NCBI GenBank assembly: GCA_016790075.1
Contig: JAEUPP010000011.1
Location: 1-51,229, forward strand
DNA length: 51,229 nucleotides
Direction of reading: 5' to 3'
Source: Rhodanobacteraceae bacterium
GTDB taxonomy: Bacteria > Pseudomonadota > Gammaproteobacteria > Xanthomonadales > Rhodanobacteraceae
Positions 1 to 51,229 of this stretch are shown here, in pieces. Within the stretch, counting starts at the first letter, position 1; each line of letters starts with the position of its first letter. The position numbers were made by a program, and so were the translations under genes. The notes beneath the pieces were generated by a model. That model saw nothing but the letters and a program-made list of their open reading frames with translations, was not told where the DNA came from and made no database searches.

Positions 1-3000
1 TTGACCCGCTGCCGTACAACCGGCCGGCAAGGTACCTATCGTGAGTCCGGCCGGAATCGTGTCGGTGATCGTGGCTACTGCCGTCGTGGCTGCCGTGCCG
101 GTATTCGTGACCTGCAGCGTGTAACTCGCCGCTACACCGACTGTCCACGGACTGGCGCTGGCTGTCTTGACCAGGGTCAGCTCGGGTGTATTGACGCCCG
201 TCGGACCTTCGGTATCGCTGCAGCGTGGTGCGGCCGGACAGCCCGCATCACCACCACCACTAACCGTGGCCGTATTCGTCACGCTGGGCACCGCCGCTGC
301 CGTTGGTGTTACCGGAATCACGAAGCTGATGCTCGCGCTGACCGCCAGGCCACTGGCGATGGTGCACGTCACAGTCTGACCGACTGCCGTACAGCCGGCA
401 GGCAAGGTGCCTATCGTCAGCCCTGCTGGGATCGCGTCGATGATCGTCGCCAGCGCTGTCGTAGCTGTTGTTCCTGTGTTCGTGACCTGCAGTGTGTAGC
501 TCGCGGCCACACCGACCGTCCATGGACTGGCGCTCGCGGTCTTGGTCAGAGTCAGCTCGGGCGTAGTCACGCCAGTTGGACCTTCGGTGTCACTGCAGCG
601 GGGTGCGGCTGGACAGCCCGCATCACCACCACCACCAACCGTGGCCGTATTCGTCACGCTGGGCACTGCCGCTGCCGTTGGTGTTACCGGAATCACAAAG
701 CTGACATTGGCGCTCACGGCCAGGCCGCTGGCGATGGTGCAGGTCACGGCCTGGCCCGCTGCCGTACAACCAGCCGGCAAGGTGCCTATCGTGAGTCCGG
801 CCGGAATCGTGTCCGTGATCGTGGCGGCTGCCGTCGTGGCTGCCGTGCCGGTATTCGTGACCTGCAGCGTGTAACTCGCCGCCACACCCACAGTCCACGG
901 ACTGGCGCTGGCTGTCTTGGTCAAGGTCAGCTCGGGTGTATTGACGGGGGTCGGGCCTTCGGTATCGATACAGCGCAGCGCAGCCGGGCAACCTGCATCG
1001 CCGCCGCCACTCACACTGGCTGTATTCGTCACACTCGGCACAGCCACCGCCGTCGGTGTTACCGGGATCACGAAACTCGTGCTCGCACTGACCGCCAGAC
1101 CACTAGCAATCGTGCAGGTCACGGTTTGCGCTACCGCTGTGCAACCAATGGGCAGCGTGCCTATCGCCAGGCCCGCCGGGATCGTGTCCGTAATAGTCGA
1201 TACAGCGGTGGTCGCCGCCGAGCCTGTATTCGTGACCTGCAGCGTGTAACTCGCCGCCACAGCCACAGTCCACGGACTCGCGCTCGCTGTCTTCGTCATT
1301 GTCAGTTGCGGCGCGCCGTTTACGGTGGTTGGACCTACCGTGCCGGTACAACGGCTCGCCGCCGGACAACCCGCATCGCCACCGCCACTGGTGGTGGCCG
1401 TATTCGTCACACTCGGTATAGCGGCCGCAGTCGGTGTTACCGGTATCACGAAGCTGGTGCTGGCACTGACTGCCAGACCGCTAGCGACGGTACAGGTCAC
1501 GGTTTGCCCCGCCGCCGTACAACCAGCCGGCAAGGTGCCTATCGTGAGTCCGGCCGGAATCGTGTCCGTGATCGTGGCGACTGCTGTAGTCGCCGCCGAG
1601 CCCGTGTTCGTAAGCTGGAGCGTATAGCTCGCCGCCACACCAACGGTCCACGGACTGGCGCTCGCGGTCTTGATCAGGCTTAGTTGTGGCAAGCCGTTGA
1701 CGGTGGTTGGACCTACCGTGCTGGTACAGCGGCTGGCCGCAGGACAGGTAGCGTCACCGCCACCACTGGCCGTGGCTGTATTGGTCACGCTCGGTATAGC
1801 GGCGGCGGTTGGGGTTACCGGAATCACGAAACTCGTGCTGGCACTGACCGCCAGGCCACTGGCAACCGTGCAGGTCACGGCCTGACCTACCGCTGTACAA
1901 CCGGCCGGCAAAGTGCCTATCGTGAGGCCCGCCGGAATCGTGTCCGTGATTGTGGCAGTGGCCGTAGTCGGTGCTGAACCGGTATTCGTGAGCTGCAGCG
2001 TATAGCTTGCGGCCACACCCACGGTCCACGGACTGGCGCTCGCGGTCTTGACCAGGGTCAGTTGTGGCACGCCGTTAACGGTGGTCGGCCCTACCGTGCT
2101 GGTACAGCGGCTCGCCGCCGGGCAACCCGCATCGCCACCACCGCTCGCCGTCGCCGTATTCGTCACGCTGGGTATGGCTGCAGCTGTTGGCGTTACCGGG
2201 ATTACGAAGCTTGTGCTGGCGCTGGCCGCCAGGCCACTGGCGACGGTGCAGGTCACGATTTGACCCGCCGCCGAACAGCCGGCCGGCAAGGTGCCGATGG
2301 TAAGGCCAGCCGGAATCGTGTCGGTGATCGCTGATGCTGCGGTAGTACTCGCCGAACCCGAGTTCGTGAGCTGCAGCGTATAGCTTGCGGCCACACCCGC
2401 GGTCCACGGGCTGGCGCTCGCCGTCTTGGTCAGCGTCAGCTGTGGCACGCCGTTGACGGTGGTCGGACCTACCGTGCTGGTACAGCGGCTCGCCGCCGGG
2501 CAACCCACATCGCCACCACCGCTCGCCGTCGCCGTATTCGTCACGCTGGGTATGGCTGCAGCTGTTGGCGTTACCGGGATTACGAAGCTTGTGCTGGCGC
2601 TGGCCGCCAGGCCACTGGCGACGGTGCAGGTCACGGTTTGACCCGCCGCCGAACAGCCGGCCGGCAAGGTGCCGATGGTAAGGCCAGCCGGAATCGTGTC
2701 GGTGATCGCTGATGCTGCGGTAGTACTCGCCGAACCCGAGTTCGTGAGCTGCAGCGTATAGCTTGCGGCCACACCTACGGTCCACGGACTGGCGCTCGCG
2801 GTCTTGACCAGGGTCAGCTCCGGCGTATTGACGATGGTTGGGCCAACGGTGCTGGTGCAGCGGCTCGCTGCAGGGCAGGTAGCGTCACCACCACCACTGA
2901 CGCTGGCCGTATTCGTCACGCTCGGCATTGCCGCCAGGGTTGGTGTTACCGGAATCACGAAACTCGTGCTCGCACTCGCTGCCAGACCGCTGGCGATGGT

Positions 3001-3190
3001 GCAGGTCACGGTTTGACCTGCCGCCGTACAACCGGCCGGCAAGGTGCCAATGGTCAGGCCCGCGGGAATCGTGTCCGTAATCGTGGCAGCGGCCGTAGTC
3101 GCCACCGCTCCTATATTCGTGACTTGCAGCGTATAACTCGCAGCCACACCCACGATCCACGGACTGGCGCTGGCGGTCTTGTTCATGGCC
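1..3190 (-). repeat. Tandem DUF11-encoding repeats, period 375-378 bp
   Basis: The anchor sequence resembling gtattcgtgacctgcag recurs at 101, 476, 851, 1226, 1604, 1982, 2360, 2738 and 3113. Spacings are 375, 375, 375, 378, 378, 378, 378 and 375 bp, so each unit codes for 125 or 126 residues and the reading frame is kept. The 378-bp units carry one extra codon near the KTASASPW linker (NGVPQLTL rather than NTPELTL). Units become more alike toward 2060-2820. The array continues past the left edge, so the copy number is at least nine. Confidence 0.92.
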
Positions 3191-5481
3191 AGCAAGGGCG
3201 CCAGAGCATTGGTGAACACACAGGTGAGATCGTCGCCAGCGACAGCAGTCAGGGTGAACGAGGTTGTGCTGCCTGACGGTGTCTGCCCGCCTGCCAGCGC
3301 ATTGGAACAGGTATACGTTGTCGAGTAGTTTGCAAGATTCGCACCCGAGGCACCCGTCTCGCTCAAGGTATACAGTGCGCCAACAGCCCCTGGGTTCAGC
3401 GTCGCCGTACCGGTCGCCGTGCTTCCCGCGCCCGTCGTCGTGACTGTGGCGGGCCCGCCCGTACCGGCAATAGAGAGCGTGAACTGATCGGCAGGGGCGA
3501 AACGGCCGTTGGGCAACGATTTCTGCAGCCGCAAAATTGGCAGCTTGGTGTTCGTGAACGTACAGGTGAAGCTCACGCTGGCGGCGATTTCAGCGCCGGT
3601 AAGCGTGTAGGTGCTGCCACTGAGACTGCCGACCGGCGCGCTGGCTGCATTGACGCAGGTTGCGCCGGTAAGTGACCAGCCTGCGGGAAGGCTGTTTTCA
3701 TTGATCGTTACAGCAGTCGTCGGCGAAACGATGGTAAACGGCTGTGTACCAGCGATACCGGTATCACCATCGACCTGGGTTACGGTGTTCGCCGCCGATG
3801 TCGTCACTGAACCCGTGGCCTGCGCCGTATTCGTCAACGCAAAACCAAAGGGGCCACCGGCACCGCCAACCGTGATCTTGTTGAGCACCAGGGCGCGGTT
3901 GACCTGGAACTGATAGTCCTCGACTTCACCACTCTGCACTGTGCTTACCGGCGTGTTGCAATTATCGAGGGGAGCGGTCGCGGCACTGCTGGTGCAGACA
4001 CGGAAACGCGCAAACGTCGGCCCGATGGCAGCGCCGAGCGGCACGGCGATGTTGAGATTGACGGTTCCGACTGCAACCGCCTGATCACTCACCATCTGTT
4101 CGCCGACATCGTTGAAATCGCCATCGGCGTTCCAGTCAAACCACGCGTTCAGAACTCCCGACGCGTTCTGAATGCTGACCGGAACAACCGTGGTATAGCC
4201 GATTGGCAGCAATGGCGTCAGCGTTACGCCATTCTCGTCATCGGTATTGTTGACATCATCCCCGGTGGCGCCGGCATTGTTAAGCAAGGCAGCATCAGCG
4301 TCGGCACTTGCACCCAGACGAATGCCTGTAATGGTATGACTGGGATTGCCGTAGCTGACCGGCGCATCCCCCACGTCCGCATTGTCAGATTCCAGCAGGA
4401 ACGAGGCATTGGTGCCGCCGTAGACCAACGTAGCGGCTGCGCCTGCGGCCTGCAGGGTGTAAAGGCTTCCCGGTGTTCCACCACCGTTGCGGAAATAGGC
4501 ACCGCCGCTGAATCCATTCGGCTCGTTGTTGATGTTGCCGTTGGGGGTGTCGTACTCACCCGCTGCATTGGTGGTCGACAGCGTTGCCAGCGCGACATGC
4601 CCCGCCGGCAGCAGGAATCCCTCGGTGCTCGCATTGGCACCCATGACGAGCTTGCCGTCATCCGCTTCATCGGGCGCCTGACCGGCGTCATAGGCAGCCG
4701 GCGCCAGGGAGAAGTTGCCGGCCGTTCCGGTCGTTACCTGTGCCGTAGCCGTGGCGTTGCGCACGAAGCCCGTTACGGTTTGCTCGACGTTCTGGTAGAC
4801 GGATGCGATCAGCATCGCCTCGTCACCGGCGCCGGAAGGGACGGTGACGTCAGGAAACGTGATAGAGACATTGCCGGAAGCGGCACCACCCAGCAGCGTA
4901 TTGATTTCACTCTCGAACAGAACGATGTGGAAGCTACCGAGGCTGAAGAAAGCGGTACCGGCCGGAGAGCCGTTGGGCGAGGTACTGATCGTGATGAAAC
5001 GCGTATCACCACTGGGCGTGCCACCAATGACCAGGGCATTCTGCTTGTTGATGGTCCCGCCTGGCCCTATGACTTGCGCCGTGATCTGGTTGTTCGAGGT
5101 GGTTGCCGGCGGTGTGCCAACACGCGGCTCGGGCCAGTTATCGCCCAGGCCGGTGCCCGCAGTATTGCCGCTTACGCACAAACCGCTCGCTGTGTCAGCC
5201 GGCGAACAGTGATCGCGCTCGAAGGTGCCCCAGATAAAGAGGGCGCGGTTTTTCCCCGATGGAATGTTGAGCGTGGCAATGGTGGGCTTGCCCGTCGCCC
5301 CTGCACCGGTAGCCGTTGCGGTTTGTGTATTCAGATGCAGAACCTGCGCCGCTTGTAGCGGCTGCACGGCCATGGTCAGCACCAGTCCAGCGCTCAGCCC
5401 TATACCTTTCCAGCCCGGCCAGGAGCGAAACAATACCGCGGAATACCTCCCGGCCGCGGAAGCAATAGCACGAAAGAGCAT
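1..5481 (-). CDS. Giant secreted GEVEDY/DUF11-repeat surface protein (C-terminus off window)
   Basis: The frame is open without a stop from the ATG at 5481 to the window edge: 1,827 codons, 3' end missing. A good ribosome site (GGGAGG) lies about 8 nt before the ATG. Residues 1-45 are a long signal peptide ending in PLQAA. A DVGDAPVSYG motif (about 368-377) followed by GEVEDYQF (about 517-524) marks the GEVEDY domain found in large secreted proteins. Residues about 525-760 contain two SpaA/prealbumin-like segments ending in CTFTN or CVFTN. From about 764 onward there are tandem DUF11 repeats with the signatures KTASASPW, ITDTIPAGLTIGTLPAGC and VTCTIASGLA. The long plus-strand frames here are shadows of this repetitive, high-GC gene. 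It is probably an exported adhesin or extracellular structural protein; that function is inferred from domains only. Frame and architecture are secure. Confidence 0.9.
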   Translation of the reverse strand, partial: MLFRAIASAAGRYSAVLFRSWPGWKGIGLSAGLVLTMAVQPLQAAQVLHLNTQTATATGAGATGKPTIATLNIPSGKNRALFIWGTFERDHCSPADTASGLCVSGNTAGTGLGDNWPEPRVGTPPATTSNNQITAQVIGPGGTINKQNALVIGGTPSGDTRFITISTSPNGSPAGTAFFSLGSFHIVLFESEINTLLGGAASGNVSITFPDVTVPSGAGDEAMLIASVYQNVEQTVTGFVRNATATAQVTTGTAGNFSLAPAAYDAGQAPDEADDGKLVMGANASTEGFLLPAGHVALATLSTTNAAGEYDTPNGNINNEPNGFSGGAYFRNGGGTPGSLYTLQAAGAAATLVYGGTNASFLLESDNADVGDAPVSYGNPSHTITGIRLGASADADAALLNNAGATGDDVNNTDDENGVTLTPLLPIGYTTVVPVSIQNASGVLNAWFDWNADGDFNDVGEQMVSDQAVAVGTVNLNIAVPLGAAIGPTFARFRVCTSSAATAPLDNCNTPVSTVQSGEVEDYQFQVNRALVLNKITVGGAGGPFGFALTNTAQATGSVTTSAANTVTQVDGDTGIAGTQPFTIVSPTTAVTINENSLPAGWSLTGATCVNAASAPVGSLSGSTYTLTGAEIAASVSFTCTFTNTKLPILRLQKSLPNGRFAPADQFTLSIAGTGGPATVTTTGAGSTATGTATLNPGAVGALYTLSETGASGANLANYSTTYTCSNALAGGQTPSGSTTSFTLTAVAGDDLTCVFTNALAPLLAMNKTASASPWIVGVAASYTLQVTNIGAVATTAAATITDTIPAGLTIGTLPAGCTAAGQTVTCTIASGLAASASTSFVIPVTPTLAAMPSVTNTASVSGGGDATCPAASRCTSTVGPTIVNTPELTLVKTASASPWTVGVAASYTLQLTNSGSASTTAASAITDTIPAGLTIGTLPAGCSAAGQTVTCTVASGLAASASTSFVIPVTPTAAAIPSVTNTATASGGGDVGCPAASRCTSTVGPTTVNGVPQLTLTKTASASPWTAGVAASYTLQLTNSGSASTTAASAITDTIPAGLTIGTLPAGCSAAGQIVTCTVASGLAASASTSFVIPVTPTAAAIPSVTNTATASGGGDAGCPAASRCTSTVGPTTVNGVPQLTLVKTASASPWTVGVAASYTLQLTNTGSAPTTATATITDTIPAGLTIGTLPAGCTAVGQAVTCTVASGLAVSASTSFVIPVTPTAAAIPSVTNTATASGGGDATCPAASRCTSTVGPTTVNGLPQLSLIKTASASPWTVGVAASYTLQLTNTGSAATTAVATITDTIPAGLTIGTLPAGCTAAGQTVTCTVASGLAVSASTSFVIPVTPTAAAIPSVTNTATTSGGGDAGCPAASRCTGTVGPTTVNGAPQLTMTKTASASPWTVAVAASYTLQVTNTGSAATTAVSTITDTIPAGLAIGTLPIGCTAVAQTVTCTIASGLAVSASTSFVIPVTPTAVAVPSVTNTASVSGGGDAGCPAALRCIDTEGPTPVNTPELTLTKTASASPWTVGVAASYTLQVTNTGTAATTAAATITDTIPAGLTIGTLPAGCTAAGQAVTCTIASGLAVSANVSFVIPVTPTAAAVPSVTNTATVGGGGDAGCPAAPRCSDTEGPTGVTTPELTLTKTASASPWTVGVAASYTLQVTNTGTTATTALATIIDAIPAGLTIGTLPAGCTAVGQTVTCTIASGLAVSASISFVIPVTPTAAAVPSVTNTATVSGGGDAGCPAAPRCSDTEGPTGVNTPELTLVKTASASPWTVGVAASYTLQVTNTGTAATTAVATITDTIPAGLTIGTLPAGCTAAGQ

Positions 5482-6069
5482 AGGACCGCCTCCCATTGCA
5501 TTTAAGAATTATTACAAAGTTACTCAGGTTTATATTTATACATCAGGGACAGGCAACGACGTAAATTCAGGCAATCAGTATCAGCCCGTGGCCGGCATCG
5601 CCCGAACAAGGCAACGCGAAGCAGCAGCCACACTCACCCTAACTCCGCACCACATAACGTCCAACGCAAATTCGGACTACGAACAAGTGACTGCACGGTC
5701 CACAATCGACCAGTCATCGTCGCAAGGGCGCCGGCCGACACAGAAATCGAGGCAGGTGAAACTTCGCTTCCCTCGTCTCGTAGGAGGCGCACGAAACGGC
5801 CTTCGAGGTTCATGCAAGCAAGTCGCCGGCAAACGCAACGCGGCGGCGTAAACCATCGTGGACATGTTCATCCCCTTGGAACATGTTGCTGACTTTTAAA
5901 CTAACAGCAGTTTTAGCGTTGCTCAAGCAATACGACAAACACAGCCAGGACCACCTCCTGCCCCGGCGCTACAGCTCCCGCCAACCGGTGCCAACCTGGC
6001 CATTGACTTCCGGCCAGCTGGCCATTGCCCTGCTACAGTAGGCAACGGCCCTACCCCTTCGGAAAAACC
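5482..6069. other. Divergent intergenic region between the DUF11 protein and a secreted Cys-rich protein
   Basis: This 588-bp gap separates two divergent genes and must hold both promoters. The part next to the DUF11 gene (about 5500-5560) is clearly more AT-rich than the surroundings, as expected for a promoter. I could not fix convincing -35/-10 pairs. One short minus-strand ORF with a ribosome site lies inside and is listed separately. Nothing else was recognised. Confidence 0.5.
5677..5865 (-). CDS. Possible 62-residue hypothetical small protein
   Basis: A short frame begins at the ATG at 5865, six nt after an AAGGGG ribosome site; an in-frame ATG at 5871 is too close to that site. The product is basic with three cysteines, has no clear signal peptide or membrane span, and matches no family I know. 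An AT-rich stretch upstream (5895-5930) could carry a promoter. The ribosome site and leader are the only real support, so it may be chance. Confidence 0.25.
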   Translation of the reverse strand: MSTMVYAAALRLPATCLHEPRRPFRAPPTRRGKRSFTCLDFCVGRRPCDDDWSIVDRAVTCS

Positions 6070-6915
6070 ATGAATCCAGTATTTCGCTGCTTGTTGAAGC
6101 TGGCTGTACTGACAATGCTGCCGTCAGGTGCTGCTTTTGCGCAAAGCTCCACTACCTGTGACCAGAACTGTTCTGCCCCCTATGTGCCCAATGAGTTCTG
6201 GACAACGCCGTACGGTCCAGCCGCCGCCAACATCGTGCTGTCGCCGACCAACTTCCTCGCCTGCACCTCCACCGCGTACGCCTTGTGCTACTACTCCGGC
6301 CCCGATGCAGTCCCCAAGAAGAAGCGCGGCGTATCCGCGCTGCCGGCACTACCCTGCAACATTTCTGCCAATGACCCGAACATTGCCGACTGCCGCTGCT
6401 ATGCCGAATCCGGCGTGTCCTACGTGGATATTCATTCGATCCGGAACACCGAAGCCTACATCGAGACCATCCGCGCCTGTGGCATCAATGGTGAAAAATG
6501 CCGCAATCTGGCTTCCGATGAATTGTCCAGCCGGGCCATGGCCGTTGCTGGCGGCACCCCGCCCTCGCTGCCTACGGCTCCGGTCTGCAACTACCTGCAG
6601 GCCAATGCGGAAGGCCGCACACCCATGGCACCTGATGCCGAACTGGTCTCGACTTTCAGCTTTGCGCGCGTCAAAAGCTACGGCGTCGTTCCAACCGATT
6701 GCACAGGCTCGGCTGCACCGTATGCCGGCTGTATGACTGCATCCTGTACTTTTGAGCGAGATGCAAAAGGCAAGCCGAACGGATTTGCGACTTGCCGTTG
6801 CCCGATCTTTACCGGGCCTTACCAGGTCGGCCAGGCCGGCGTGTCCTGTGATGCAGGCGAAGGCAATGTATGGTCGGCAGCCTATACGCCGCCGCCTGCC
6901 AATGGCGGCCAATAA
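6070..6915 (+). CDS. Secreted cysteine-rich hypothetical protein
   Basis: The product has 281 residues. The ATG at 6070 is preferred over the upstream in-frame start at 6025 because it opens directly on a signal peptide with charge, hydrophobic core and an AFA-Q cleavage site near residue 24. The mature part is rich in cysteine, spread along its length (CDQNC near the N-terminus, then CRCY, CRCP and others), suggesting several disulfides in the periplasm or outside the cell. I recognise no enzyme motif and no membrane span after the signal. The gene stands alone, faces a gene on the other strand, and ends just before a strong shared hairpin. The ribosome site is weak (GGAAAAACC). Confidence 0.8.
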   Translation: MNPVFRCLLKLAVLTMLPSGAAFAQSSTTCDQNCSAPYVPNEFWTTPYGPAAANIVLSPTNFLACTSTAYALCYYSGPDAVPKKKRGVSALPALPCNISANDPNIADCRCYAESGVSYVDIHSIRNTEAYIETIRACGINGEKCRNLASDELSSRAMAVAGGTPPSLPTAPVCNYLQANAEGRTPMAPDAELVSTFSFARVKSYGVVPTDCTGSAAPYAGCMTASCTFERDAKGKPNGFATCRCPIFTGPYQVGQAGVSCDAGEGNVWSAAYTPPPANGGQ

Positions 6916-6986
6916 TCTCGCCTTGGCCAGAGGGAGGGGAGCGCCGCCGGCGCATTTGAATCGGCCATTTCACTAAATGCAAATAT

Positions 6987-7019
6987 CCGCCTTGCTGCAC
7001 TCCCTGTGCAGCAAGGCGG
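6987..7019. terminator. Strong bidirectional hairpin between convergent genes
   Basis: A perfect 14-bp stem (CCGCCTTGCTGCAC pairing with its complement at 7006-7019) closes a 5-nt loop. It lies between the convergent genes ending at 6915 and 7057, the right place for a two-way terminator. No long T-run follows on either side. Confidence 0.8.
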
Positions 7020-7056
7020 CGCGCGTCCCTGCACTCAGGCATCCCTGCCCTGTTTT

Positions 7057-7947
7057 TCAGCTCCGTCGATCCGCTTTGTCGCGGTCTGCCTCGTCGTCAA
7101 AGTCCATGTGTGCATGCTTGCCATACCAATGCCCCTCCTGCAGCACCAGTTCGTGTTCAACCGAGACCGGAGCGCCAAACACGGTAATGGTAGTGCGCAC
7201 CTTGGCGGTGTCCTGGCTGCGCTCCAGCACGTCCACCTTCAGCGAATCGGCCATCGCATCCAGATCCAGGCCATAACCACGTGCGGCGTCCTTGGCTGCG
7301 ACAAACACCTGGCTGGCTAGCTCCAGGGCCCCCTCCAGCGGCAAGGCCTTGAGCTGGTCGATATCGGTGATGTTGGTGCGGCGTACGGCATCGGTGAACA
7401 GGGTCAGGGTGCGGCGCATGGACTCAGGACTGAGGAAATCAGTCGTGCTCGCCCAGCGCTGAATACCGGGCAGCGCGCTGCGCAATGCCTCGCGCTGGGC
7501 CTCGGTCAGCTGGGTTTCCGGCGAGCTGACTGCGACCTGCATCGCCCCCATGGCCATCATCAGCATGCCCGGCATTTGCGTGCGGGCCTCGGCCATCTCC
7601 GGCTCAAGCTTGAGCATCAGCTGATCTACCGCATCCGGTGCGGTGAGCTCGCGCATCTTTTCCGCGAAACGGGCGCGCTCGGCCTCGCTGGTAGGCTGGT
7701 TCCGCTGCTTTTCGAAAGCCACTCGGGCCGCTTGCCATTTTGACCGTGGCATCAGCCCCTGAGCCAGGCCTGCCAGGTCGCCCGCGCGGAATAGCTTGGC
7801 CAGCTGCTTGATTTCGTCTGCCGGGTCCGGTGCGCTAAGGCTGGCGGCGTGAACCGGACTCGCGGCGACTTCCTTGGCCGTCAGTACGGATACCGGACCA
7901 ATCAGGCCTGCGGCTAACAAGGCCAGCAACAATAGCTTGCGTTTCAT
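7057..7947 (-). CDS. Putative periplasmic protein of unknown function
   Basis: The product has 296 residues. The ATG at 7947 (MKRKLLLLALL) is chosen over the GTG at 7959 because a GTGGAG ribosome site sits about 7 nt before it and the signal peptide then begins at once. After the signal peptide the chain is mostly helical and charged, then ends in a short segment that looks like a small beta domain (TITVFGAPVSVEHELVLQEG) and an acidic tail. I see no lipobox, catalytic motif or later membrane span. It converges with the Cys-rich gene across a strong hairpin and is read alone. Confidence 0.75.
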   Translation of the reverse strand: MKRKLLLLALLAAGLIGPVSVLTAKEVAASPVHAASLSAPDPADEIKQLAKLFRAGDLAGLAQGLMPRSKWQAARVAFEKQRNQPTSEAERARFAEKMRELTAPDAVDQLMLKLEPEMAEARTQMPGMLMMAMGAMQVAVSSPETQLTEAQREALRSALPGIQRWASTTDFLSPESMRRTLTLFTDAVRRTNITDIDQLKALPLEGALELASQVFVAAKDAARGYGLDLDAMADSLKVDVLERSQDTAKVRTTITVFGAPVSVEHELVLQEGHWYGKHAHMDFDDEADRDKADRRS

Positions 7948-8104
7948 GCGGCGCTCCACTCGTTGGGGAGCTTTAGTGTGCTAGTTACCTACAACACTAA
8001 TAAGTGAAAGAAGTCATTGCCGCCGATATGGCGCCGTCGCGCGCCCAGCGCGACGACTGGACCACTTGGCTAGACTGGACTTCATTACCCTATAAGTGAT
8101 TGCC

Positions 8105-8554
8105 ATGACCGGTGCCATTCGCCGCCTGCTGCTGCCCGTGCTGGCCCTTCTGATCGGCGTGCTCGCCTTGGCCTATTCGGTCCTGCTTTACCACGAAAGC
8201 CGCCAGATCGAACGCCATGGTTTGCTTGCGCCGGTGCAGACCATCACCAACAGCAAGCTGCTCAAGCGTAGCAATGACCAGGTAACGTTCCTTGCCGACG
8301 TGAGCTTTACAACCCAGGACGGGCGCAAGATCAACGCAAGGGCGCCGATCTCGGATACGGCCCTTGAGGCCTTCCACAACGGCCGGGCTACGCTGGTCAG
8401 TTATTTGCCGGATCGGCCCCAGGTCATGCGGATTGCCGGCGAAGAAGACGCCGGAAGCAGTTGGTTGCTGATTCTGGTCGGATGCAGCGCCTTGGCCTAC
8501 GGCAGCTTTGGCATCGCCCGTATGCAGAGAGGCGGAGCACGGCGAAGCGGCTGA
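8105..8554 (+). CDS. DUF3592-like two-span membrane protein
   Basis: About 149 residues from the ATG at 8105; a GTG three codons earlier (8096) is an alternative, and neither has a good ribosome site. One membrane span lies at about residues 8-28 and another near 121-140, with a roughly 90-residue loop between. The loop reads as a small beta-rich domain (VTFLADVSFTTQDGRKINARAP, then ATLVSYLPDRP). This layout matches DUF3592 proteins, which have no defined role. The family call rests on topology and the loop pattern only. It precedes the BNR gene by 129 bp on the same strand. Confidence 0.7.
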   Translation: MTGAIRRLLLPVLALLIGVLALAYSVLLYHESRQIERHGLLAPVQTITNSKLLKRSNDQVTFLADVSFTTQDGRKINARAPISDTALEAFHNGRATLVSYLPDRPQVMRIAGEEDAGSSWLLILVGCSALAYGSFGIARMQRGGARRSG

Positions 8555-8647
8555 TCAGCACGCTATTGCTGCGCCGGGCCGATTTGGGCAGCGGCAGCGC
8601 CCATTTCAGTCACAAGACCCTAACGCAACCAAGCCTTATGGTGGGTA

Positions 8648-8685
8648 ATATCCTCCCCCGGGACTAGGTCAATCGGGGGAGATAT
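8648..8685 (+). promoter_or_regulatory. Hairpin covering the ribosome site and start codon of the BNR gene
   Basis: CTCCCCCG (8653-8660) pairs perfectly with CGGGGGAG (8674-8681), which is the Shine-Dalgarno sequence of the gene starting at 8684. The stem can extend by ATAT/ATAT (8648-8651 with 8682-8685) past one bulged C, taking in the first two bases of the ATG. The loop is 13 nt. Folded, this would block initiation. Confidence 0.6.
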
Positions 8686-10999
8686 GAAAATGCCAGCAGG
8701 ACTGCGCACGCGCAGCCTCATAGCCGTAAGCGTTGCCACCGCGCTTTCCGTATTTGCTTTCAGCGCAAGCCACAATCCTGCATCAGCGCCGCCGTCACCG
8801 GCCCGCGATGCCTTGGCGGCTGAGCCAATGGATGCCCAGGCCCTCTATGCCGAGGGCGAGGGCGACATGGAACCAGTTGATCCGGCGGAGCAGCGCCCGC
8901 AGCTGCAGCCGCCGCCGCGGCCGGTAGCACGTGGCGGCGGTACCTGGACGCCGCTGGGACCAGGGCCTACGCAATCGGCACAGGTCAGCGTGCCCCCCAG
9001 CAACGAAGTATCCGGTGCGGTACAGGCCATCGCGGCGCATCCGTCGAATGCCGACATCCTCTATATCGGCGCGGTCAACGGCGGTATATGGAAGACGACC
9101 AATGCGACCGCCGCACAGCCGACCTGGACGCCGCAGACTGACGCCCTGCAATCGCAGTCGATCGGCGCCCTCGCCTTCGATCCTACTGACGCAACGCGGC
9201 AGACCCTGATTGCGGGCATAGGCCGCTTCAGCAATTTCGCCCAGCGCGGTGATGACGAGATTGGCATCTATCGTACGGTCGATGGCGGCACGACCTGGAC
9301 CTTGCATGGCGGCGCCACCTTGCTGGGCCAGAAGATCATCGCCGTCGCGGCTCGCGGCTCGCGCCTGTTTGCCGCCTCAACGACCGGCGGTCTGTTTCGC
9401 AGCGACAACACGGGTACCAGTTTTGCGCTGGCGTCCGGCAGCGGCAATTTGCCGACGGGTGGCATTTTCGACCTCGTCGGCAACAGTGCGGACAACAACC
9501 AGTTCTATATCGCCGTACGCGGCGCAGCGCCGAAGGTACTGCGCAGCGATGATGGTGGCCTGACCTGGACTGACGTCACGACCGGAGTTCCTGCCCTGGG
9601 CGCTACGACCGGGGCCGTACGCCTCTCGGTGGGTGCCACGGGCGTGGTCTTTGCCGCGGTGGTCAACAGCGGGGTGCTCGCCGGCGTGGCGCGCTCGACC
9701 AACCTGGGGGCTACCTGGACGACGATGGATGTGCCGGCGATTCATCCGGGTTCGCAGGGATCGGTCAACACTTCTATCGCCGCCAGCCCCAGCAACGCCA
9801 ACCTGGTATTTATCGGCGGCGATCGGATTACTGCCTCACCGTTTACCGGCAATGTAGTACGCGGCGACGCCTCACTGAGCTCGGGCACCCAGTTCTCCAT
9901 CATCCACGGCACCGGCGGCGGCAATACCTCACCCCATGCCGACAGCCGTGCGATGGCGTTTGACGCAAACGGCAACCTGCTGCAGTCCGACGACGGCGGC
10001 ATCTACCGGCGCGCCACGCCTTCGGCAGCGGGCACCTGGGGTTCGGTGATCGGCAATCTTGCGGTGACGGAAGTGCACGACCTTGCCCATGACCGGGTCG
10101 CGGACATCATCATGATCGGCACGCAGGACAATGGCACACACATGCAGCAAGCGGCGACCAACCCGCGCTGGACCTTTATCAACGGCGGCGACGGCGGCGA
10201 TGCGGCCATTGACGACGATACGCTGGGCATCGCCGGCAGCTACCGCTATATCAGTTCGCAGAATCTTGGTGGCTTCCGCCGTGCGCAGTACAACGCGTCG
10301 AACGCATTCGTATCCAACCAGGCAATGCCGAGCATTGCCGACCCACAATTCGTAACACCGGTGGAACTCAATGTGGTCAACTCCGGACGCATGCTGGTCG
10401 GCGGGGTAAACACCGTATACGAATCAACAAACGTCACGACCGGCGCGCCAACGCTCACTTCGCTAGGCACACCCGGTGCGAATCGCAATGCGATGGCCTA
10501 TGGCGCAGCCGATAATCCAGACGCTGCCTATGTGGGCAAGAACGCGCAGGTCTTCCGCCGTAACGGCGCGAGTTTCGTTGCGACCACAGCACTGCCCGCC
10601 GGTGCCGCGACAATTACCGACGTGGCCATGGATCCGGACGATTCCCAGCGGGTCTATGCGGTCGACGACAACCAGGTATTCCGCTCCATCGACGCCGGCG
10701 CGACCTGGACTGACATTACCGGCAACCTGGGCACGATCAGCTCATTCGATTTCCGCACCATCGAATTCGTACCCAGCATTGCCGGCGATGTCGTTACGGT
10801 TGGCACACGCTCGGGCGTCTTTTTCGCCGGGGCCAATTCATCGACCTGGGATCTGCTCGGCTCGGGCCTGCCGGATGTGCTGGTGTTCGACCTGCGTTAT
10901 GTAGCAACCCAGGGCCGGTTGATCGCCGGCACACTGGGCCGCGGCGTCTGGTCGATTCCGTTTGACAACGACCGTATCTTCGCCAACGGTTTCCAGTGA
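8684..10999 (+). CDS. Secreted BNR/Asp-box (sialidase-like propeller) repeat protein
   Basis: The product has 771 residues and starts at an ATG after a strong GGGGGAG ribosome site. An N-terminal signal segment (SLIAVSVATALSVFAFSA) is followed by a proline-rich linker to about residue 85. The remainder contains repeated Asp-box motifs of the form S-x-D-x-G-x-T-W: TVDGGTTW, SDDGGLTW, STNLGATW and SIDAGATW, plus a looser SDNTGTSF. These mark beta-propeller blades as in sialidases and xyloglucanases. I see no sialidase FRIP motif or clear catalytic set, so the enzyme activity is uncertain. The chain ends in RIFANGFQ, like the short IF-x-x-GF-E tail on many secreted Lysobacterales proteins. A hairpin in the leader may control translation. 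Confidence 0.85.
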   Translation: MKMPAGLRTRSLIAVSVATALSVFAFSASHNPASAPPSPARDALAAEPMDAQALYAEGEGDMEPVDPAEQRPQLQPPPRPVARGGGTWTPLGPGPTQSAQVSVPPSNEVSGAVQAIAAHPSNADILYIGAVNGGIWKTTNATAAQPTWTPQTDALQSQSIGALAFDPTDATRQTLIAGIGRFSNFAQRGDDEIGIYRTVDGGTTWTLHGGATLLGQKIIAVAARGSRLFAASTTGGLFRSDNTGTSFALASGSGNLPTGGIFDLVGNSADNNQFYIAVRGAAPKVLRSDDGGLTWTDVTTGVPALGATTGAVRLSVGATGVVFAAVVNSGVLAGVARSTNLGATWTTMDVPAIHPGSQGSVNTSIAASPSNANLVFIGGDRITASPFTGNVVRGDASLSSGTQFSIIHGTGGGNTSPHADSRAMAFDANGNLLQSDDGGIYRRATPSAAGTWGSVIGNLAVTEVHDLAHDRVADIIMIGTQDNGTHMQQAATNPRWTFINGGDGGDAAIDDDTLGIAGSYRYISSQNLGGFRRAQYNASNAFVSNQAMPSIADPQFVTPVELNVVNSGRMLVGGVNTVYESTNVTTGAPTLTSLGTPGANRNAMAYGAADNPDAAYVGKNAQVFRRNGASFVATTALPAGAATITDVAMDPDDSQRVYAVDDNQVFRSIDAGATWTDITGNLGTISSFDFRTIEFVPSIAGDVVTVGTRSGVFFAGANSSTWDLLGSGLPDVLVFDLRYVATQGRLIAGTLGRGVWSIPFDNDRIFANGFQ

Positions 11000-11014
11000 T
11001 ACCTGCTCATGGTT

Positions 11015-11040
11015 GCGGAGCCGGGTGAAACCGGTTCCGC
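11015..11040. terminator. Hairpin between convergent BNR and FKBP genes
   Basis: GCGGAGCCGG pairs with CCGGTTCCGC (10 bp, one G-U pair) around a GTGAAA loop, 16 nt after the BNR stop codon. The facing gene ends at 11079. There is no U-run. Confidence 0.6.
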
Positions 11041-11078
11041 GGCCGTGAAATCAAGGTCGCTAGCTGAACTGCAGCGGC

Positions 11079-11843
11079 CTACTGCGCGGCTGCAGCGCGG
11101 GCATCCTGCCGGCCCGCAATCTCCAGCAGCTCCAGCTCAAACACCAGTGTCGCATTGGGTCCGATCTGGCCGGGTACGCCGCGCTCCGCATATGCGAGGC
11201 TCGCTGGCAGCCAGAAACGGTATTTCGCGCCGACCGGCATGAGCTGAATCGCTTCCTGCAGCCCCGGCATGACCTGATTCAGCGCGAACGATGCCGGATG
11301 GTCGATTGCGTAGGTATCTTCAAAGACCTGCCCGTCGAGAAGGCTGCCTATATAGTTCAGACGTACCGTGTCGCTTGCCTGTGGCCGCGGGCCGTCGGCG
11401 GCCCTTAGCACGTGGTATTGCAGCCCGGATGCTGTAACGGCCACACCAGCCTGCTTGGCATTGTCCGCAAGAAATGCAGCACCTCGGTCACGATTTTCCG
11501 CGGCCTGCGCTGCCTGCGCCTGATCACGCTTGTCGCGCAGGGACTGAGTGAACTGCTTGCGTACCGCGTCGGTCTGGGCGGGATCAAGCAACGCTGGCTT
11601 GCCCGCATGGGCATCGCGCAACGCCTGCACAACCAGTTCGATGTCGACCTCATCCTTGACCGGCGCCACATTTTTCGCCAGATCCAGGCCGACCATGTAA
11701 CTCGCCCGCTCACGATCGGTGGTCAGTTCGCTTCGCGCGGCAGGCACGGGCGAACTCGCTGCCGGAGCGGCATTGCCGCCGCCGCGGCAGGCAGCAAGCA
11801 GGGCGACGGCGACGGCTACAAACAGACGATGGGCAGTCAGCAT
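11079..11843 (-). CDS. FKBP-type peptidyl-prolyl isomerase lipoprotein
   Basis: The product has 254 residues. The ATG at 11843 is chosen over the longer frame (11894) because it begins directly on a lipoprotein signal with the lipobox LLAAC at about residue 18. Residues about 35-125 form a helical dimerisation region like that of FkpA and Mip (SYMVGLDLAKN, then QFTQSLRDKRDQ). The C-terminal FKBP domain has the usual path: GLQYHVLRAADG, VRLNYIGSLLDGQVFEDTY, NQVMPGLQEAIQLMPVGAKYRFWLPASLAYAERG and FELELLEI. It should speed proline isomerisation and chaperone proteins in the periplasm. It follows the multicopper oxidase by 61 nt on the same strand, so the two are probably co-transcribed. Confidence 0.9.
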   Translation of the reverse strand: MLTAHRLFVAVAVALLAACRGGGNAAPAASSPVPAARSELTTDRERASYMVGLDLAKNVAPVKDEVDIELVVQALRDAHAGKPALLDPAQTDAVRKQFTQSLRDKRDQAQAAQAAENRDRGAAFLADNAKQAGVAVTASGLQYHVLRAADGPRPQASDTVRLNYIGSLLDGQVFEDTYAIDHPASFALNQVMPGLQEAIQLMPVGAKYRFWLPASLAYAERGVPGQIGPNATLVFELELLEIAGRQDARAAAAQ

Positions 11844-11904
11844 GGCGAATCTCTGGAAAAGGTCGGTAGGAGTGGGCCCAGGCAGTCGAATCACTTCACT
11901 GCCT

Positions 11905-13551
11905 TCAGTCGGTCACGGCGAAGGTGAGCATCATGCCCATGTCCTCGTGTTCGAGATTGTGGCAATGGAGCATGTAGCGCTGTGTGCCGCGATAGGGCTG
12001 GCTGAAGTCCATCGCCAGGCGCACGACCTCGCCCGGCCAGACCAGCACGGTATCGGTCCAGCCCAGATCCTGCGGCGTTCGGCCGCCGCTGGCGACCTGG
12101 CGTGCACGGACGTCCATGGGACTTACGGAACGCGATACAACGCGAAACTGAAATCCGTGCACATGTACAGGATGTGGCATGCTCGTCATGCTGTTGCGGA
12201 TCTCCCAGACCTCGCACGTACCGCGCTTTACGGCAAACGCGACCGCGTGGCCGTCGCGAAGGAAATTCCAGTCGTTGATGAACCAGCCGCCGGCCGCATC
12301 CATGCGCAAACGCAGGGAGCGTGTGGGCCAGGCCGAGGTGTCCGGCAACGGCGCCAAGGTGGACAACTGATCGGGAATTACCGCTTCCCGCCCGGGCAGC
12401 GCGGCACCTACGCGAAACTCCAGGATGTCCAGCGCAGCCCCCATGGGCATGGCACCCGGGTGATCACCCATGGGATCGGGCATGAAATCGCCGGACTCGT
12501 CTTCGTTTTCCATCGCGACATAGTCGAGGCTACGCAGCAGCACACGCTCGCCGGGCTTGATCGCACTGAAATCGACCAGCACGTCGATGCGCTGTGCAGG
12601 AGCGAGAAACACGTCCTCGACCCGCAGAGCCCCGCCGAGCAGTCCACCGTCCGTGCCTATCAAGCGAAACGGCAGACTACGGCCTGCATGCTGAAACGCA
12701 AGCCGCAACAGCCGCGCATTCGCCGTATTGGCGATACGGAAACGGTACAGGGCCGCAGCCACGTCCAGATAGGGCTCAGGTGTCCAGTTCACGAGCACGC
12801 GATTGCCGATCCAGTCGTCAGCACCCTGCTCCGGATAGACCAGCGCGTTACCGGCATCTACCTGTTTGTCGGCAATGCACAGCGGCAGATCGCGCTCGCC
12901 CCAGACCAGACCCAGGTGCTTGCGCAAGGCAGCCTCTTCCGCGTCTTCCACCAGCAGCAGCCCAGCCAGACCACGCTGCACCTGCAAGCCGGTGCGACCA
13001 TGCGGGTGGGCGTGATACCAGTACAGGCCTGCGCGATTGGTCACTTGCACCTGGTAGTCGCGTTCTGTACCGGGCGCAACCGGATGCAGACCACTACCGT
13101 CATTGGCCTCATCAACGATCAGGCCGTGCCAGTGGATGGTTGTCTCTTCAGCGAGCTCGTTGCGAAAATGTACCGAAAGCGTCTCGCCACGCCGGATGCG
13201 CAACAATGGATTAAGTACGGTAGCCGCGGCGCTACGCGCGGCATAGTGCCAGAGCGGTGTCGGCGCACCGGGAAACACAGCGACCTGGCTACGGGTTGCA
13301 ACGAGTTCCAGCGTTTGCGACGAAACCGCAAGTTCACCGAAGTGAACATCGTGTAGCGGCAGGCGTAGTGGCTGGGAAAATCGCTCGCGCGATGCCAAGG
13401 CCTGCGACGTGTCGGCGGCGGCTGGTGTGGATGGCGTGGAATTCGCGGTCGTGCGATCGGGTTTGCGGCCATGCCACAACCGCCAGCCCGCAAGTGTCGC
13501 TGCAGCCGTCACGGCACTCAACACGATGTGACGACGGGCACGGTTGGTCAT
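11905..13551 (-). CDS. Multicopper oxidase (CueO/laccase-like), exported
   Basis: The product has 548 residues. An N-terminal RRHIVLSAVTAA segment resembles a Tat signal, as expected for a protein folded with copper before export. All four copper-binding motifs are present in order: HWHG (near 139), YHAHPH (near 178), HPVHVHG (near 460) and HCHNLEHEDMGMM (near 527). The last carries the type-1 Cys, His and Met. A Met/Asp-rich stretch (DFMPDPMGDHPGAMPMG) sits near 345-360, suggestive of copper handling. The family oxidises Cu(I) or phenols with four-electron reduction of oxygen. Cuprous oxidase is the likely role but laccase or bilirubin-oxidase activity is possible. No clear Shine-Dalgarno precedes the ATG. 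The FKBP lipoprotein gene follows. Confidence 0.92.
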   Translation of the reverse strand: MTNRARRHIVLSAVTAAATLAGWRLWHGRKPDRTTANSTPSTPAAADTSQALASRERFSQPLRLPLHDVHFGELAVSSQTLELVATRSQVAVFPGAPTPLWHYAARSAAATVLNPLLRIRRGETLSVHFRNELAEETTIHWHGLIVDEANDGSGLHPVAPGTERDYQVQVTNRAGLYWYHAHPHGRTGLQVQRGLAGLLLVEDAEEAALRKHLGLVWGERDLPLCIADKQVDAGNALVYPEQGADDWIGNRVLVNWTPEPYLDVAAALYRFRIANTANARLLRLAFQHAGRSLPFRLIGTDGGLLGGALRVEDVFLAPAQRIDVLVDFSAIKPGERVLLRSLDYVAMENEDESGDFMPDPMGDHPGAMPMGAALDILEFRVGAALPGREAVIPDQLSTLAPLPDTSAWPTRSLRLRMDAAGGWFINDWNFLRDGHAVAFAVKRGTCEVWEIRNSMTSMPHPVHVHGFQFRVVSRSVSPMDVRARQVASGGRTPQDLGWTDTVLVWPGEVVRLAMDFSQPYRGTQRYMLHCHNLEHEDMGMMLTFAVTD

Positions 13552-13925
13552 TGGGGCAGCGTGTCAGCAAAATGCGTACATTGCTAGTTTGGACGATCGC
13601 AGGCAATCACCGCCTGTCATGCGCTTGTCACTGTTTCGTCAGTAGATCGGGTTTCAATCTGCTGCTGCGCTGCAGCAGCAGCCGAACACTGGACCAGTTG
13701 TACACAGGCATCGCGATGTAGCGACAAACACTTTGCAGTTTGCAACAGACTGGAGTATGCAGTATCCGCTTTTTACCTCAGGCGGATCTGCAGCCATTGG
13801 CCGTAGAAAAAAGCCAAAACTGTTCAATGCAGTTTGCAGGACATAGCACTTGCTGAAAACGGTGCCGCCGGCGCGGGGAGGCGACGGCGAGCGCAAGATA
13901 CTTATCGGAATCGGGGAGACATTCC
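13552..13925. other. Divergent intergenic region with two TGCA-GTT-TGCA sites
   Basis: This 374-bp gap holds the promoters of the multicopper oxidase (left) and metallophosphoesterase (right). It contains a CTG/CAG-rich imperfect palindrome near 13660-13680 and two identical 11-bp sites. A GGGGAG ribosome site for the right-hand gene lies at its end. Confidence 0.5.
13734..13838. repeat. Pair of TGCAGTTTGCA sites, possible operator
   Basis: The 11-bp sequence TGCAGTTTGCA occurs at 13734-13744 and again at 13828-13838. Each copy is an interrupted palindrome, TGCA-n3-TGCA. The centres are 94 bp apart, close to nine helical turns, within the divergent promoter region. Confidence 0.35.
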
Positions 13926-16061
13926 ATGCCATGCCAATCTGACCGCCCGCTCGCCGGGCTTCGTTTCGTCGTGGCTCTGGCCGCGACCACCCTGGCGCCG
14001 CAGGTCGGTGCCGCTCAGCGCATAGAGCAACTGGCTGAAGATAGCGCGGTCACGCGCTATCTCGATGCTCCAGCACGCCTCGCCGCGCCACCGACCGAGA
14101 TCTGTGAGCCGGGTGCAAAATGGATACGCCTGAGCTTTGGCGAACTCACGCTGGCGCCCTATGACAGCCTCACCCTGGTGAGCTCTGCGGGTGAACGCTA
14201 CACGTTTGAAGGCAGCGCATTCGATCGTCGCCAGTTTGCCGCGCGTGCGCTGCGCGGCGACTGCGTCACCTTGCAGCCTTATTTCGGCAACTCAGCCAGC
14301 CGCTATCGGCTGGAGAGTTATCAGTTCGGCCGCGAGGAACTGGCCAACGCGTCTGTCGTCGTTGCCGGTGCCGGGGATATCTGCGACAGCAGCGGCAACG
14401 CCTGCCAAGGCACCTCCGATCTGATCGTAGCTATCAATCCCACCGCGGTATTTACCGCTGGCGACAACGCCTACAGCAATGGCACCCTGACCGAATACAA
14501 CACACGCTACGCGCCGACCTGGGGCCGCTTCAAGTCGCTGACCAACCCTACGCCCGGCAATCACGAATACAACACCAGCGGTGCTGCGGGTTATTTCGAC
14601 TATTTCAACGGCAGCGGCAATCAGACCGGACCGGCCGGCGATCGCAGCAAGGGCTACTACAGCTGGAACGTCGGCGACTGGCACTTTATCGCGCTCAATA
14701 CCATGTCCGGCGGCACGGTCGCACAGGCCCAGCTCGACTGGCTACAGGCTGATCTTGCCGCGAATACCAAGCCTTGCACGGCCGCCTACTGGCACCACCC
14801 GCTGGTCAGCGTCGGCAACTACACGGGTTATAGCCAGGTCAAACCATTCTGGGACCGGCTCTATGCGGCACGCGCCGATCTCGTGCTGGTCGGCCACGAC
14901 CATAACTACCAGCGTTATGCGCCGATGAAACCCGACGGTACGGCCGATGCCACCAACGGCATCCGCCAGATTCTCGTCGGCACCGGCGGCCGTGCGTTCT
15001 ACGGCATCTCGCGTTCACATGCGCTGCTCGAGAAAAGCAATGACGACAGTCATGGCGTACTCAAGCTTACGTTGACGGCGACGGGCTACAGCGGCGAGTT
15101 CGTGCGCTCGACCGGCAGCTTCAGCGACACTTTCAGCGGCAACTGCCACAAAGCAACGCCACCGCAAAACACGCCGCCTGTTGCAAATTTCTCTTTTGCA
15201 ACAAATGGGCTTTCCGCCAACTTCACAGACAGTTCGACCGATAGCGACGGCACGATTGCCTCGCGCAGCTGGAACTTCGGCGACAGCACCACCTCGACCG
15301 CGACCAACCCGAGCAAGACCTATACAGCCGCCGGCACCTATACGGTCACCCTGACAGTGACCGACAACGGTGGGGCCAGCAACACCAAGACCAGCTCGGT
15401 CACGGTGACCGCGCCGCCGACGGATACGGTGCTGCAGAACGGCGTGGCCAAGACCGGACTCGCCGCGGCTACGGGTGTGAACCTGGCCTACACCATGGTC
15501 GTGCCGGCGGGTGCAACCGGCCTGAAGTTCGTCACCAGCGGTGGCACGGGTGATGCGGACCTGTATGTGAAGTTCGGTTCCGCACCGACCACGACGACCT
15601 ATGACTGCAAGTCGGATGGTTCGACCAATGCCGAAACCTGCAATATCGCCACGGCCCAGGCCGGTACCTACCACGTGCTGGTGCGTGCCTATGCCGCGTT
15701 CTCCGGGCTGAGCCTGACCGGCAGCTACACCACTGGCGGCGGCGGCGGCAGCGCTCTGCAGAACGGTGTGCCGCGCACGGGTCTGTCGGGTGCACTCAAT
15801 GCGACCCAGACCTTCACCCTGGCCGTGCCGGCCGGTGCCACCAACCTCAAGTTCGTCCTGAGCGGTGGCACGGGTGATGCGGACATGTATGTCAAGTTCG
15901 GTTCCGCGCCGACCCTGAGCAGCTACGACTGCCGTCCCTTCAAGGGCGGCAACAACGAGACCTGCAACATCGCGACCGCGCAGGCGGGTACTTACTATGT
16001 GATGCTCAACGGCTACGCCGCCTATTCGGGTGCCAGCCTGACGGGCAGCTTCACGCCGTAG
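13926..16061 (+). CDS. Secreted metallophosphoesterase with PKD and two PPC domains
   Basis: The product has 711 residues; the ATG at 13926 follows a GGGGAG ribosome site. A signal peptide (cut after VGAAQ or nearby) precedes an N-terminal domain and then a calcineurin-like phosphoesterase domain from about residue 145. Its metal-binding motifs are all present: GAGDIC, GDNAY, GNHEY, WHHP and [13 protein letters not shown] domain follows (about 415-495; [25 protein letters not shown]). Two tandem PPC (pre-peptidase C-terminal) domains come next, each with [19 protein letters not shown], separated by a glycine run. This is the layout of purple-acid-phosphatase-like secreted enzymes. It probably hydrolyses phosphomonoesters or diesters outside the cell; the exact substrate cannot be told. 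Confidence 0.92.
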
Positions 16062-16124
16062 CGGGCTCCGCCACTATCTTGACTCAGGACTGGCGCCGCT
16101 CCAGCCCATTGGCTCACACCTCAA

Positions 16125-16155
16125 GGCAGGGCACTGCGTTCTGCGGTGCCCTGCC
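16125..16155 (+). terminator. Hairpin downstream of the metallophosphoesterase
   Basis: GGCAGGGCAC pairs perfectly with GTGCCCTGCC around an 11-nt loop, 63 nt after the stop codon. No T-run follows, so it may act as a factor-dependent terminator or RNA end. Confidence 0.6.
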
Positions 16156-16264
16156 CTACCGTGGGATTATTCCTGCGCACTTCGATCGCCAGCGGCAGCA
16201 CAGCCGGTGAAACGTGAAAGCAGATAAAGACGCTACAGCCGCAGAAACCACCACCTGAAAGACA

Positions 16265-16430
16265 ATGAACACGCTCCTTGCTGGCCGCGGCGCTGGCGCT
16301 CGTAGCCATACTGCAGGTTTACCCGCTGGTGTCCACCTGGCTTACGTTCGGGCTGGACCAGCCAGCCGGGCTAGTAGCGATCAAACAGCGTCTGCAACTG
16401 CTGCGGCTTATCGCCGCGCGCCAAACCTAA
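16265..16430 (+). pseudogene. Possible frameshifted small membrane protein
   Basis: The ATG at 16265 reads MNT and then a low-complexity frame. In the +1 frame from about 16272 the sequence reads SLLAAALALVAILQVYPLVSTW, a clean membrane span, followed by LTFGLDQPAGLVAIKQRLQLLR and a TAA at 16428-16430. Joining the two by a small frameshift near codon 4 would give a roughly 54-residue single-span protein. The end overlaps the asparaginase gene on the other strand by about 60 bp. It could be a decayed gene, a sequencing error or chance. Confidence 0.3.
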
Positions 16431-17351
16431 CAACAGCAGTATGCGCGCCTGCAGCGGGGTCAGATTGTCGGCGCTGATAAAACCATAGGCGTCGTCGTCG
16501 ATCTCGCCATTGCGCACCGTCGTGCCGTTGGACACGCGGCTTGCACGCACGATACGCACACCGCGGGCAGCTGCAGCCGCGAGGGCAGCGCACCAGTCCT
16601 CCCGCAGATTACCGTTGCCGACACCAGCAAATACCAGACCGTCCGCGTCTGCTGCCGCCGCCTCGATAAGCCGTGGCGACAGATCGACGAAGGCCGTAAG
16701 CATAGTCACACGCGGCCAGCGATCGGGAACGGCAAAGCCGCCGCGCTCGCGCGTGGGCCGCTGGTAGATAAACACGTCCCTGTCCTTGACCAAGCCGAGA
16801 CGACCGTACTGGTCAGCACTGAACGCTCCAGGCACGCTATCGCGCTTTTGCAAGCCGCGCGCGCCGAGCAGCACATCACCGAAAATCACGAGCGTGCCCA
16901 GGCCATGGCAGGCCGGGTGCGCCGCGGCACTGATCGCGTGATAGATGTTCATGGGCCCATCCGCGCCCAGCGCCGTAGCCGGCCGCATCGCGCCCGTGAG
17001 CACGACAGGTTTGTTGCTGCTCTGGGTCAGGTGCAGGAAGTAGGCCGTTTCCTCCAGCGTATCGGTGCCGTGCAATACGACTGCGCCATCGATGTCCTCG
17101 CGCGCCAGCAGTACAGCAAGCCGCCCGGCCAGGGTTTGCCAGTGCGACAGCTCCATCGCCGCACTGTCGATCGCAAACAGCTGTTCCGGGATGACCTCGG
17201 CCAGCGTTGCGAGGCCCGAGACGGAGGTGAGCAGCGCCTCGACGCCAAGCGCACCGGCACGGTAGCCGAGCTGCTGGGTGGAACTGCCCGCCGTCCCGGC
17301 GACGGTGCCGCCGGTGGCGATCAGGGCGATACGCGGCTGCCGCGTACTCAT
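16371..17351 (-). CDS. L-asparaginase
   Basis: The product has 326 residues from the ATG at 17351, 5 nt after a GGGGGG ribosome site; the longer frame start at 17378 lacks one. It hydrolyses asparagine to aspartate and ammonia. Both threonine motifs are visible: IALIATGGTVAG near the N-terminus and VVLHGTDTLEETA near residue 90. Further family blocks are SSNKPVVLTGAMRPA, LGADGPMNIYHAI and DGLVFAGVGNGN. Sequence blocks resemble the high-affinity type II enzymes, but no signal peptide is present, so it is probably cytoplasmic. It is read alone. Confidence 0.92.
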   Translation of the reverse strand: MSTRQPRIALIATGGTVAGTAGSSTQQLGYRAGALGVEALLTSVSGLATLAEVIPEQLFAIDSAAMELSHWQTLAGRLAVLLAREDIDGAVVLHGTDTLEETAYFLHLTQSSNKPVVLTGAMRPATALGADGPMNIYHAISAAAHPACHGLGTLVIFGDVLLGARGLQKRDSVPGAFSADQYGRLGLVKDRDVFIYQRPTRERGGFAVPDRWPRVTMLTAFVDLSPRLIEAAAADADGLVFAGVGNGNLREDWCAALAAAAARGVRIVRASRVSNGTTVRNGEIDDDAYGFISADNLTPLQARILLLLGLARGDKPQQLQTLFDRY

Positions 17352-17656
17352 GGCATCCCCCCAGGTAGCAGCGCGCACCCAGCGCGCCTATGTGAAGGCG
17401 CTGCCGCAATGGCAGCATTGGAGAAATCGTGTTCGCGCGAAGTCAGCATCATCGTCCAGGACGCGGGATGGGACGCACACTGTATGCATGCCGCGGGGCC
17501 ATCGCCACTGCGGTGTGGGCATGAGACCGTAGCGAGCTGAAGCAGCGGCGAGCGTGTGCAGCGCTACGGGCTCAGCCGCGCTGGCGCCAGGGAGCCACTG
17601 CCCTGCGTGCGGAGCGCCTTTTCGTATGGTTCGCTCAGGCCAACGGCGGAATCATC
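17352..17656. other. Intergenic region upstream of the asparaginase
   Basis: This 305-bp gap lies between the divergent asparaginase and a small plus-strand ORF. It should carry the asparaginase promoter. I see no repeat, RNA or convincing coding frame in it. Confidence 0.4.
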
Positions 17657-17848
17657 ATGAACCCGGTGTTCAAACCGATTCGCTTTGAGGAATCTGTTCT
17701 GGCGGTTCCGCGCCAGGGCGGTGGCCTTGCGCAGCAGCGGGCAAGCCAGCTCGCCGGGTATCTTGAGGCCTTTGAACGGATTAGGGCTGAAATCTCTGCC
17801 CTGCGACTGCAAGCCGCCGGCGATACCCGGCCGCCCGGTGAAAATTGA
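17657..17848 (+). CDS. Possible 63-residue hypothetical protein
   Basis: A short frame starts at the ATG at 17657 after a weak GGAA ribosome site. The product is soluble-looking with a helical second half (ASQLAGYLEAFERIRAEIS). Codon use has the normal GC-rich third positions, which favours a real gene, but no family is recognised. It precedes the DUF6491-like gene by 109 bp on the same strand. Confidence 0.4.
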   Translation: MNPVFKPIRFEESVLAVPRQGGGLAQQRASQLAGYLEAFERIRAEISALRLQAAGDTRPPGEN

Positions 17849-17957
17849 CCGCAGCCGCGTTCGCACCGATGCTGACCCACTGGCTGCGACGCTTTGCGAC
17901 GGGCGAACGTCTGCGCCAGCAACGGGCTTGTGCCCCTACTGCCTGAGGACGACGCCT

Positions 17958-18365
17958 ATGAAACGCCATCTGACTGCCGCTGCCCTGGCCGCTTTTTCCG
18001 TCGCGACGGCTGTGTCCGCAGCGCGCCCATCGCCGGATGAACAGCTCGCCAAGATCATCGAGGGTCGTGTCGCCGGCGCCCCGGTGAAGTGCATACGTCT
18101 GCGCGACATCCGCTCCACCCGTATTATCGACAGGACCGCCATCGTCTACGACACGCTGGGCTCTACCCTCTACGTCAACCGCCCTGAAGCCGGCGCCGCC
18201 TTCCTGCACGATGACAGGATACTCGTTACCGACACGCGCTCGTCGGAGCTTTGCAATATCGACATCATCAAGCTGCTGGACCCCGGTTCGAAGATGCTCA
18301 GCGGCACGGTCGGCCTTGGTGATTTCGTTCCGTATACCAAGCCAAAAAAAGAAGAAAGAGACTAA
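17958..18365 (+). CDS. DUF6491-like periplasmic protein
   Basis: The product has 135 residues. The ATG at 17958 follows GAGGACG and opens on a signal peptide (MKRHLTAAALAAFSVATAVSA-A), so the longer frame from 17685 is not used. The mature part has CIRLRDIRSTRIIDRTAIVY and LYVNRPEAGAAFL, the pattern I associate with DUF6491, a small periplasmic family common in Lysobacterales. A second cysteine (ELCNIDIIKL) could pair with the first. The C-terminus is lysine- and glutamate-rich. The function is unknown; the family assignment is from memory. Confidence 0.75.
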   Translation: MKRHLTAAALAAFSVATAVSAARPSPDEQLAKIIEGRVAGAPVKCIRLRDIRSTRIIDRTAIVYDTLGSTLYVNRPEAGAAFLHDDRILVTDTRSSELCNIDIIKLLDPGSKMLSGTVGLGDFVPYTKPKKEERD

Positions 18366-18513
18366 GAGACAAAACTCGCACCGCACTCCGCTGGAAGCAC
18401 GAAAGCTGCAGGCATCGGCGACGTGGTGAACGGCAGCCGAACCTAGACCGCGCCCATGACCGATGTCCGGCTTCATCCTGAGAGAACCGCGGCGGCGGCG
18501 TCACTAACGGGGC

Positions 18514-19035
18514 ATGTGCTCGTGCCGAACAAACGACCGTAGCCCGCCGCCCTGCGCAGAAGCGAGACCGCTACTCTGGCGTTGCAGCCGCCTTGCGGCT
18601 GCCGCGGCCGCCCTGCTGCTTGGAGGCTGTGTATGCACCCCGGTCAGTATCGCCCTGCAACGCGGGCTCGCGGTCGATCTGCGCCTGGGCAGCGGCTTGC
18701 TACCGGCCGGGCCCGGCCGCGAGTTGCCGGTCCTGCGCGCCGACACGGCGACGCCGCTCTCGTTATGGATGTTCGCCGCCGACGCCGGCACCACCACGCC
18801 CCATGCCGGCCTCGCGATAGAACTGGAGGTACTCGATCTTCGCGGCGCGACGGCACAACACGCCGTCGTACAGCCGGTCCGGCTGCGCACCGACACCCAG
18901 GGCTACGCCGCACCCGTAACGTTCCTCGCCGCGCAAGCCGGTGAATTCGTTGTGCGCGCGACCTACCGTGACGCTGAGCGCGTCGTCAGCGCCTACAGCA
19001 TGCGCATAGTTGTCGGAGAGGCAGCGAAACAGTGA
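18514..19035 (+). CDS. Hypothetical lipoprotein
   Basis: The product has 173 residues with a long, arginine-containing n-region and a lipobox LLLGGC (Cys near residue 39), so it should be an anchored lipoprotein. The mature domain is beta-rich with an Ig-like feel (LSLWMFAADAG, VQPVRLRTDTQGYAAPVTFLA, GEFVVRATYRD). I recognise no family. The start is uncertain: the ATG at 18514 has only a weak purine stretch. The end lies about 70 nt before the small ORF that precedes the sigma-factor gene, so it may belong to the same transcript. Confidence 0.65.
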   Translation: MCSCRTNDRSPPPCAEARPLLWRCSRLAAAAAALLLGGCVCTPVSIALQRGLAVDLRLGSGLLPAGPGRELPVLRADTATPLSLWMFAADAGTTTPHAGLAIELEVLDLRGATAQHAVVQPVRLRTDTQGYAAPVTFLAAQAGEFVVRATYRDAERVVSAYSMRIVVGEAAKQ

Positions 19036-19103
19036 GAGAACCCGCACTGCCTGGCCACTGTCCTGATGACTGCGGCGCCGCTGCGACGCACAGGGGGAAG
19101 CAC

Positions 19104-19223
19104 ATGAGTGCGCAACGACAGTTTGCCGCCAAGGGACTGGTTTCGATCAGCACGCTGCAGCGGCTCGCTTCAGTCCCGGAAACGATCCGCGCTGCCAGGC
19201 GCAACGTCAACGCCAGGGGCTAG
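19104..19223 (+). CDS. 39-residue small basic protein ahead of the sigma factor
   Basis: The ATG at 19104 has an excellent AGGGGGAAG ribosome site 4-6 nt upstream, so translation is likely. The product is 39 residues, basic and without membrane span or signal (MSAQRQFAAKGLVSIS, ending RRNVNARG). Its stop lies about 105 nt before the GTG of the sigma factor on the same strand. It may be a real small protein or a leader peptide. No family is recognised. Confidence 0.5.
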   Translation: MSAQRQFAAKGLVSISTLQRLASVPETIRAARRNVNARG

Positions 19224-19328
19224 GTCGCCATGCAGACGCAGACGCCCGACCCCGCCTCAGGCAGCCGGCTTCCGAAGCGCTCATTCACGCTTATACTCGG
19301 CCACAGGTACACGTGTGAGGAGGGGCGC

Positions 19329-19937
19329 GTGTCGACAGCCAGCCTGCCGGTAGTACAGCCCGACTCATCACGTGAGCTGGCCGAACGCATCCGATCAGGC
19401 GATGGCGCTGCCGAACGCGAACTCTATCTGCGCTACGCCCGTGGCCTGCGTTTTCTGGTACGCCAGCGCGGCAGCGACGACCAGCTGGCGCAGGACGTCG
19501 TGCAGGACTGCTTCCGCATCGCCCTGCAGAAGCTACGCCGGGGCCGCCTGGAAAACCCTGACGCAGTAGCCGGCTTCCTGCGCGGGATCACGCTGAACCT
19601 GCTGTCGGAACACCGGCGCAGCGGGCGGCACGGCACACACACCGAACTGGCCGTTGACGCTGGTGAGCTTTGTGCCGACGAAAGCGCGGGCCCGCTCGAA
19701 GTCACCACGCGCAGCGAACGCCGCGGACTGATTCGCCGACTTATTGCCGAACTGCCCGTAGAGCGCGACCGGCAACTGCTCTGGCGCTACTACGTCCTCG
19801 ATGAGGACAAGCCCGTAGTGTGCGCGGCGCTGAAACTGACGCCCGAGCATTTCGACCGAGTCCTGCACCGCGCCAAGAACCGTTTCCGCGAACTCGCAGG
19901 CGGACACGGGCTGAAACCATCAACGGACGCACCATGA
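19329..19937 (+). CDS. ECF-type RNA polymerase sigma factor
   Basis: The product has 202 residues. The GTG at 19329 follows a near-perfect GAGGAGGGG ribosome site and is preferred to the in-frame ATG at 19230. Region 2 is visible as LYLRYARGLRFLVRQRG and DDQLAQDVVQDCFRIALQKL. Region 4 is LIAELPVERDRQLLWRYYVLDEDKPVVCAAL followed by HFDRVLHRAKNRFREL. Nothing lies between beyond a short linker, as in ECF factors. Its stop overlaps the start of the next gene (ATGA), so the two are translationally coupled, as usual for a sigma factor and its regulator. Nearby targets could include the CHAT and M36 genes; that is inference. Confidence 0.88.
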   Translation: MSTASLPVVQPDSSRELAERIRSGDGAAERELYLRYARGLRFLVRQRGSDDQLAQDVVQDCFRIALQKLRRGRLENPDAVAGFLRGITLNLLSEHRRSGRHGTHTELAVDAGELCADESAGPLEVTTRSERRGLIRRLIAELPVERDRQLLWRYYVLDEDKPVVCAALKLTPEHFDRVLHRAKNRFRELAGGHGLKPSTDAP

Positions 19938-20620
19938 CACCGAATGCTACCGACGCCGTCTCGCTGCTTGCGGCACTGCTGGGTCAGCCCGCGGAACGGC
20001 AGCGCCTGATCGTGCGTTATCTGCGCGGGGACATGGAGCCCAGCCTGCTGGCTGCCTTCGAGGAACAACTGCTGGACGATGCCGCGTTGCTAGATGAGGT
20101 CGAGACGGAGAAGGTGCTGCGCCAGGGCCTGCGCGAGTCACCGCAGGCGCTGACGGCCAAAACCTCATCACGCTGGTGGCTACCGCTGAGCTTCGCCGCT
20201 GGCTGCCTGCTTGGCGCGTTGCTGATCACCAGCCTGCGCTCTCCACCGCTGACCTTGCCTCTGGCACAGCGTGTCGCGGTTGCGCAGCTGCCGGCGACGC
20301 GGGGGGATGAGATTCCTGCCGAAGCCGAACTCACTATCGCCGCCGGCACGCAGCAACTGGTACTGCGCATACCAGCGACAAACGAACCCGGCCCTTTCCG
20401 CCTGCGCATACGTGCAGACGAGACACTGCTTGGTGCATTCGACGGCCTCAGACCCGATGACAGCGGACGATTCGATGTGCTCGTCGCGCTGCCTGCGAGC
20501 AACACCACGCAGCTGACGGTGGAACTTGAAGCCTGGCGCGACGATGCATGGCGGCAGCGGCCTACGCGGACGCTGCTGGTGCGCACGGTCTCTGCCCCTC
20601 CGATGAACTCTACCCACTGA
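19934..20620 (+). CDS. Anti-sigma-like single-span membrane protein
   Basis: The product has 228 residues; its ATG overlaps the stop codon of the sigma gene. Residues 1-70 are a short helical domain with RYLRGDMEPSLLAAFEEQLLDDAALLDEVE, resembling the N-terminal fold of anti-sigma factors but without the His-Cys zinc site. A membrane span follows (WWLPLSFAAGCLLGALLITSL, about 78-98). The outer domain of about 125 residues is beta-rich (LVLRIPATNEPGPFRLRIR). The coupling and topology point to an inner-membrane protein that holds the sigma factor and senses an envelope signal. The regulatory role is inferred. Confidence 0.7.
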   Translation: MTPNATDAVSLLAALLGQPAERQRLIVRYLRGDMEPSLLAAFEEQLLDDAALLDEVETEKVLRQGLRESPQALTAKTSSRWWLPLSFAAGCLLGALLITSLRSPPLTLPLAQRVAVAQLPATRGDEIPAEAELTIAAGTQQLVLRIPATNEPGPFRLRIRADETLLGAFDGLRPDDSGRFDVLVALPASNTTQLTVELEAWRDDAWRQRPTRTLLVRTVSAPPMNSTH

Positions 20621-20885
20621 CGGCCGCAGAGTAATGCCGTGGCGGACTTGGGCTTGTTCACTGAACGGCGGAATCGCGTGTGCCGTGGTCACAACCGGCG
20701 ACCGCATTCCTCGAATCACCGCAGCACGCGGCGGCCGCGGGACATGCTGTCTGTTTTCGCGACCTGGTCATTTTTCATATGCTGTCTGGCTTTGCCGCGC
20801 CCAGGCCAAGCAACGACAGGAAGTGTTACCTGCTGACACCTGGGTCACTGCAAAACCTGGGAGGCCGCCTATCGCCGCCGCACCG

Positions 20886-23800
20886 TCACCGCCCCGCATT
20901 GCCCCCAAACACCACAAACCCCGCCCAGTAATACGGATGTGCCGTCGCCGCGCGCTGCGCGAGTTCGCGCTGCGCGCTGGCCACCGCCTGCTCTGGTGCA
21001 CTGCCTTGCGCCAGCGCTGCGTAGAAAGCACGCATGAACGCCGTGCCGGCGCTGTCGTCCACGCTCCATAGCGGCGCAACGACACTTTCGGCACCGGCAA
21101 CACGCAGCACGTGCGCGAGGCTGGCGCCGCTGGCTCCTGGCTGTGCATTGCCGTTGGCGGTATCACAAGCACCGAGCACGATCAGGCGGGCACGCACCGG
21201 GGTCTGCAGCAGATCGTGGAAACTGACCACGTCCAGGCCGTGCTCTGCTTCGTCAGCAGCGACCAGCAAGGCGCTGAGACCTGGCTCGTCGCGGCTAACA
21301 AATCCATGTGTAGCAAAATGCACAATGCTTTGCGGTTGTGCCAACGCGTCAAGTGTGCGGCTGCGGGTAAACGCAGTACCTAGCCAGGTCTGCACCGTCG
21401 CACTGGGCCAGCGTGCCGCAATAGTCAGCACTTCCTCGCGGCTGCCCGGCAGGCGTGGCAAGCCCGCTGCACTGCGGGCACTGCCAGCCGTGCTGTCCAC
21501 GCGTGGATCGGCAAAGGCCTGCAGCGGCAGATCGCTGCAGCAGGGGGCGTGGGCAACCGGTGCATCCAGTGTGTCGATACGCACGACGGCCGGCAACGGT
21601 GCGGCAACAGCGTCATCGCCGGTGTCCGCCAGCAGCAGCGATGGCGGTACATCGCTCAGAGGTCCGTCTGCCAGCAGATAGTGGCGTGAGCCCGCTGAGC
21701 TACGCAGGGCATCCAGGCCAGCCGCAGCCCGTATCGCTGCAAGTGGTGCATGGATGGCTTCGGGTTGGCTGTTGCGGCTCCGCAGTACGGGCTGCAGCGC
21801 AAGCGCCGCCGCACGCAGAGGAGCTGCCGTATCGGCGACCTGCTCGACCAGACCATCGCGGCTCAGGCTCCAGAGGAATACACGGCGTTCACCGACGAAA
21901 CTGACGATCAGCCGCTCGCCCTCACCCAACTGCCGCTGCCAGGCTCGCAGCAGTGCCGGTATGTCGGCGCCACGCCCCGCGGAACGCAATAGCGGATCGA
22001 ACTGCTCTGCCCGGGCGAACAGATCCGGTGCCGCCGCTACGGCTTCGTCCAGTTCCTCACTGCTCTGGATGCCCCAGCGGCGGCGCACGCGTTCGTTGAT
22101 CTGTGCCAGAACCGCCGCCTGCTGCGGCGTGGCCGTGGCCAGCACACGCTCACCGCGCCCCGCGGCCTGATGCAAAGCCGCCACCGCAGCGAAGCGTGCC
22201 GCCACCGCATCGGCCACATCGGCACGCGACAAGGTCAGCAACTGCTCCAGGCTGCGCCGCGCTTGCGCGAGATAGCTGGCCCTATGCAGTGGATAGGTCT
22301 GCAGACCAGCCACGTGCAATGCACGCTGCAGGGCAGCCTCGTACTGGCGCTGCGCTGGTCCGCGCAGGCCGCGGCGCTGCAACACTTGCGCCTGCAGCGC
22401 GTCGAGCTCAACCAGACCGATGACATCGTTCGCAGCTTGCGCTGCCCTCCTGGCGCGTACCAGCCCGGCTTCCGCCGCCGGCAATGCACCGCGCTCCAGG
22501 GCACGCCGCGCCAGCACGATGGCGAGCCGCTGCTGATGCAGATACGAGGGGGAATCTCCCAGCGCGCTTTGCGCCGCCGCAATGGCCAGATCCAGCACAC
22601 TCGTCTCATTGTCAGTCAGGGCGATTTCCGCACGCAGCAGATGAATCTCTGCCGCAGCGCCCTGCCCGGCTTTGCCTGCATCCACTATCGCCAGTGCACG
22701 CGCCAGCGTCGCTCTGGCTTGTTCCGGCAGCGCTGCATTGCGCTGTGCATCGGCGAGATTGCGCAGCGCAATGACGGCATTGTTCCAATAGCCTCCGTCT
22801 TCATAAGCCTTGGCTGCATCGGCCAGGAATTGCTGCGCGTAGGTGAAATCGGCCAACAGCAGATAGGCAATACCGATTTGGCGTAGCGCATTGGCCCGCA
22901 GATTCGGATCCTGCAAGCGCTCGCTAAAACCCAGGGCTTCCAGATAGGTCTGGATAGCCATGTCGAGCCGGCCCTGGGCACGCGCGACGTTGCCGGCAAC
23001 CAAAGCGGCAAGCAACTGCACTCGCACTACCTCGCTATGGCGCGCTTGCAGCCGCGCAGCCTGGGCTTCGGCATCCGCTTCGACATAGCGACCGAGCTGC
23101 GCATAGGCATCAGCGCGATTCGCACGGCTCAGCGCCGCTTCGGCGACGTTGCCGGCACGGTCATGCAGCGCAACCGCGCGGTGGTAGCAGCGCAGCGCTT
23201 CGGCGAGGCGCAGCTGGCCGCGCAAGGACAGGCATAGATCGTTGGTTACGACCCCGATCAGGATCGGATCGGCGCGCACTACCGTATCGACGGCGAGCTG
23301 ACGTAGCTGGCGTTCGGCACCGACCAGGTCACCTTCACGCCGCTGCTGTTGTGCGGCGCGATGCGTGGCGATCGCCCAGCGCAGACGATCACCGCCAGCC
23401 TTCCACCCGGCGGCAGCCGCAGCAAGATCGCTGCGGCTTTCGGCCGGACGCCCCATGCGCGCATAGGCATAGGCTCGTGCCTGCCGCGCCTGCGGCGCGA
23501 GCCAGGGCCAGCGGCGCTGCCATTCGCTGGCCTCGCTTGCGAGTACCAGCGCACCAAGCGTGGCGACGGCTTGAGCCCTCGACTGGTTGCGCTGTGCCGC
23601 AGCGAGTGCTGAATCTTCGGCACGTGCGATTTCCGCCCCGGCGTGTGCGAGCAAGCGTAGCCCCGCCATATCCCAGGAGTTATCGCAAACGGCTTGCAAG
23701 CGCAGACGCGCGCGCTGCTTGCCGCCTATGCCGGGCTGCAGCGACCATGCCGCGTCATCGTGCTCAAACTCCGCACTCTGAAAGGCCCAGCCATTGGGCG

Positions 23801-24059
23801 GGAGATCCCAGGTAACCACCCGCGTCGAGGTCTCGCGCCGGATCAGCACGTTGTCGCCGCGCTCCTCAGTCAGCAGCACGCCTGAAGCATCGGGTAAGAC
23901 CAGCGTGACCGGCAAGTCGAGCTCCAGCTCCTGCGCAGCGCCATCACAGTCCAGGCGTACGTCCTGTGCGCCGGCTGCACCCGCGAGGCAAGCCGCCAGC
24001 ACGCCGCATAGCCCGATGCAGCACAGCTCTATCCGCGGCAAGAAACGGAATTCGCGCAT
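20886..24059 (-). CDS. Secreted TPR-CHAT domain protein (putative caspase-like protease)
   Basis: The product has 1,057 residues. The ATG at 24059 (MREFRFLPR) is chosen because it opens on a signal peptide (CCIGLCGVLAACLAGAAGAQ); the longer frame from 24218 would bury it. An N-terminal beta-rich domain is followed by many TPR-like helical repeats (about 170-570; for example ALCLSLRGQLRLAEALRCYH-type blocks). The C-terminal CHAT domain has the catalytic pair in IVHFATHGFVSRDEPGLSALL (His) and RLIVLGACDTANG (Cys), then APLWSVDDSAG. CHAT is related to caspases and separase. With a signal peptide it should act outside the cytoplasm. It converges with the sigma/anti-sigma pair. Confidence 0.88.
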   Translation of the reverse strand: MREFRFLPRIELCCIGLCGVLAACLAGAAGAQDVRLDCDGAAQELELDLPVTLVLPDASGVLLTEERGDNVLIRRETSTRVVTWDLPPNGWAFQSAEFEHDDAAWSLQPGIGGKQRARLRLQAVCDNSWDMAGLRLLAHAGAEIARAEDSALAAAQRNQSRAQAVATLGALVLASEASEWQRRWPWLAPQARQARAYAYARMGRPAESRSDLAAAAAGWKAGGDRLRWAIATHRAAQQQRREGDLVGAERQLRQLAVDTVVRADPILIGVVTNDLCLSLRGQLRLAEALRCYHRAVALHDRAGNVAEAALSRANRADAYAQLGRYVEADAEAQAARLQARHSEVVRVQLLAALVAGNVARAQGRLDMAIQTYLEALGFSERLQDPNLRANALRQIGIAYLLLADFTYAQQFLADAAKAYEDGGYWNNAVIALRNLADAQRNAALPEQARATLARALAIVDAGKAGQGAAAEIHLLRAEIALTDNETSVLDLAIAAAQSALGDSPSYLHQQRLAIVLARRALERGALPAAEAGLVRARRAAQAANDVIGLVELDALQAQVLQRRGLRGPAQRQYEAALQRALHVAGLQTYPLHRASYLAQARRSLEQLLTLSRADVADAVAARFAAVAALHQAAGRGERVLATATPQQAAVLAQINERVRRRWGIQSSEELDEAVAAAPDLFARAEQFDPLLRSAGRGADIPALLRAWQRQLGEGERLIVSFVGERRVFLWSLSRDGLVEQVADTAAPLRAAALALQPVLRSRNSQPEAIHAPLAAIRAAAGLDALRSSAGSRHYLLADGPLSDVPPSLLLADTGDDAVAAPLPAVVRIDTLDAPVAHAPCCSDLPLQAFADPRVDSTAGSARSAAGLPRLPGSREEVLTIAARWPSATVQTWLGTAFTRSRTLDALAQPQSIVHFATHGFVSRDEPGLSALLVAADEAEHGLDVVSFHDLLQTPVRARLIVLGACDTANGNAQPGASGASLAHVLRVAGAESVVAPLWSVDDSAGTAFMRAFYAALAQGSAPEQAVASAQRELAQRAATAHPYYWAGFVVFGGNAGR

Positions 24060-24202
24060 AGCGCTACTTTTAGCAAGACGTAACCGCAGTGCATACACCC
24101 ACTCGCGACAAACCATCTCCCGGTCCCAACGTACGAAGAATTGCGTAGATACATCAGCGCTTGCTAGGCTCGGCCGCGCTTCCCCTGACTGTGGAGCATC
24201 CC

Positions 24203-27200
24203 ATGAACGACTTACCACCGGCTCTGCGCCGCGCCGCAGGCCTCGCTCTGGCCTGCAGCCTGCTCAGCACTGCAGCGACGGCCAATACACTGCAATTGCA
24301 ACAGCGCTACTCCACCCCCGCCGCCGCATCAACCAAACAGTTCGCCGACGGTCGTTCCCTGCTCATTTCCAGCTATCCCGAGCTTGCGGCAAGCACACTG
24401 CGATTTGCCGGCAGCGACGGCCGCGTCGACCAGTACCGCCAAACCATTGTGGGCATCGAGGTCTACGGCGCGCGCCTGAACATACTGCATGACACACAAC
24501 GCCAGCCCCACCTCGTCGGCGGCAGCTATAGCGACAAAGCGCACTCCGCAACATTGCCGGCTTTCGCGCTGGATGCACGCGCCGCGCTGCAGCAGGCGAT
24601 GGACGATCTCGGCATTGCAATTACCGCAGTAACCGCAACGAAACGGGGGGCTGATGACTTTCCGCGCGTGACGCTGCAGTCGTCGGCAACGGCCCGGGCA
24701 CTACGCCCGGCACGCCTGCAACCCGTCTGGTATCCAGCCGACGACCGGCTCGTCGCCGCTTATAGTGCCGAGTTGCTGTTCCAGCGACGCGGCGACAGTC
24801 GCCCCACCGGCCTCGCCCTGGTCATCTCCGCAGAAGACGGCCGCGTGCTGCGGCAGAACAGCCAGATCCACGATCTGCAGCCGTTCACTTACCGCGTGTT
24901 TGCCGGCACAGACGGTTTTCCCTATGTAGACCCCTACGGTTATACCAATCCCCATCCAACAGGCATGGCCGATGGCTACAAGCCGATGGTGCCGGCCCCC
25001 ATGAACTTCGTCACACGCAGCAGTGCTGGCATTGGCGACCCGTGGCTCGCCGACGATGCCACCGAAACCCGCGGCAATAACGTCGATGCGTTCTTCGCGG
25101 CCCAGCCCATCGTCGACGGATTCTGCGACTTCGACGAACAGCTGGGTTTCAACGCAGCAGCAGGCGATTTCCGCGCCAGGGCCAACGGCCCGCGGCGCTT
25201 TGACTACGCCTACACCGTTGACGCCACATTGAGCGACTACGCCCAGTGCGACACTCCCCTGGCGCCCATCCCGACCACGGATCCGGCCGTGAACGCCAAG
25301 ATCGTGCAGGGTTTCTACGCCAGCAACTGGCTGCACGACTATTTCTACGGTCTCGGCTATAACGAAGCCGCGGGCAACAGCCAGGCCGACAACTATGGTC
25401 GCGGGGGCATCGCCGGCGATCCACTGATCGTGCAGGCTGCACAACTTGCGACGTTTGCTTACGCACCCGCCGACGGCGAAAGTCCGGCGCTGTCGCTGGG
25501 CTTCAATTCAACGAGCCGCTCGCGCCGCGATGTCAGCAGCTTTGATTTCGGCGTACTCGCGCACGAATGGGCGCATACCCTGTTCGGCCGGCTGACCCTG
25601 TCGGGCTATTACGGCCAGCCCGGTGCACTCAATGAGGGCACGGCCGATTTCATTGGCCTGCTGCTCAGCGTGCGTGCGCAGGATCGCCATGCGACGCCGG
25701 GCGCACCGGAGTTCTCCGGGGCCTATGCGGTCGGCGCTTACATGAACCTCGACTATGACTTTCGCGGCGACGATCTGCCGGTTGCGGGTTCGCCGGGCAA
25801 TCCGGACAACACCTATTATCACGGCATCCGCCGCTATCCCTACTCCAGCGACCAGCGGCGCAATCCGCTGAGTTTCCGCCATATCAGCCTGGACCATCCG
25901 GTACCGGCGGACAGCCAGCCGTTCGACTGGAAGGCGCGATCCCTGGTCAATGCAGAAATCCACACGGCCGGGGAAATCTGGACCACGTCATTGTGGAATT
26001 GTGCACGCAACGTGCTGACCGCGGCACCACCTGCGCAGTTTGAAAACCGCCGGCGCGATTTTCTGGCCTGGCTGGTGCGTGGCCTCAAGCTGTTTCCGGT
26101 CGACGCGACCTATACCGAAGCACGCACCGCTCTGCTGACGGCGATCCGCGCCGACAGTGAACCGGACTATCGTCGCTGCCGCAGCGCCTTCGCCGAGCGC
26201 GGCCTGGGCGCGGGCGCGCTGTCGCCGCCACGTGGATCGTTCAGCCTGCGCGGCGTCGTCGAGAGTTCGCGGGACATGGAACACGCACTGTCAGTGGTAT
26301 CGGTGGCGCTGCGCGAGAACGGCGGCGACGGCGACGGCGTGCTGGACCGCGGTGAAACCGGTGAAGTGGTGGTTACCCTGCGCAACAGCGGTTTCTCGCC
26401 CCTGCAGCACATCACGCTCGTGGTGCCGCCGATTCCTGGCTTCTTCGATCTGCCCGATCGTGTCTACGTCGACGGCATAACACTCGCGCCGGAAGAAAGC
26501 CGCGCGATTGCACTGCCGTTCCGTGTACGTACGGCCCGCGGCCCGATCACCTTGCCGGTGCAGGTGTTCGCCTGGGACGCGACACACCCTGAAGCTGTCG
26601 CAGCGACCAGCCAGGGATTCAGCGCCAACTACGATCTGCGCCGCGACCGCAGCATCGACAACGTGGCTGATGCAGCGACGTTCCGAGCTGACTGGAGCCG
26701 CGGTTTCGAGGACTTTCCGCATGGCTGCGCGTTGAACATCTGCCTCGGTGCCGTCGCCGATGAACTGGCCGACGTGCTCGACTGGCAGCGCCGCCGCTAC
26801 AACGGCCGGTGGAGCTATCTGCTGAGCACTCCTCAACTCGGCGTAAACACCTGGCTTGCGACACAACCGTTTACGGTATCCAGCAGCACTCCGCTGGAAC
26901 TGGTGCTGCAGCACGACTACGACTTTGAACGCGCCACGCCGACGCCAGGCTACGGCCGCATACAGATCCGCATCGACAACGGCGACTGGCAGGATGCTGC
27001 ACCACTGCTGAGCGCCGGCAACGGCAATTTCAGTGGCACTTCGGCAGGCTGGCGTGAGGACAGTCTGCGCTTCAACGACAGCGTGGCGGGCCGCCTGGTA
27101 CAACTGCGGCTGCGCACCCGTGTCGCCAGCACGTTCCGCGCAAACGAGGTGCACTGGGCCGTTGCACGCACCGAAATCCGCGGCGCCAGCGAGGCGGTAT

Positions 27201-27226
27201 TCTCCAGCGTGGTTGCTGAGCCCTGA
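24203..27226 (+). CDS. Secreted M36 (fungalysin-type) zinc metalloprotease
   Basis: The product has 1,007 residues; the ATG at 24203 follows GGAG and opens on a signal peptide (LALACSLLSTAATA-N). Residues about 30-120 form an FTP-type inhibitory propeptide (QYRQTIVGIEVYGARLNI). The catalytic part has the zinc site VLAHEWAHTLFGRL, with the third ligand in the later glutamate helix NEGTADFIGLLL. That spacing is the M36 gluzincin pattern. After about 680 there are an Ig-like adhesion domain (VVVTLRNSGFSPLQHITLVVPPIP) and a C-terminal jelly-roll-like domain. It degrades extracellular protein after release of the propeptide. It is divergent from the CHAT gene, sharing a 143-bp promoter region. Confidence 0.92.
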   Translation: MNDLPPALRRAAGLALACSLLSTAATANTLQLQQRYSTPAAASTKQFADGRSLLISSYPELAASTLRFAGSDGRVDQYRQTIVGIEVYGARLNILHDTQRQPHLVGGSYSDKAHSATLPAFALDARAALQQAMDDLGIAITAVTATKRGADDFPRVTLQSSATARALRPARLQPVWYPADDRLVAAYSAELLFQRRGDSRPTGLALVISAEDGRVLRQNSQIHDLQPFTYRVFAGTDGFPYVDPYGYTNPHPTGMADGYKPMVPAPMNFVTRSSAGIGDPWLADDATETRGNNVDAFFAAQPIVDGFCDFDEQLGFNAAAGDFRARANGPRRFDYAYTVDATLSDYAQCDTPLAPIPTTDPAVNAKIVQGFYASNWLHDYFYGLGYNEAAGNSQADNYGRGGIAGDPLIVQAAQLATFAYAPADGESPALSLGFNSTSRSRRDVSSFDFGVLAHEWAHTLFGRLTLSGYYGQPGALNEGTADFIGLLLSVRAQDRHATPGAPEFSGAYAVGAYMNLDYDFRGDDLPVAGSPGNPDNTYYHGIRRYPYSSDQRRNPLSFRHISLDHPVPADSQPFDWKARSLVNAEIHTAGEIWTTSLWNCARNVLTAAPPAQFENRRRDFLAWLVRGLKLFPVDATYTEARTALLTAIRADSEPDYRRCRSAFAERGLGAGALSPPRGSFSLRGVVESSRDMEHALSVVSVALRENGGDGDGVLDRGETGEVVVTLRNSGFSPLQHITLVVPPIPGFFDLPDRVYVDGITLAPEESRAIALPFRVRTARGPITLPVQVFAWDATHPEAVAATSQGFSANYDLRRDRSIDNVADAATFRADWSRGFEDFPHGCALNICLGAVADELADVLDWQRRRYNGRWSYLLSTPQLGVNTWLATQPFTVSSSTPLELVLQHDYDFERATPTPGYGRIQIRIDNGDWQDAAPLLSAGNGNFSGTSAGWREDSLRFNDSVAGRLVQLRLRTRVASTFRANEVHWAVARTEIRGASEAVFSSVVAEP

Positions 27227-27237
27227 CGTGCACAGCA

Positions 27238-27263
27238 CGATCCTGCGCAATCCAGCAGGATCG
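27238..27263 (+). terminator. Hairpin after the M36 protease gene
   Basis: CGATCCTGC pairs perfectly with GCAGGATCG (9 bp) around an 8-nt loop, 12 nt past the stop codon. No T-run follows. Confidence 0.65.
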
Positions 27264-27371
27264 CGCGGCGCGGTCGTCATCACCCTCGAAATCAAGCCGG
27301 CCAGACACGAACCGAGGTCAGGCAGCTCATGCCATAATGGCCGGCTTTTCCCCACTACTTAGGACTACGCC

Positions 27372-27443
27372 ATGAAGAAGTGCCGCGCCCGCCGTCGCAA
27401 AGCTCGCCTCCGCAGCAACCTGCGCACGCGCGCCCAGCTCTGA
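27372..27443 (+). CDS. 23-residue arginine-rich mini-protein
   Basis: A 24-codon frame opens at the ATG at 27372, with an AGGA ribosome site 7 nt before it, and ends in TGA at 27443. The product starts MKKCRARRRKARLRSN and ends in RTRAQL; about half the residues are Arg or Lys. A CATAAT -10-like element lies at 27333-27338, and a GCAA-loop hairpin follows the stop by 17 nt, giving a self-contained unit of about 130 bp. The composition recalls ribosomal or RNA-binding peptides. I recognise no named family. Promoter, ribosome site and terminator together argue for a real gene. Confidence 0.6.
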   Translation: MKKCRARRRKARLRSNLRTRAQL

Positions 27444-27460
27444 TTGCCCCAGGCCGTCTG

Positions 27461-27480
27461 GCCGGCGCGCAAGCGCCGGC
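27461..27480. terminator. GCAA-tetraloop hairpin between convergent genes
   Basis: GCCGGCGC and GCGCCGGC form a perfect 8-bp all-GC stem closed by a GCAA (GNRA) tetraloop. It lies 17 nt after the mini-gene and 30 nt from the end of the facing DUF4132 gene, so it could serve both. Confidence 0.75.
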
Positions 27481-27509
27481 TACCGTAGAAAGGGTGTGAG
27501 AAATGCGGG

Positions 27510-30500
27510 CTAGTCAGCAGCCGCAGCAGCCTTCAGCGCCTCAGCCTGCGCCAGCAGCGTTGCGCGGAATGCGGGCGGAAGCTGGTGCAGCGGCAAGCAC
27601 TCAAAGCAGCCATCGCTGCCGCGGCGGCATGGCCTTAGGCGTTCGATCGTGGTCGTCTCGTCCACATCGAAGAACACGGATATGCCGCTGTGCGTCAGCG
27701 TCACGCGCCAATCGGAATCCGGCCGCCAGGTGTGCTCGTTGATTAGCGCCCCATCTTCGCCAGCCCCTTTGATGTAACCCCACTTCTCCACCAGGCTGCC
27801 GAACTTCGCGCGGTTGAGCGTGTAGCCGTGGGCACGCACAACCTCCTCCGCATCCAGTTCTCCCGGCTCAGCCGCCACCACCGGGATATCGAACTGCGCA
27901 AACGGCGAGATCAGCGTGTAGTCGCCGAACTGGGATTTCCAGGCCTGGATTTCTTCCCCTGTCATCTCCAGAGGATGCGCGACGCGGACCAACGCCGCTT
28001 CGCCCAGGCTGACGTCGTCATCGTTGGCGTCGACCGTCGCGCCGCTGCCATTCGGGCGAAACCGGGCCAGAGAACTACCCTGTGCATCAACCAGCGACCA
28101 GACCACACTCTGGCTCAGCACCGCAAGCAAAGGATGCTGCGTGAACAGCCGACACCACTGCGCTACCGGCCAGGTCTTTCCGGTCTGCAGGTTGCGCAGC
28201 AGGCGTTGCGACTGCTGCTTGTAGACCGGCTTGAGGTTCTTTGCCAGCGACTTCAGCTGGTTTTCTGCCAGCCCACGCCGCTCCGCATCTTCGCCAGCGC
28301 GCGCCCGTGGCAGCGTCTTCATGGTCTTGCCGTCGGCGTCGACGACGACCACGCTGAAATCGCCGCGCACACGGGCCGTGAAGACATACGGTCCCAGGTC
28401 TAGCCGCAGACCATCGGCTTGCAGGCCGAAATCCGGCACTAGCTGTTCGAGAAACTCGGCAAAGCTCATGCCCTGCCGCTGCGCAGCCTGCTCCAGCGCA
28501 AACCGTGCATTGTTGTGGATGGATTCCGAAAACTTGCGGCTTTCCCAGAGTTCACGCACCTGGGCAATACCGTAATTGCCCGGCAACCGGGCAAGCAGAT
28601 GCACCGCGGCACTGGCCTTGGGCTTGCGTTTCTTCATCCAGGCCTTGACCGCACGCACCAGATCATTGACGACACGCTCGTCGCCGTATTCCGGCAGCGG
28701 CAGCAACAGCCAGCCGAACTTGTCGCTGCCATTTTCGGCAATCCAGGTGCGCAGGCCGAAAGCAGCGAAGTCGGCGCGCTGCGCCGCCGGAAGGAAGGCG
28801 AGAATCTGGCGCGCACGCCGCGGCAGCACCTCGTCGGCATCCAGCAGGGTTGCAAGAAGGTAACGGCCCAGCGCCTCACCCAGCGGCGCAAGCAGACGTG
28901 CTGCCTCCTCGGTCCAGGCCTTGGCCGCGGCGGCGGGAATCCTTGTCTTGGCCGCAACCGCCTGCAGCGATTCCAGTGTCATGGACGCCCAGGGATCCAG
29001 CGCATCGACCACACGCCCGGCCCGCTCCAGCGCATCCAGGGCCAGGCCGCGACTGAAATCGTCGTGCGCGCTATCGCCTATCGTCGCAGCGATGGCCTCG
29101 ACGGCCGCAGCGTCGGTATTGGAAGCCAGACCTGTAAGCACCAGCAGACGCGCTTTACGTTCGCCCAGATCGAGCAGACCACTTCGGCGCAGCGCGGCCA
29201 ACGGCGTACGCGCGACGAGTTCGATCAGCAACACACGCAACACCTTGCCCGGTGCCGCACAAAGCCGCACGAGTGCTTCGGCACAGGCAACCACGGCTTC
29301 CCCATTCAACAAAGGCAGTAGCCTGGTCTGCTGCTTTTCGTTCAGCGCAGCAAAACTCTGTGGGCAGGCCGCAATCGCCGCCGCAACCGGCGCAGCCGGC
29401 AGCGGATCCCGGCCATCACCCGACCAGCTCCGACCATCGAGGTAGTAAGCCGTCGCTGCAGCAACCAATTCGCGCAGAGGAGACGCGGTGAATCCAACGG
29501 CCCCGCTGAACCGCACGAGTGGAAAGTCGAATTCGACAACCTCACACGCAAACAAACCCGGGGACTGGCCCCAAAGGTTTTCCGCCAGCGCCAGCGCTGC
29601 CGGCGACTGCGCATAGGCCACCGCGCGCAGGCAACTGCGCGCAATCGCACGGCGCGAACGCTCTTCGCGCGCAAGCGTCCACAACGCCTCCCAGCGCGCC
29701 GGGTCATCAAACGGTAAATACGCTTCATCGACGGTACGCCTGATCAGCTCATCCGCATGCGTCGCCTCCAAACTGCGCAGCGTCGACCAATAGGGCTCCT
29801 GTGGCTCCGTCAACCCGCTTTCTTCATCCGCTATACCTGGCAGGGCAAGGGCCAGGAGCCGCCACAGGGCCGCATGGCGCAGATCGTCGTTCCCGCTGTT
29901 CACATAGTCCTGCAGAACAACCGCTTCGGTTTCTTCGTCGAGCAATTCGTTGTGCGCGCTGCGTTGACTGTTGATCAGATGCCGCGCAATGAGCTCGCGC
30001 CGCTGCGCGCGATCGGCGCCCTCGAAGACCACCTTGAACGCCTTGCGGAAATCGTCCCCGTCAGCCCCTTCGTCCAGGAGCTGCGCATACCAGGCGCGCG
30101 CTTGTGTTGTTTGCAGGGCGCCGCAGAACTGGTTGCAGCGCCGCCACTTGACCTGTTCGTAACGTAGTGCCTGTGCCGGGAAACGCACGGCAAATCGCGG
30201 CAGCAGCCAGAGCTGGCTTAGCTGGCTTTTCGACAATTCCCCCAGCAGACGCTCCCAGCGGCCTTCATCCTCGGCCAGCACTTCATCCATTCCAGAAAGC
30301 GGAATCGCGTTCACGAGGCCGTCATGCAGACGCCCCGCAATCTCGGCAAACAGCGGACTGGCGGACGCCGCGCGATTGAGCGGCCGCAACAGGCCGGCAA
30401 TCAGCCCGTCCGCTCCGGTTACCTCCATTACGTGCCTGGACAGCTCGAGATAGGTCCGCGCAACGCCGAGTACCAGCCCCAGAGCCCAGGACGGATCGAC

Positions 30501-31157
30501 CGTACCGGAGCCCAGCACCCGGTGTTCGCGCAACAGCAGCATGGCAACCTGCAGCTGCGCCAGCGTACGCAGCGTCCGCCGCAGTGCGTCATCATCGGTA
30601 GCCCAAGCCTCCGGCGCGGACTCGGTAAAGATTCGCGCCAACACCGCCAGATCAGCACCAGCCCCGGACAACAGGGCGTTCAGGTCACGCCAATCGCCCT
30701 CGCCAGCCGCCAGTTCAGCCGCCCAAGCCGCCTGTGCAGCGACCTGCTCGCGCAGGTCGTGCGCCCTCAGGTGAGGCGCATTGCTGACCAGGCGTGGGGC
30801 AATCACATCACGCAAGTACACAGGCTCCAGCAGTGGTGCAAGCAGCAGCAGACAACGCTCGCCACGCACTGGCCAGTGCTCTCTCTGGTACTGGACTACG
30901 CCGCTCAACAGACGATCGAGCACCAGGTAGCCGCTCTGGCTCTCGCACTCGCTGATGTAATTGGTCTGGCGTGCAAGCTCGCTGCGCCAGGCAGGGTCCA
31001 GCTCGCCGCCGGTCCAATAACCGCGCACCAGATCAAAGTCGAGCCCCGCACCGATATCGCAGCGGGCGTAGGCGACGGCGAGTTCGTCCAGAAACGTGTC
31101 TTCATTGGTTGCGTGGGAAAGCAGGCTGACGATGGCCTGATGACGAATCTCTTGCAC
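27510..31157 (-). CDS. DUF4132 domain protein (MolR-like), 1,215 residues
   Basis: The GTG at 31157 follows a GAGGA ribosome site by 7 nt and is preferred over the GTG at 31169, which is part of that site. Most of the protein is helical and repeat-like (HEAT/ARM style; for example HDDFSRGLALDALERAGRV). The C-terminal third holds the DUF4132 domain: GLAENQLKSLAKNLKPVYKQQ, then TWPVAQWCRLFTQHPLLAVLSQSVVW and ISPFAQFDIPVV, as in E. coli MolR/YehI-type proteins. There is no signal peptide or membrane span. The function of the family is not established, although WGR/DUF4132 proteins are sometimes linked to metal or stress responses. The signalling gene upstream on the same strand is 193 bp away. 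Confidence 0.85.
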   Translation of the reverse strand: MQEIRHQAIVSLLSHATNEDTFLDELAVAYARCDIGAGLDFDLVRGYWTGGELDPAWRSELARQTNYISECESQSGYLVLDRLLSGVVQYQREHWPVRGERCLLLLAPLLEPVYLRDVIAPRLVSNAPHLRAHDLREQVAAQAAWAAELAAGEGDWRDLNALLSGAGADLAVLARIFTESAPEAWATDDDALRRTLRTLAQLQVAMLLLREHRVLGSGTVDPSWALGLVLGVARTYLELSRHVMEVTGADGLIAGLLRPLNRAASASPLFAEIAGRLHDGLVNAIPLSGMDEVLAEDEGRWERLLGELSKSQLSQLWLLPRFAVRFPAQALRYEQVKWRRCNQFCGALQTTQARAWYAQLLDEGADGDDFRKAFKVVFEGADRAQRRELIARHLINSQRSAHNELLDEETEAVVLQDYVNSGNDDLRHAALWRLLALALPGIADEESGLTEPQEPYWSTLRSLEATHADELIRRTVDEAYLPFDDPARWEALWTLAREERSRRAIARSCLRAVAYAQSPAALALAENLWGQSPGLFACEVVEFDFPLVRFSGAVGFTASPLRELVAAATAYYLDGRSWSGDGRDPLPAAPVAAAIAACPQSFAALNEKQQTRLLPLLNGEAVVACAEALVRLCAAPGKVLRVLLIELVARTPLAALRRSGLLDLGERKARLLVLTGLASNTDAAAVEAIAATIGDSAHDDFSRGLALDALERAGRVVDALDPWASMTLESLQAVAAKTRIPAAAAKAWTEEAARLLAPLGEALGRYLLATLLDADEVLPRRARQILAFLPAAQRADFAAFGLRTWIAENGSDKFGWLLLPLPEYGDERVVNDLVRAVKAWMKKRKPKASAAVHLLARLPGNYGIAQVRELWESRKFSESIHNNARFALEQAAQRQGMSFAEFLEQLVPDFGLQADGLRLDLGPYVFTARVRGDFSVVVVDADGKTMKTLPRARAGEDAERRGLAENQLKSLAKNLKPVYKQQSQRLLRNLQTGKTWPVAQWCRLFTQHPLLAVLSQSVVWSLVDAQGSSLARFRPNGSGATVDANDDDVSLGEAALVRVAHPLEMTGEEIQAWKSQFGDYTLISPFAQFDIPVVAAEPGELDAEEVVRAHGYTLNRAKFGSLVEKWGYIKGAGEDGALINEHTWRPDSDWRVTLTHSGISVFFDVDETTTIERLRPCRRGSDGCFECLPLHQLPPAFRATLLAQAEALKAAAAAD

Positions 31158-31350
31158 GGTAGTCCTCACAGGGCTGGCTGACGCGCAGTACGAGGCGCGA
31201 CCGCCGCAAAGCTAGCAGCGGCACGCGGAAAAGTACCGGCGTTTTTGTCAACCGAGCCAGCGCACGCTACACAACCGGTGCTTCCACTGACACTTGCCCG
31301 GAGCTTTCCGGAATCACACAAGCATGGCGGCGGCAATGCCAGCAATCCGG

Positions 31351-33531
31351 TCAGCGGCGATCGGTGCCCAGGAGTACCGGTCGTTCACTGCCGGCCTGCT
31401 GGCGCAGACGCGTGGCAAAACGTTCGGCCGATTCCGGGCGGCCAATATGGAACCCCTGCAGCCGGTTGCACCCGAGCCGGCACAGCACATGGCGGTGGTG
31501 CTCCGTCTCCACGCCTTCGGCGACCACGTCGATGCCGAGTATGTGCGCCATGGCAATGATGGCGCGGACTATGACCGCGTCGCGCGGGTCGGTAGTCGCA
31601 TCGGTCACGAAACTGCGGTCAATCTTGAGCAAGTCGACCGGAAACGCCTTGAGATAGCTCAGCGAACTAAAACCAGTACCGAAATCGTCGATGGCTATGC
31701 TGATGCCCAGTTCGCGCAAGGCCGCGAGTGTCGCGCGCGATTCGGCGCGCTGCATCACCGACTCGGTCAGTTCAAGTTCGAGGCGCTGCGGCGACAGCCC
31801 GCTTTGCGCCACTGCTTGCTCCACGTCCGCCAACAGGTGACCGTTTTCGAGCTGCCGAGCCGAAACGTTGATCGCAATGCTGGGCGGATCCGGCAGCAGC
31901 ATGGACCAGCTCTGTGCCACCTGCATCGCCCGCGCCAGCACCCAGCGTCCCAGCAACAGGATCAGGTCGGACTGCTCGGCCAGCGCAAGAAAACGATCCG
32001 GCGCCAGGCGACCGCGTCGCGGATGATTCCAGCGCAGCAGTGCTTCAGCGCTGACTATGCGATCACCGCTGTCAACGATAGGCTGGAAATCCAGATCAAG
32101 CTCGTTGCGCAGCAAGGCATGCCGCAATTCGCGCTCCAGACTCAGACGCTCCTGCAGGTGGCGGTTGAGTTCCGGCGAATAGAAGTCGACGCTGCCAATG
32201 CTCCTTTGCCCAGCCTGATAAACCGCCGTCTCCGCGCACTTGAGCAGCGCCGCCGCATCAGCCGCGTCGTTCGGCGACAAGCTCATGCCTATCCTGGCAC
32301 CGAGATAGAGCTCATGGTCATCTATCCGGTAGGGCTGGCGCAGCGCATCCAGCAGTTGTTCGGCCAGCAGCGAAGCATGGCCAATCGCATCGATTTCGGC
32401 ACAGGCCAATGCAAACGCTGCATTGCCGGTGCAGGCCAGCACCGTGTCCTCCGGTACTAGCCGCTGCATGCGCCCTACCGCAGCCTCGAGCGCAAGGTCG
32501 CCGATCTCATGGCCCAGCGCCTGATTGACCGCACCGAGACCAGTCAGCACAACGACCAGTACAGCGACTTCACCACCGCGGCGATGCACCGACGGCAACA
32601 GCTGGCGTAGCGCCTCGACGAAGCGGCGCCAGTTCGGCAAACCGGTCGCCATGTCGTGGCTGGCGGCAAATTCCAGATGTTCCTGCACCAGCCTGCGTTC
32701 CATGGCGTAGCGCAAGGTGCGCGCCAGACAAGCGCCATCGCCGCGCCCCTTGATCACATAGTCGAGCGCGCCGAGCTGGACCGTTGCCAGGGCGAAGTTT
32801 TCATCATCACTGCTGCCGATCACAAGCAGCGGCATCTGGCCACTGCTGTGCGCCAAGGTGCTCACAGCCGTCAGTCCCGACGAATCCGACTGGTCAAGAT
32901 CAAACAGTACCGCGGCATGATGCTGGCGCGGCAGCACCTCCAGCGCCGCGGCCAGCGTGGGCACGGTATCGAGCACATAACCTGGCTTGTCCGCCGGCGA
33001 CAGCTCGGCGACTAGCTGCACTGCAGTGGACTCATCGCCGACGAACAGCACGGGCTGCTGACTGGCGCGCGCCAGGCCATTCAACACGGGAACCACGCTG
33101 AGCCAGAAGTGGCCGATGCGCTGCATCGCTCCGAGGAACTGATCGAGGTCGAGGGGCTTACCTATGTAGTCGCTCGCGTACGGATCGCAGGCGCTGCGCG
33201 CCTCGTCAATGGCGCCGGCAGCGACCAGCACCACGATCGGCAGCCGCGAATTGCGCGGATCGCTCCTGATTTGCCGCAACAGCAGGCCGCCATCGGGATG
33301 GCGCAGATACCGATCGAGCAGGATCAAGTCCGGTAACGGCCTGCGCGCCCCATCGTCCGTACACTGCAACAGTGCCAGTACCTGCTCGCCGTCCGCCATG
33401 ACGGTCAACCGGTTCAACAGCCGGGCCTGCTTGAGCACCTGCGCAATCTGGCGCGCGTCGCCGCGGTCGTCCGCGACAAGCAAGATCTCCAGTGGCCGCC
33501 CGGCGCCGTCCTGCCCCATTGCCGCCCCCAT
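31351..33531 (-). CDS. REC-REC-GGDEF(degenerate)-EAL protein, likely c-di-GMP phosphodiesterase
   Basis: The product has up to 726 residues; an ATG at 33519 has the better ribosome site (GGGGG) and may be the true start. Domain order: receiver 1 (about 12-135; LILLDRYLRHPDGG as phospho-Asp site, YIGKPLD as Lys), receiver 2 (about 158-270; VLFDLDQSDSSG, DYVIKGR), a GGDEF-like domain (about 290-445) and EAL (about 460-700). The GGDEF signature is lost: the position reads ACTGNAAFALA, so no cyclase activity is expected. The EAL domain is intact: EALLRW, INVSARQ, ELTES, IDDFGTGFSSLSYL, LKIDRSFV, VAEGVE and LQGFHIGRP. It should therefore cleave c-di-GMP to pGpG under control of a kinase that is not encoded nearby. 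Confidence 0.9.
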   Translation of the reverse strand: MGAAMGQDGAGRPLEILLVADDRGDARQIAQVLKQARLLNRLTVMADGEQVLALLQCTDDGARRPLPDLILLDRYLRHPDGGLLLRQIRSDPRNSRLPIVVLVAAGAIDEARSACDPYASDYIGKPLDLDQFLGAMQRIGHFWLSVVPVLNGLARASQQPVLFVGDESTAVQLVAELSPADKPGYVLDTVPTLAAALEVLPRQHHAAVLFDLDQSDSSGLTAVSTLAHSSGQMPLLVIGSSDDENFALATVQLGALDYVIKGRGDGACLARTLRYAMERRLVQEHLEFAASHDMATGLPNWRRFVEALRQLLPSVHRRGGEVAVLVVVLTGLGAVNQALGHEIGDLALEAAVGRMQRLVPEDTVLACTGNAAFALACAEIDAIGHASLLAEQLLDALRQPYRIDDHELYLGARIGMSLSPNDAADAAALLKCAETAVYQAGQRSIGSVDFYSPELNRHLQERLSLERELRHALLRNELDLDFQPIVDSGDRIVSAEALLRWNHPRRGRLAPDRFLALAEQSDLILLLGRWVLARAMQVAQSWSMLLPDPPSIAINVSARQLENGHLLADVEQAVAQSGLSPQRLELELTESVMQRAESRATLAALRELGISIAIDDFGTGFSSLSYLKAFPVDLLKIDRSFVTDATTDPRDAVIVRAIIAMAHILGIDVVAEGVETEHHRHVLCRLGCNRLQGFHIGRPESAERFATRLRQQAGSERPVLLGTDRR

Positions 33532-33611
33532 ACCTTACGGCCAACCCCAGGCCGCCTGTTACCGAAGGTACGACGAAATGAAGACTATGTATATTCGTAA
33601 AAAATAACACA

Positions 33612-33622
33612 CATGTTACATG
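33612..33622. promoter_or_regulatory. CATGTTACATG palindrome upstream of the EAL gene
   Basis: CATGT-T-ACATG is a perfect interrupted palindrome about 80 bp upstream of the EAL gene, in an AT-rich stretch flanked by CA-rich arms. This is a reasonable regulator-binding site, but no specific regulator can be named. Confidence 0.3.
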
Positions 33623-33702
33623 ACACACCGCACACGAAAGTGCGGCCAGGAAAAACCAAGTTGTGCTTGCCGAGGGGCCCGGGTGCCGGCGACAGGCCGG
33701 TG

Positions 33703-33716
33703 CGCGCCTAGGCGCG
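33703..33716 (-). terminator. GC-rich palindrome after the amidohydrolase gene
   Basis: CGCGCC-TA-GGCGCG lies 7 bp past the stop of the minus-strand amidohydrolase; a second GC hairpin (GCCGGC/GCCGGT, 33685-33701) is next to it. Tandem hairpins here could end transcription before the EAL gene. No T-run is seen. Confidence 0.4.
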
Positions 33717-33722
33717 GCGCCG

Positions 33723-35027
33723 TCAGCGCAGTTTGGTCATGACACCGCGCTTTAGCGTGAAGCGTATCTGCCGCGTATTGTGTATATCCGCCAGCGGGTC
33801 GGCTTCGAGCACGATGAGATCGGCGAGCTTGCCTACGGTCAGCATGCCGCGGTCATCCAGCGCCAGCGCCGCCGCTCCGTTGCGGGTGGCGGCGACCAGA
33901 GCCTGGGCCGGTGTGAATCCCGCGTGCTCAACCAGCAGCGCAAGTTCCTCATGGGTATGCGGCAGGTCGCCTTCATCGCGCGGCTCGAACCAGTCCGTGC
34001 CCGTGGTCACACGCACCCCGGCAGCGCGTGCGTGCCGTACCGCCGCAGCGCCCCAGGCGAATGCCGCTTCGGTCCAGCTCGTGTCCATTTGCCCCGGCGC
34101 ATAGTCTTTCATGGCCTTGTAGACATAAAGCGTGGCGTCAAGGAATACACCACGCTCGGCCATACGCCGGTACAGCGCAAGCAGGCGTGGATGATCCGGC
34201 GCTATCGCGCCCCAGGGCCCGCGTATGCGCTGACCGTAGTCGGCCGGCACGCTGTCGACAGCTTCCCAGACCAGATACGGCGCATGTGAGAGCGAGCCGA
34301 CTCCAGCGTCGACGAGATCACCCGGCGCCGCCGGAAACACCGTCGCGTGGGCCGCCGTCATCAGTCCCTGCTGCCGCGCCTCGCGAATCAACGCTGTCGC
34401 AAGCGGCGGAGTCAGGTCGCCGTAAACCTTGATAATGCGCGCACCGGTGCCGCGCGCTTCGGCTACCGCCTGGCGCAGATCGGTCTTGGCATCAATGCGC
34501 CGTGCCCAGGGCGCCTCACCCGGCGCGTGACCAGGCGCCATATCCGCCGTCGGCCCGCCGCGAAAAATCGCCGGACCACCGAACAGGGCGCTGTAAACCA
34601 GCGTGGGACCCGACAGCTCACCGGTCACCAGCGCCCGCTCCATCTCACCCAGTGCGCGCACATCACCGGCCAGGTCACGCACACTGGTAACGCCGCCACG
34701 CAGCGCGGACGAAAGGATGCGATCCCCACGGCGCGGATCCGGAAAACGGCTCAGGTGCACGTGGGTATCGACCAGTCCCGGAATGACCCAGGCACCCGCA
34801 AGGCCGATGCGTGTCCAGCGCGCATCGGCTTCCGGCGTCGGCCGCGTGCCGCTCTCATCAATGGCGACTATGACCCCGTCACGTATCAGTAACGATTTCA
34901 CCGGGCGGGCCGGTCCGCCACTCCCGTCGATGAGCTGAAAGTCAGTCAGCTCAAGATAGTCGGCCGCCTGCAGCGGACTCGCCGCCACAACAAACCAGAA
35001 CGCGATACAGCGCAACAGCTTGATCAT
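33723..35027 (-). CDS. Secreted amidohydrolase-family metal-dependent hydrolase
   Basis: The product has 434 residues, with an AGGGG ribosome site before the ATG and a signal peptide ending in PLQAA. Metal-site motifs follow the imidazolonepropionase/prolidase-like branch of the amidohydrolase superfamily: IPGLVDTHVHL (first two His), GARIIKVYGD (bridging Lys), MTAAHATV and GSLSHAPY (later His) and VTTGTDWFEP (Asp). The C-terminus carries the usual LTVGKLADLIVLEADPL. Periplasmic members often act on dipeptides or cyclic amides; the substrate here is unknown. It is divergent from the AlkD-like gene with a 117-bp gap. Confidence 0.88.
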   Translation of the reverse strand: MIKLLRCIAFWFVVAASPLQAADYLELTDFQLIDGSGGPARPVKSLLIRDGVIVAIDESGTRPTPEADARWTRIGLAGAWVIPGLVDTHVHLSRFPDPRRGDRILSSALRGGVTSVRDLAGDVRALGEMERALVTGELSGPTLVYSALFGGPAIFRGGPTADMAPGHAPGEAPWARRIDAKTDLRQAVAEARGTGARIIKVYGDLTPPLATALIREARQQGLMTAAHATVFPAAPGDLVDAGVGSLSHAPYLVWEAVDSVPADYGQRIRGPWGAIAPDHPRLLALYRRMAERGVFLDATLYVYKAMKDYAPGQMDTSWTEAAFAWGAAAVRHARAAGVRVTTGTDWFEPRDEGDLPHTHEELALLVEHAGFTPAQALVAATRNGAAALALDDRGMLTVGKLADLIVLEADPLADIHNTRQIRFTLKRGVMTKLR

Positions 35028-35144
35028 GTGATCCCCTGTGTTCTGCGCGCCGCGGCAGGACGCAGACCGGACACTACTCCCTTGCCGGCAACACCGCGCG
35101 CCGTATGCTCGCTTGCACCACTCGCTTGCCCACGTGAGGACTCC

Positions 35145-35918
35145 ATGCCGGTCACCACCCTATCGCCACGCCAGACCGCAACCAACCGTGCACCCACGAG
35201 TACCCGAAACAAGCCGGCGATGCCAGCGCCAACCGCCGACCTGGATACACGCTGCGCACAGGCCCTGGCCGCCCTCAGGCAGCGCGCCGACGAAGCCACG
35301 CGCAAGGGTATGGCACGCTACGCGATACCAACCGAACACGCCCTGGGTGTTTCCATGCGCGAGGTGCAGGCCATTGCGAAAACACTGCGCCGCGATCACG
35401 CCCTGGCCAATGCCTTGTGGCAAAGCGGCATCTACGAGGCACGCATGCTCGCTTGCTATGTCGCTGATCCCTCGGCGGTGACACCGGCGCAGATGGACCG
35501 TTGGGTGCGCAGCATCGACAACTGGGCACACTGTGACACGGCTTGTTTCGCGTTGTTTGATCGCACGCCGCATGCGTGGAAAAAAATCGAGCAGTGGGCG
35601 AAGCAACAGGCGGAGTTCGTCAAGCGCGCCGCTTTTGCGCTGCTGGCCAGCGTTGCCCTGCACCACAAGACAGCTGGTGACGAGAAATTCCTGCAAAGCC
35701 TCGAACTGATCGAGGCCGCGGCCGACGATCCGCGCAATTTCGTCAGAAAAGCGGTGAACTGGGCGCTGCGTGCGATCGGCAAGCGCAACACGGCATTGTG
35801 TGTCGCGGCGATCACGCTGGCGCAGCGACTGTCTGCATCAGACAACGCCACCAAGCGCTGGATCGGCAAGGACGCGCTACGCGAGCTTAACCGCCGCCTG
35901 GAGAAAACAAAGAAATAG
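35145..35918 (+). CDS. AlkD-like DNA alkylation repair protein
   Basis: The product has 257 residues; the ATG at 35145 follows GAGGACT. After a basic 35-residue lead the chain matches the HEAT-repeat DNA glycosylase family (COG4912/AlkD): GVSMREVQAIAKTLRRDHALANALWQ, WVRSIDNWAHCDT and, best conserved, DDPRNFVRKAVNWALRAIGKRN. AlkD excises positively charged N3- and N7-alkylpurines without flipping the base. The WD-type active-site region appears in SIDNWAHCD. It is read alone and ends in a hairpin that overlaps the stop codon. Confidence 0.9.
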   Translation: MPVTTLSPRQTATNRAPTSTRNKPAMPAPTADLDTRCAQALAALRQRADEATRKGMARYAIPTEHALGVSMREVQAIAKTLRRDHALANALWQSGIYEARMLACYVADPSAVTPAQMDRWVRSIDNWAHCDTACFALFDRTPHAWKKIEQWAKQQAEFVKRAAFALLASVALHHKTAGDEKFLQSLELIEAAADDPRNFVRKAVNWALRAIGKRNTALCVAAITLAQRLSASDNATKRWIGKDALRELNRRLEKTKK

Positions 35919-35943
35919 CCCAGGCCACGGCGTTGCCAGGGCT
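35917..35943 (+). terminator. Hairpin overlapping the stop codon of the AlkD-like gene
   Basis: AGCCC-A-GGC pairs with GCC-A-GGGCT (8 bp with one A-A mismatch) around a 9-nt loop. The first arm begins inside the TAG stop codon. Confidence 0.45.
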
Positions 35944-35990
35944 GGCTGCAAGCACCGGGTCTACTGGCTGCAATCAACCGCTACGCGCAA

Positions 35991-36284
35991 CTACTTGCCG
36001 ATAACTCGCCCTGAGAACCTTTTCGCGATCTCTTGAGGCGCAGTGCCAGGAAGGCCAGATGGACGAAATGCAAGCTGGTATTGAACTTGCGCTCGCCGCT
36101 CTTCCATAACCGTCGGTTCTTTCCAACCAGGCAAAGCTCCGCTCGACAATCCAGCGTCTTGGCAGAACCTTGAAGGTGTGCAGATGCTTGCAGGCTTGGC
36201 CCGCTTGCAAGCCCGCTCCCGGATCGGTCGAATCTGCTCGAACCGCTCGCGGCTCATGTCACTTGGACAGGTTGACTTGCGCAT
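35991..36284 (-). pseudogene. IS5-family transposase remnant (internal deletion, frameshifts)
   Basis: The frame from 36284 starts as an IS5-type transposase (MRKSTCPSDMSRERFEQIRP) but breaks off after about 30 residues. The C-terminal part continues in a second frame (HTFKVLPRRWIVERSFAW, about 36120-36185). It then moves to a third frame (VGKNRRLWKSGERKFNTSLH, followed by FVHLAFLAL). The catalytic core between these blocks, roughly 200 residues, is missing. The gene is therefore dead. Confidence 0.85.
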
Positions 36285-36331
36285 TCACATAATGTGCACG
36301 CCTTTAGCAAGATCGCGAACAGGTTCTAAGC
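36011..36331. mobile_element. 320-bp decayed IS5-type element (MITE-like) with terminal inverted repeats
   Basis: The left end at 36011-36031 (CTGAGAACCTTTTCGCGATC and on) matches the reverse complement of the right end at 36310-36330 at 19 of 21 positions. Between these ends lie only the first and last parts of an IS5-type transposase gene in three frames. The element is thus an internally deleted insertion sequence that kept both ends, and could still be moved by an intact relative elsewhere. A target duplication could not be fixed; GCC occurs near both ends. Confidence 0.8.
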
Positions 36332-36424
36332 CGCCACCGCCGTGGCGAACGGTAGAAATGGGAACGCGCCACCAGCAAGAAGCGCTGAGCGTCGCGAAGT
36401 TCGGGCAGCCCAGTGGCAAAGCGT

Positions 36425-36961
36425 TCACTCCGCTCTGGCCGGGCGTGGCCCTATCGCCCGCAGCGCCCGCTCGATGCCAAACACGTGCGTGTCCTCGTCA
36501 CCGAGCTCGCGCAGCGCCTCGGCCAGATGCAGCAAGTAGTCGCTGTTCTCGCCGCTGGGTCCGCGCGATGCCGCGATATGCCGCGCGATGGCTGCCTCGT
36601 CGGCGGGACCGAGAAAGGCCTCGTTGCCCGGATTCGCGACATAGACCAGCGACGGTATCAGCGTGCCGTCGTCAAGCGTAAGCGTCACGGCTTCTCGCCC
36701 GTATCCGTTCTTTTCCCGATGGTCCAGGTGCGCGAACACGTCCGGCGTTACGCGATAAGCCATGCCGATGCAAACCGACGACGCCTCAGGGACCAGCGTC
36801 ACGACGCGCCCCGGCGCGTCTGGCGTGCCGCGGTGATCGTGCGAACCCTGCCAGAAGCGCCGCGCCCAACCCGCAAGACGAGCACGGCGCCGCTCCAGAT
36901 AGGGGAAGTCGACTTTGTAGATCAGCGAACCGTAGCCAAACAGCCAGATCGCGTCGCTCAC
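36425..36961 (-). CDS. ChaC-like gamma-glutamylcyclotransferase
   Basis: The product has 178 residues from a GTG at 36961 (AGGA ribosome site), which places the family motif at the N-terminus; the longer frame to 37132 reads junk upstream. It begins DAIWLFGYGSLIYKVDFPYLERRRARLAGW, the ChaC substrate-binding signature. The catalytic glutamate is in HLDHREKNGYGREAV. ChaC enzymes split glutathione into 5-oxoproline and Cys-Gly in the cytoplasm. It lies 61 bp downstream of the esterase gene on the same strand, so co-transcription is possible. Confidence 0.9.
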   Translation of the reverse strand: MSDAIWLFGYGSLIYKVDFPYLERRRARLAGWARRFWQGSHDHRGTPDAPGRVVTLVPEASSVCIGMAYRVTPDVFAHLDHREKNGYGREAVTLTLDDGTLIPSLVYVANPGNEAFLGPADEAAIARHIAASRGPSGENSDYLLHLAEALRELGDEDTHVFGIERALRAIGPRPARAE

Positions 36962-37022
36962 TGTGCAGATCCTGTTGCCACCCTGCTGGGCAGCGCCACG
37001 ATGGCGCCGCCACATCGAGGAT

Positions 37023-37877
37023 TCAAGGCTGGAACAGGCGCGGCAATACTTCTGGCGCGAGTGTGCGATAGATATTGTCGTGACGCAGATCCGGGCGCGC
37101 ATCAATCTGCCAGCGCATCGACGCTGGCGCACCGGCGATCAATATTGCCCTCAGCGCGTCGGCTTCGCCACCAATCTGGTCGTCGCCGGCGGTCGCCACA
37201 TACCAGCGCGCACGCCAGCCCGATCGCGCCTTGAGCTGTGCACGCAACGCGTGCAGCAGCGCCCCACGGTTCCACCAGAGGCTAGGACTGAGCGCGACGC
37301 AGGTACCGAACAGATCCGGTTCCTGGGTGCAGGTCTCAAGCACGAACAGACCAGCGAGAGATTCGCCGACGATGGCACGCTCGTCAGTGACGCGATAGCG
37401 CGACGCGATCTCAGGTAGCAGTTCATCGCGCAGGAACCGACGAAACGCCGCTGAACCACCGACCCGCGGCGCGATCTTGCGATCCTCGGCCACCTCGGTA
37501 GGACCCGTCATGTCGCGCCGTCTTTCGGTATTCGCGATGCCGACAAGAATCAGCGCACGCATACGGCCGTCGCGGATGGCGCGATCGACGGCCGCGGCAA
37601 CATGCGGAAAATCTTCATCGAGACCGCCGTCTGGCATATAGAGCACCGGGTAGTTCGCCGTGCCATTCGCGTAATCCGGCGGCGTATACACATTGATATG
37701 CCGGGTCTCCTTCAGCGCCGCCGAAGCTGACTCGAAACTCGCATGAGGCGGTAAGGCATCAGTCGCAGGCGGCTGCACAGCCGACTGTCTGCCTGCATGC
37801 GGCAGCTCGGCCGTCAAGACACTCGCTGAAAACAAAGACAAAAACAGAATAGTAAACAAATGGCATCGACTAGTCAT
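37023..37877 (-). CDS. Secreted alpha/beta-hydrolase esterase (putative esterase family)
   Basis: The product has 284 residues with a signal peptide (LFTILFLSLFSASVLTA-E). The body matches the Fes/IroE/esterase-D family: INVYTPPDYANGTANYPVLYMPDGG, ALILVGIANTERRRDMTGP, the serine elbow in RAIVGESLAGLFVLETC, and WWNRGALLHAL. The likely acid is in YVATAGDDQIGG and the histidine in LRHDNIYR. It probably hydrolyses an ester outside the cytoplasm, perhaps a siderophore ester or acyl ester; no siderophore genes lie nearby. Confidence 0.88.
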   Translation of the reverse strand: MTSRCHLFTILFLSLFSASVLTAELPHAGRQSAVQPPATDALPPHASFESASAALKETRHINVYTPPDYANGTANYPVLYMPDGGLDEDFPHVAAAVDRAIRDGRMRALILVGIANTERRRDMTGPTEVAEDRKIAPRVGGSAAFRRFLRDELLPEIASRYRVTDERAIVGESLAGLFVLETCTQEPDLFGTCVALSPSLWWNRGALLHALRAQLKARSGWRARWYVATAGDDQIGGEADALRAILIAGAPASMRWQIDARPDLRHDNIYRTLAPEVLPRLFQP

Positions 37878-38103
37878 TCAGTGTCATTCCCGGCTTGCAA
37901 AGCTCGACTGCCGCCACACCTCACGTCGTCGACATGCGGTATGGCGGGAGATGTCCGTGAATCAGCGTTCATTCCCTGGGCCGGGCCAACCTTCCGGCGC
38001 TCCATCCGCCCGGCCCAGCGGCCATTCGGGCTGCCCGCAGCGCATGGCCCCGGGCAGTTGGCCACGGCTCGGCAACAGGGATGCCCCTGCAAATATCCGA
38101 CAC

Positions 38104-38520
38104 TCAGCTTTCCTGTTCCAGATTCACCATCCATGGAATCCCGAACCGGTCGGTGCACGTACCAAAACGCAGCGCCCAGAAGGTTTGTGCCAACGGCATC
38201 TGTACCTCGCCTCCATCGGACAATGCGGCAAAGATACGCTCGGCCTCGGCGAGTGAGCTGGGAGACAACGCGAGTGAAATGCCGCGAGGCTTCTCGTAGG
38301 GACATTGCTCCGACATCGCATCGGAACCCATCAGCGTGTGGCCATCGATGACGATGGACGCGTGCATGATCTTGTCACCCATCTCCGGAGGGAGGTTCTC
38401 GCTCTCCGGCGCCTGGCTGTATTTCATCGAGAAAACCACGTTGCCGCCGAGGTGTTGCGTGTAGTAAGCGAAAGCCTCCGCACAATTGCCGTCGAACATC
38501 AGATACGGCTCGATCTTCAT
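38104..38520 (-). CDS. VOC-superfamily PhnB-like protein
   Basis: The product has 138 residues after a strong AGGAAGGAGAGG ribosome site. It has the PhnB pattern: MKIEPYLMFDGNCAEAFAYYTQHLGG, MHASIVIDGHTLMGSDA, SLALSPSSLAEAERIFAALSDGGEVQMPL, and FWALRFGTCTDRFGIPWMVN. The family shares the glyoxalase/bleomycin-resistance fold. PhnB-type members usually have no proven activity despite a methyltransferase label in databases. It is read alone; a GC-rich 225-bp gap follows it. Confidence 0.92.
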   Translation of the reverse strand: MKIEPYLMFDGNCAEAFAYYTQHLGGNVVFSMKYSQAPESENLPPEMGDKIMHASIVIDGHTLMGSDAMSEQCPYEKPRGISLALSPSSLAEAERIFAALSDGGEVQMPLAQTFWALRFGTCTDRFGIPWMVNLEQES

Positions 38521-38700
38521 ACCCCTCTCCTTCCTGGTGTGAAAACGCCACCGGCTGCGGACGCGCCGGAGGTGCGGTATGCCAGAACCTAGGCTATGTG
38601 AAAAGTGTTACCTGCGTAATGCGTCGAACTGGCAACACCGGCATCAGCAGGCGGCGAAGAATTCGTCAGGGCAATCTCACCCGCTGCGACGCACCCCGAC

Positions 38701-39954
38701 CTAACCGGCCTTGGCCCGGTAGGTCTGCGCGACATAACGCTCGAGGATGGCGAGGAAATCCTGTGCAATCGTATCGCCGCGCAGGGTCTGCGTTTTCACA
38801 CCGTCGATGAAGACCGGCGCGGCCGGAGCCTCGCCACTGCCGGGCAGTGAGATGCCGATATTGGCGTGCTTGGACTCACCCGGCCCGTTGACCACGCAGC
38901 CCATGACCGCCAGCGTAAGATTTTCGACGCCGTCGTACTGGATGCGCCATTCCGGCATGCGCGCGCGCACATGGTCCTGCACGCTCTTGGCCAGCTCCTG
39001 GAAGAAGGTCGACGTCGTACGGCCACAGCCCGGGCAAGCCGTGACCAGTGGCGTGAATGCGCGCAGGCCCATGGTCTGCAGCAGCTCCTGTGCGACTATG
39101 ACTTCGCGTGTGCGCGATTCCTGCGGCTCGGGCGTGAGTGAAATGCGGATCGTATCGCCTATGCCTTCCTGCAGCAGCACAGCGAGGGCGGCGCTGGAAG
39201 CAACTATGCCCTTGGAGCCAATGCCGGCCTCGGTCAGCCCCAGGTGCAGCGCGTAGTTGCTACGCGCGGCCAGGTCGCGATAGACCGCGACCAGTTCCTG
39301 CACCCCCGAAACCTTGCAGGAGAGCACGATGCGCTCGCGTGCAAGACCAATCTCCTCGGCCCGCGCCGCCGAATCCAGTGCCGAACGGATCAGTGCCTCG
39401 CGCATCACGCGTGACGCATCCCAGGGCTGCGCCCGCTCATGGTTCTCATCCATCATGCGCGCCAGCAGTTCCTGGTCCAGCGAACCCCAGTTCGCACCGA
39501 TGCGCACCGGCTTGCCGTAGCGAATGGCAAGCTCGACGATAGTGGAAAACTGCAAGTCTTTCTTTTTCCCGAAGCCTACATTACCAGGATTGATGCGGTA
39601 CTTGGCCAGCGCCTGTGCTGCCGCCGGCTCATTACTCAGCAGGGTATGCCCGTTGTAATGAAAGTCACCGATCAACGGTGCACTGACACCCATCATGTCG
39701 AGGCGTTCGCGGATGCGCGGAACGGCTGCAGCCGCTTCGGCGGTGTTCACGGTCAGGCGCACCAGCTCCGAGCCGGCGCGCCAGAGTTCGGCAACCTGGC
39801 GCGTGGTCGCGACGACGTCGGCGGTATCGGTATTCGTCATCGACTGGACCACGATAGGCGACTGGCCGCCTATCGTGACACCAGCAACATCAACGCCGAC
39901 GCTACTGCGGCGGCAGGCGGCGCTGGCGGCACGGGTTTCGGATTCGGGAGTCAT
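38701..39954 (-). CDS. ispG: 4-hydroxy-3-methylbut-2-enyl diphosphate synthase
   Basis: The product has 417 residues from the ATG at 39954; the start at 39999 adds an unlikely extension. IspG converts MEcPP to HMBPP in the MEP isoprenoid pathway using a 4Fe-4S cluster. Family blocks are continuous: [66 protein letters not shown] and LHLGLTEAG. The cluster ligands are in TACPGCGRT and in [17 protein letters not shown], the latter also with the conserved glutamate. It lies 93 bp downstream of the PilZ-like gene on the same strand. Many gammaproteobacteria place ispG beside pilF/rodZ and hisS, which is not the case here. Confidence 0.97.
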
Positions 39955-40047
39955 GCTTGAGCTTGCGCGGGAAAGCAAAGCGCCGATTCTAGCCCGCATT
40001 TCTCACCGCCGTTCGTAGCGAGGCTGCTATCGGCTGCCCGTTGTGGC

Positions 40048-41799
40048 TTATCCAGCCGTGCCGTCGGCGCAGACAGCATCACTGCCGCTGTCTGCCTGTT
40101 GGGAATCCCTGAGCTCTTGTACCGTCGGCGTACGACCGATGAGTACGCGCTGGTAGGAATGGCTGGCGTCAACCACCGTGACATCCGACAGCCGCTGCAC
40201 GCTGGCGCGGGTTTCCCAGTCCAGCGGATCGGCCGGACGGGTCAGTTCCAGCTCGCAGGCATGCCGATCAAACAGGTGCGGCGCAAGCACTGTCAGGGCG
40301 TGACCGTTGTCCTGATCGAACAGCAACACACCGCGCAAGGCCGCACGCACCGGGCCGGTAGGCTCGAAACTGGCAATACCCACGGGCTGCGCCCGCCGCG
40401 CCAGCAACTCGATGCCGGCATCAACCGAATCGGCGTCGTCGATGCGGATCCAGCGGATTACGCCGACCATCCAGTCGCGATCCTCTTCCTCGTCCTCATC
40501 CGCGGCAGCGGCCGGAGTCAGGCCCACCAGTTCGCCGACCTTGGCACGGGCAAGATCCGCCGTGTCCCAGACCAGCCGGTAGCCACCGAGGCTTTGATCA
40601 AGCACACGTGCGCGCTGCACCACGGGCTTGGCCTCATTGCTCTGCACTGCCCAGGGTGCCACCGCTTCGCGCTCGGCGAGGCTGACCGCCTGGCCGCGCA
40701 CGCGACGCAGAAACGCGTCGAAATCCTCACAACCGGCCAGCATGTGATGCAGCGCGTGCAACCCGATCACGGTATCGAGCTGGTGCCCCGCCGGCAGCCG
40801 TGTGTGGCCACGTTCCGCCGCGCCGCTCCAGCTGCGCATCAGATGGTCGATGACGGCGCGCCTTGCCTGTACCGGCGGCCCGCTCTTGAGGCGGAAGCTC
40901 AGCAGGTCGGCGCCTGGCGGCAGCAGCCGCACATGGCCGTCCACCATGCGCTGTACCGGCTGCGGATCAAACGAAAGCAGACCAACCGCCGCAAGCTGCC
41001 GCTCCTCGGGCACATAGCCGACGCCCTGATCGCGCTCGACCAGCACGGCGAAACCAGCTACCGGCGCCTGGCCCTGACTGATTTCGCAATACGGCGCCAG
41101 TGCGCGCGTCAGCGCGAATACATCCGCCATTTCACGCTGGGTATAGCGATAGGGATTGCTCAGCGCGAGCAGCAAGGCATGAGCATAAGCATGCCGCGGC
41201 GTAAGCTCGGCACCGCCCAGACTGGGATCTGGCACCGCCTTGTCATCCACGCGCAACTGTGCAGCGGCGGCAAACACTTCATGCAGACGCAGCCATACGC
41301 CGTCTGGAGGCGTGTGATAGAGCGTATACGCCTTGGCCAGCAGGTTGCCGTAATGCTGCAGCGCACGCAGCGCCGCCGTGGCTACCGACTTGCCCCTGAG
41401 GAACGGCACTTTGCCACTGCTTGCGCAAAAGTCGTGCAGGATCTGCACGTAGCCCAGGCCAATCTCACGTTCAAAATCCTGAGCGACTCGCGCCTGCTGC
41501 AGCTTGGCCGGCGCCAGCGGAAAACTCTCCAGCAGAACCTGCCGGTCTATGCTGCCGATAACCTGCAGCACCGGGCCACGTAGCAGCTCCAGCGCATCCA
41601 GACGCTGCTGCGGCTCGATACGCATACGGTTCATGACCATTAGCGCGTCGAGCAACTGCCGCGAAGTCGCCGCCGGGTTCGCCAGCGGCAGCTGGCCAAG
41701 CCAGTTGCGCACGGCCTTCGCATCGGTCGCAAAGTCGTCGCGAAACGGAGGGTGACGCTCCGGCCAGTCGCGAGAGAGCCGGTTCAGCCAGTCGTTCAT
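40048..41799 (-). CDS. PilZ-like c-di-GMP-binding protein
   Basis: The product has 583 residues, soluble, starting at the ATG at 41799 with an AGGGG site. The N-terminal two-thirds are mostly helical with no motif I can name. The C-terminal part has PilZ-type c-di-GMP-binding features: basic KPVVQRARVLDQSLGGYRLVW, in which the R-x-x-x-R-like stretch is followed by D-x-S-x-x-G. The next strand runs KVGELVGL, then an acidic linker (ADEDEEEDRDW) and VGVIRWIR. I infer that it binds c-di-GMP and links it to a cellular process. The EAL protein at 31-33 kb could be in the same network. Confidence 0.75.
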   Translation of the reverse strand: MNDWLNRLSRDWPERHPPFRDDFATDAKAVRNWLGQLPLANPAATSRQLLDALMVMNRMRIEPQQRLDALELLRGPVLQVIGSIDRQVLLESFPLAPAKLQQARVAQDFEREIGLGYVQILHDFCASSGKVPFLRGKSVATAALRALQHYGNLLAKAYTLYHTPPDGVWLRLHEVFAAAAQLRVDDKAVPDPSLGGAELTPRHAYAHALLLALSNPYRYTQREMADVFALTRALAPYCEISQGQAPVAGFAVLVERDQGVGYVPEERQLAAVGLLSFDPQPVQRMVDGHVRLLPPGADLLSFRLKSGPPVQARRAVIDHLMRSWSGAAERGHTRLPAGHQLDTVIGLHALHHMLAGCEDFDAFLRRVRGQAVSLAEREAVAPWAVQSNEAKPVVQRARVLDQSLGGYRLVWDTADLARAKVGELVGLTPAAAADEDEEEDRDWMVGVIRWIRIDDADSVDAGIELLARRAQPVGIASFEPTGPVRAALRGVLLFDQDNGHALTVLAPHLFDRHACELELTRPADPLDWETRASVQRLSDVTVVDASHSYQRVLIGRTPTVQELRDSQQADSGSDAVCADGTAG

Positions 41800-41944
41800 C
41801 GAGGTTGCCCCTGTGGCTTCCTGCGTTTGTTCATCAGTTTAGCGCGCAATCCTCAGGTTTCTTATAACCTTGAAACGCAGACGGAAGCTATCTGCCGTGC
41901 GCGTTTCACAAACCGTCCTGATCGTCCTTTATCTACCGCCAGGT

Positions 41945-44095
41945 TCAGCGGCGCAATCCCGTCAGCACCAGCCGACGCTGCCAGCGTTCTGCCAGCGACC
42001 GCGGACTAGCCAGGCCCAGTCGCTCCAGTGCAGCAAGCTCATCTGGACGGGCTGCAGCCGTGCACAGCGCGCGCAGCAGCAGGCCGAGGCGACCGGGACC
42101 CCGTGCGCCGCGCTGCTTGAGCCACTGCAACGCCGAGCCGAGTTGCCGCTCGACTGGCGTGAAGTCCGAGCCGAACGGGAATGCATCAAACAGGCCACGT
42201 GCACGCAACGGCGCCAATGCCGCAGCCAGCGCCTCCGGCGTATTGCGCCGCCAGGCCGGTGGTACAACGAAGTCGGCGGCAAGCTTGCCCGCCGCCTTGG
42301 CCTGCGTGACCAGGCCATCGACAAACCGCGCATCGCTGACCGCCAGCATAGCCAGAACACAGTCCTGGTCCGATTTGCCACGCAGGTCGGCGACGCCGTA
42401 TTCGGTCACGAACACATCGCGCAGATGGCGCGGAATCGTGGTGTGGCCGTAGCTCCAGCGAATGCTTGAGCGCGCGCCCTGAGCAGCACCGCGGCTGGCA
42501 CGCAGCAGCAACACCGAACGGCCATCACGCAGGGCATGCGCCATCGCGACAAAGTTGTACTGCCCACCTACGCCGCTGACGACCCGGCCATCTTCCAGAG
42601 CATCCGACACAGCCGCACCGAGCGCGGTCGCCATCATGCAGGTATTGAAGAAGCGCCCGTCACGGCGTTGCAGCGCGTCCAGCGTTTCCCGCCCGCCGTA
42701 CAGCTGGTTGATATCGGACACGCGAGTCATCGACACGCCGTCGAATGCATCGCCTTCAAGGCCGCCCAACCAGCGGTAGAACTCCGTCGACCCCAGGTAG
42801 AACGCACCCCGCAGATAGCGTCCGTCGCAGAGGCGGCGCCCAGTCATCACCCGCCCCAACGCGGCGCGTGCGCTCATTTCCCGCAGGTCACAGGAGATCG
42901 ACGAGCCATCCGGCAACAGAACCTGGTCCGCGTCGATGCGTGAACCTTGCGGCAGCAAGCCGCAACGCATCAGGCGGGCCAGCTCCGGGCCGCTGATCAA
43001 AGACGGCAGCGCGCCGCTGGCGTACAGCCGCTCGACGTCACCGGTTTTCAGCGTTTCGTCGATCAGCCCCTCGGCCAGCGCCTGCTCGATTGCGAAATCA
43101 TCGAATACGCGGCGCTTGAGGACACCGGCGCGGGCAAGGTGCATGAAGCCGTCCATGACCATTTCGCTTGCGCCGTAGAGGCCGCGGGCAAAGGGGGCAA
43201 GGCCGCCTACGGTGTCCGACAGTGCATGCGTGCCACCGAGTGCACTCAACGCCTCGCGGTAAGCGCCGTTGTCGCGCTGGCGCAGCAGCAGGGCGTGCAC
43301 CAGGGCGTCCGACAGTGCACCGATGCCGATCTGCAAGGTGCCGCCATCGCGCACCAGCGTGCTCGCATGCAGGCCCAGGGCGAACTCGGCCAGACTCACC
43401 GGTTCGCGCGGCAGCGCGAACAGGGCGTGGTCGCAAGCCGGGTCATCCAGCAGCAGGTCAAAGAAATCCGCATTGACCTCCGCTTCGTTCGCAATAAAAG
43501 GCAGACGCGGATGGACTACGCCCACGACCAATGGACGCGGTCGGCCGCTGGCCGCCATTTCTTCCAGCAGATCCTGGGTTACGTCAGGATTGCTCGCCAT
43601 GCTCAAGCGCTCGCGACCGGCCTCGACGCGCCGCGCAACCAGCTGCACGACGACATTGATGCCGGCATTGGCCAGGTCGCGCGCGACGTGCGTGTAGTTC
43701 AGGCTGGCGTACTCCCGCTGCGCCGAGGCGTTGTCGAGCAGGGCGCCTGACTGCAGATAGAACTCGCTGATGCGCACACGCGGCGGCAGAGTGCCATCGC
43801 GGCGTGCGGCAACATAGTCGAGATCAGGATAGTCGGCGCCGAACTGCCGCTCCAGAAACGGACCCAGAAAGCGCCGCTCCAGATCGGATTTGGCCACCGG
43901 CCGCGCCAGCGACAGCGCCGTAAAGATATGTAGCGTCTGGCTGGTATCAGCGAGGACCGCACGATACAGCGCGTTAAGCAGCACATTGGGTTTGCCCAGA
44001 CCCAGCGGCGCCGCCAGACGCAGGTGTCCAGCCCCGTGGGCAAGAATCCGGGATACCGTTTCCGCCACTGCGGCCAACCTTTCCACGTGCCTCAT
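41945..44095 (-). CDS. Acetyl-CoA hydrolase/transferase family protein
   Basis: The product has 716 residues from the ATG at 44095, 4 nt after GGAGG. It belongs to the COG0427 CoA-transferase/hydrolase family. Recognisable blocks are LRLAAPLGLGKPNVLLNALY near the N-terminus, GGTLQIGIGALSDALVHALL, and the C-terminal VSGVGGQYNFVAMAHAL, IRWSYGHTTIPRHLRDVFVTEYGVADLRGKS. The family moves CoA between acetyl-CoA and carboxylates or hydrolyses it. At over 700 residues it is longer than the usual 430-630, like other long Lysobacterales and Pseudomonas versions. The substrate is not deducible. Confidence 0.88.
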   Translation of the reverse strand: MRHVERLAAVAETVSRILAHGAGHLRLAAPLGLGKPNVLLNALYRAVLADTSQTLHIFTALSLARPVAKSDLERRFLGPFLERQFGADYPDLDYVAARRDGTLPPRVRISEFYLQSGALLDNASAQREYASLNYTHVARDLANAGINVVVQLVARRVEAGRERLSMASNPDVTQDLLEEMAASGRPRPLVVGVVHPRLPFIANEAEVNADFFDLLLDDPACDHALFALPREPVSLAEFALGLHASTLVRDGGTLQIGIGALSDALVHALLLRQRDNGAYREALSALGGTHALSDTVGGLAPFARGLYGASEMVMDGFMHLARAGVLKRRVFDDFAIEQALAEGLIDETLKTGDVERLYASGALPSLISGPELARLMRCGLLPQGSRIDADQVLLPDGSSISCDLREMSARAALGRVMTGRRLCDGRYLRGAFYLGSTEFYRWLGGLEGDAFDGVSMTRVSDINQLYGGRETLDALQRRDGRFFNTCMMATALGAAVSDALEDGRVVSGVGGQYNFVAMAHALRDGRSVLLLRASRGAAQGARSSIRWSYGHTTIPRHLRDVFVTEYGVADLRGKSDQDCVLAMLAVSDARFVDGLVTQAKAAGKLAADFVVPPAWRRNTPEALAAALAPLRARGLFDAFPFGSDFTPVERQLGSALQWLKQRGARGPGRLGLLLRALCTAAARPDELAALERLGLASPRSLAERWQRRLVLTGLRR

Positions 44096-44455
44096 CACAC
44101 CTCCGTTGCTGAGGAAGGTCCGCCCGGGTATCCATTACACGACTGTCATGCCCGCAGCTTTTCTATCCGGACCCGACAAACACATGCGGCCGGCCGGCCC
44201 TGAATGCGGCTCGGGACAACCGCGGCCTGGCCGCCGCTTTCCAACCTTGCCCGGGTCCACGGCCGCGACCGCGCCGGCGCGGCCGAGTATGCAGGCCGGC
44301 GCGCACCGATGTCATGAATTGGCACGACTATGCGTTACAGTCCGGGCGCAGGAACGCAGGCCCTCGGGAAGGCCCGGCTCCAAGGCCCGAGGGGGCCGCG
44401 GCACGTTCCAGGAACATTAGCCCGGCGGCATCAGGACCGCCCAGCGAGGTAAGGA
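44096..44455. other. Leader and promoter region of the redox operon, with a hairpin
   Basis: This 360-bp divergent gap precedes the operon at 44456. CCCTCGGG (44361-44368) pairs with CCCGAGGG (44386-44393) and can extend by GG/CC, placing a stable hairpin about 60 nt before the start codon. The ribosome site is GAGGTAAGGA. I looked for FNR/CRP-type TTGAT-n4-ATCAA or TGTGA-n6-TCACA boxes and saw none. Confidence 0.45.
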
Positions 44456-46870
44456 ATGAGCGAGCGATTCCGTATCGCTATAGTCGGTTCCGGTCCAGGC
44501 GGCCTGTCGGCTGCAGCACGCGCGGCAGAACGCGGTGAATCGCATGTGCTGCTCGAAGCCGAGCCGCATCTGTCCAACACCATCTACCGCTACCAGAAGG
44601 GCAAGTTCGTGATGGACGAGCCCGGGATACTGCCGCTGCGCTCGCCCGTGCCGTTCAAGGCCGGGTCGCGCGAAAGCATACTCGGGGCCTGGGACGAAGC
44701 AGCCGCCAAGCTCAAGATCAACGTGCGCCACGGCCACGAAGTCAGCGCGATCAAGAAACGCGAAGACGGCAGCTTCGAGCTCAAATGTGCCAACGGCGCC
44801 GTCGTCCAGGCCCAGTTCGTGGTACTCGGCATAGGCCTGCAGGGCAATATCCGCAAACTCGGCGTGCCCGGCGAGGATCTGCCGTTCGTGCAGTACCAAC
44901 TCGATGATCCGGACGAATACGAGGGGGAGACCATCGTCGTCGTCGGCGCCGGCGACGCGGCCATCGAGAACGCCGTAGCGCTCGCGAAGCAGAACAACGT
45001 CGTCATCGTGAATCGCCGTGACGAGTTCGCCCGCGCCAAGAAAGGCAACGAAGCAGCCATTCTCAAGGCCATCGACGACGGTCTGGTCGAGTGCTACTAC
45101 AACGCCGCACCCGAGCGCATCGATGCACTCAGTGTCGGCCGCAAGAAAGGCCGCATGATCCTGGCCACACCCAACGGCAAGGCACAGATCCTGATCGACC
45201 GCGTCATCGGCCGCCTCGGCGCGACCGCGCCACGCGGCTTTGTTGAAGCCTGCGGCGTCACCTTCCCGAGCAAGGATCCCGCTGCCGTACCGGCGATCAG
45301 CCCGCAATACGAGTCCAACGTCAAGGGGTTGTATATCGTCGGTGCGCTCGGTGGCTATCCGCTGATCAAGCAGGCGATGAACCAGGGGTATGAAGTCATC
45401 GAGTACATCCGCGGCGAGCGGGTGGAACCGGCGGACGAACCCTTGCTCAAGGCCAAACTTGGCAGCATGCCGGGATTCCGCAGCGTGGATGACGTGCTGG
45501 CTCGCATACAGCAGAACGTACGCGTGCTGTCGCATATCACTCCGCTGCAGCTGCGCGAATTCATGCTTGACTCCGACCTGCGCACGCCCGCCCCCGGCGA
45601 AACCGTGTTCGCACGCAACGACTACACCAACAGTTTCTATTCCATCGTCGAGGGTGAAGTGCATATCGCCCTGGACGACGAAGGCAAGCAGCACATCACC
45701 CTGCGCCGGGGCGAGTTTTTCGGCGAGATGGGCCTGATCTCAGGCCGCCGCCGCTCGGCCACGGTCAAAGCGGGCAAAGGCTGCGTGCTGATAGAAACGC
45801 CGCGCCGCTCCATGAACCGGCTGATCAACTCCGTTGCCGCGGTCAAGCGCGAGATCGACGAGGTCTTTATCCTGCGCGCCATCCAGTCGCGCTTTGCACC
45901 GGAAGCCACGGCCGACCAGCTCAAGGACATGGTGGCAACTGCCACCTTGCAGAAGTTCGCCGCCGGCGACACCTTGTTCGGCGAAGGCGAAGTCGGCGAC
46001 TGCCTGCACCTCGTACGCGTCGGTTCGCTGACGATCTCGCGCAACATCGCCGGCAAGGAAGTGGTCCTGTCCTATGTGCCTGCCGGCAACTATGTGGGCG
46101 AGATGGCGCTGCTGGGTGAATCACGCCGATCCGCCACCGCACGCGCAGCCATCGCCACCGAAACCGTGCGCCTGGACGGCGAGAGCTTCAAGAAGCTCGT
46201 CAACCGCATGCCGGTGCTCAAGCTGCGGCTGCAGGCCGAATACCGCCAGCGCGCCGCCTCGAACCTGGCCATGCAGGCACTGCCGGCGGGCGGCGACATC
46301 ATCCAGTTCCTGCTCGCACAGGGCGCCGGCGAAGCAACCGACATCCTGCTGATCGACGAATCCCTGTGCGTACGCTGCGACAACTGCGAAAAGGCCTGCG
46401 CAGAAACCCATGGCGGTACCTCGCGCCTGGACCGCGAGGCCGGCCCGACCTATGCCAGCGTGCACGTACCCACTTCCTGCCGGCACTGCGAGCATCCGCA
46501 CTGCATGAAGGACTGCCCGCCCGATGCGCTGCGCCGCGCGCCGAACGGCGAGGTCTACATAGCCGACAACTGCATAGGCTGCGGCAACTGCGAACGCAAC
46601 TGCCCCTACGGCGTGATCCATATGGCGTCCAAGCCGCCGAAAAAGCCGGGCCTGCTGAACTGGCTGCTGTTTGGCCTCGGCCCAGGACCAGGCGAGGCAC
46701 CCTACGACCCGAAGAAGTCGAAGAAAGAGCCCAAGGAAAAGAAAGCCGTAAAATGCGACATGTGCAAAGATGAAAAAGGAGGACCGGCCTGCGTACGTGC
46801 CTGCCCTACCGGCGCGGCCATCCGCATTTCGCCAGAGGAGTTTCCGGCCTATGCGCAGAGCCGGCGCTGA
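44456..46870 (+). CDS. Flavoprotein - double cyclic-nucleotide-binding - four-cluster ferredoxin fusion
   Basis: The product has 804 residues with no signal peptide, so it is cytoplasmic. Residues 1-310 are a thioredoxin-reductase-like FAD/NAD(P) module (IVGSGPGGLSAA at 10 and IVVVGAGDAAIENA near 161, then LYIVGALGGYPLIKQAMNQG). Two cNMP-binding domains follow, about 355-470 and 475-600. Both keep the phosphate-binding cassette (GEMGLISGRRRSATV and GEMALLGESRRSATA). The C-terminal part (about 630-790) is a HybA/DmsB-type ferredoxin with four cysteine groups: CVRCDNCEKAC, CRHCEHPHCMKDCP, CIGCGNCERNCP and CDMCKDEKGGPACVRACP. The chain should take electrons from NAD(P)H through FAD to four Fe-S clusters, possibly gated by cyclic nucleotide. 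It is the first gene of a four-gene operon. Confidence 0.9.
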   Translation: MSERFRIAIVGSGPGGLSAAARAAERGESHVLLEAEPHLSNTIYRYQKGKFVMDEPGILPLRSPVPFKAGSRESILGAWDEAAAKLKINVRHGHEVSAIKKREDGSFELKCANGAVVQAQFVVLGIGLQGNIRKLGVPGEDLPFVQYQLDDPDEYEGETIVVVGAGDAAIENAVALAKQNNVVIVNRRDEFARAKKGNEAAILKAIDDGLVECYYNAAPERIDALSVGRKKGRMILATPNGKAQILIDRVIGRLGATAPRGFVEACGVTFPSKDPAAVPAISPQYESNVKGLYIVGALGGYPLIKQAMNQGYEVIEYIRGERVEPADEPLLKAKLGSMPGFRSVDDVLARIQQNVRVLSHITPLQLREFMLDSDLRTPAPGETVFARNDYTNSFYSIVEGEVHIALDDEGKQHITLRRGEFFGEMGLISGRRRSATVKAGKGCVLIETPRRSMNRLINSVAAVKREIDEVFILRAIQSRFAPEATADQLKDMVATATLQKFAAGDTLFGEGEVGDCLHLVRVGSLTISRNIAGKEVVLSYVPAGNYVGEMALLGESRRSATARAAIATETVRLDGESFKKLVNRMPVLKLRLQAEYRQRAASNLAMQALPAGGDIIQFLLAQGAGEATDILLIDESLCVRCDNCEKACAETHGGTSRLDREAGPTYASVHVPTSCRHCEHPHCMKDCPPDALRRAPNGEVYIADNCIGCGNCERNCPYGVIHMASKPPKKPGLLNWLLFGLGPGPGEAPYDPKKSKKEPKEKKAVKCDMCKDEKGGPACVRACPTGAAIRISPEEFPAYAQSRR

Positions 46871-46890
46871 GACGCGCGGAGTGACTTCCT

Positions 46891-47337
46891 ATGACCGACT
46901 CGCTCGCAACCTGCCCACACTGTCAGACTGGGCAGGCAGTCGCCGACTGGCGCCAGCGCCGCTGTGTCCAGTGCGGGCGCGCATTCTATCCGGCGCCAGC
47001 GGTCGATCCGGTTCTGCAACGCAAGCAGCAGACCCGGCGCCTGCTGCGCGAACGCAGCGAACAGGAGGCGCAGGAGTCCATAGGCCGCTTTCAGGCCTGC
47101 TGCTTCATCGGCGGATTCCTCCTGCTGGTCCTTATCGTACAGCTCAGCTTCGATGCGGTGTTTTTCTCCGGCAAGGGCAACAGCGTCGTGATCCTGCGCC
47201 ACGAGGAACCACTGCGATACTGGAACTGGGTAGCAGCAACGGCGGCCGGCGCGACGCTGTTCTTCGGCATCGGCCTCTACGGGCTGCGCCGCGTTCGCAG
47301 CAGGCTTGCGCGCCGCTTTCCGGACGACGAATCATGA
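46891..47337 (+). CDS. Zinc-ribbon two-span membrane protein
   Basis: The product has 148 residues; the ATG at 46891 follows GCGGAG, 21 nt after the previous stop. An N-terminal zinc ribbon (CPHCQTGQAVADWRQRRCVQCG) is followed by a charged helical linker, a membrane span (FIGGFLLLVLIVQLSFDAVFF, about 70-90) and a second one (WVAATAAGATLFFGIGLYG, about 111-130). Both ends should be cytoplasmic. The role is unknown. Its place in the operon suggests it helps assemble or dock the soluble fusion protein at the membrane, which is inference. Confidence 0.8.
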   Translation: MTDSLATCPHCQTGQAVADWRQRRCVQCGRAFYPAPAVDPVLQRKQQTRRLLRERSEQEAQESIGRFQACCFIGGFLLLVLIVQLSFDAVFFSGKGNSVVILRHEEPLRYWNWVAATAAGATLFFGIGLYGLRRVRSRLARRFPDDES

Positions 47338-47401
47338 TCCGCTCTGCCGCATCGAAACAGACGCGAGCCACGCGGCGACTCGCGATTGACGGAGCCCGCA
47401 C

Positions 47402-48310
47402 GTGAACGCGCGCCACGAATCCATCCTGAATCATAGCGGAGCGCGCTGGCTCTGGATCGCGCTCGCGCTGATCGTGGTTTCACTGCTGGCCTATGCACTG
47501 CATTCGCCTGCAGTACCTCCCAACGGCGGCACCTGGCTGGGCTACACCCTGGGCACGATCGCCGGGCTGCTGATTCTCTGGCTGATGTACTTCGGCGTGC
47601 GCAAGCGTTCCTATTCCGGCACCTCGAACTTGCGTGGCTGGCTGTCGGCCCACGTATACCTGGGCACGGCGCTGATTCTGCTCGCGCTGCTGCACGCAGG
47701 CTTTCAGGTCGGCTGGAACCTGCACACCTTCTTCCTCGTACTGATGTTGCTTGTAATCGTCTCGGGATTTTTCGGCGTCTACTGCTATCTGCGTTACCCG
47801 ACCCTGATGACGCGCAACCGCGAGAGTGCAACACGTAGTGCGATGCTGGAGGAAATTGCCGAGCTCGACCAGACCGCGCTCACCCTGGCCGACGGCATAG
47901 ATCCGAAAGTCCACGATATCGTGCTGCGTTCGATCCAGAACACGCGCCTGGGCGGCGGCGTACTGGCCCAGTTGCGTGCGCATGACGATTCCGATGCAGC
48001 GCTGGCCGGCATCCGGGCCGCGCTCGAAGCGCGCGAAAAGTCGCAGCAGGCGGCCGGCGGCGCGAAATCCGGACAGACCATATTCGCCATGGTCGATTTT
48101 CTGGCCAGCGGCACCAACGACCGCCAGGCCGAAGCACTGCGCAAACTCATCGACCTGCTGTCGCGCAAGAAAACCCTGGCCTCGCGCGTTGCGCGCGACA
48201 TCCAGTATCAGGCGCTGATGGAAATCTGGCTCTATTTTCACGTGCCGCTATCGTTCGCGACAGTAGCGGCATTGTTTGCGCACGTGATCGCGGTCTTCTT
48301 CTACTGGTAG
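47402..48310 (+). CDS. Cytochrome b-like multi-span membrane protein
   Basis: The product has 302 residues from a GTG at 47402 after a GGAG site. Hydrophobic spans lie at about 18-36, 43-62, 77-94, 100-122 and 280-300. Histidines sit at positions suited to heme b: LRGWLSAHVYLG and LALLHAGFQVGWNLH in the middle helices, and FHVPLSFATVAALFAHVIAVF in the last. Between the fourth and last spans is a roughly 150-residue hydrophilic, helical segment (LEEIAELDQTAL and RKLIDLLSRKKTLASRVARDIQYQAL), facing the cytoplasm. It probably carries electrons across the membrane between the Fe-S fusion and the decaheme cytochrome. Heme binding is inferred from the histidines. Confidence 0.75.
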   Translation: MNARHESILNHSGARWLWIALALIVVSLLAYALHSPAVPPNGGTWLGYTLGTIAGLLILWLMYFGVRKRSYSGTSNLRGWLSAHVYLGTALILLALLHAGFQVGWNLHTFFLVLMLLVIVSGFFGVYCYLRYPTLMTRNRESATRSAMLEEIAELDQTALTLADGIDPKVHDIVLRSIQNTRLGGGVLAQLRAHDDSDAALAGIRAALEAREKSQQAAGGAKSGQTIFAMVDFLASGTNDRQAEALRKLIDLLSRKKTLASRVARDIQYQALMEIWLYFHVPLSFATVAALFAHVIAVFFYW

Positions 48311-48322
48311 GCAGGCAAACGC

Positions 48323-50002
48323 ATGCGCTGGCTGATACGCCGGGTACTCAAGCAGGGCAAGGGCGCGGTTTCCTACGAGGAAGACGTCCATTTCGGCGAC
48401 ATATTGTCGATAGGCCGCGCCGCCGATCAGGCGATATTTCTTTCCGACATCCGCGCGGCGCTGAATCATGCCCGGGTCACCGCGCTGAGCCCCGGCCGCT
48501 ACAAGGTCGAGTCGCTGATTCTCGCCGGCATACGGGTGAACGGCGAGCTGACTTACGCCACCAATGTCGGCGCCGGCGCGAGCGTGGAAATCGCCTCGAC
48601 CCGCATCGTGCTGCTGGAACCGCCGCGCGATTTTGAAGCGGCCGTCGAGATATCCACGCTCGACAAGACCGAACAGGAAGCCGCCAAGGCTAAACGAGCG
48701 AAACCCACCTCGCTGCGCGAGACCTGGCTCAGCAAGCGCTTTCCATCCTGGCTGCTGTTTGTGCTGGTACTCGCCTTCGGTCTGCTGCTGCCGGCGGCTT
48801 CACACTTCGTGCCGGCGCTGGGGCGCCTGATGGGGCATATCGGATTGCCGACGACGGCAAGCTGGAATCCCGGACCACTGGATGCCGCACATCGTTTCTT
48901 CGGCGACGACTGCAAGCAATGCCACCGCACCCCCTTCCTGACTGTGCGTGATGAAGCCTGCACTACCTGTCATACCCGCATGGCCGCGCATGCCGACCCG
49001 GCACGCTTCAACCTGCCCCAGCTCGGCGAAGCCCGCTGCGGCAGCTGCCATCAAGACCACCTCGGCCTCGCCGGCATGGTCAATACCGACGAATCGCTGT
49101 GCGCCGATTGCCACACCGATCTCCCGGCGCGCACTCAGAACGCGACCCAGCTCGCCGACGCGACCGATTTCGGCAAGCACCACCCGGAATTCCGCGTACG
49201 CCTGCCGGCCTGGGATGCCAGCGGCAAGTTCACGCCGCAGCTCACGCGTCTCGCCGCAGATCTCAAGGAAAACTCCGGACTCAAATTCGACCACGCGCTG
49301 CACCTGAAGCCCGATCTCAATTCACCCCGCGGTCGCCGCAGTCTCGACTGCGCGAGCTGTCACGTGCCGGACGCCGGCGGCCTGGCGATGAAACCCGTCA
49401 ACTTCCAGAGCATGTGCCAGGACTGCCATACCCTGGGCTTCGACACCTTCGCACCGGATCGGCAGGTGCCTCATGCCAAGGTTGCCGAAGTCGTGTACAT
49501 GCTCGACGACTACTACGCCAAGCGTGCGCTGGAAGGCGGTTACACCGAGGCCAGTGCCCCAGGCTTCGTGCAACAGCGACGCCGCCCCGGCGATACACCG
49601 CTGAGTCAGCAGGAAACCATCGAAGCCCTGAGCTGGGCGCGCAACAAGTCGCGCCAGGTCGCCGACAGCGTGTTTACCGGCCGCGCCTGCGTGACCTGTC
49701 ATACAGTCACGCGCGCCGCGGCGACGAACGTCCCAGGCGCGGGCTGGCAGATCGCGCCGGTGCGTGTTGCCGGCATCTGGTATGGCGAAGCAAAATTCAC
49801 CCACGCCAAGCACTCGACGATGGACTGCAAGGACTGCCATGCAGCGGCTACGTCCAAGAGTGCGACGGATCTACTGATTCCGGACCTCGCCAACTGCCGT
49901 CAATGCCATGCCGGCGCCGACGGCGGCAGCAAGGTGGCCAGCACCTGCATCGCCTGCCATCGCTACCACCAGTCAGGCACATTGCAACTGAATACGCTGT
50001 AG
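48323..50002 (+). CDS. FHA-like domain - membrane span - decaheme c-type cytochrome
   Basis: The product has 559 residues; the ATG at 48323 is 12 nt past the previous stop. Residues about 15-105 form a forkhead-associated-like domain (GDILSIGRAADQAIFLSDIRAALNHARV, then YKVESLILAGIRVNGE). One membrane span follows (WLLFVLVLAFGLLLPAASHF, about 142-162), putting the rest in the periplasm. Ten CxxCH heme sites follow: CKQCH, CTTCH, CGSCH, CADCH, CASCH, CQDCH, CVTCH, CKDCH, CRQCH and CIACH, between about residues 197 and 545. FHA domains normally bind phosphothreonine, so the cytoplasmic part could receive a kinase signal; key residues look only partly conserved. It is the last gene of the redox operon. 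Confidence 0.9.
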   Translation: MRWLIRRVLKQGKGAVSYEEDVHFGDILSIGRAADQAIFLSDIRAALNHARVTALSPGRYKVESLILAGIRVNGELTYATNVGAGASVEIASTRIVLLEPPRDFEAAVEISTLDKTEQEAAKAKRAKPTSLRETWLSKRFPSWLLFVLVLAFGLLLPAASHFVPALGRLMGHIGLPTTASWNPGPLDAAHRFFGDDCKQCHRTPFLTVRDEACTTCHTRMAAHADPARFNLPQLGEARCGSCHQDHLGLAGMVNTDESLCADCHTDLPARTQNATQLADATDFGKHHPEFRVRLPAWDASGKFTPQLTRLAADLKENSGLKFDHALHLKPDLNSPRGRRSLDCASCHVPDAGGLAMKPVNFQSMCQDCHTLGFDTFAPDRQVPHAKVAEVVYMLDDYYAKRALEGGYTEASAPGFVQQRRRPGDTPLSQQETIEALSWARNKSRQVADSVFTGRACVTCHTVTRAAATNVPGAGWQIAPVRVAGIWYGEAKFTHAKHSTMDCKDCHAAATSKSATDLLIPDLANCRQCHAGADGGSKVASTCIACHRYHQSGTLQLNTL

Positions 50003-50193
50003 GACGCATGTCGCTGCGTAATGCGCCGCTGCGCAGCGACATGAAATTTAATACCTGACGCACGCTGCAGTACTCCAGAATGCCTGGAATGGTCTGAACA
50101 AACGTCGACAGCACCGCCCCAGTAAACTTCCGAACATATCCACAAAAAGTCGGGCATAGCCGGAGGTTTCCCGGCAATGCAGCGAATCAGCCG

Positions 50194-50289
50194 ATTGCCG
50201 GCCTCGCCAACTGCGGCCAATGCAGCACCGGTACGGATGGCTGCAAACAAGTAGCCTGCACCTGCAGCACCTGCCGCCGCTACCAACAG
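50194..50289 (+). pseudogene. Degenerate duplicate of the last two heme sites of the decaheme cytochrome
   Basis: The sequence aligns without gaps to 49877-49972 of the cytochrome gene, an offset of 317 bp. Intact: LANCRQCHAGADGGSK, then CIACHRYHQ. Copy: LANCGQCSTGTDGCKQ, then CSTCRRYQQ. The cysteine pairs remain but both heme-ligating histidines are replaced (by Ser and Arg), and there is no start codon in frame. It is the relic of a tandem duplication or recombination at the 3' end of the operon. Confidence 0.75.
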
Positions 50290-50493
50290 GCACATGACAA
50301 CAGCCGGCGTCGCCACCACGTGCAACAGGACGCAGGGGCCACCCAGGTAGAAAACGCGACAGGCATCGCGACCCAGCCCCGTCGCGCCGGCAGCCAGGAA
50401 TATCCTGGTGCGCATATCAAACATACAAGCCGGCTTCCTGCACGCGCGTTGTGCAATGGGACAAGGGGAAATGCGTCTTTGCGCGGCGCACTT

Positions 50494-50546
50494 GAGAACC
50501 CTCCGGGGCGCGGCCGTAACACGGGACAGAACAAACGAGGGTTCTC
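50494..50546. repeat. 10-bp perfect inverted repeat with 33-nt spacer
   Basis: GAGAACCCTC (50494-50503) and GAGGGTTCTC (50537-50546) are exact complements. The sequence could fold into a long-loop hairpin or mark a recombination or protein-binding site. It lies about 490 bp after the redox operon. Confidence 0.45.
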
Positions 50547-50868
50547 CGGATGGCGGGCTCAGGCCGCGTCCCGGGTATTAAGGACCGGGTGCAACTCGAC
50601 AACGCGGCTATTGCTGCTCCGCCTGAACATCGTGCTCGGAAAGGTCCAAATACATGTTGACTGTATGCCCTCATGTCCCGCGGCTTGCCGCTGCATCGTC
50701 GTCAAGCGATTGCAAAGCCAGCGCCGGGCCGTCTCCCTAGATCAATGGGGGTTTTTGGAAAAAACGCCGCATCCGGGGCGATGGTGCTCCGTACGAAGGT
50801 TTCCACTTTTACATTCATTGCCGGCGCAGCACTGCTCCGGTATCGGGGTTATTTGTCGGAGAAATTTG

Positions 50869-51229
50869 ATGTTGAAAGTATTTCGATGTGTTTCGGCGAG
50901 CATGTTATTGGCCGGCTCGGCTGTCGCTGCGGAACCAGCGGCAACCCGTGCGGCGGATGCGCAAATCAAAGCACACGTTGACAGGGAATCGGGGCAGTTG
51001 GTCCAGTCGTCGGAAAATCCCGCTGCAGAACACTCAACGAACGCGCAGTTCACTTCCGATCCGTCAAAAGTGACGATGGAAGTGACGGAGAAAGGCCGTC
51101 TGTATCACCTCAACGGCCAGGCAGAATCTGCCGTAGTTGCCCACGTCGGCGCGGATGGCAAAGTGCATATTGGCTGCAACGACGCCGCCGACAGCGTGGC
51201 CCACCAGCAGGAGGTCCGCGATGAGCGCT
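50869..51229 (+). CDS. Small secreted hypothetical protein (3' end off window)
   Basis: At least 120 codons are present, open to the window edge. The ATG at 50869 follows GGAG and starts a signal peptide (MLKVFRCVSASMLLAGSAVAA-E). The mature part has MEVTEKGRLYHLNGQAESAVVAHVG, then ADGKVHIGCNDAADSV. That VVAHVG-x-DGKVxxxC pattern resembles the short conserved ending of small exported proteins that sit beside metalloprotease genes in Lysobacterales; I am only moderately sure. Codon use is somewhat less GC-rich than the neighbours. Confidence 0.8.
   Translation, partial: MLKVFRCVSASMLLAGSAVAAEPAATRAADAQIKAHVDRESGQLVQSSENPAAEHSTNAQFTSDPSKVTMEVTEKGRLYHLNGQAESAVVAHVGADGKVHIGCNDAADSVAHQQEVRDER

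Follow-up and report, generated by a model that had tools for sequence, protein, structure and literature searches.

What does the four-gene cluster near one end of a 51,229-nucleotide Rhodanobacteraceae contig (JAEUPP010000011.1; the whole stretch is referred to here as the window) do with electrons, and do its sensory domains control their flow? A first-pass annotation, made from the DNA letters, had described a redox module that leads electrons from NAD(P)H to periplasmic hemes under cyclic-nucleotide and perhaps phosphothreonine control. We recovered its open reading frames, strands, and gaps exactly as stated: genes A (44456..46870, 804 aa), B (46891..47337, 148 aa), C (47402..48310, 302 aa), and D (48323..50002, 559 aa) all lie on the + strand and are separated by 20, 64, and 12 bp. 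A is a fusion of an NADPH/FAD oxidoreductase, tandem cNMP-binding domains, and a ferredoxin domain; B is a small, lineage-specific, zinc-ribbon-like membrane protein; C is a predicted five-TM, di-heme b-type membrane protein; and D combines an FHA domain, one TM helix, and a ten-heme c-type cytochrome domain. The operon promoter is expected in the intergenic region 44099..44455 (+ strand), which has divergent genes on either side; neither a sigma-70-type match on the + strand nor a CRP-box-like match was found there. A CRP box as a second link to cAMP was discarded, the whole window holding 11 matches against a shuffle mean of 14.8.

Three of the four genes, A, C, and D, form a conserved unit, far beyond chance. 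Of the 57 loci gathered, with the window counted, 51 carry C and D no more than 3 kb downstream of A; two of the six loci that lack this arrangement are on short contigs. The co-occurrence expected of four architectures does not extend to B, which tblastn matched in only 2 of the 57 other loci (L003 and L008) and failed to match in the remaining 55, and for which no Pfam model scored above its cut-off. Hence, the core consists of three genes, with B outside it, and the earlier idea of a four-gene module was abandoned. Counting the window's genome, 17 of the 369 genomes sampled from the class carry A, as do 15 of 398 from the phylum. Its hosts include Tahibacter and Sphingobium, the latter carrying A on plasmids, one of them typed as conjugative. 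Among the identity matrices of these three proteins (A, C, and D), the correlations are r 0.92–0.94. Moreover, A and C are a single open reading frame in two loci (L079 and L081), which provides separate evidence for direct contact between the two proteins. The conserved A-C-D operon supports the proposed route from NAD(P)H through FAD, Fe-S, and b-heme to c-heme; its probable direction is argued below.

Pfam and NCBIfam models, together with PDB relatives, divide A into a YpdA/TrxR-like NADPH/FAD oxidoreductase (residues ~1–320), two cNMP-binding domains (~375–460 and ~499–584), and a HybA/HydN-type ferredoxin domain (~630–790) with 16 cysteines for four predicted Fe4S4 clusters. Pyr_redox_3/2 and several Fer4 models passed their Pfam cut-offs, cNMP_binding scored 124.9 bits over two stretches, and PF13247 scored 38.0 bits (cut-off 26.2). 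The PDB relatives were Bdr/YpdA (7a7b), PKA regulatory subunits (5j3u and 1rgs), and HycB3 (7qv7). A bacillithiol disulfide reductase of the YpdA/Bdr type was rejected, since the TIGR04018 equivalog gave 111.6 bits of the 339.9 needed. All 16 ferredoxin cysteines are kept in at least 95% of 54 sequences, and the protein is predicted to be soluble. By its motif, the entry enzyme appears to be NADPH-type; in 13 of 58 stretches, A has a gene for NADP-specific glutamate dehydrogenase nearby, which agrees with NADPH as the substrate.

C contains five hydrophobic windows and, in order, WxxxHx13H (TM3), SGxxG (TM4), and a second WxxxHx13H (TM5). Residues W80, H84, H98, S121, G122, G125, W276, H280, and H294 are kept in at least 95% of 51 sequences, and the candidate heme ligands H84-x13-H98 and H280-x13-H294 are also present in 19 of 19 aligned C proteins. 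The only Pfam match of the window's C was a sub-threshold one to Ni_hydr_CYTB (18.2 bits; cut-off 30.1); at E≤0.1 this model matched 15 of 19 homologs and Ferric_reduct matched three (best 0.0013). An AF2 model built from a shallow alignment had a pLDDT of 54.4, and a fold search with it returned nothing at E≤0.001; a PDB search with the C profile gave only weak matches (best E 0.63). The A-C fusion would place the N terminus of C in the cytoplasm, and hence the pair H84 and H280 on the opposite side of the membrane from H98 and H294. In D, an FHA domain (~25–100) and a TM helix (~145–163) precede the cytochrome domain, in which cytochrome c3/c7 models exceed their Pfam cut-offs. Ten CXXCH motifs are found in the window's D and in D of 49 of 52 loci; their 20 cysteines and 10 histidines, as well as ten extra histidines that are candidate distal ligands, are kept in at least 95% of 49 sequences.

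On balance, we favor the reading that A, C, and D together make up the inner-membrane half of an electron exporter that spans the envelope, draws on NADPH, and is gated by cyclic nucleotide. Its basis, namely domains, conserved ligand positions, synteny, the A-C fusion, and co-occurrence, can be read directly from the sequences. NADPH would reduce the FAD of A, and electrons would leave the flavin through the four putative Fe4S4 clusters of A for two stacked b-hemes in C, held by H84/H280 on the cytoplasmic side and H98/H294 on the periplasmic side. From there, they would pass to ten bis-His c-hemes of D, then probably to a tetraheme cytochrome, and on to an outer-membrane unit (an HbpS-like lipoprotein, an AlgE-like barrel, and a large decaheme-LVIVD cytochrome) and a presumed external acceptor. 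The tandem cNMP domains between the flavin and Fe-S domains probably switch this flow allosterically upon binding a presumptive cyclic-nucleotide ligand, as in PKA regulatory subunits. More tentatively, and with somewhat less confidence than even, we suggest a widespread form of extracellular electron transfer in which the cytoplasmic entry enzyme acts as an allosteric, PKA-regulatory-subunit-like cyclic-nucleotide receptor, a second messenger sets electron export from NADPH directly and within seconds, transcription not being needed, and glutamate dehydrogenase is one source of NADPH.

Are the sensory domains really sensors? A cyclic-nucleotide-binding PBC is a Gly-Glu ... Arg cassette, and both cNMP domains of A retain it: G423, E424, and R433 of PBC-1 are each found in 54 of 54 sequences, and G548, E549, and R558 of PBC-2 in 54, 47, and 50 of the 54, respectively. 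These residues predict nucleotide binding by A, and gating of the kind that the first-pass annotation proposed is probable. The FHA domain is a different matter. The window's D scored below the Pfam cut-off (15.9 versus 20.7 bits), and PF00498 recognized 17 of 19 aligned family members at E≤0.01 (best 2.7e-9), a set that does not include the window's copy; D of L101 passed the cut-off with 26.9 bits. At the family level, the FHA assignment from sequence is firm. The canonical phosphothreonine-binding FHA motif has Gly-Arg, Ser, and His positions. D keeps Gly31 (49/49), Arg32 (41/49), and His49 (43/49); at the position that we align with the Ser that normally contacts phosphate, 29 of 49 sequences have Ala and three have Ser. 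Because this Ser is mostly Ala, phosphothreonine sensing by D is doubtful, and the suggested phosphothreonine signal is weakened. Kinase-like ORFs were recognized by motif in 4 of 57 neighborhoods (L063, L075, L101, and L103), too few to make a case for a Ser/Thr kinase near the FHA gene. The cNMP and FHA domains might instead be structural spacers or docking modules with no second-messenger gating, which would fit electron flow in either direction. The replaced FHA Ser, the lack of an upstream CRP-box-like site, and the equal number of D proteins (17 of 19) recognized by the FHA-related T3SS model Yop-YscD_cpl are consistent with spacers, yet the invariant Gly, Glu, and Arg of PBC-1 are stronger conservation than a spacer would predict, and PKA regulatory subunits align with one stretch of A that covers both cNMP domains. 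We consider the spacer reading less likely than not.

If A-C-D is the inner half of a conduit, electrons could also run inward: Fe(II), Mn(II), or another donor outside the cell would feed the quinone pool via the outer-membrane unit, D, and C, as in the PCC4 model (He et al. 2017), and A would then produce NADPH through reverse transfer or be a side branch. C bears motifs described for PCC3/PCC4 inner-membrane proteins, for which inward flow was proposed (PMC5566968). One locus, L068, encodes a pentaheme cytochrome, a porin-like protein, two tetraheme cytochromes, A, C, and a decaheme cytochrome, a set that nearly matches the genes listed for PCC4, with their 4, 5, and 10 hemes. Against inward flow stand the apparently NADPH-type entry enzyme and the NADP-specific glutamate dehydrogenase that neighbors it in those 13 stretches. 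Near neutral pH, Fe(II) is too weak a donor to reduce NADP+ unaided, that is, without energy input, and the hosts Tahibacter and Sphingobium are heterotrophs. Furthermore, export has been suggested for most PCC-bearing MAGs in the text of PMC13264449. Inward flow is unlikely, and we retain the outward, NADPH-driven direction as the more probable one.

The acceptor side, which had been left as unknown, is now partly resolved. Four genes are often found near A-C-D, encoding the HbpS-like lipoprotein (f3), an AlgE-like barrel candidate (f5), the large decaheme-LVIVD cytochrome (f4), and a tetraheme cytochrome (f6). In the window's genome, the outer parts sit on other contigs (C14 and C7), and the contig stops 1.2 kb past D; the reported absence of a terminal reductase therefore comes from the contig ending there and from a locus that is split. 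In 24 of 58 stretches, f3-f5-f4 come after D on its strand, and any of the three is present in just 35 of 58, or in 24 of the 31 that extend at least 6 kb beyond D. Among 299 genomes of the order, f5 occurs in 39 and D in 38, both in 37 and neither in 259; in G748, the two co-occur though 1.2 Mb apart. f5 was found in 22 of 28 A-positive versus 0 of 27 A-negative genomes, and f6 in 28 of 32 versus 0 of 27. A-positive G028, G038, and G091 lack f5, and f5 and f6 are both missing from G369, G394, and G505, which shows that A-C-D does not always come with these outer parts. The identity matrices of f3, f5, and f4 correlate at 0.87–0.92 among themselves and at only 0.62–0.87 with those of A, C, and D, as if there were two sub-modules. 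A system that feeds only the periplasm, where f6, other cytochromes, or reductive detoxification would use the electrons, with outer-unit linkage as one of several uses, would suit the latter three genomes and this weaker correlation, but is improbable given how nearly perfectly D and f5 co-occur, even unlinked.

We assign f5 as an outer-membrane barrel with moderate confidence: Alginate_exp weakly matched 5 of 15 members (best 1.4e-5), and the C-terminal residue is Tyr or Phe in 26 of 26. An AF2 model from a shallow alignment reached a pLDDT of 26.6, and a PDB search with the f5 profile gave nothing at E≤10. A home-made amphipathic-strand score gave z values of 1.8 to 4.7 for barrel controls (E. 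coli LamB, FadL, and BtuB) and −1.0 to 0.7 for seven non-barrel controls; five f5 members spanned −0.1 to 2.8, and the alignment-averaged f5 (0.8) was not separated from A (1.3). The loci show the general arrangement of a porin-cytochrome conduit, in which multiheme cytochrome genes cluster with the gene for an outer-membrane barrel, here a probable one; in the window's genome, the two halves are on different contigs.

The first-pass annotation could name no characterized system with this gene set, and this was a fair statement, although a putative one has been named. A-C-D and its outer parts resemble the putative cluster PCC4 (PMC5566968) and Group-1 PCCs (PMC13264449), the two papers on PCC4 that we found in the open-licence literature. 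Compared by published description, C has the five TM helices, SGxxG, and two WxxxHx13H of the PCC4 inner-membrane protein, motifs that are shared with PCC3 and so do not single out PCC4. In PCC4 Subgroup II, an Fe-S gene (pfam13247) lies upstream of the inner-membrane protein gene, the two being annotated as a single gene in one species (PMC5566968); A, likewise, matches PF13247 and is upstream of C. PCC4 comprises a porin and cytochromes with 4, 5, and 10 hemes, decaheme and tetraheme included, whereas the loci here mostly carry 10 (D), 10 plus LVIVD repeats (f4), and 4 (f6). PCC4-like heme numbers do occur in L068, whose porin-like protein is not found by the f5 profile and is matched in 5 of 59 genomes, G000 not among them. 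The terms “Cyclic,” “FHA,” and “LVIVD” are absent from the main text of PMC5566968. Group-1 PCCs, described in 2026 from metagenomes of the Sterkfontein karst, have a large decaheme cytochrome gene (4–5 kb) beside a ~20-strand porin, and 7 of 11 also have a ferredoxin-NADP+ reductase close by (PMC13264449). By description, the decaheme cytochrome, porin, and reductase are their points of likeness to our loci; for this group, the section mentions neither a b-cytochrome nor an FHA-decaheme or cyclic-nucleotide domain, and cyclic nucleotides and FHA are absent from the main text.

Geobacter extHIJKLMNOPQS similarly brings together porin-like, multiheme (12, 10, 5, and 4 hemes), b-type, and Fe-S proteins; it has a Rieske/cytochrome b pair, and its description in PMC5877670 names no NADPH dehydrogenase or cNMP domain. 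f4 was rejected as ExtM, NF040943 (NCBIfam) giving 70–74 bits against a cut-off of 800. Similar gene clusters have been noted in genome surveys; for the uncharacterized A-C-D system, we found no paper, biochemistry, or experimental test in the open-licence literature. In NADPH oxidases and ferric reductases (FRE/NOX), electrons pass from NADPH through FAD to two stacked transmembrane b-hemes, a likeness echoed by the Ferric_reduct matches of the three C homologs; A-C-D differs in having separate proteins, an Fe-S relay, tandem cNMP domains, and multiheme cytochromes past the membrane. To our knowledge, porin-cytochrome conduits are all fed from the quinone pool, and the A-C-D conduit instead appears to be fed by NADPH through an enzyme that itself contains a second-messenger sensor; if so, allosteric control would act directly on electron export.

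The four-ORF operon proposed in the first-pass annotation was confirmed in position: all ORFs are on the plus strand, separated by 20, 64 and 12 bp, in a window that spans the entire 51,229-base contig C28 of the Rhodanobacteraceae genome (G000). In A, the NADPH/FAD dehydrogenase fusion, the Pfam models for Pyr_redox, cNMP_binding (over two stretches) and Fer4 score above cut-off. D, the decaheme cytochrome, matches c3/c7 cytochrome models, also above cut-off, and has 10 CXXCH motifs; its nearest named relatives found are from the gammaproteobacterial genus Tahibacter (89% identity). FHA in D and b-type cytochrome in C, the five-TM membrane protein, fall under the Pfam cut-off for the window proteins. 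At the family level, 17 of the 19 aligned D proteins match FHA (E≤0.01) and 15 of the 19 C proteins match Ni_hydr_CYTB (E≤0.1, best 8e-6). Divergent from the operon is a 717-aa protein (window 41945-44098, - strand) whose sole recognised domain is a C-terminal acetyl-CoA hydrolase/transferase; homologues occupy the same neighbourhood in L005, L006, L007, L093 and L110. At the far end, window 1-3202 holds a tandem array in which a 378-bp unit is repeated 8.5 times (81% matches). The array sits within a long ORF on the minus strand, 1-5496, which continues past the contig end and perhaps encodes a repeat surface protein.

The gathered A-bearing loci (L-numbers) belong to Gammaproteobacteria, to further classes of the phylum and to Sphingobium, an alphaproteobacterium. 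In a tblastn search of 57 loci, every locus gave a hit to A, 53 to C, 52 to D and two (L003 and L008) to B, the zinc-ribbon-like membrane protein; hence the four-gene module is reduced to A, C and D, which do occur together. For further counts, the set of 57 loci includes the window and excludes L008. C and D lie within 3 kb downstream of A in 51/57. Of the six exceptions, L062 and L069 are short contigs, L089 is the second A copy of genome G369, and in L070, L072 and L073 A adjoins glutamate dehydrogenase, with C and D 6.3 kb downstream in L073. A and C are fused into one ORF at L079:3052-6423 (1123 aa) and L081:8850-12206 (1118 aa). At E≤1e-50, A occurs in 17/369 genomes of the class and 15/398 of the phylum, both counts including the window's genome. 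Twelve plasmids, all from Sphingobium, also bear A (46-47% identity over at least 80% of its length); one typed as conjugative is pMSHV of Sphingobium herbicidovorans (L028). There, A-C-D is followed by a metallophosphoesterase gene, and an f4 homologue lies nearby on the opposite strand; this metallophosphoesterase family occurs in eight loci, L028 and seven from classes other than the window's. In 13/58 stretches, the flanking sequence retrieved around A includes an NADP-specific glutamate dehydrogenase (716.6 bits vs a cut-off of 536). It lies directly upstream of A, co-directional and within about 130 bp, in L062, L070 (5044-6390), L072, L073, L103 and L104, which represent four families.

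Residue conservation follows the proposed electron path. In A, all 16 ferredoxin-domain Cys are kept in at least 95% of 54 sequences, and R187 of the second Rossmann fold is kept in 53/54, in a stretch that we take to resemble the NADPH-type motif of thioredoxin reductase. In C (51 sequences), W80, H84, H98, S121, G122, G125, W276, H280 and H294 are conserved, giving the pattern WxxxHx13H / SGxxG / WxxxHx13H. The main text of He et al. (PMC5566968) describes this pattern in PCC3 and PCC4 inner-membrane proteins, where it is taken to denote two b-hemes. Because A and C can be fused, the N-terminus of C is presumably cytoplasmic; with five TM segments, this would put H84/H280 on the inner side of the membrane and H98/H294 on the outer side. 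At 49/52 loci D contains 10 CXXCH; in L079 and L081 there are nine and a single C-x4-CH, and six are visible in L073, where the locus end cuts the gene. Ten further His (190, 223, 246, 287, 324, 327, 384, 494, 497 and 549) are kept in at least 95% of 49 D sequences, the number that bis-His ligation of ten hemes would require.

The first-pass annotation noted that no terminal reductase is encoded in the window; candidate genes for an outer half do recur among the loci. These are f3 (HbpS-like, PF03928, 80.5 bits; a predicted lipoprotein from its N-terminus), f5 (about 600 aa, a barrel candidate), f4 (about 1250 aa, LVIVD repeats, 10 CXXCH in 17/19, the gene being truncated at a locus end in L028 and L086) and the tetraheme f6, present in 31, 31, 29 and 14 of 58 stretches, respectively. 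The single-strand order D-f3-f5-f4 occurs in 24/58, and at least one of f3, f5 and f4 is present in 24 of the 31 stretches having at least 6 kb after D. Alginate_exp, which we take to be an outer-membrane barrel family (AlgE), matches 5/15 f5 members (best 1.4e-5), and the C-terminal residue of f5 is Tyr or Phe in 26/26. In the window's genome, contig C14 carries f3-f5-f4 and contig C7 an f6 homologue; judged from contig ends, they are separated from D by at least about 8 kb, or by about 14 kb assuming collinearity. In G1028 a single contig holds D and f5 at a distance of 83 kb, and in G748 the distance is 1.2 Mb. Among 299 genomes of the order, taken as the same draw for both genes from the matching count and handles, D occurs in 38, f5 in 39, both in 37 and neither in 259 (D without f5, G813; f5 without D, G772 and G924). 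In a second genome set, f5 was found in 22/28 A-positive vs 0/27 A-negative genomes; for f6 the figures are 28/32 vs 0/27, the G038 copy having an internal stop. G369, G394 and G505 are A-positive and lack both.

The first phosphate-binding cassette of A keeps G423, E424 and R433 in 54/54 each; the second keeps G548 in 54, E549 in 47 and R558 in 50 of 54. Among PDB structures, this part is closest to PKA and PKG regulatory regions, one Toxoplasma protein aside. The FHA of D keeps its Gly and mostly its Arg and His; the Ser position is Ala in 29/49 and Ser in 3/49, so phosphothreonine binding, suggested earlier as a possible signal, is doubtful. Carrier order is supported by the A-C fusion, synteny and conserved ligands; electron direction, acceptor, nucleotide identity and gating we infer. 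The most likely reading, held with moderate confidence, is that NADPH would give up electrons that pass outward, with cyclic nucleotide modulating their entry.

Porin-cytochrome conduits are a kind already known. PCC4, a cluster named in 2017 and put forward as a candidate Fe(II)-oxidation system, resembles the present system, as far as the main text of PMC5566968 describes it: it shares the inner-membrane motifs, has an Fe-S gene upstream and includes both decaheme and tetraheme cytochromes. L068 almost matches its gene list. At L068:12547-17277, a pentaheme cytochrome, a porin-like protein (matches in 5/59 genomes, its own counted) and two tetraheme cytochromes lie directly upstream of A-C-D; these genes are an alternative outer part. 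A PCC group from a 2026 metagenome study (main text of PMC13264449) combines a decaheme gene of 4-5 kb with a porin and, in 7/11, a nearby ferredoxin-NADP reductase; by description it would fit f4, f5 and A. The words 'cyclic', 'FHA' and 'LVIVD' are absent from both main texts. Because the kind is known and the literature searched yielded no description of a cNMP-bearing dehydrogenase or an FHA-decaheme protein, we suggest that A-C-D is a novel variant of the porin-cytochrome conduit.
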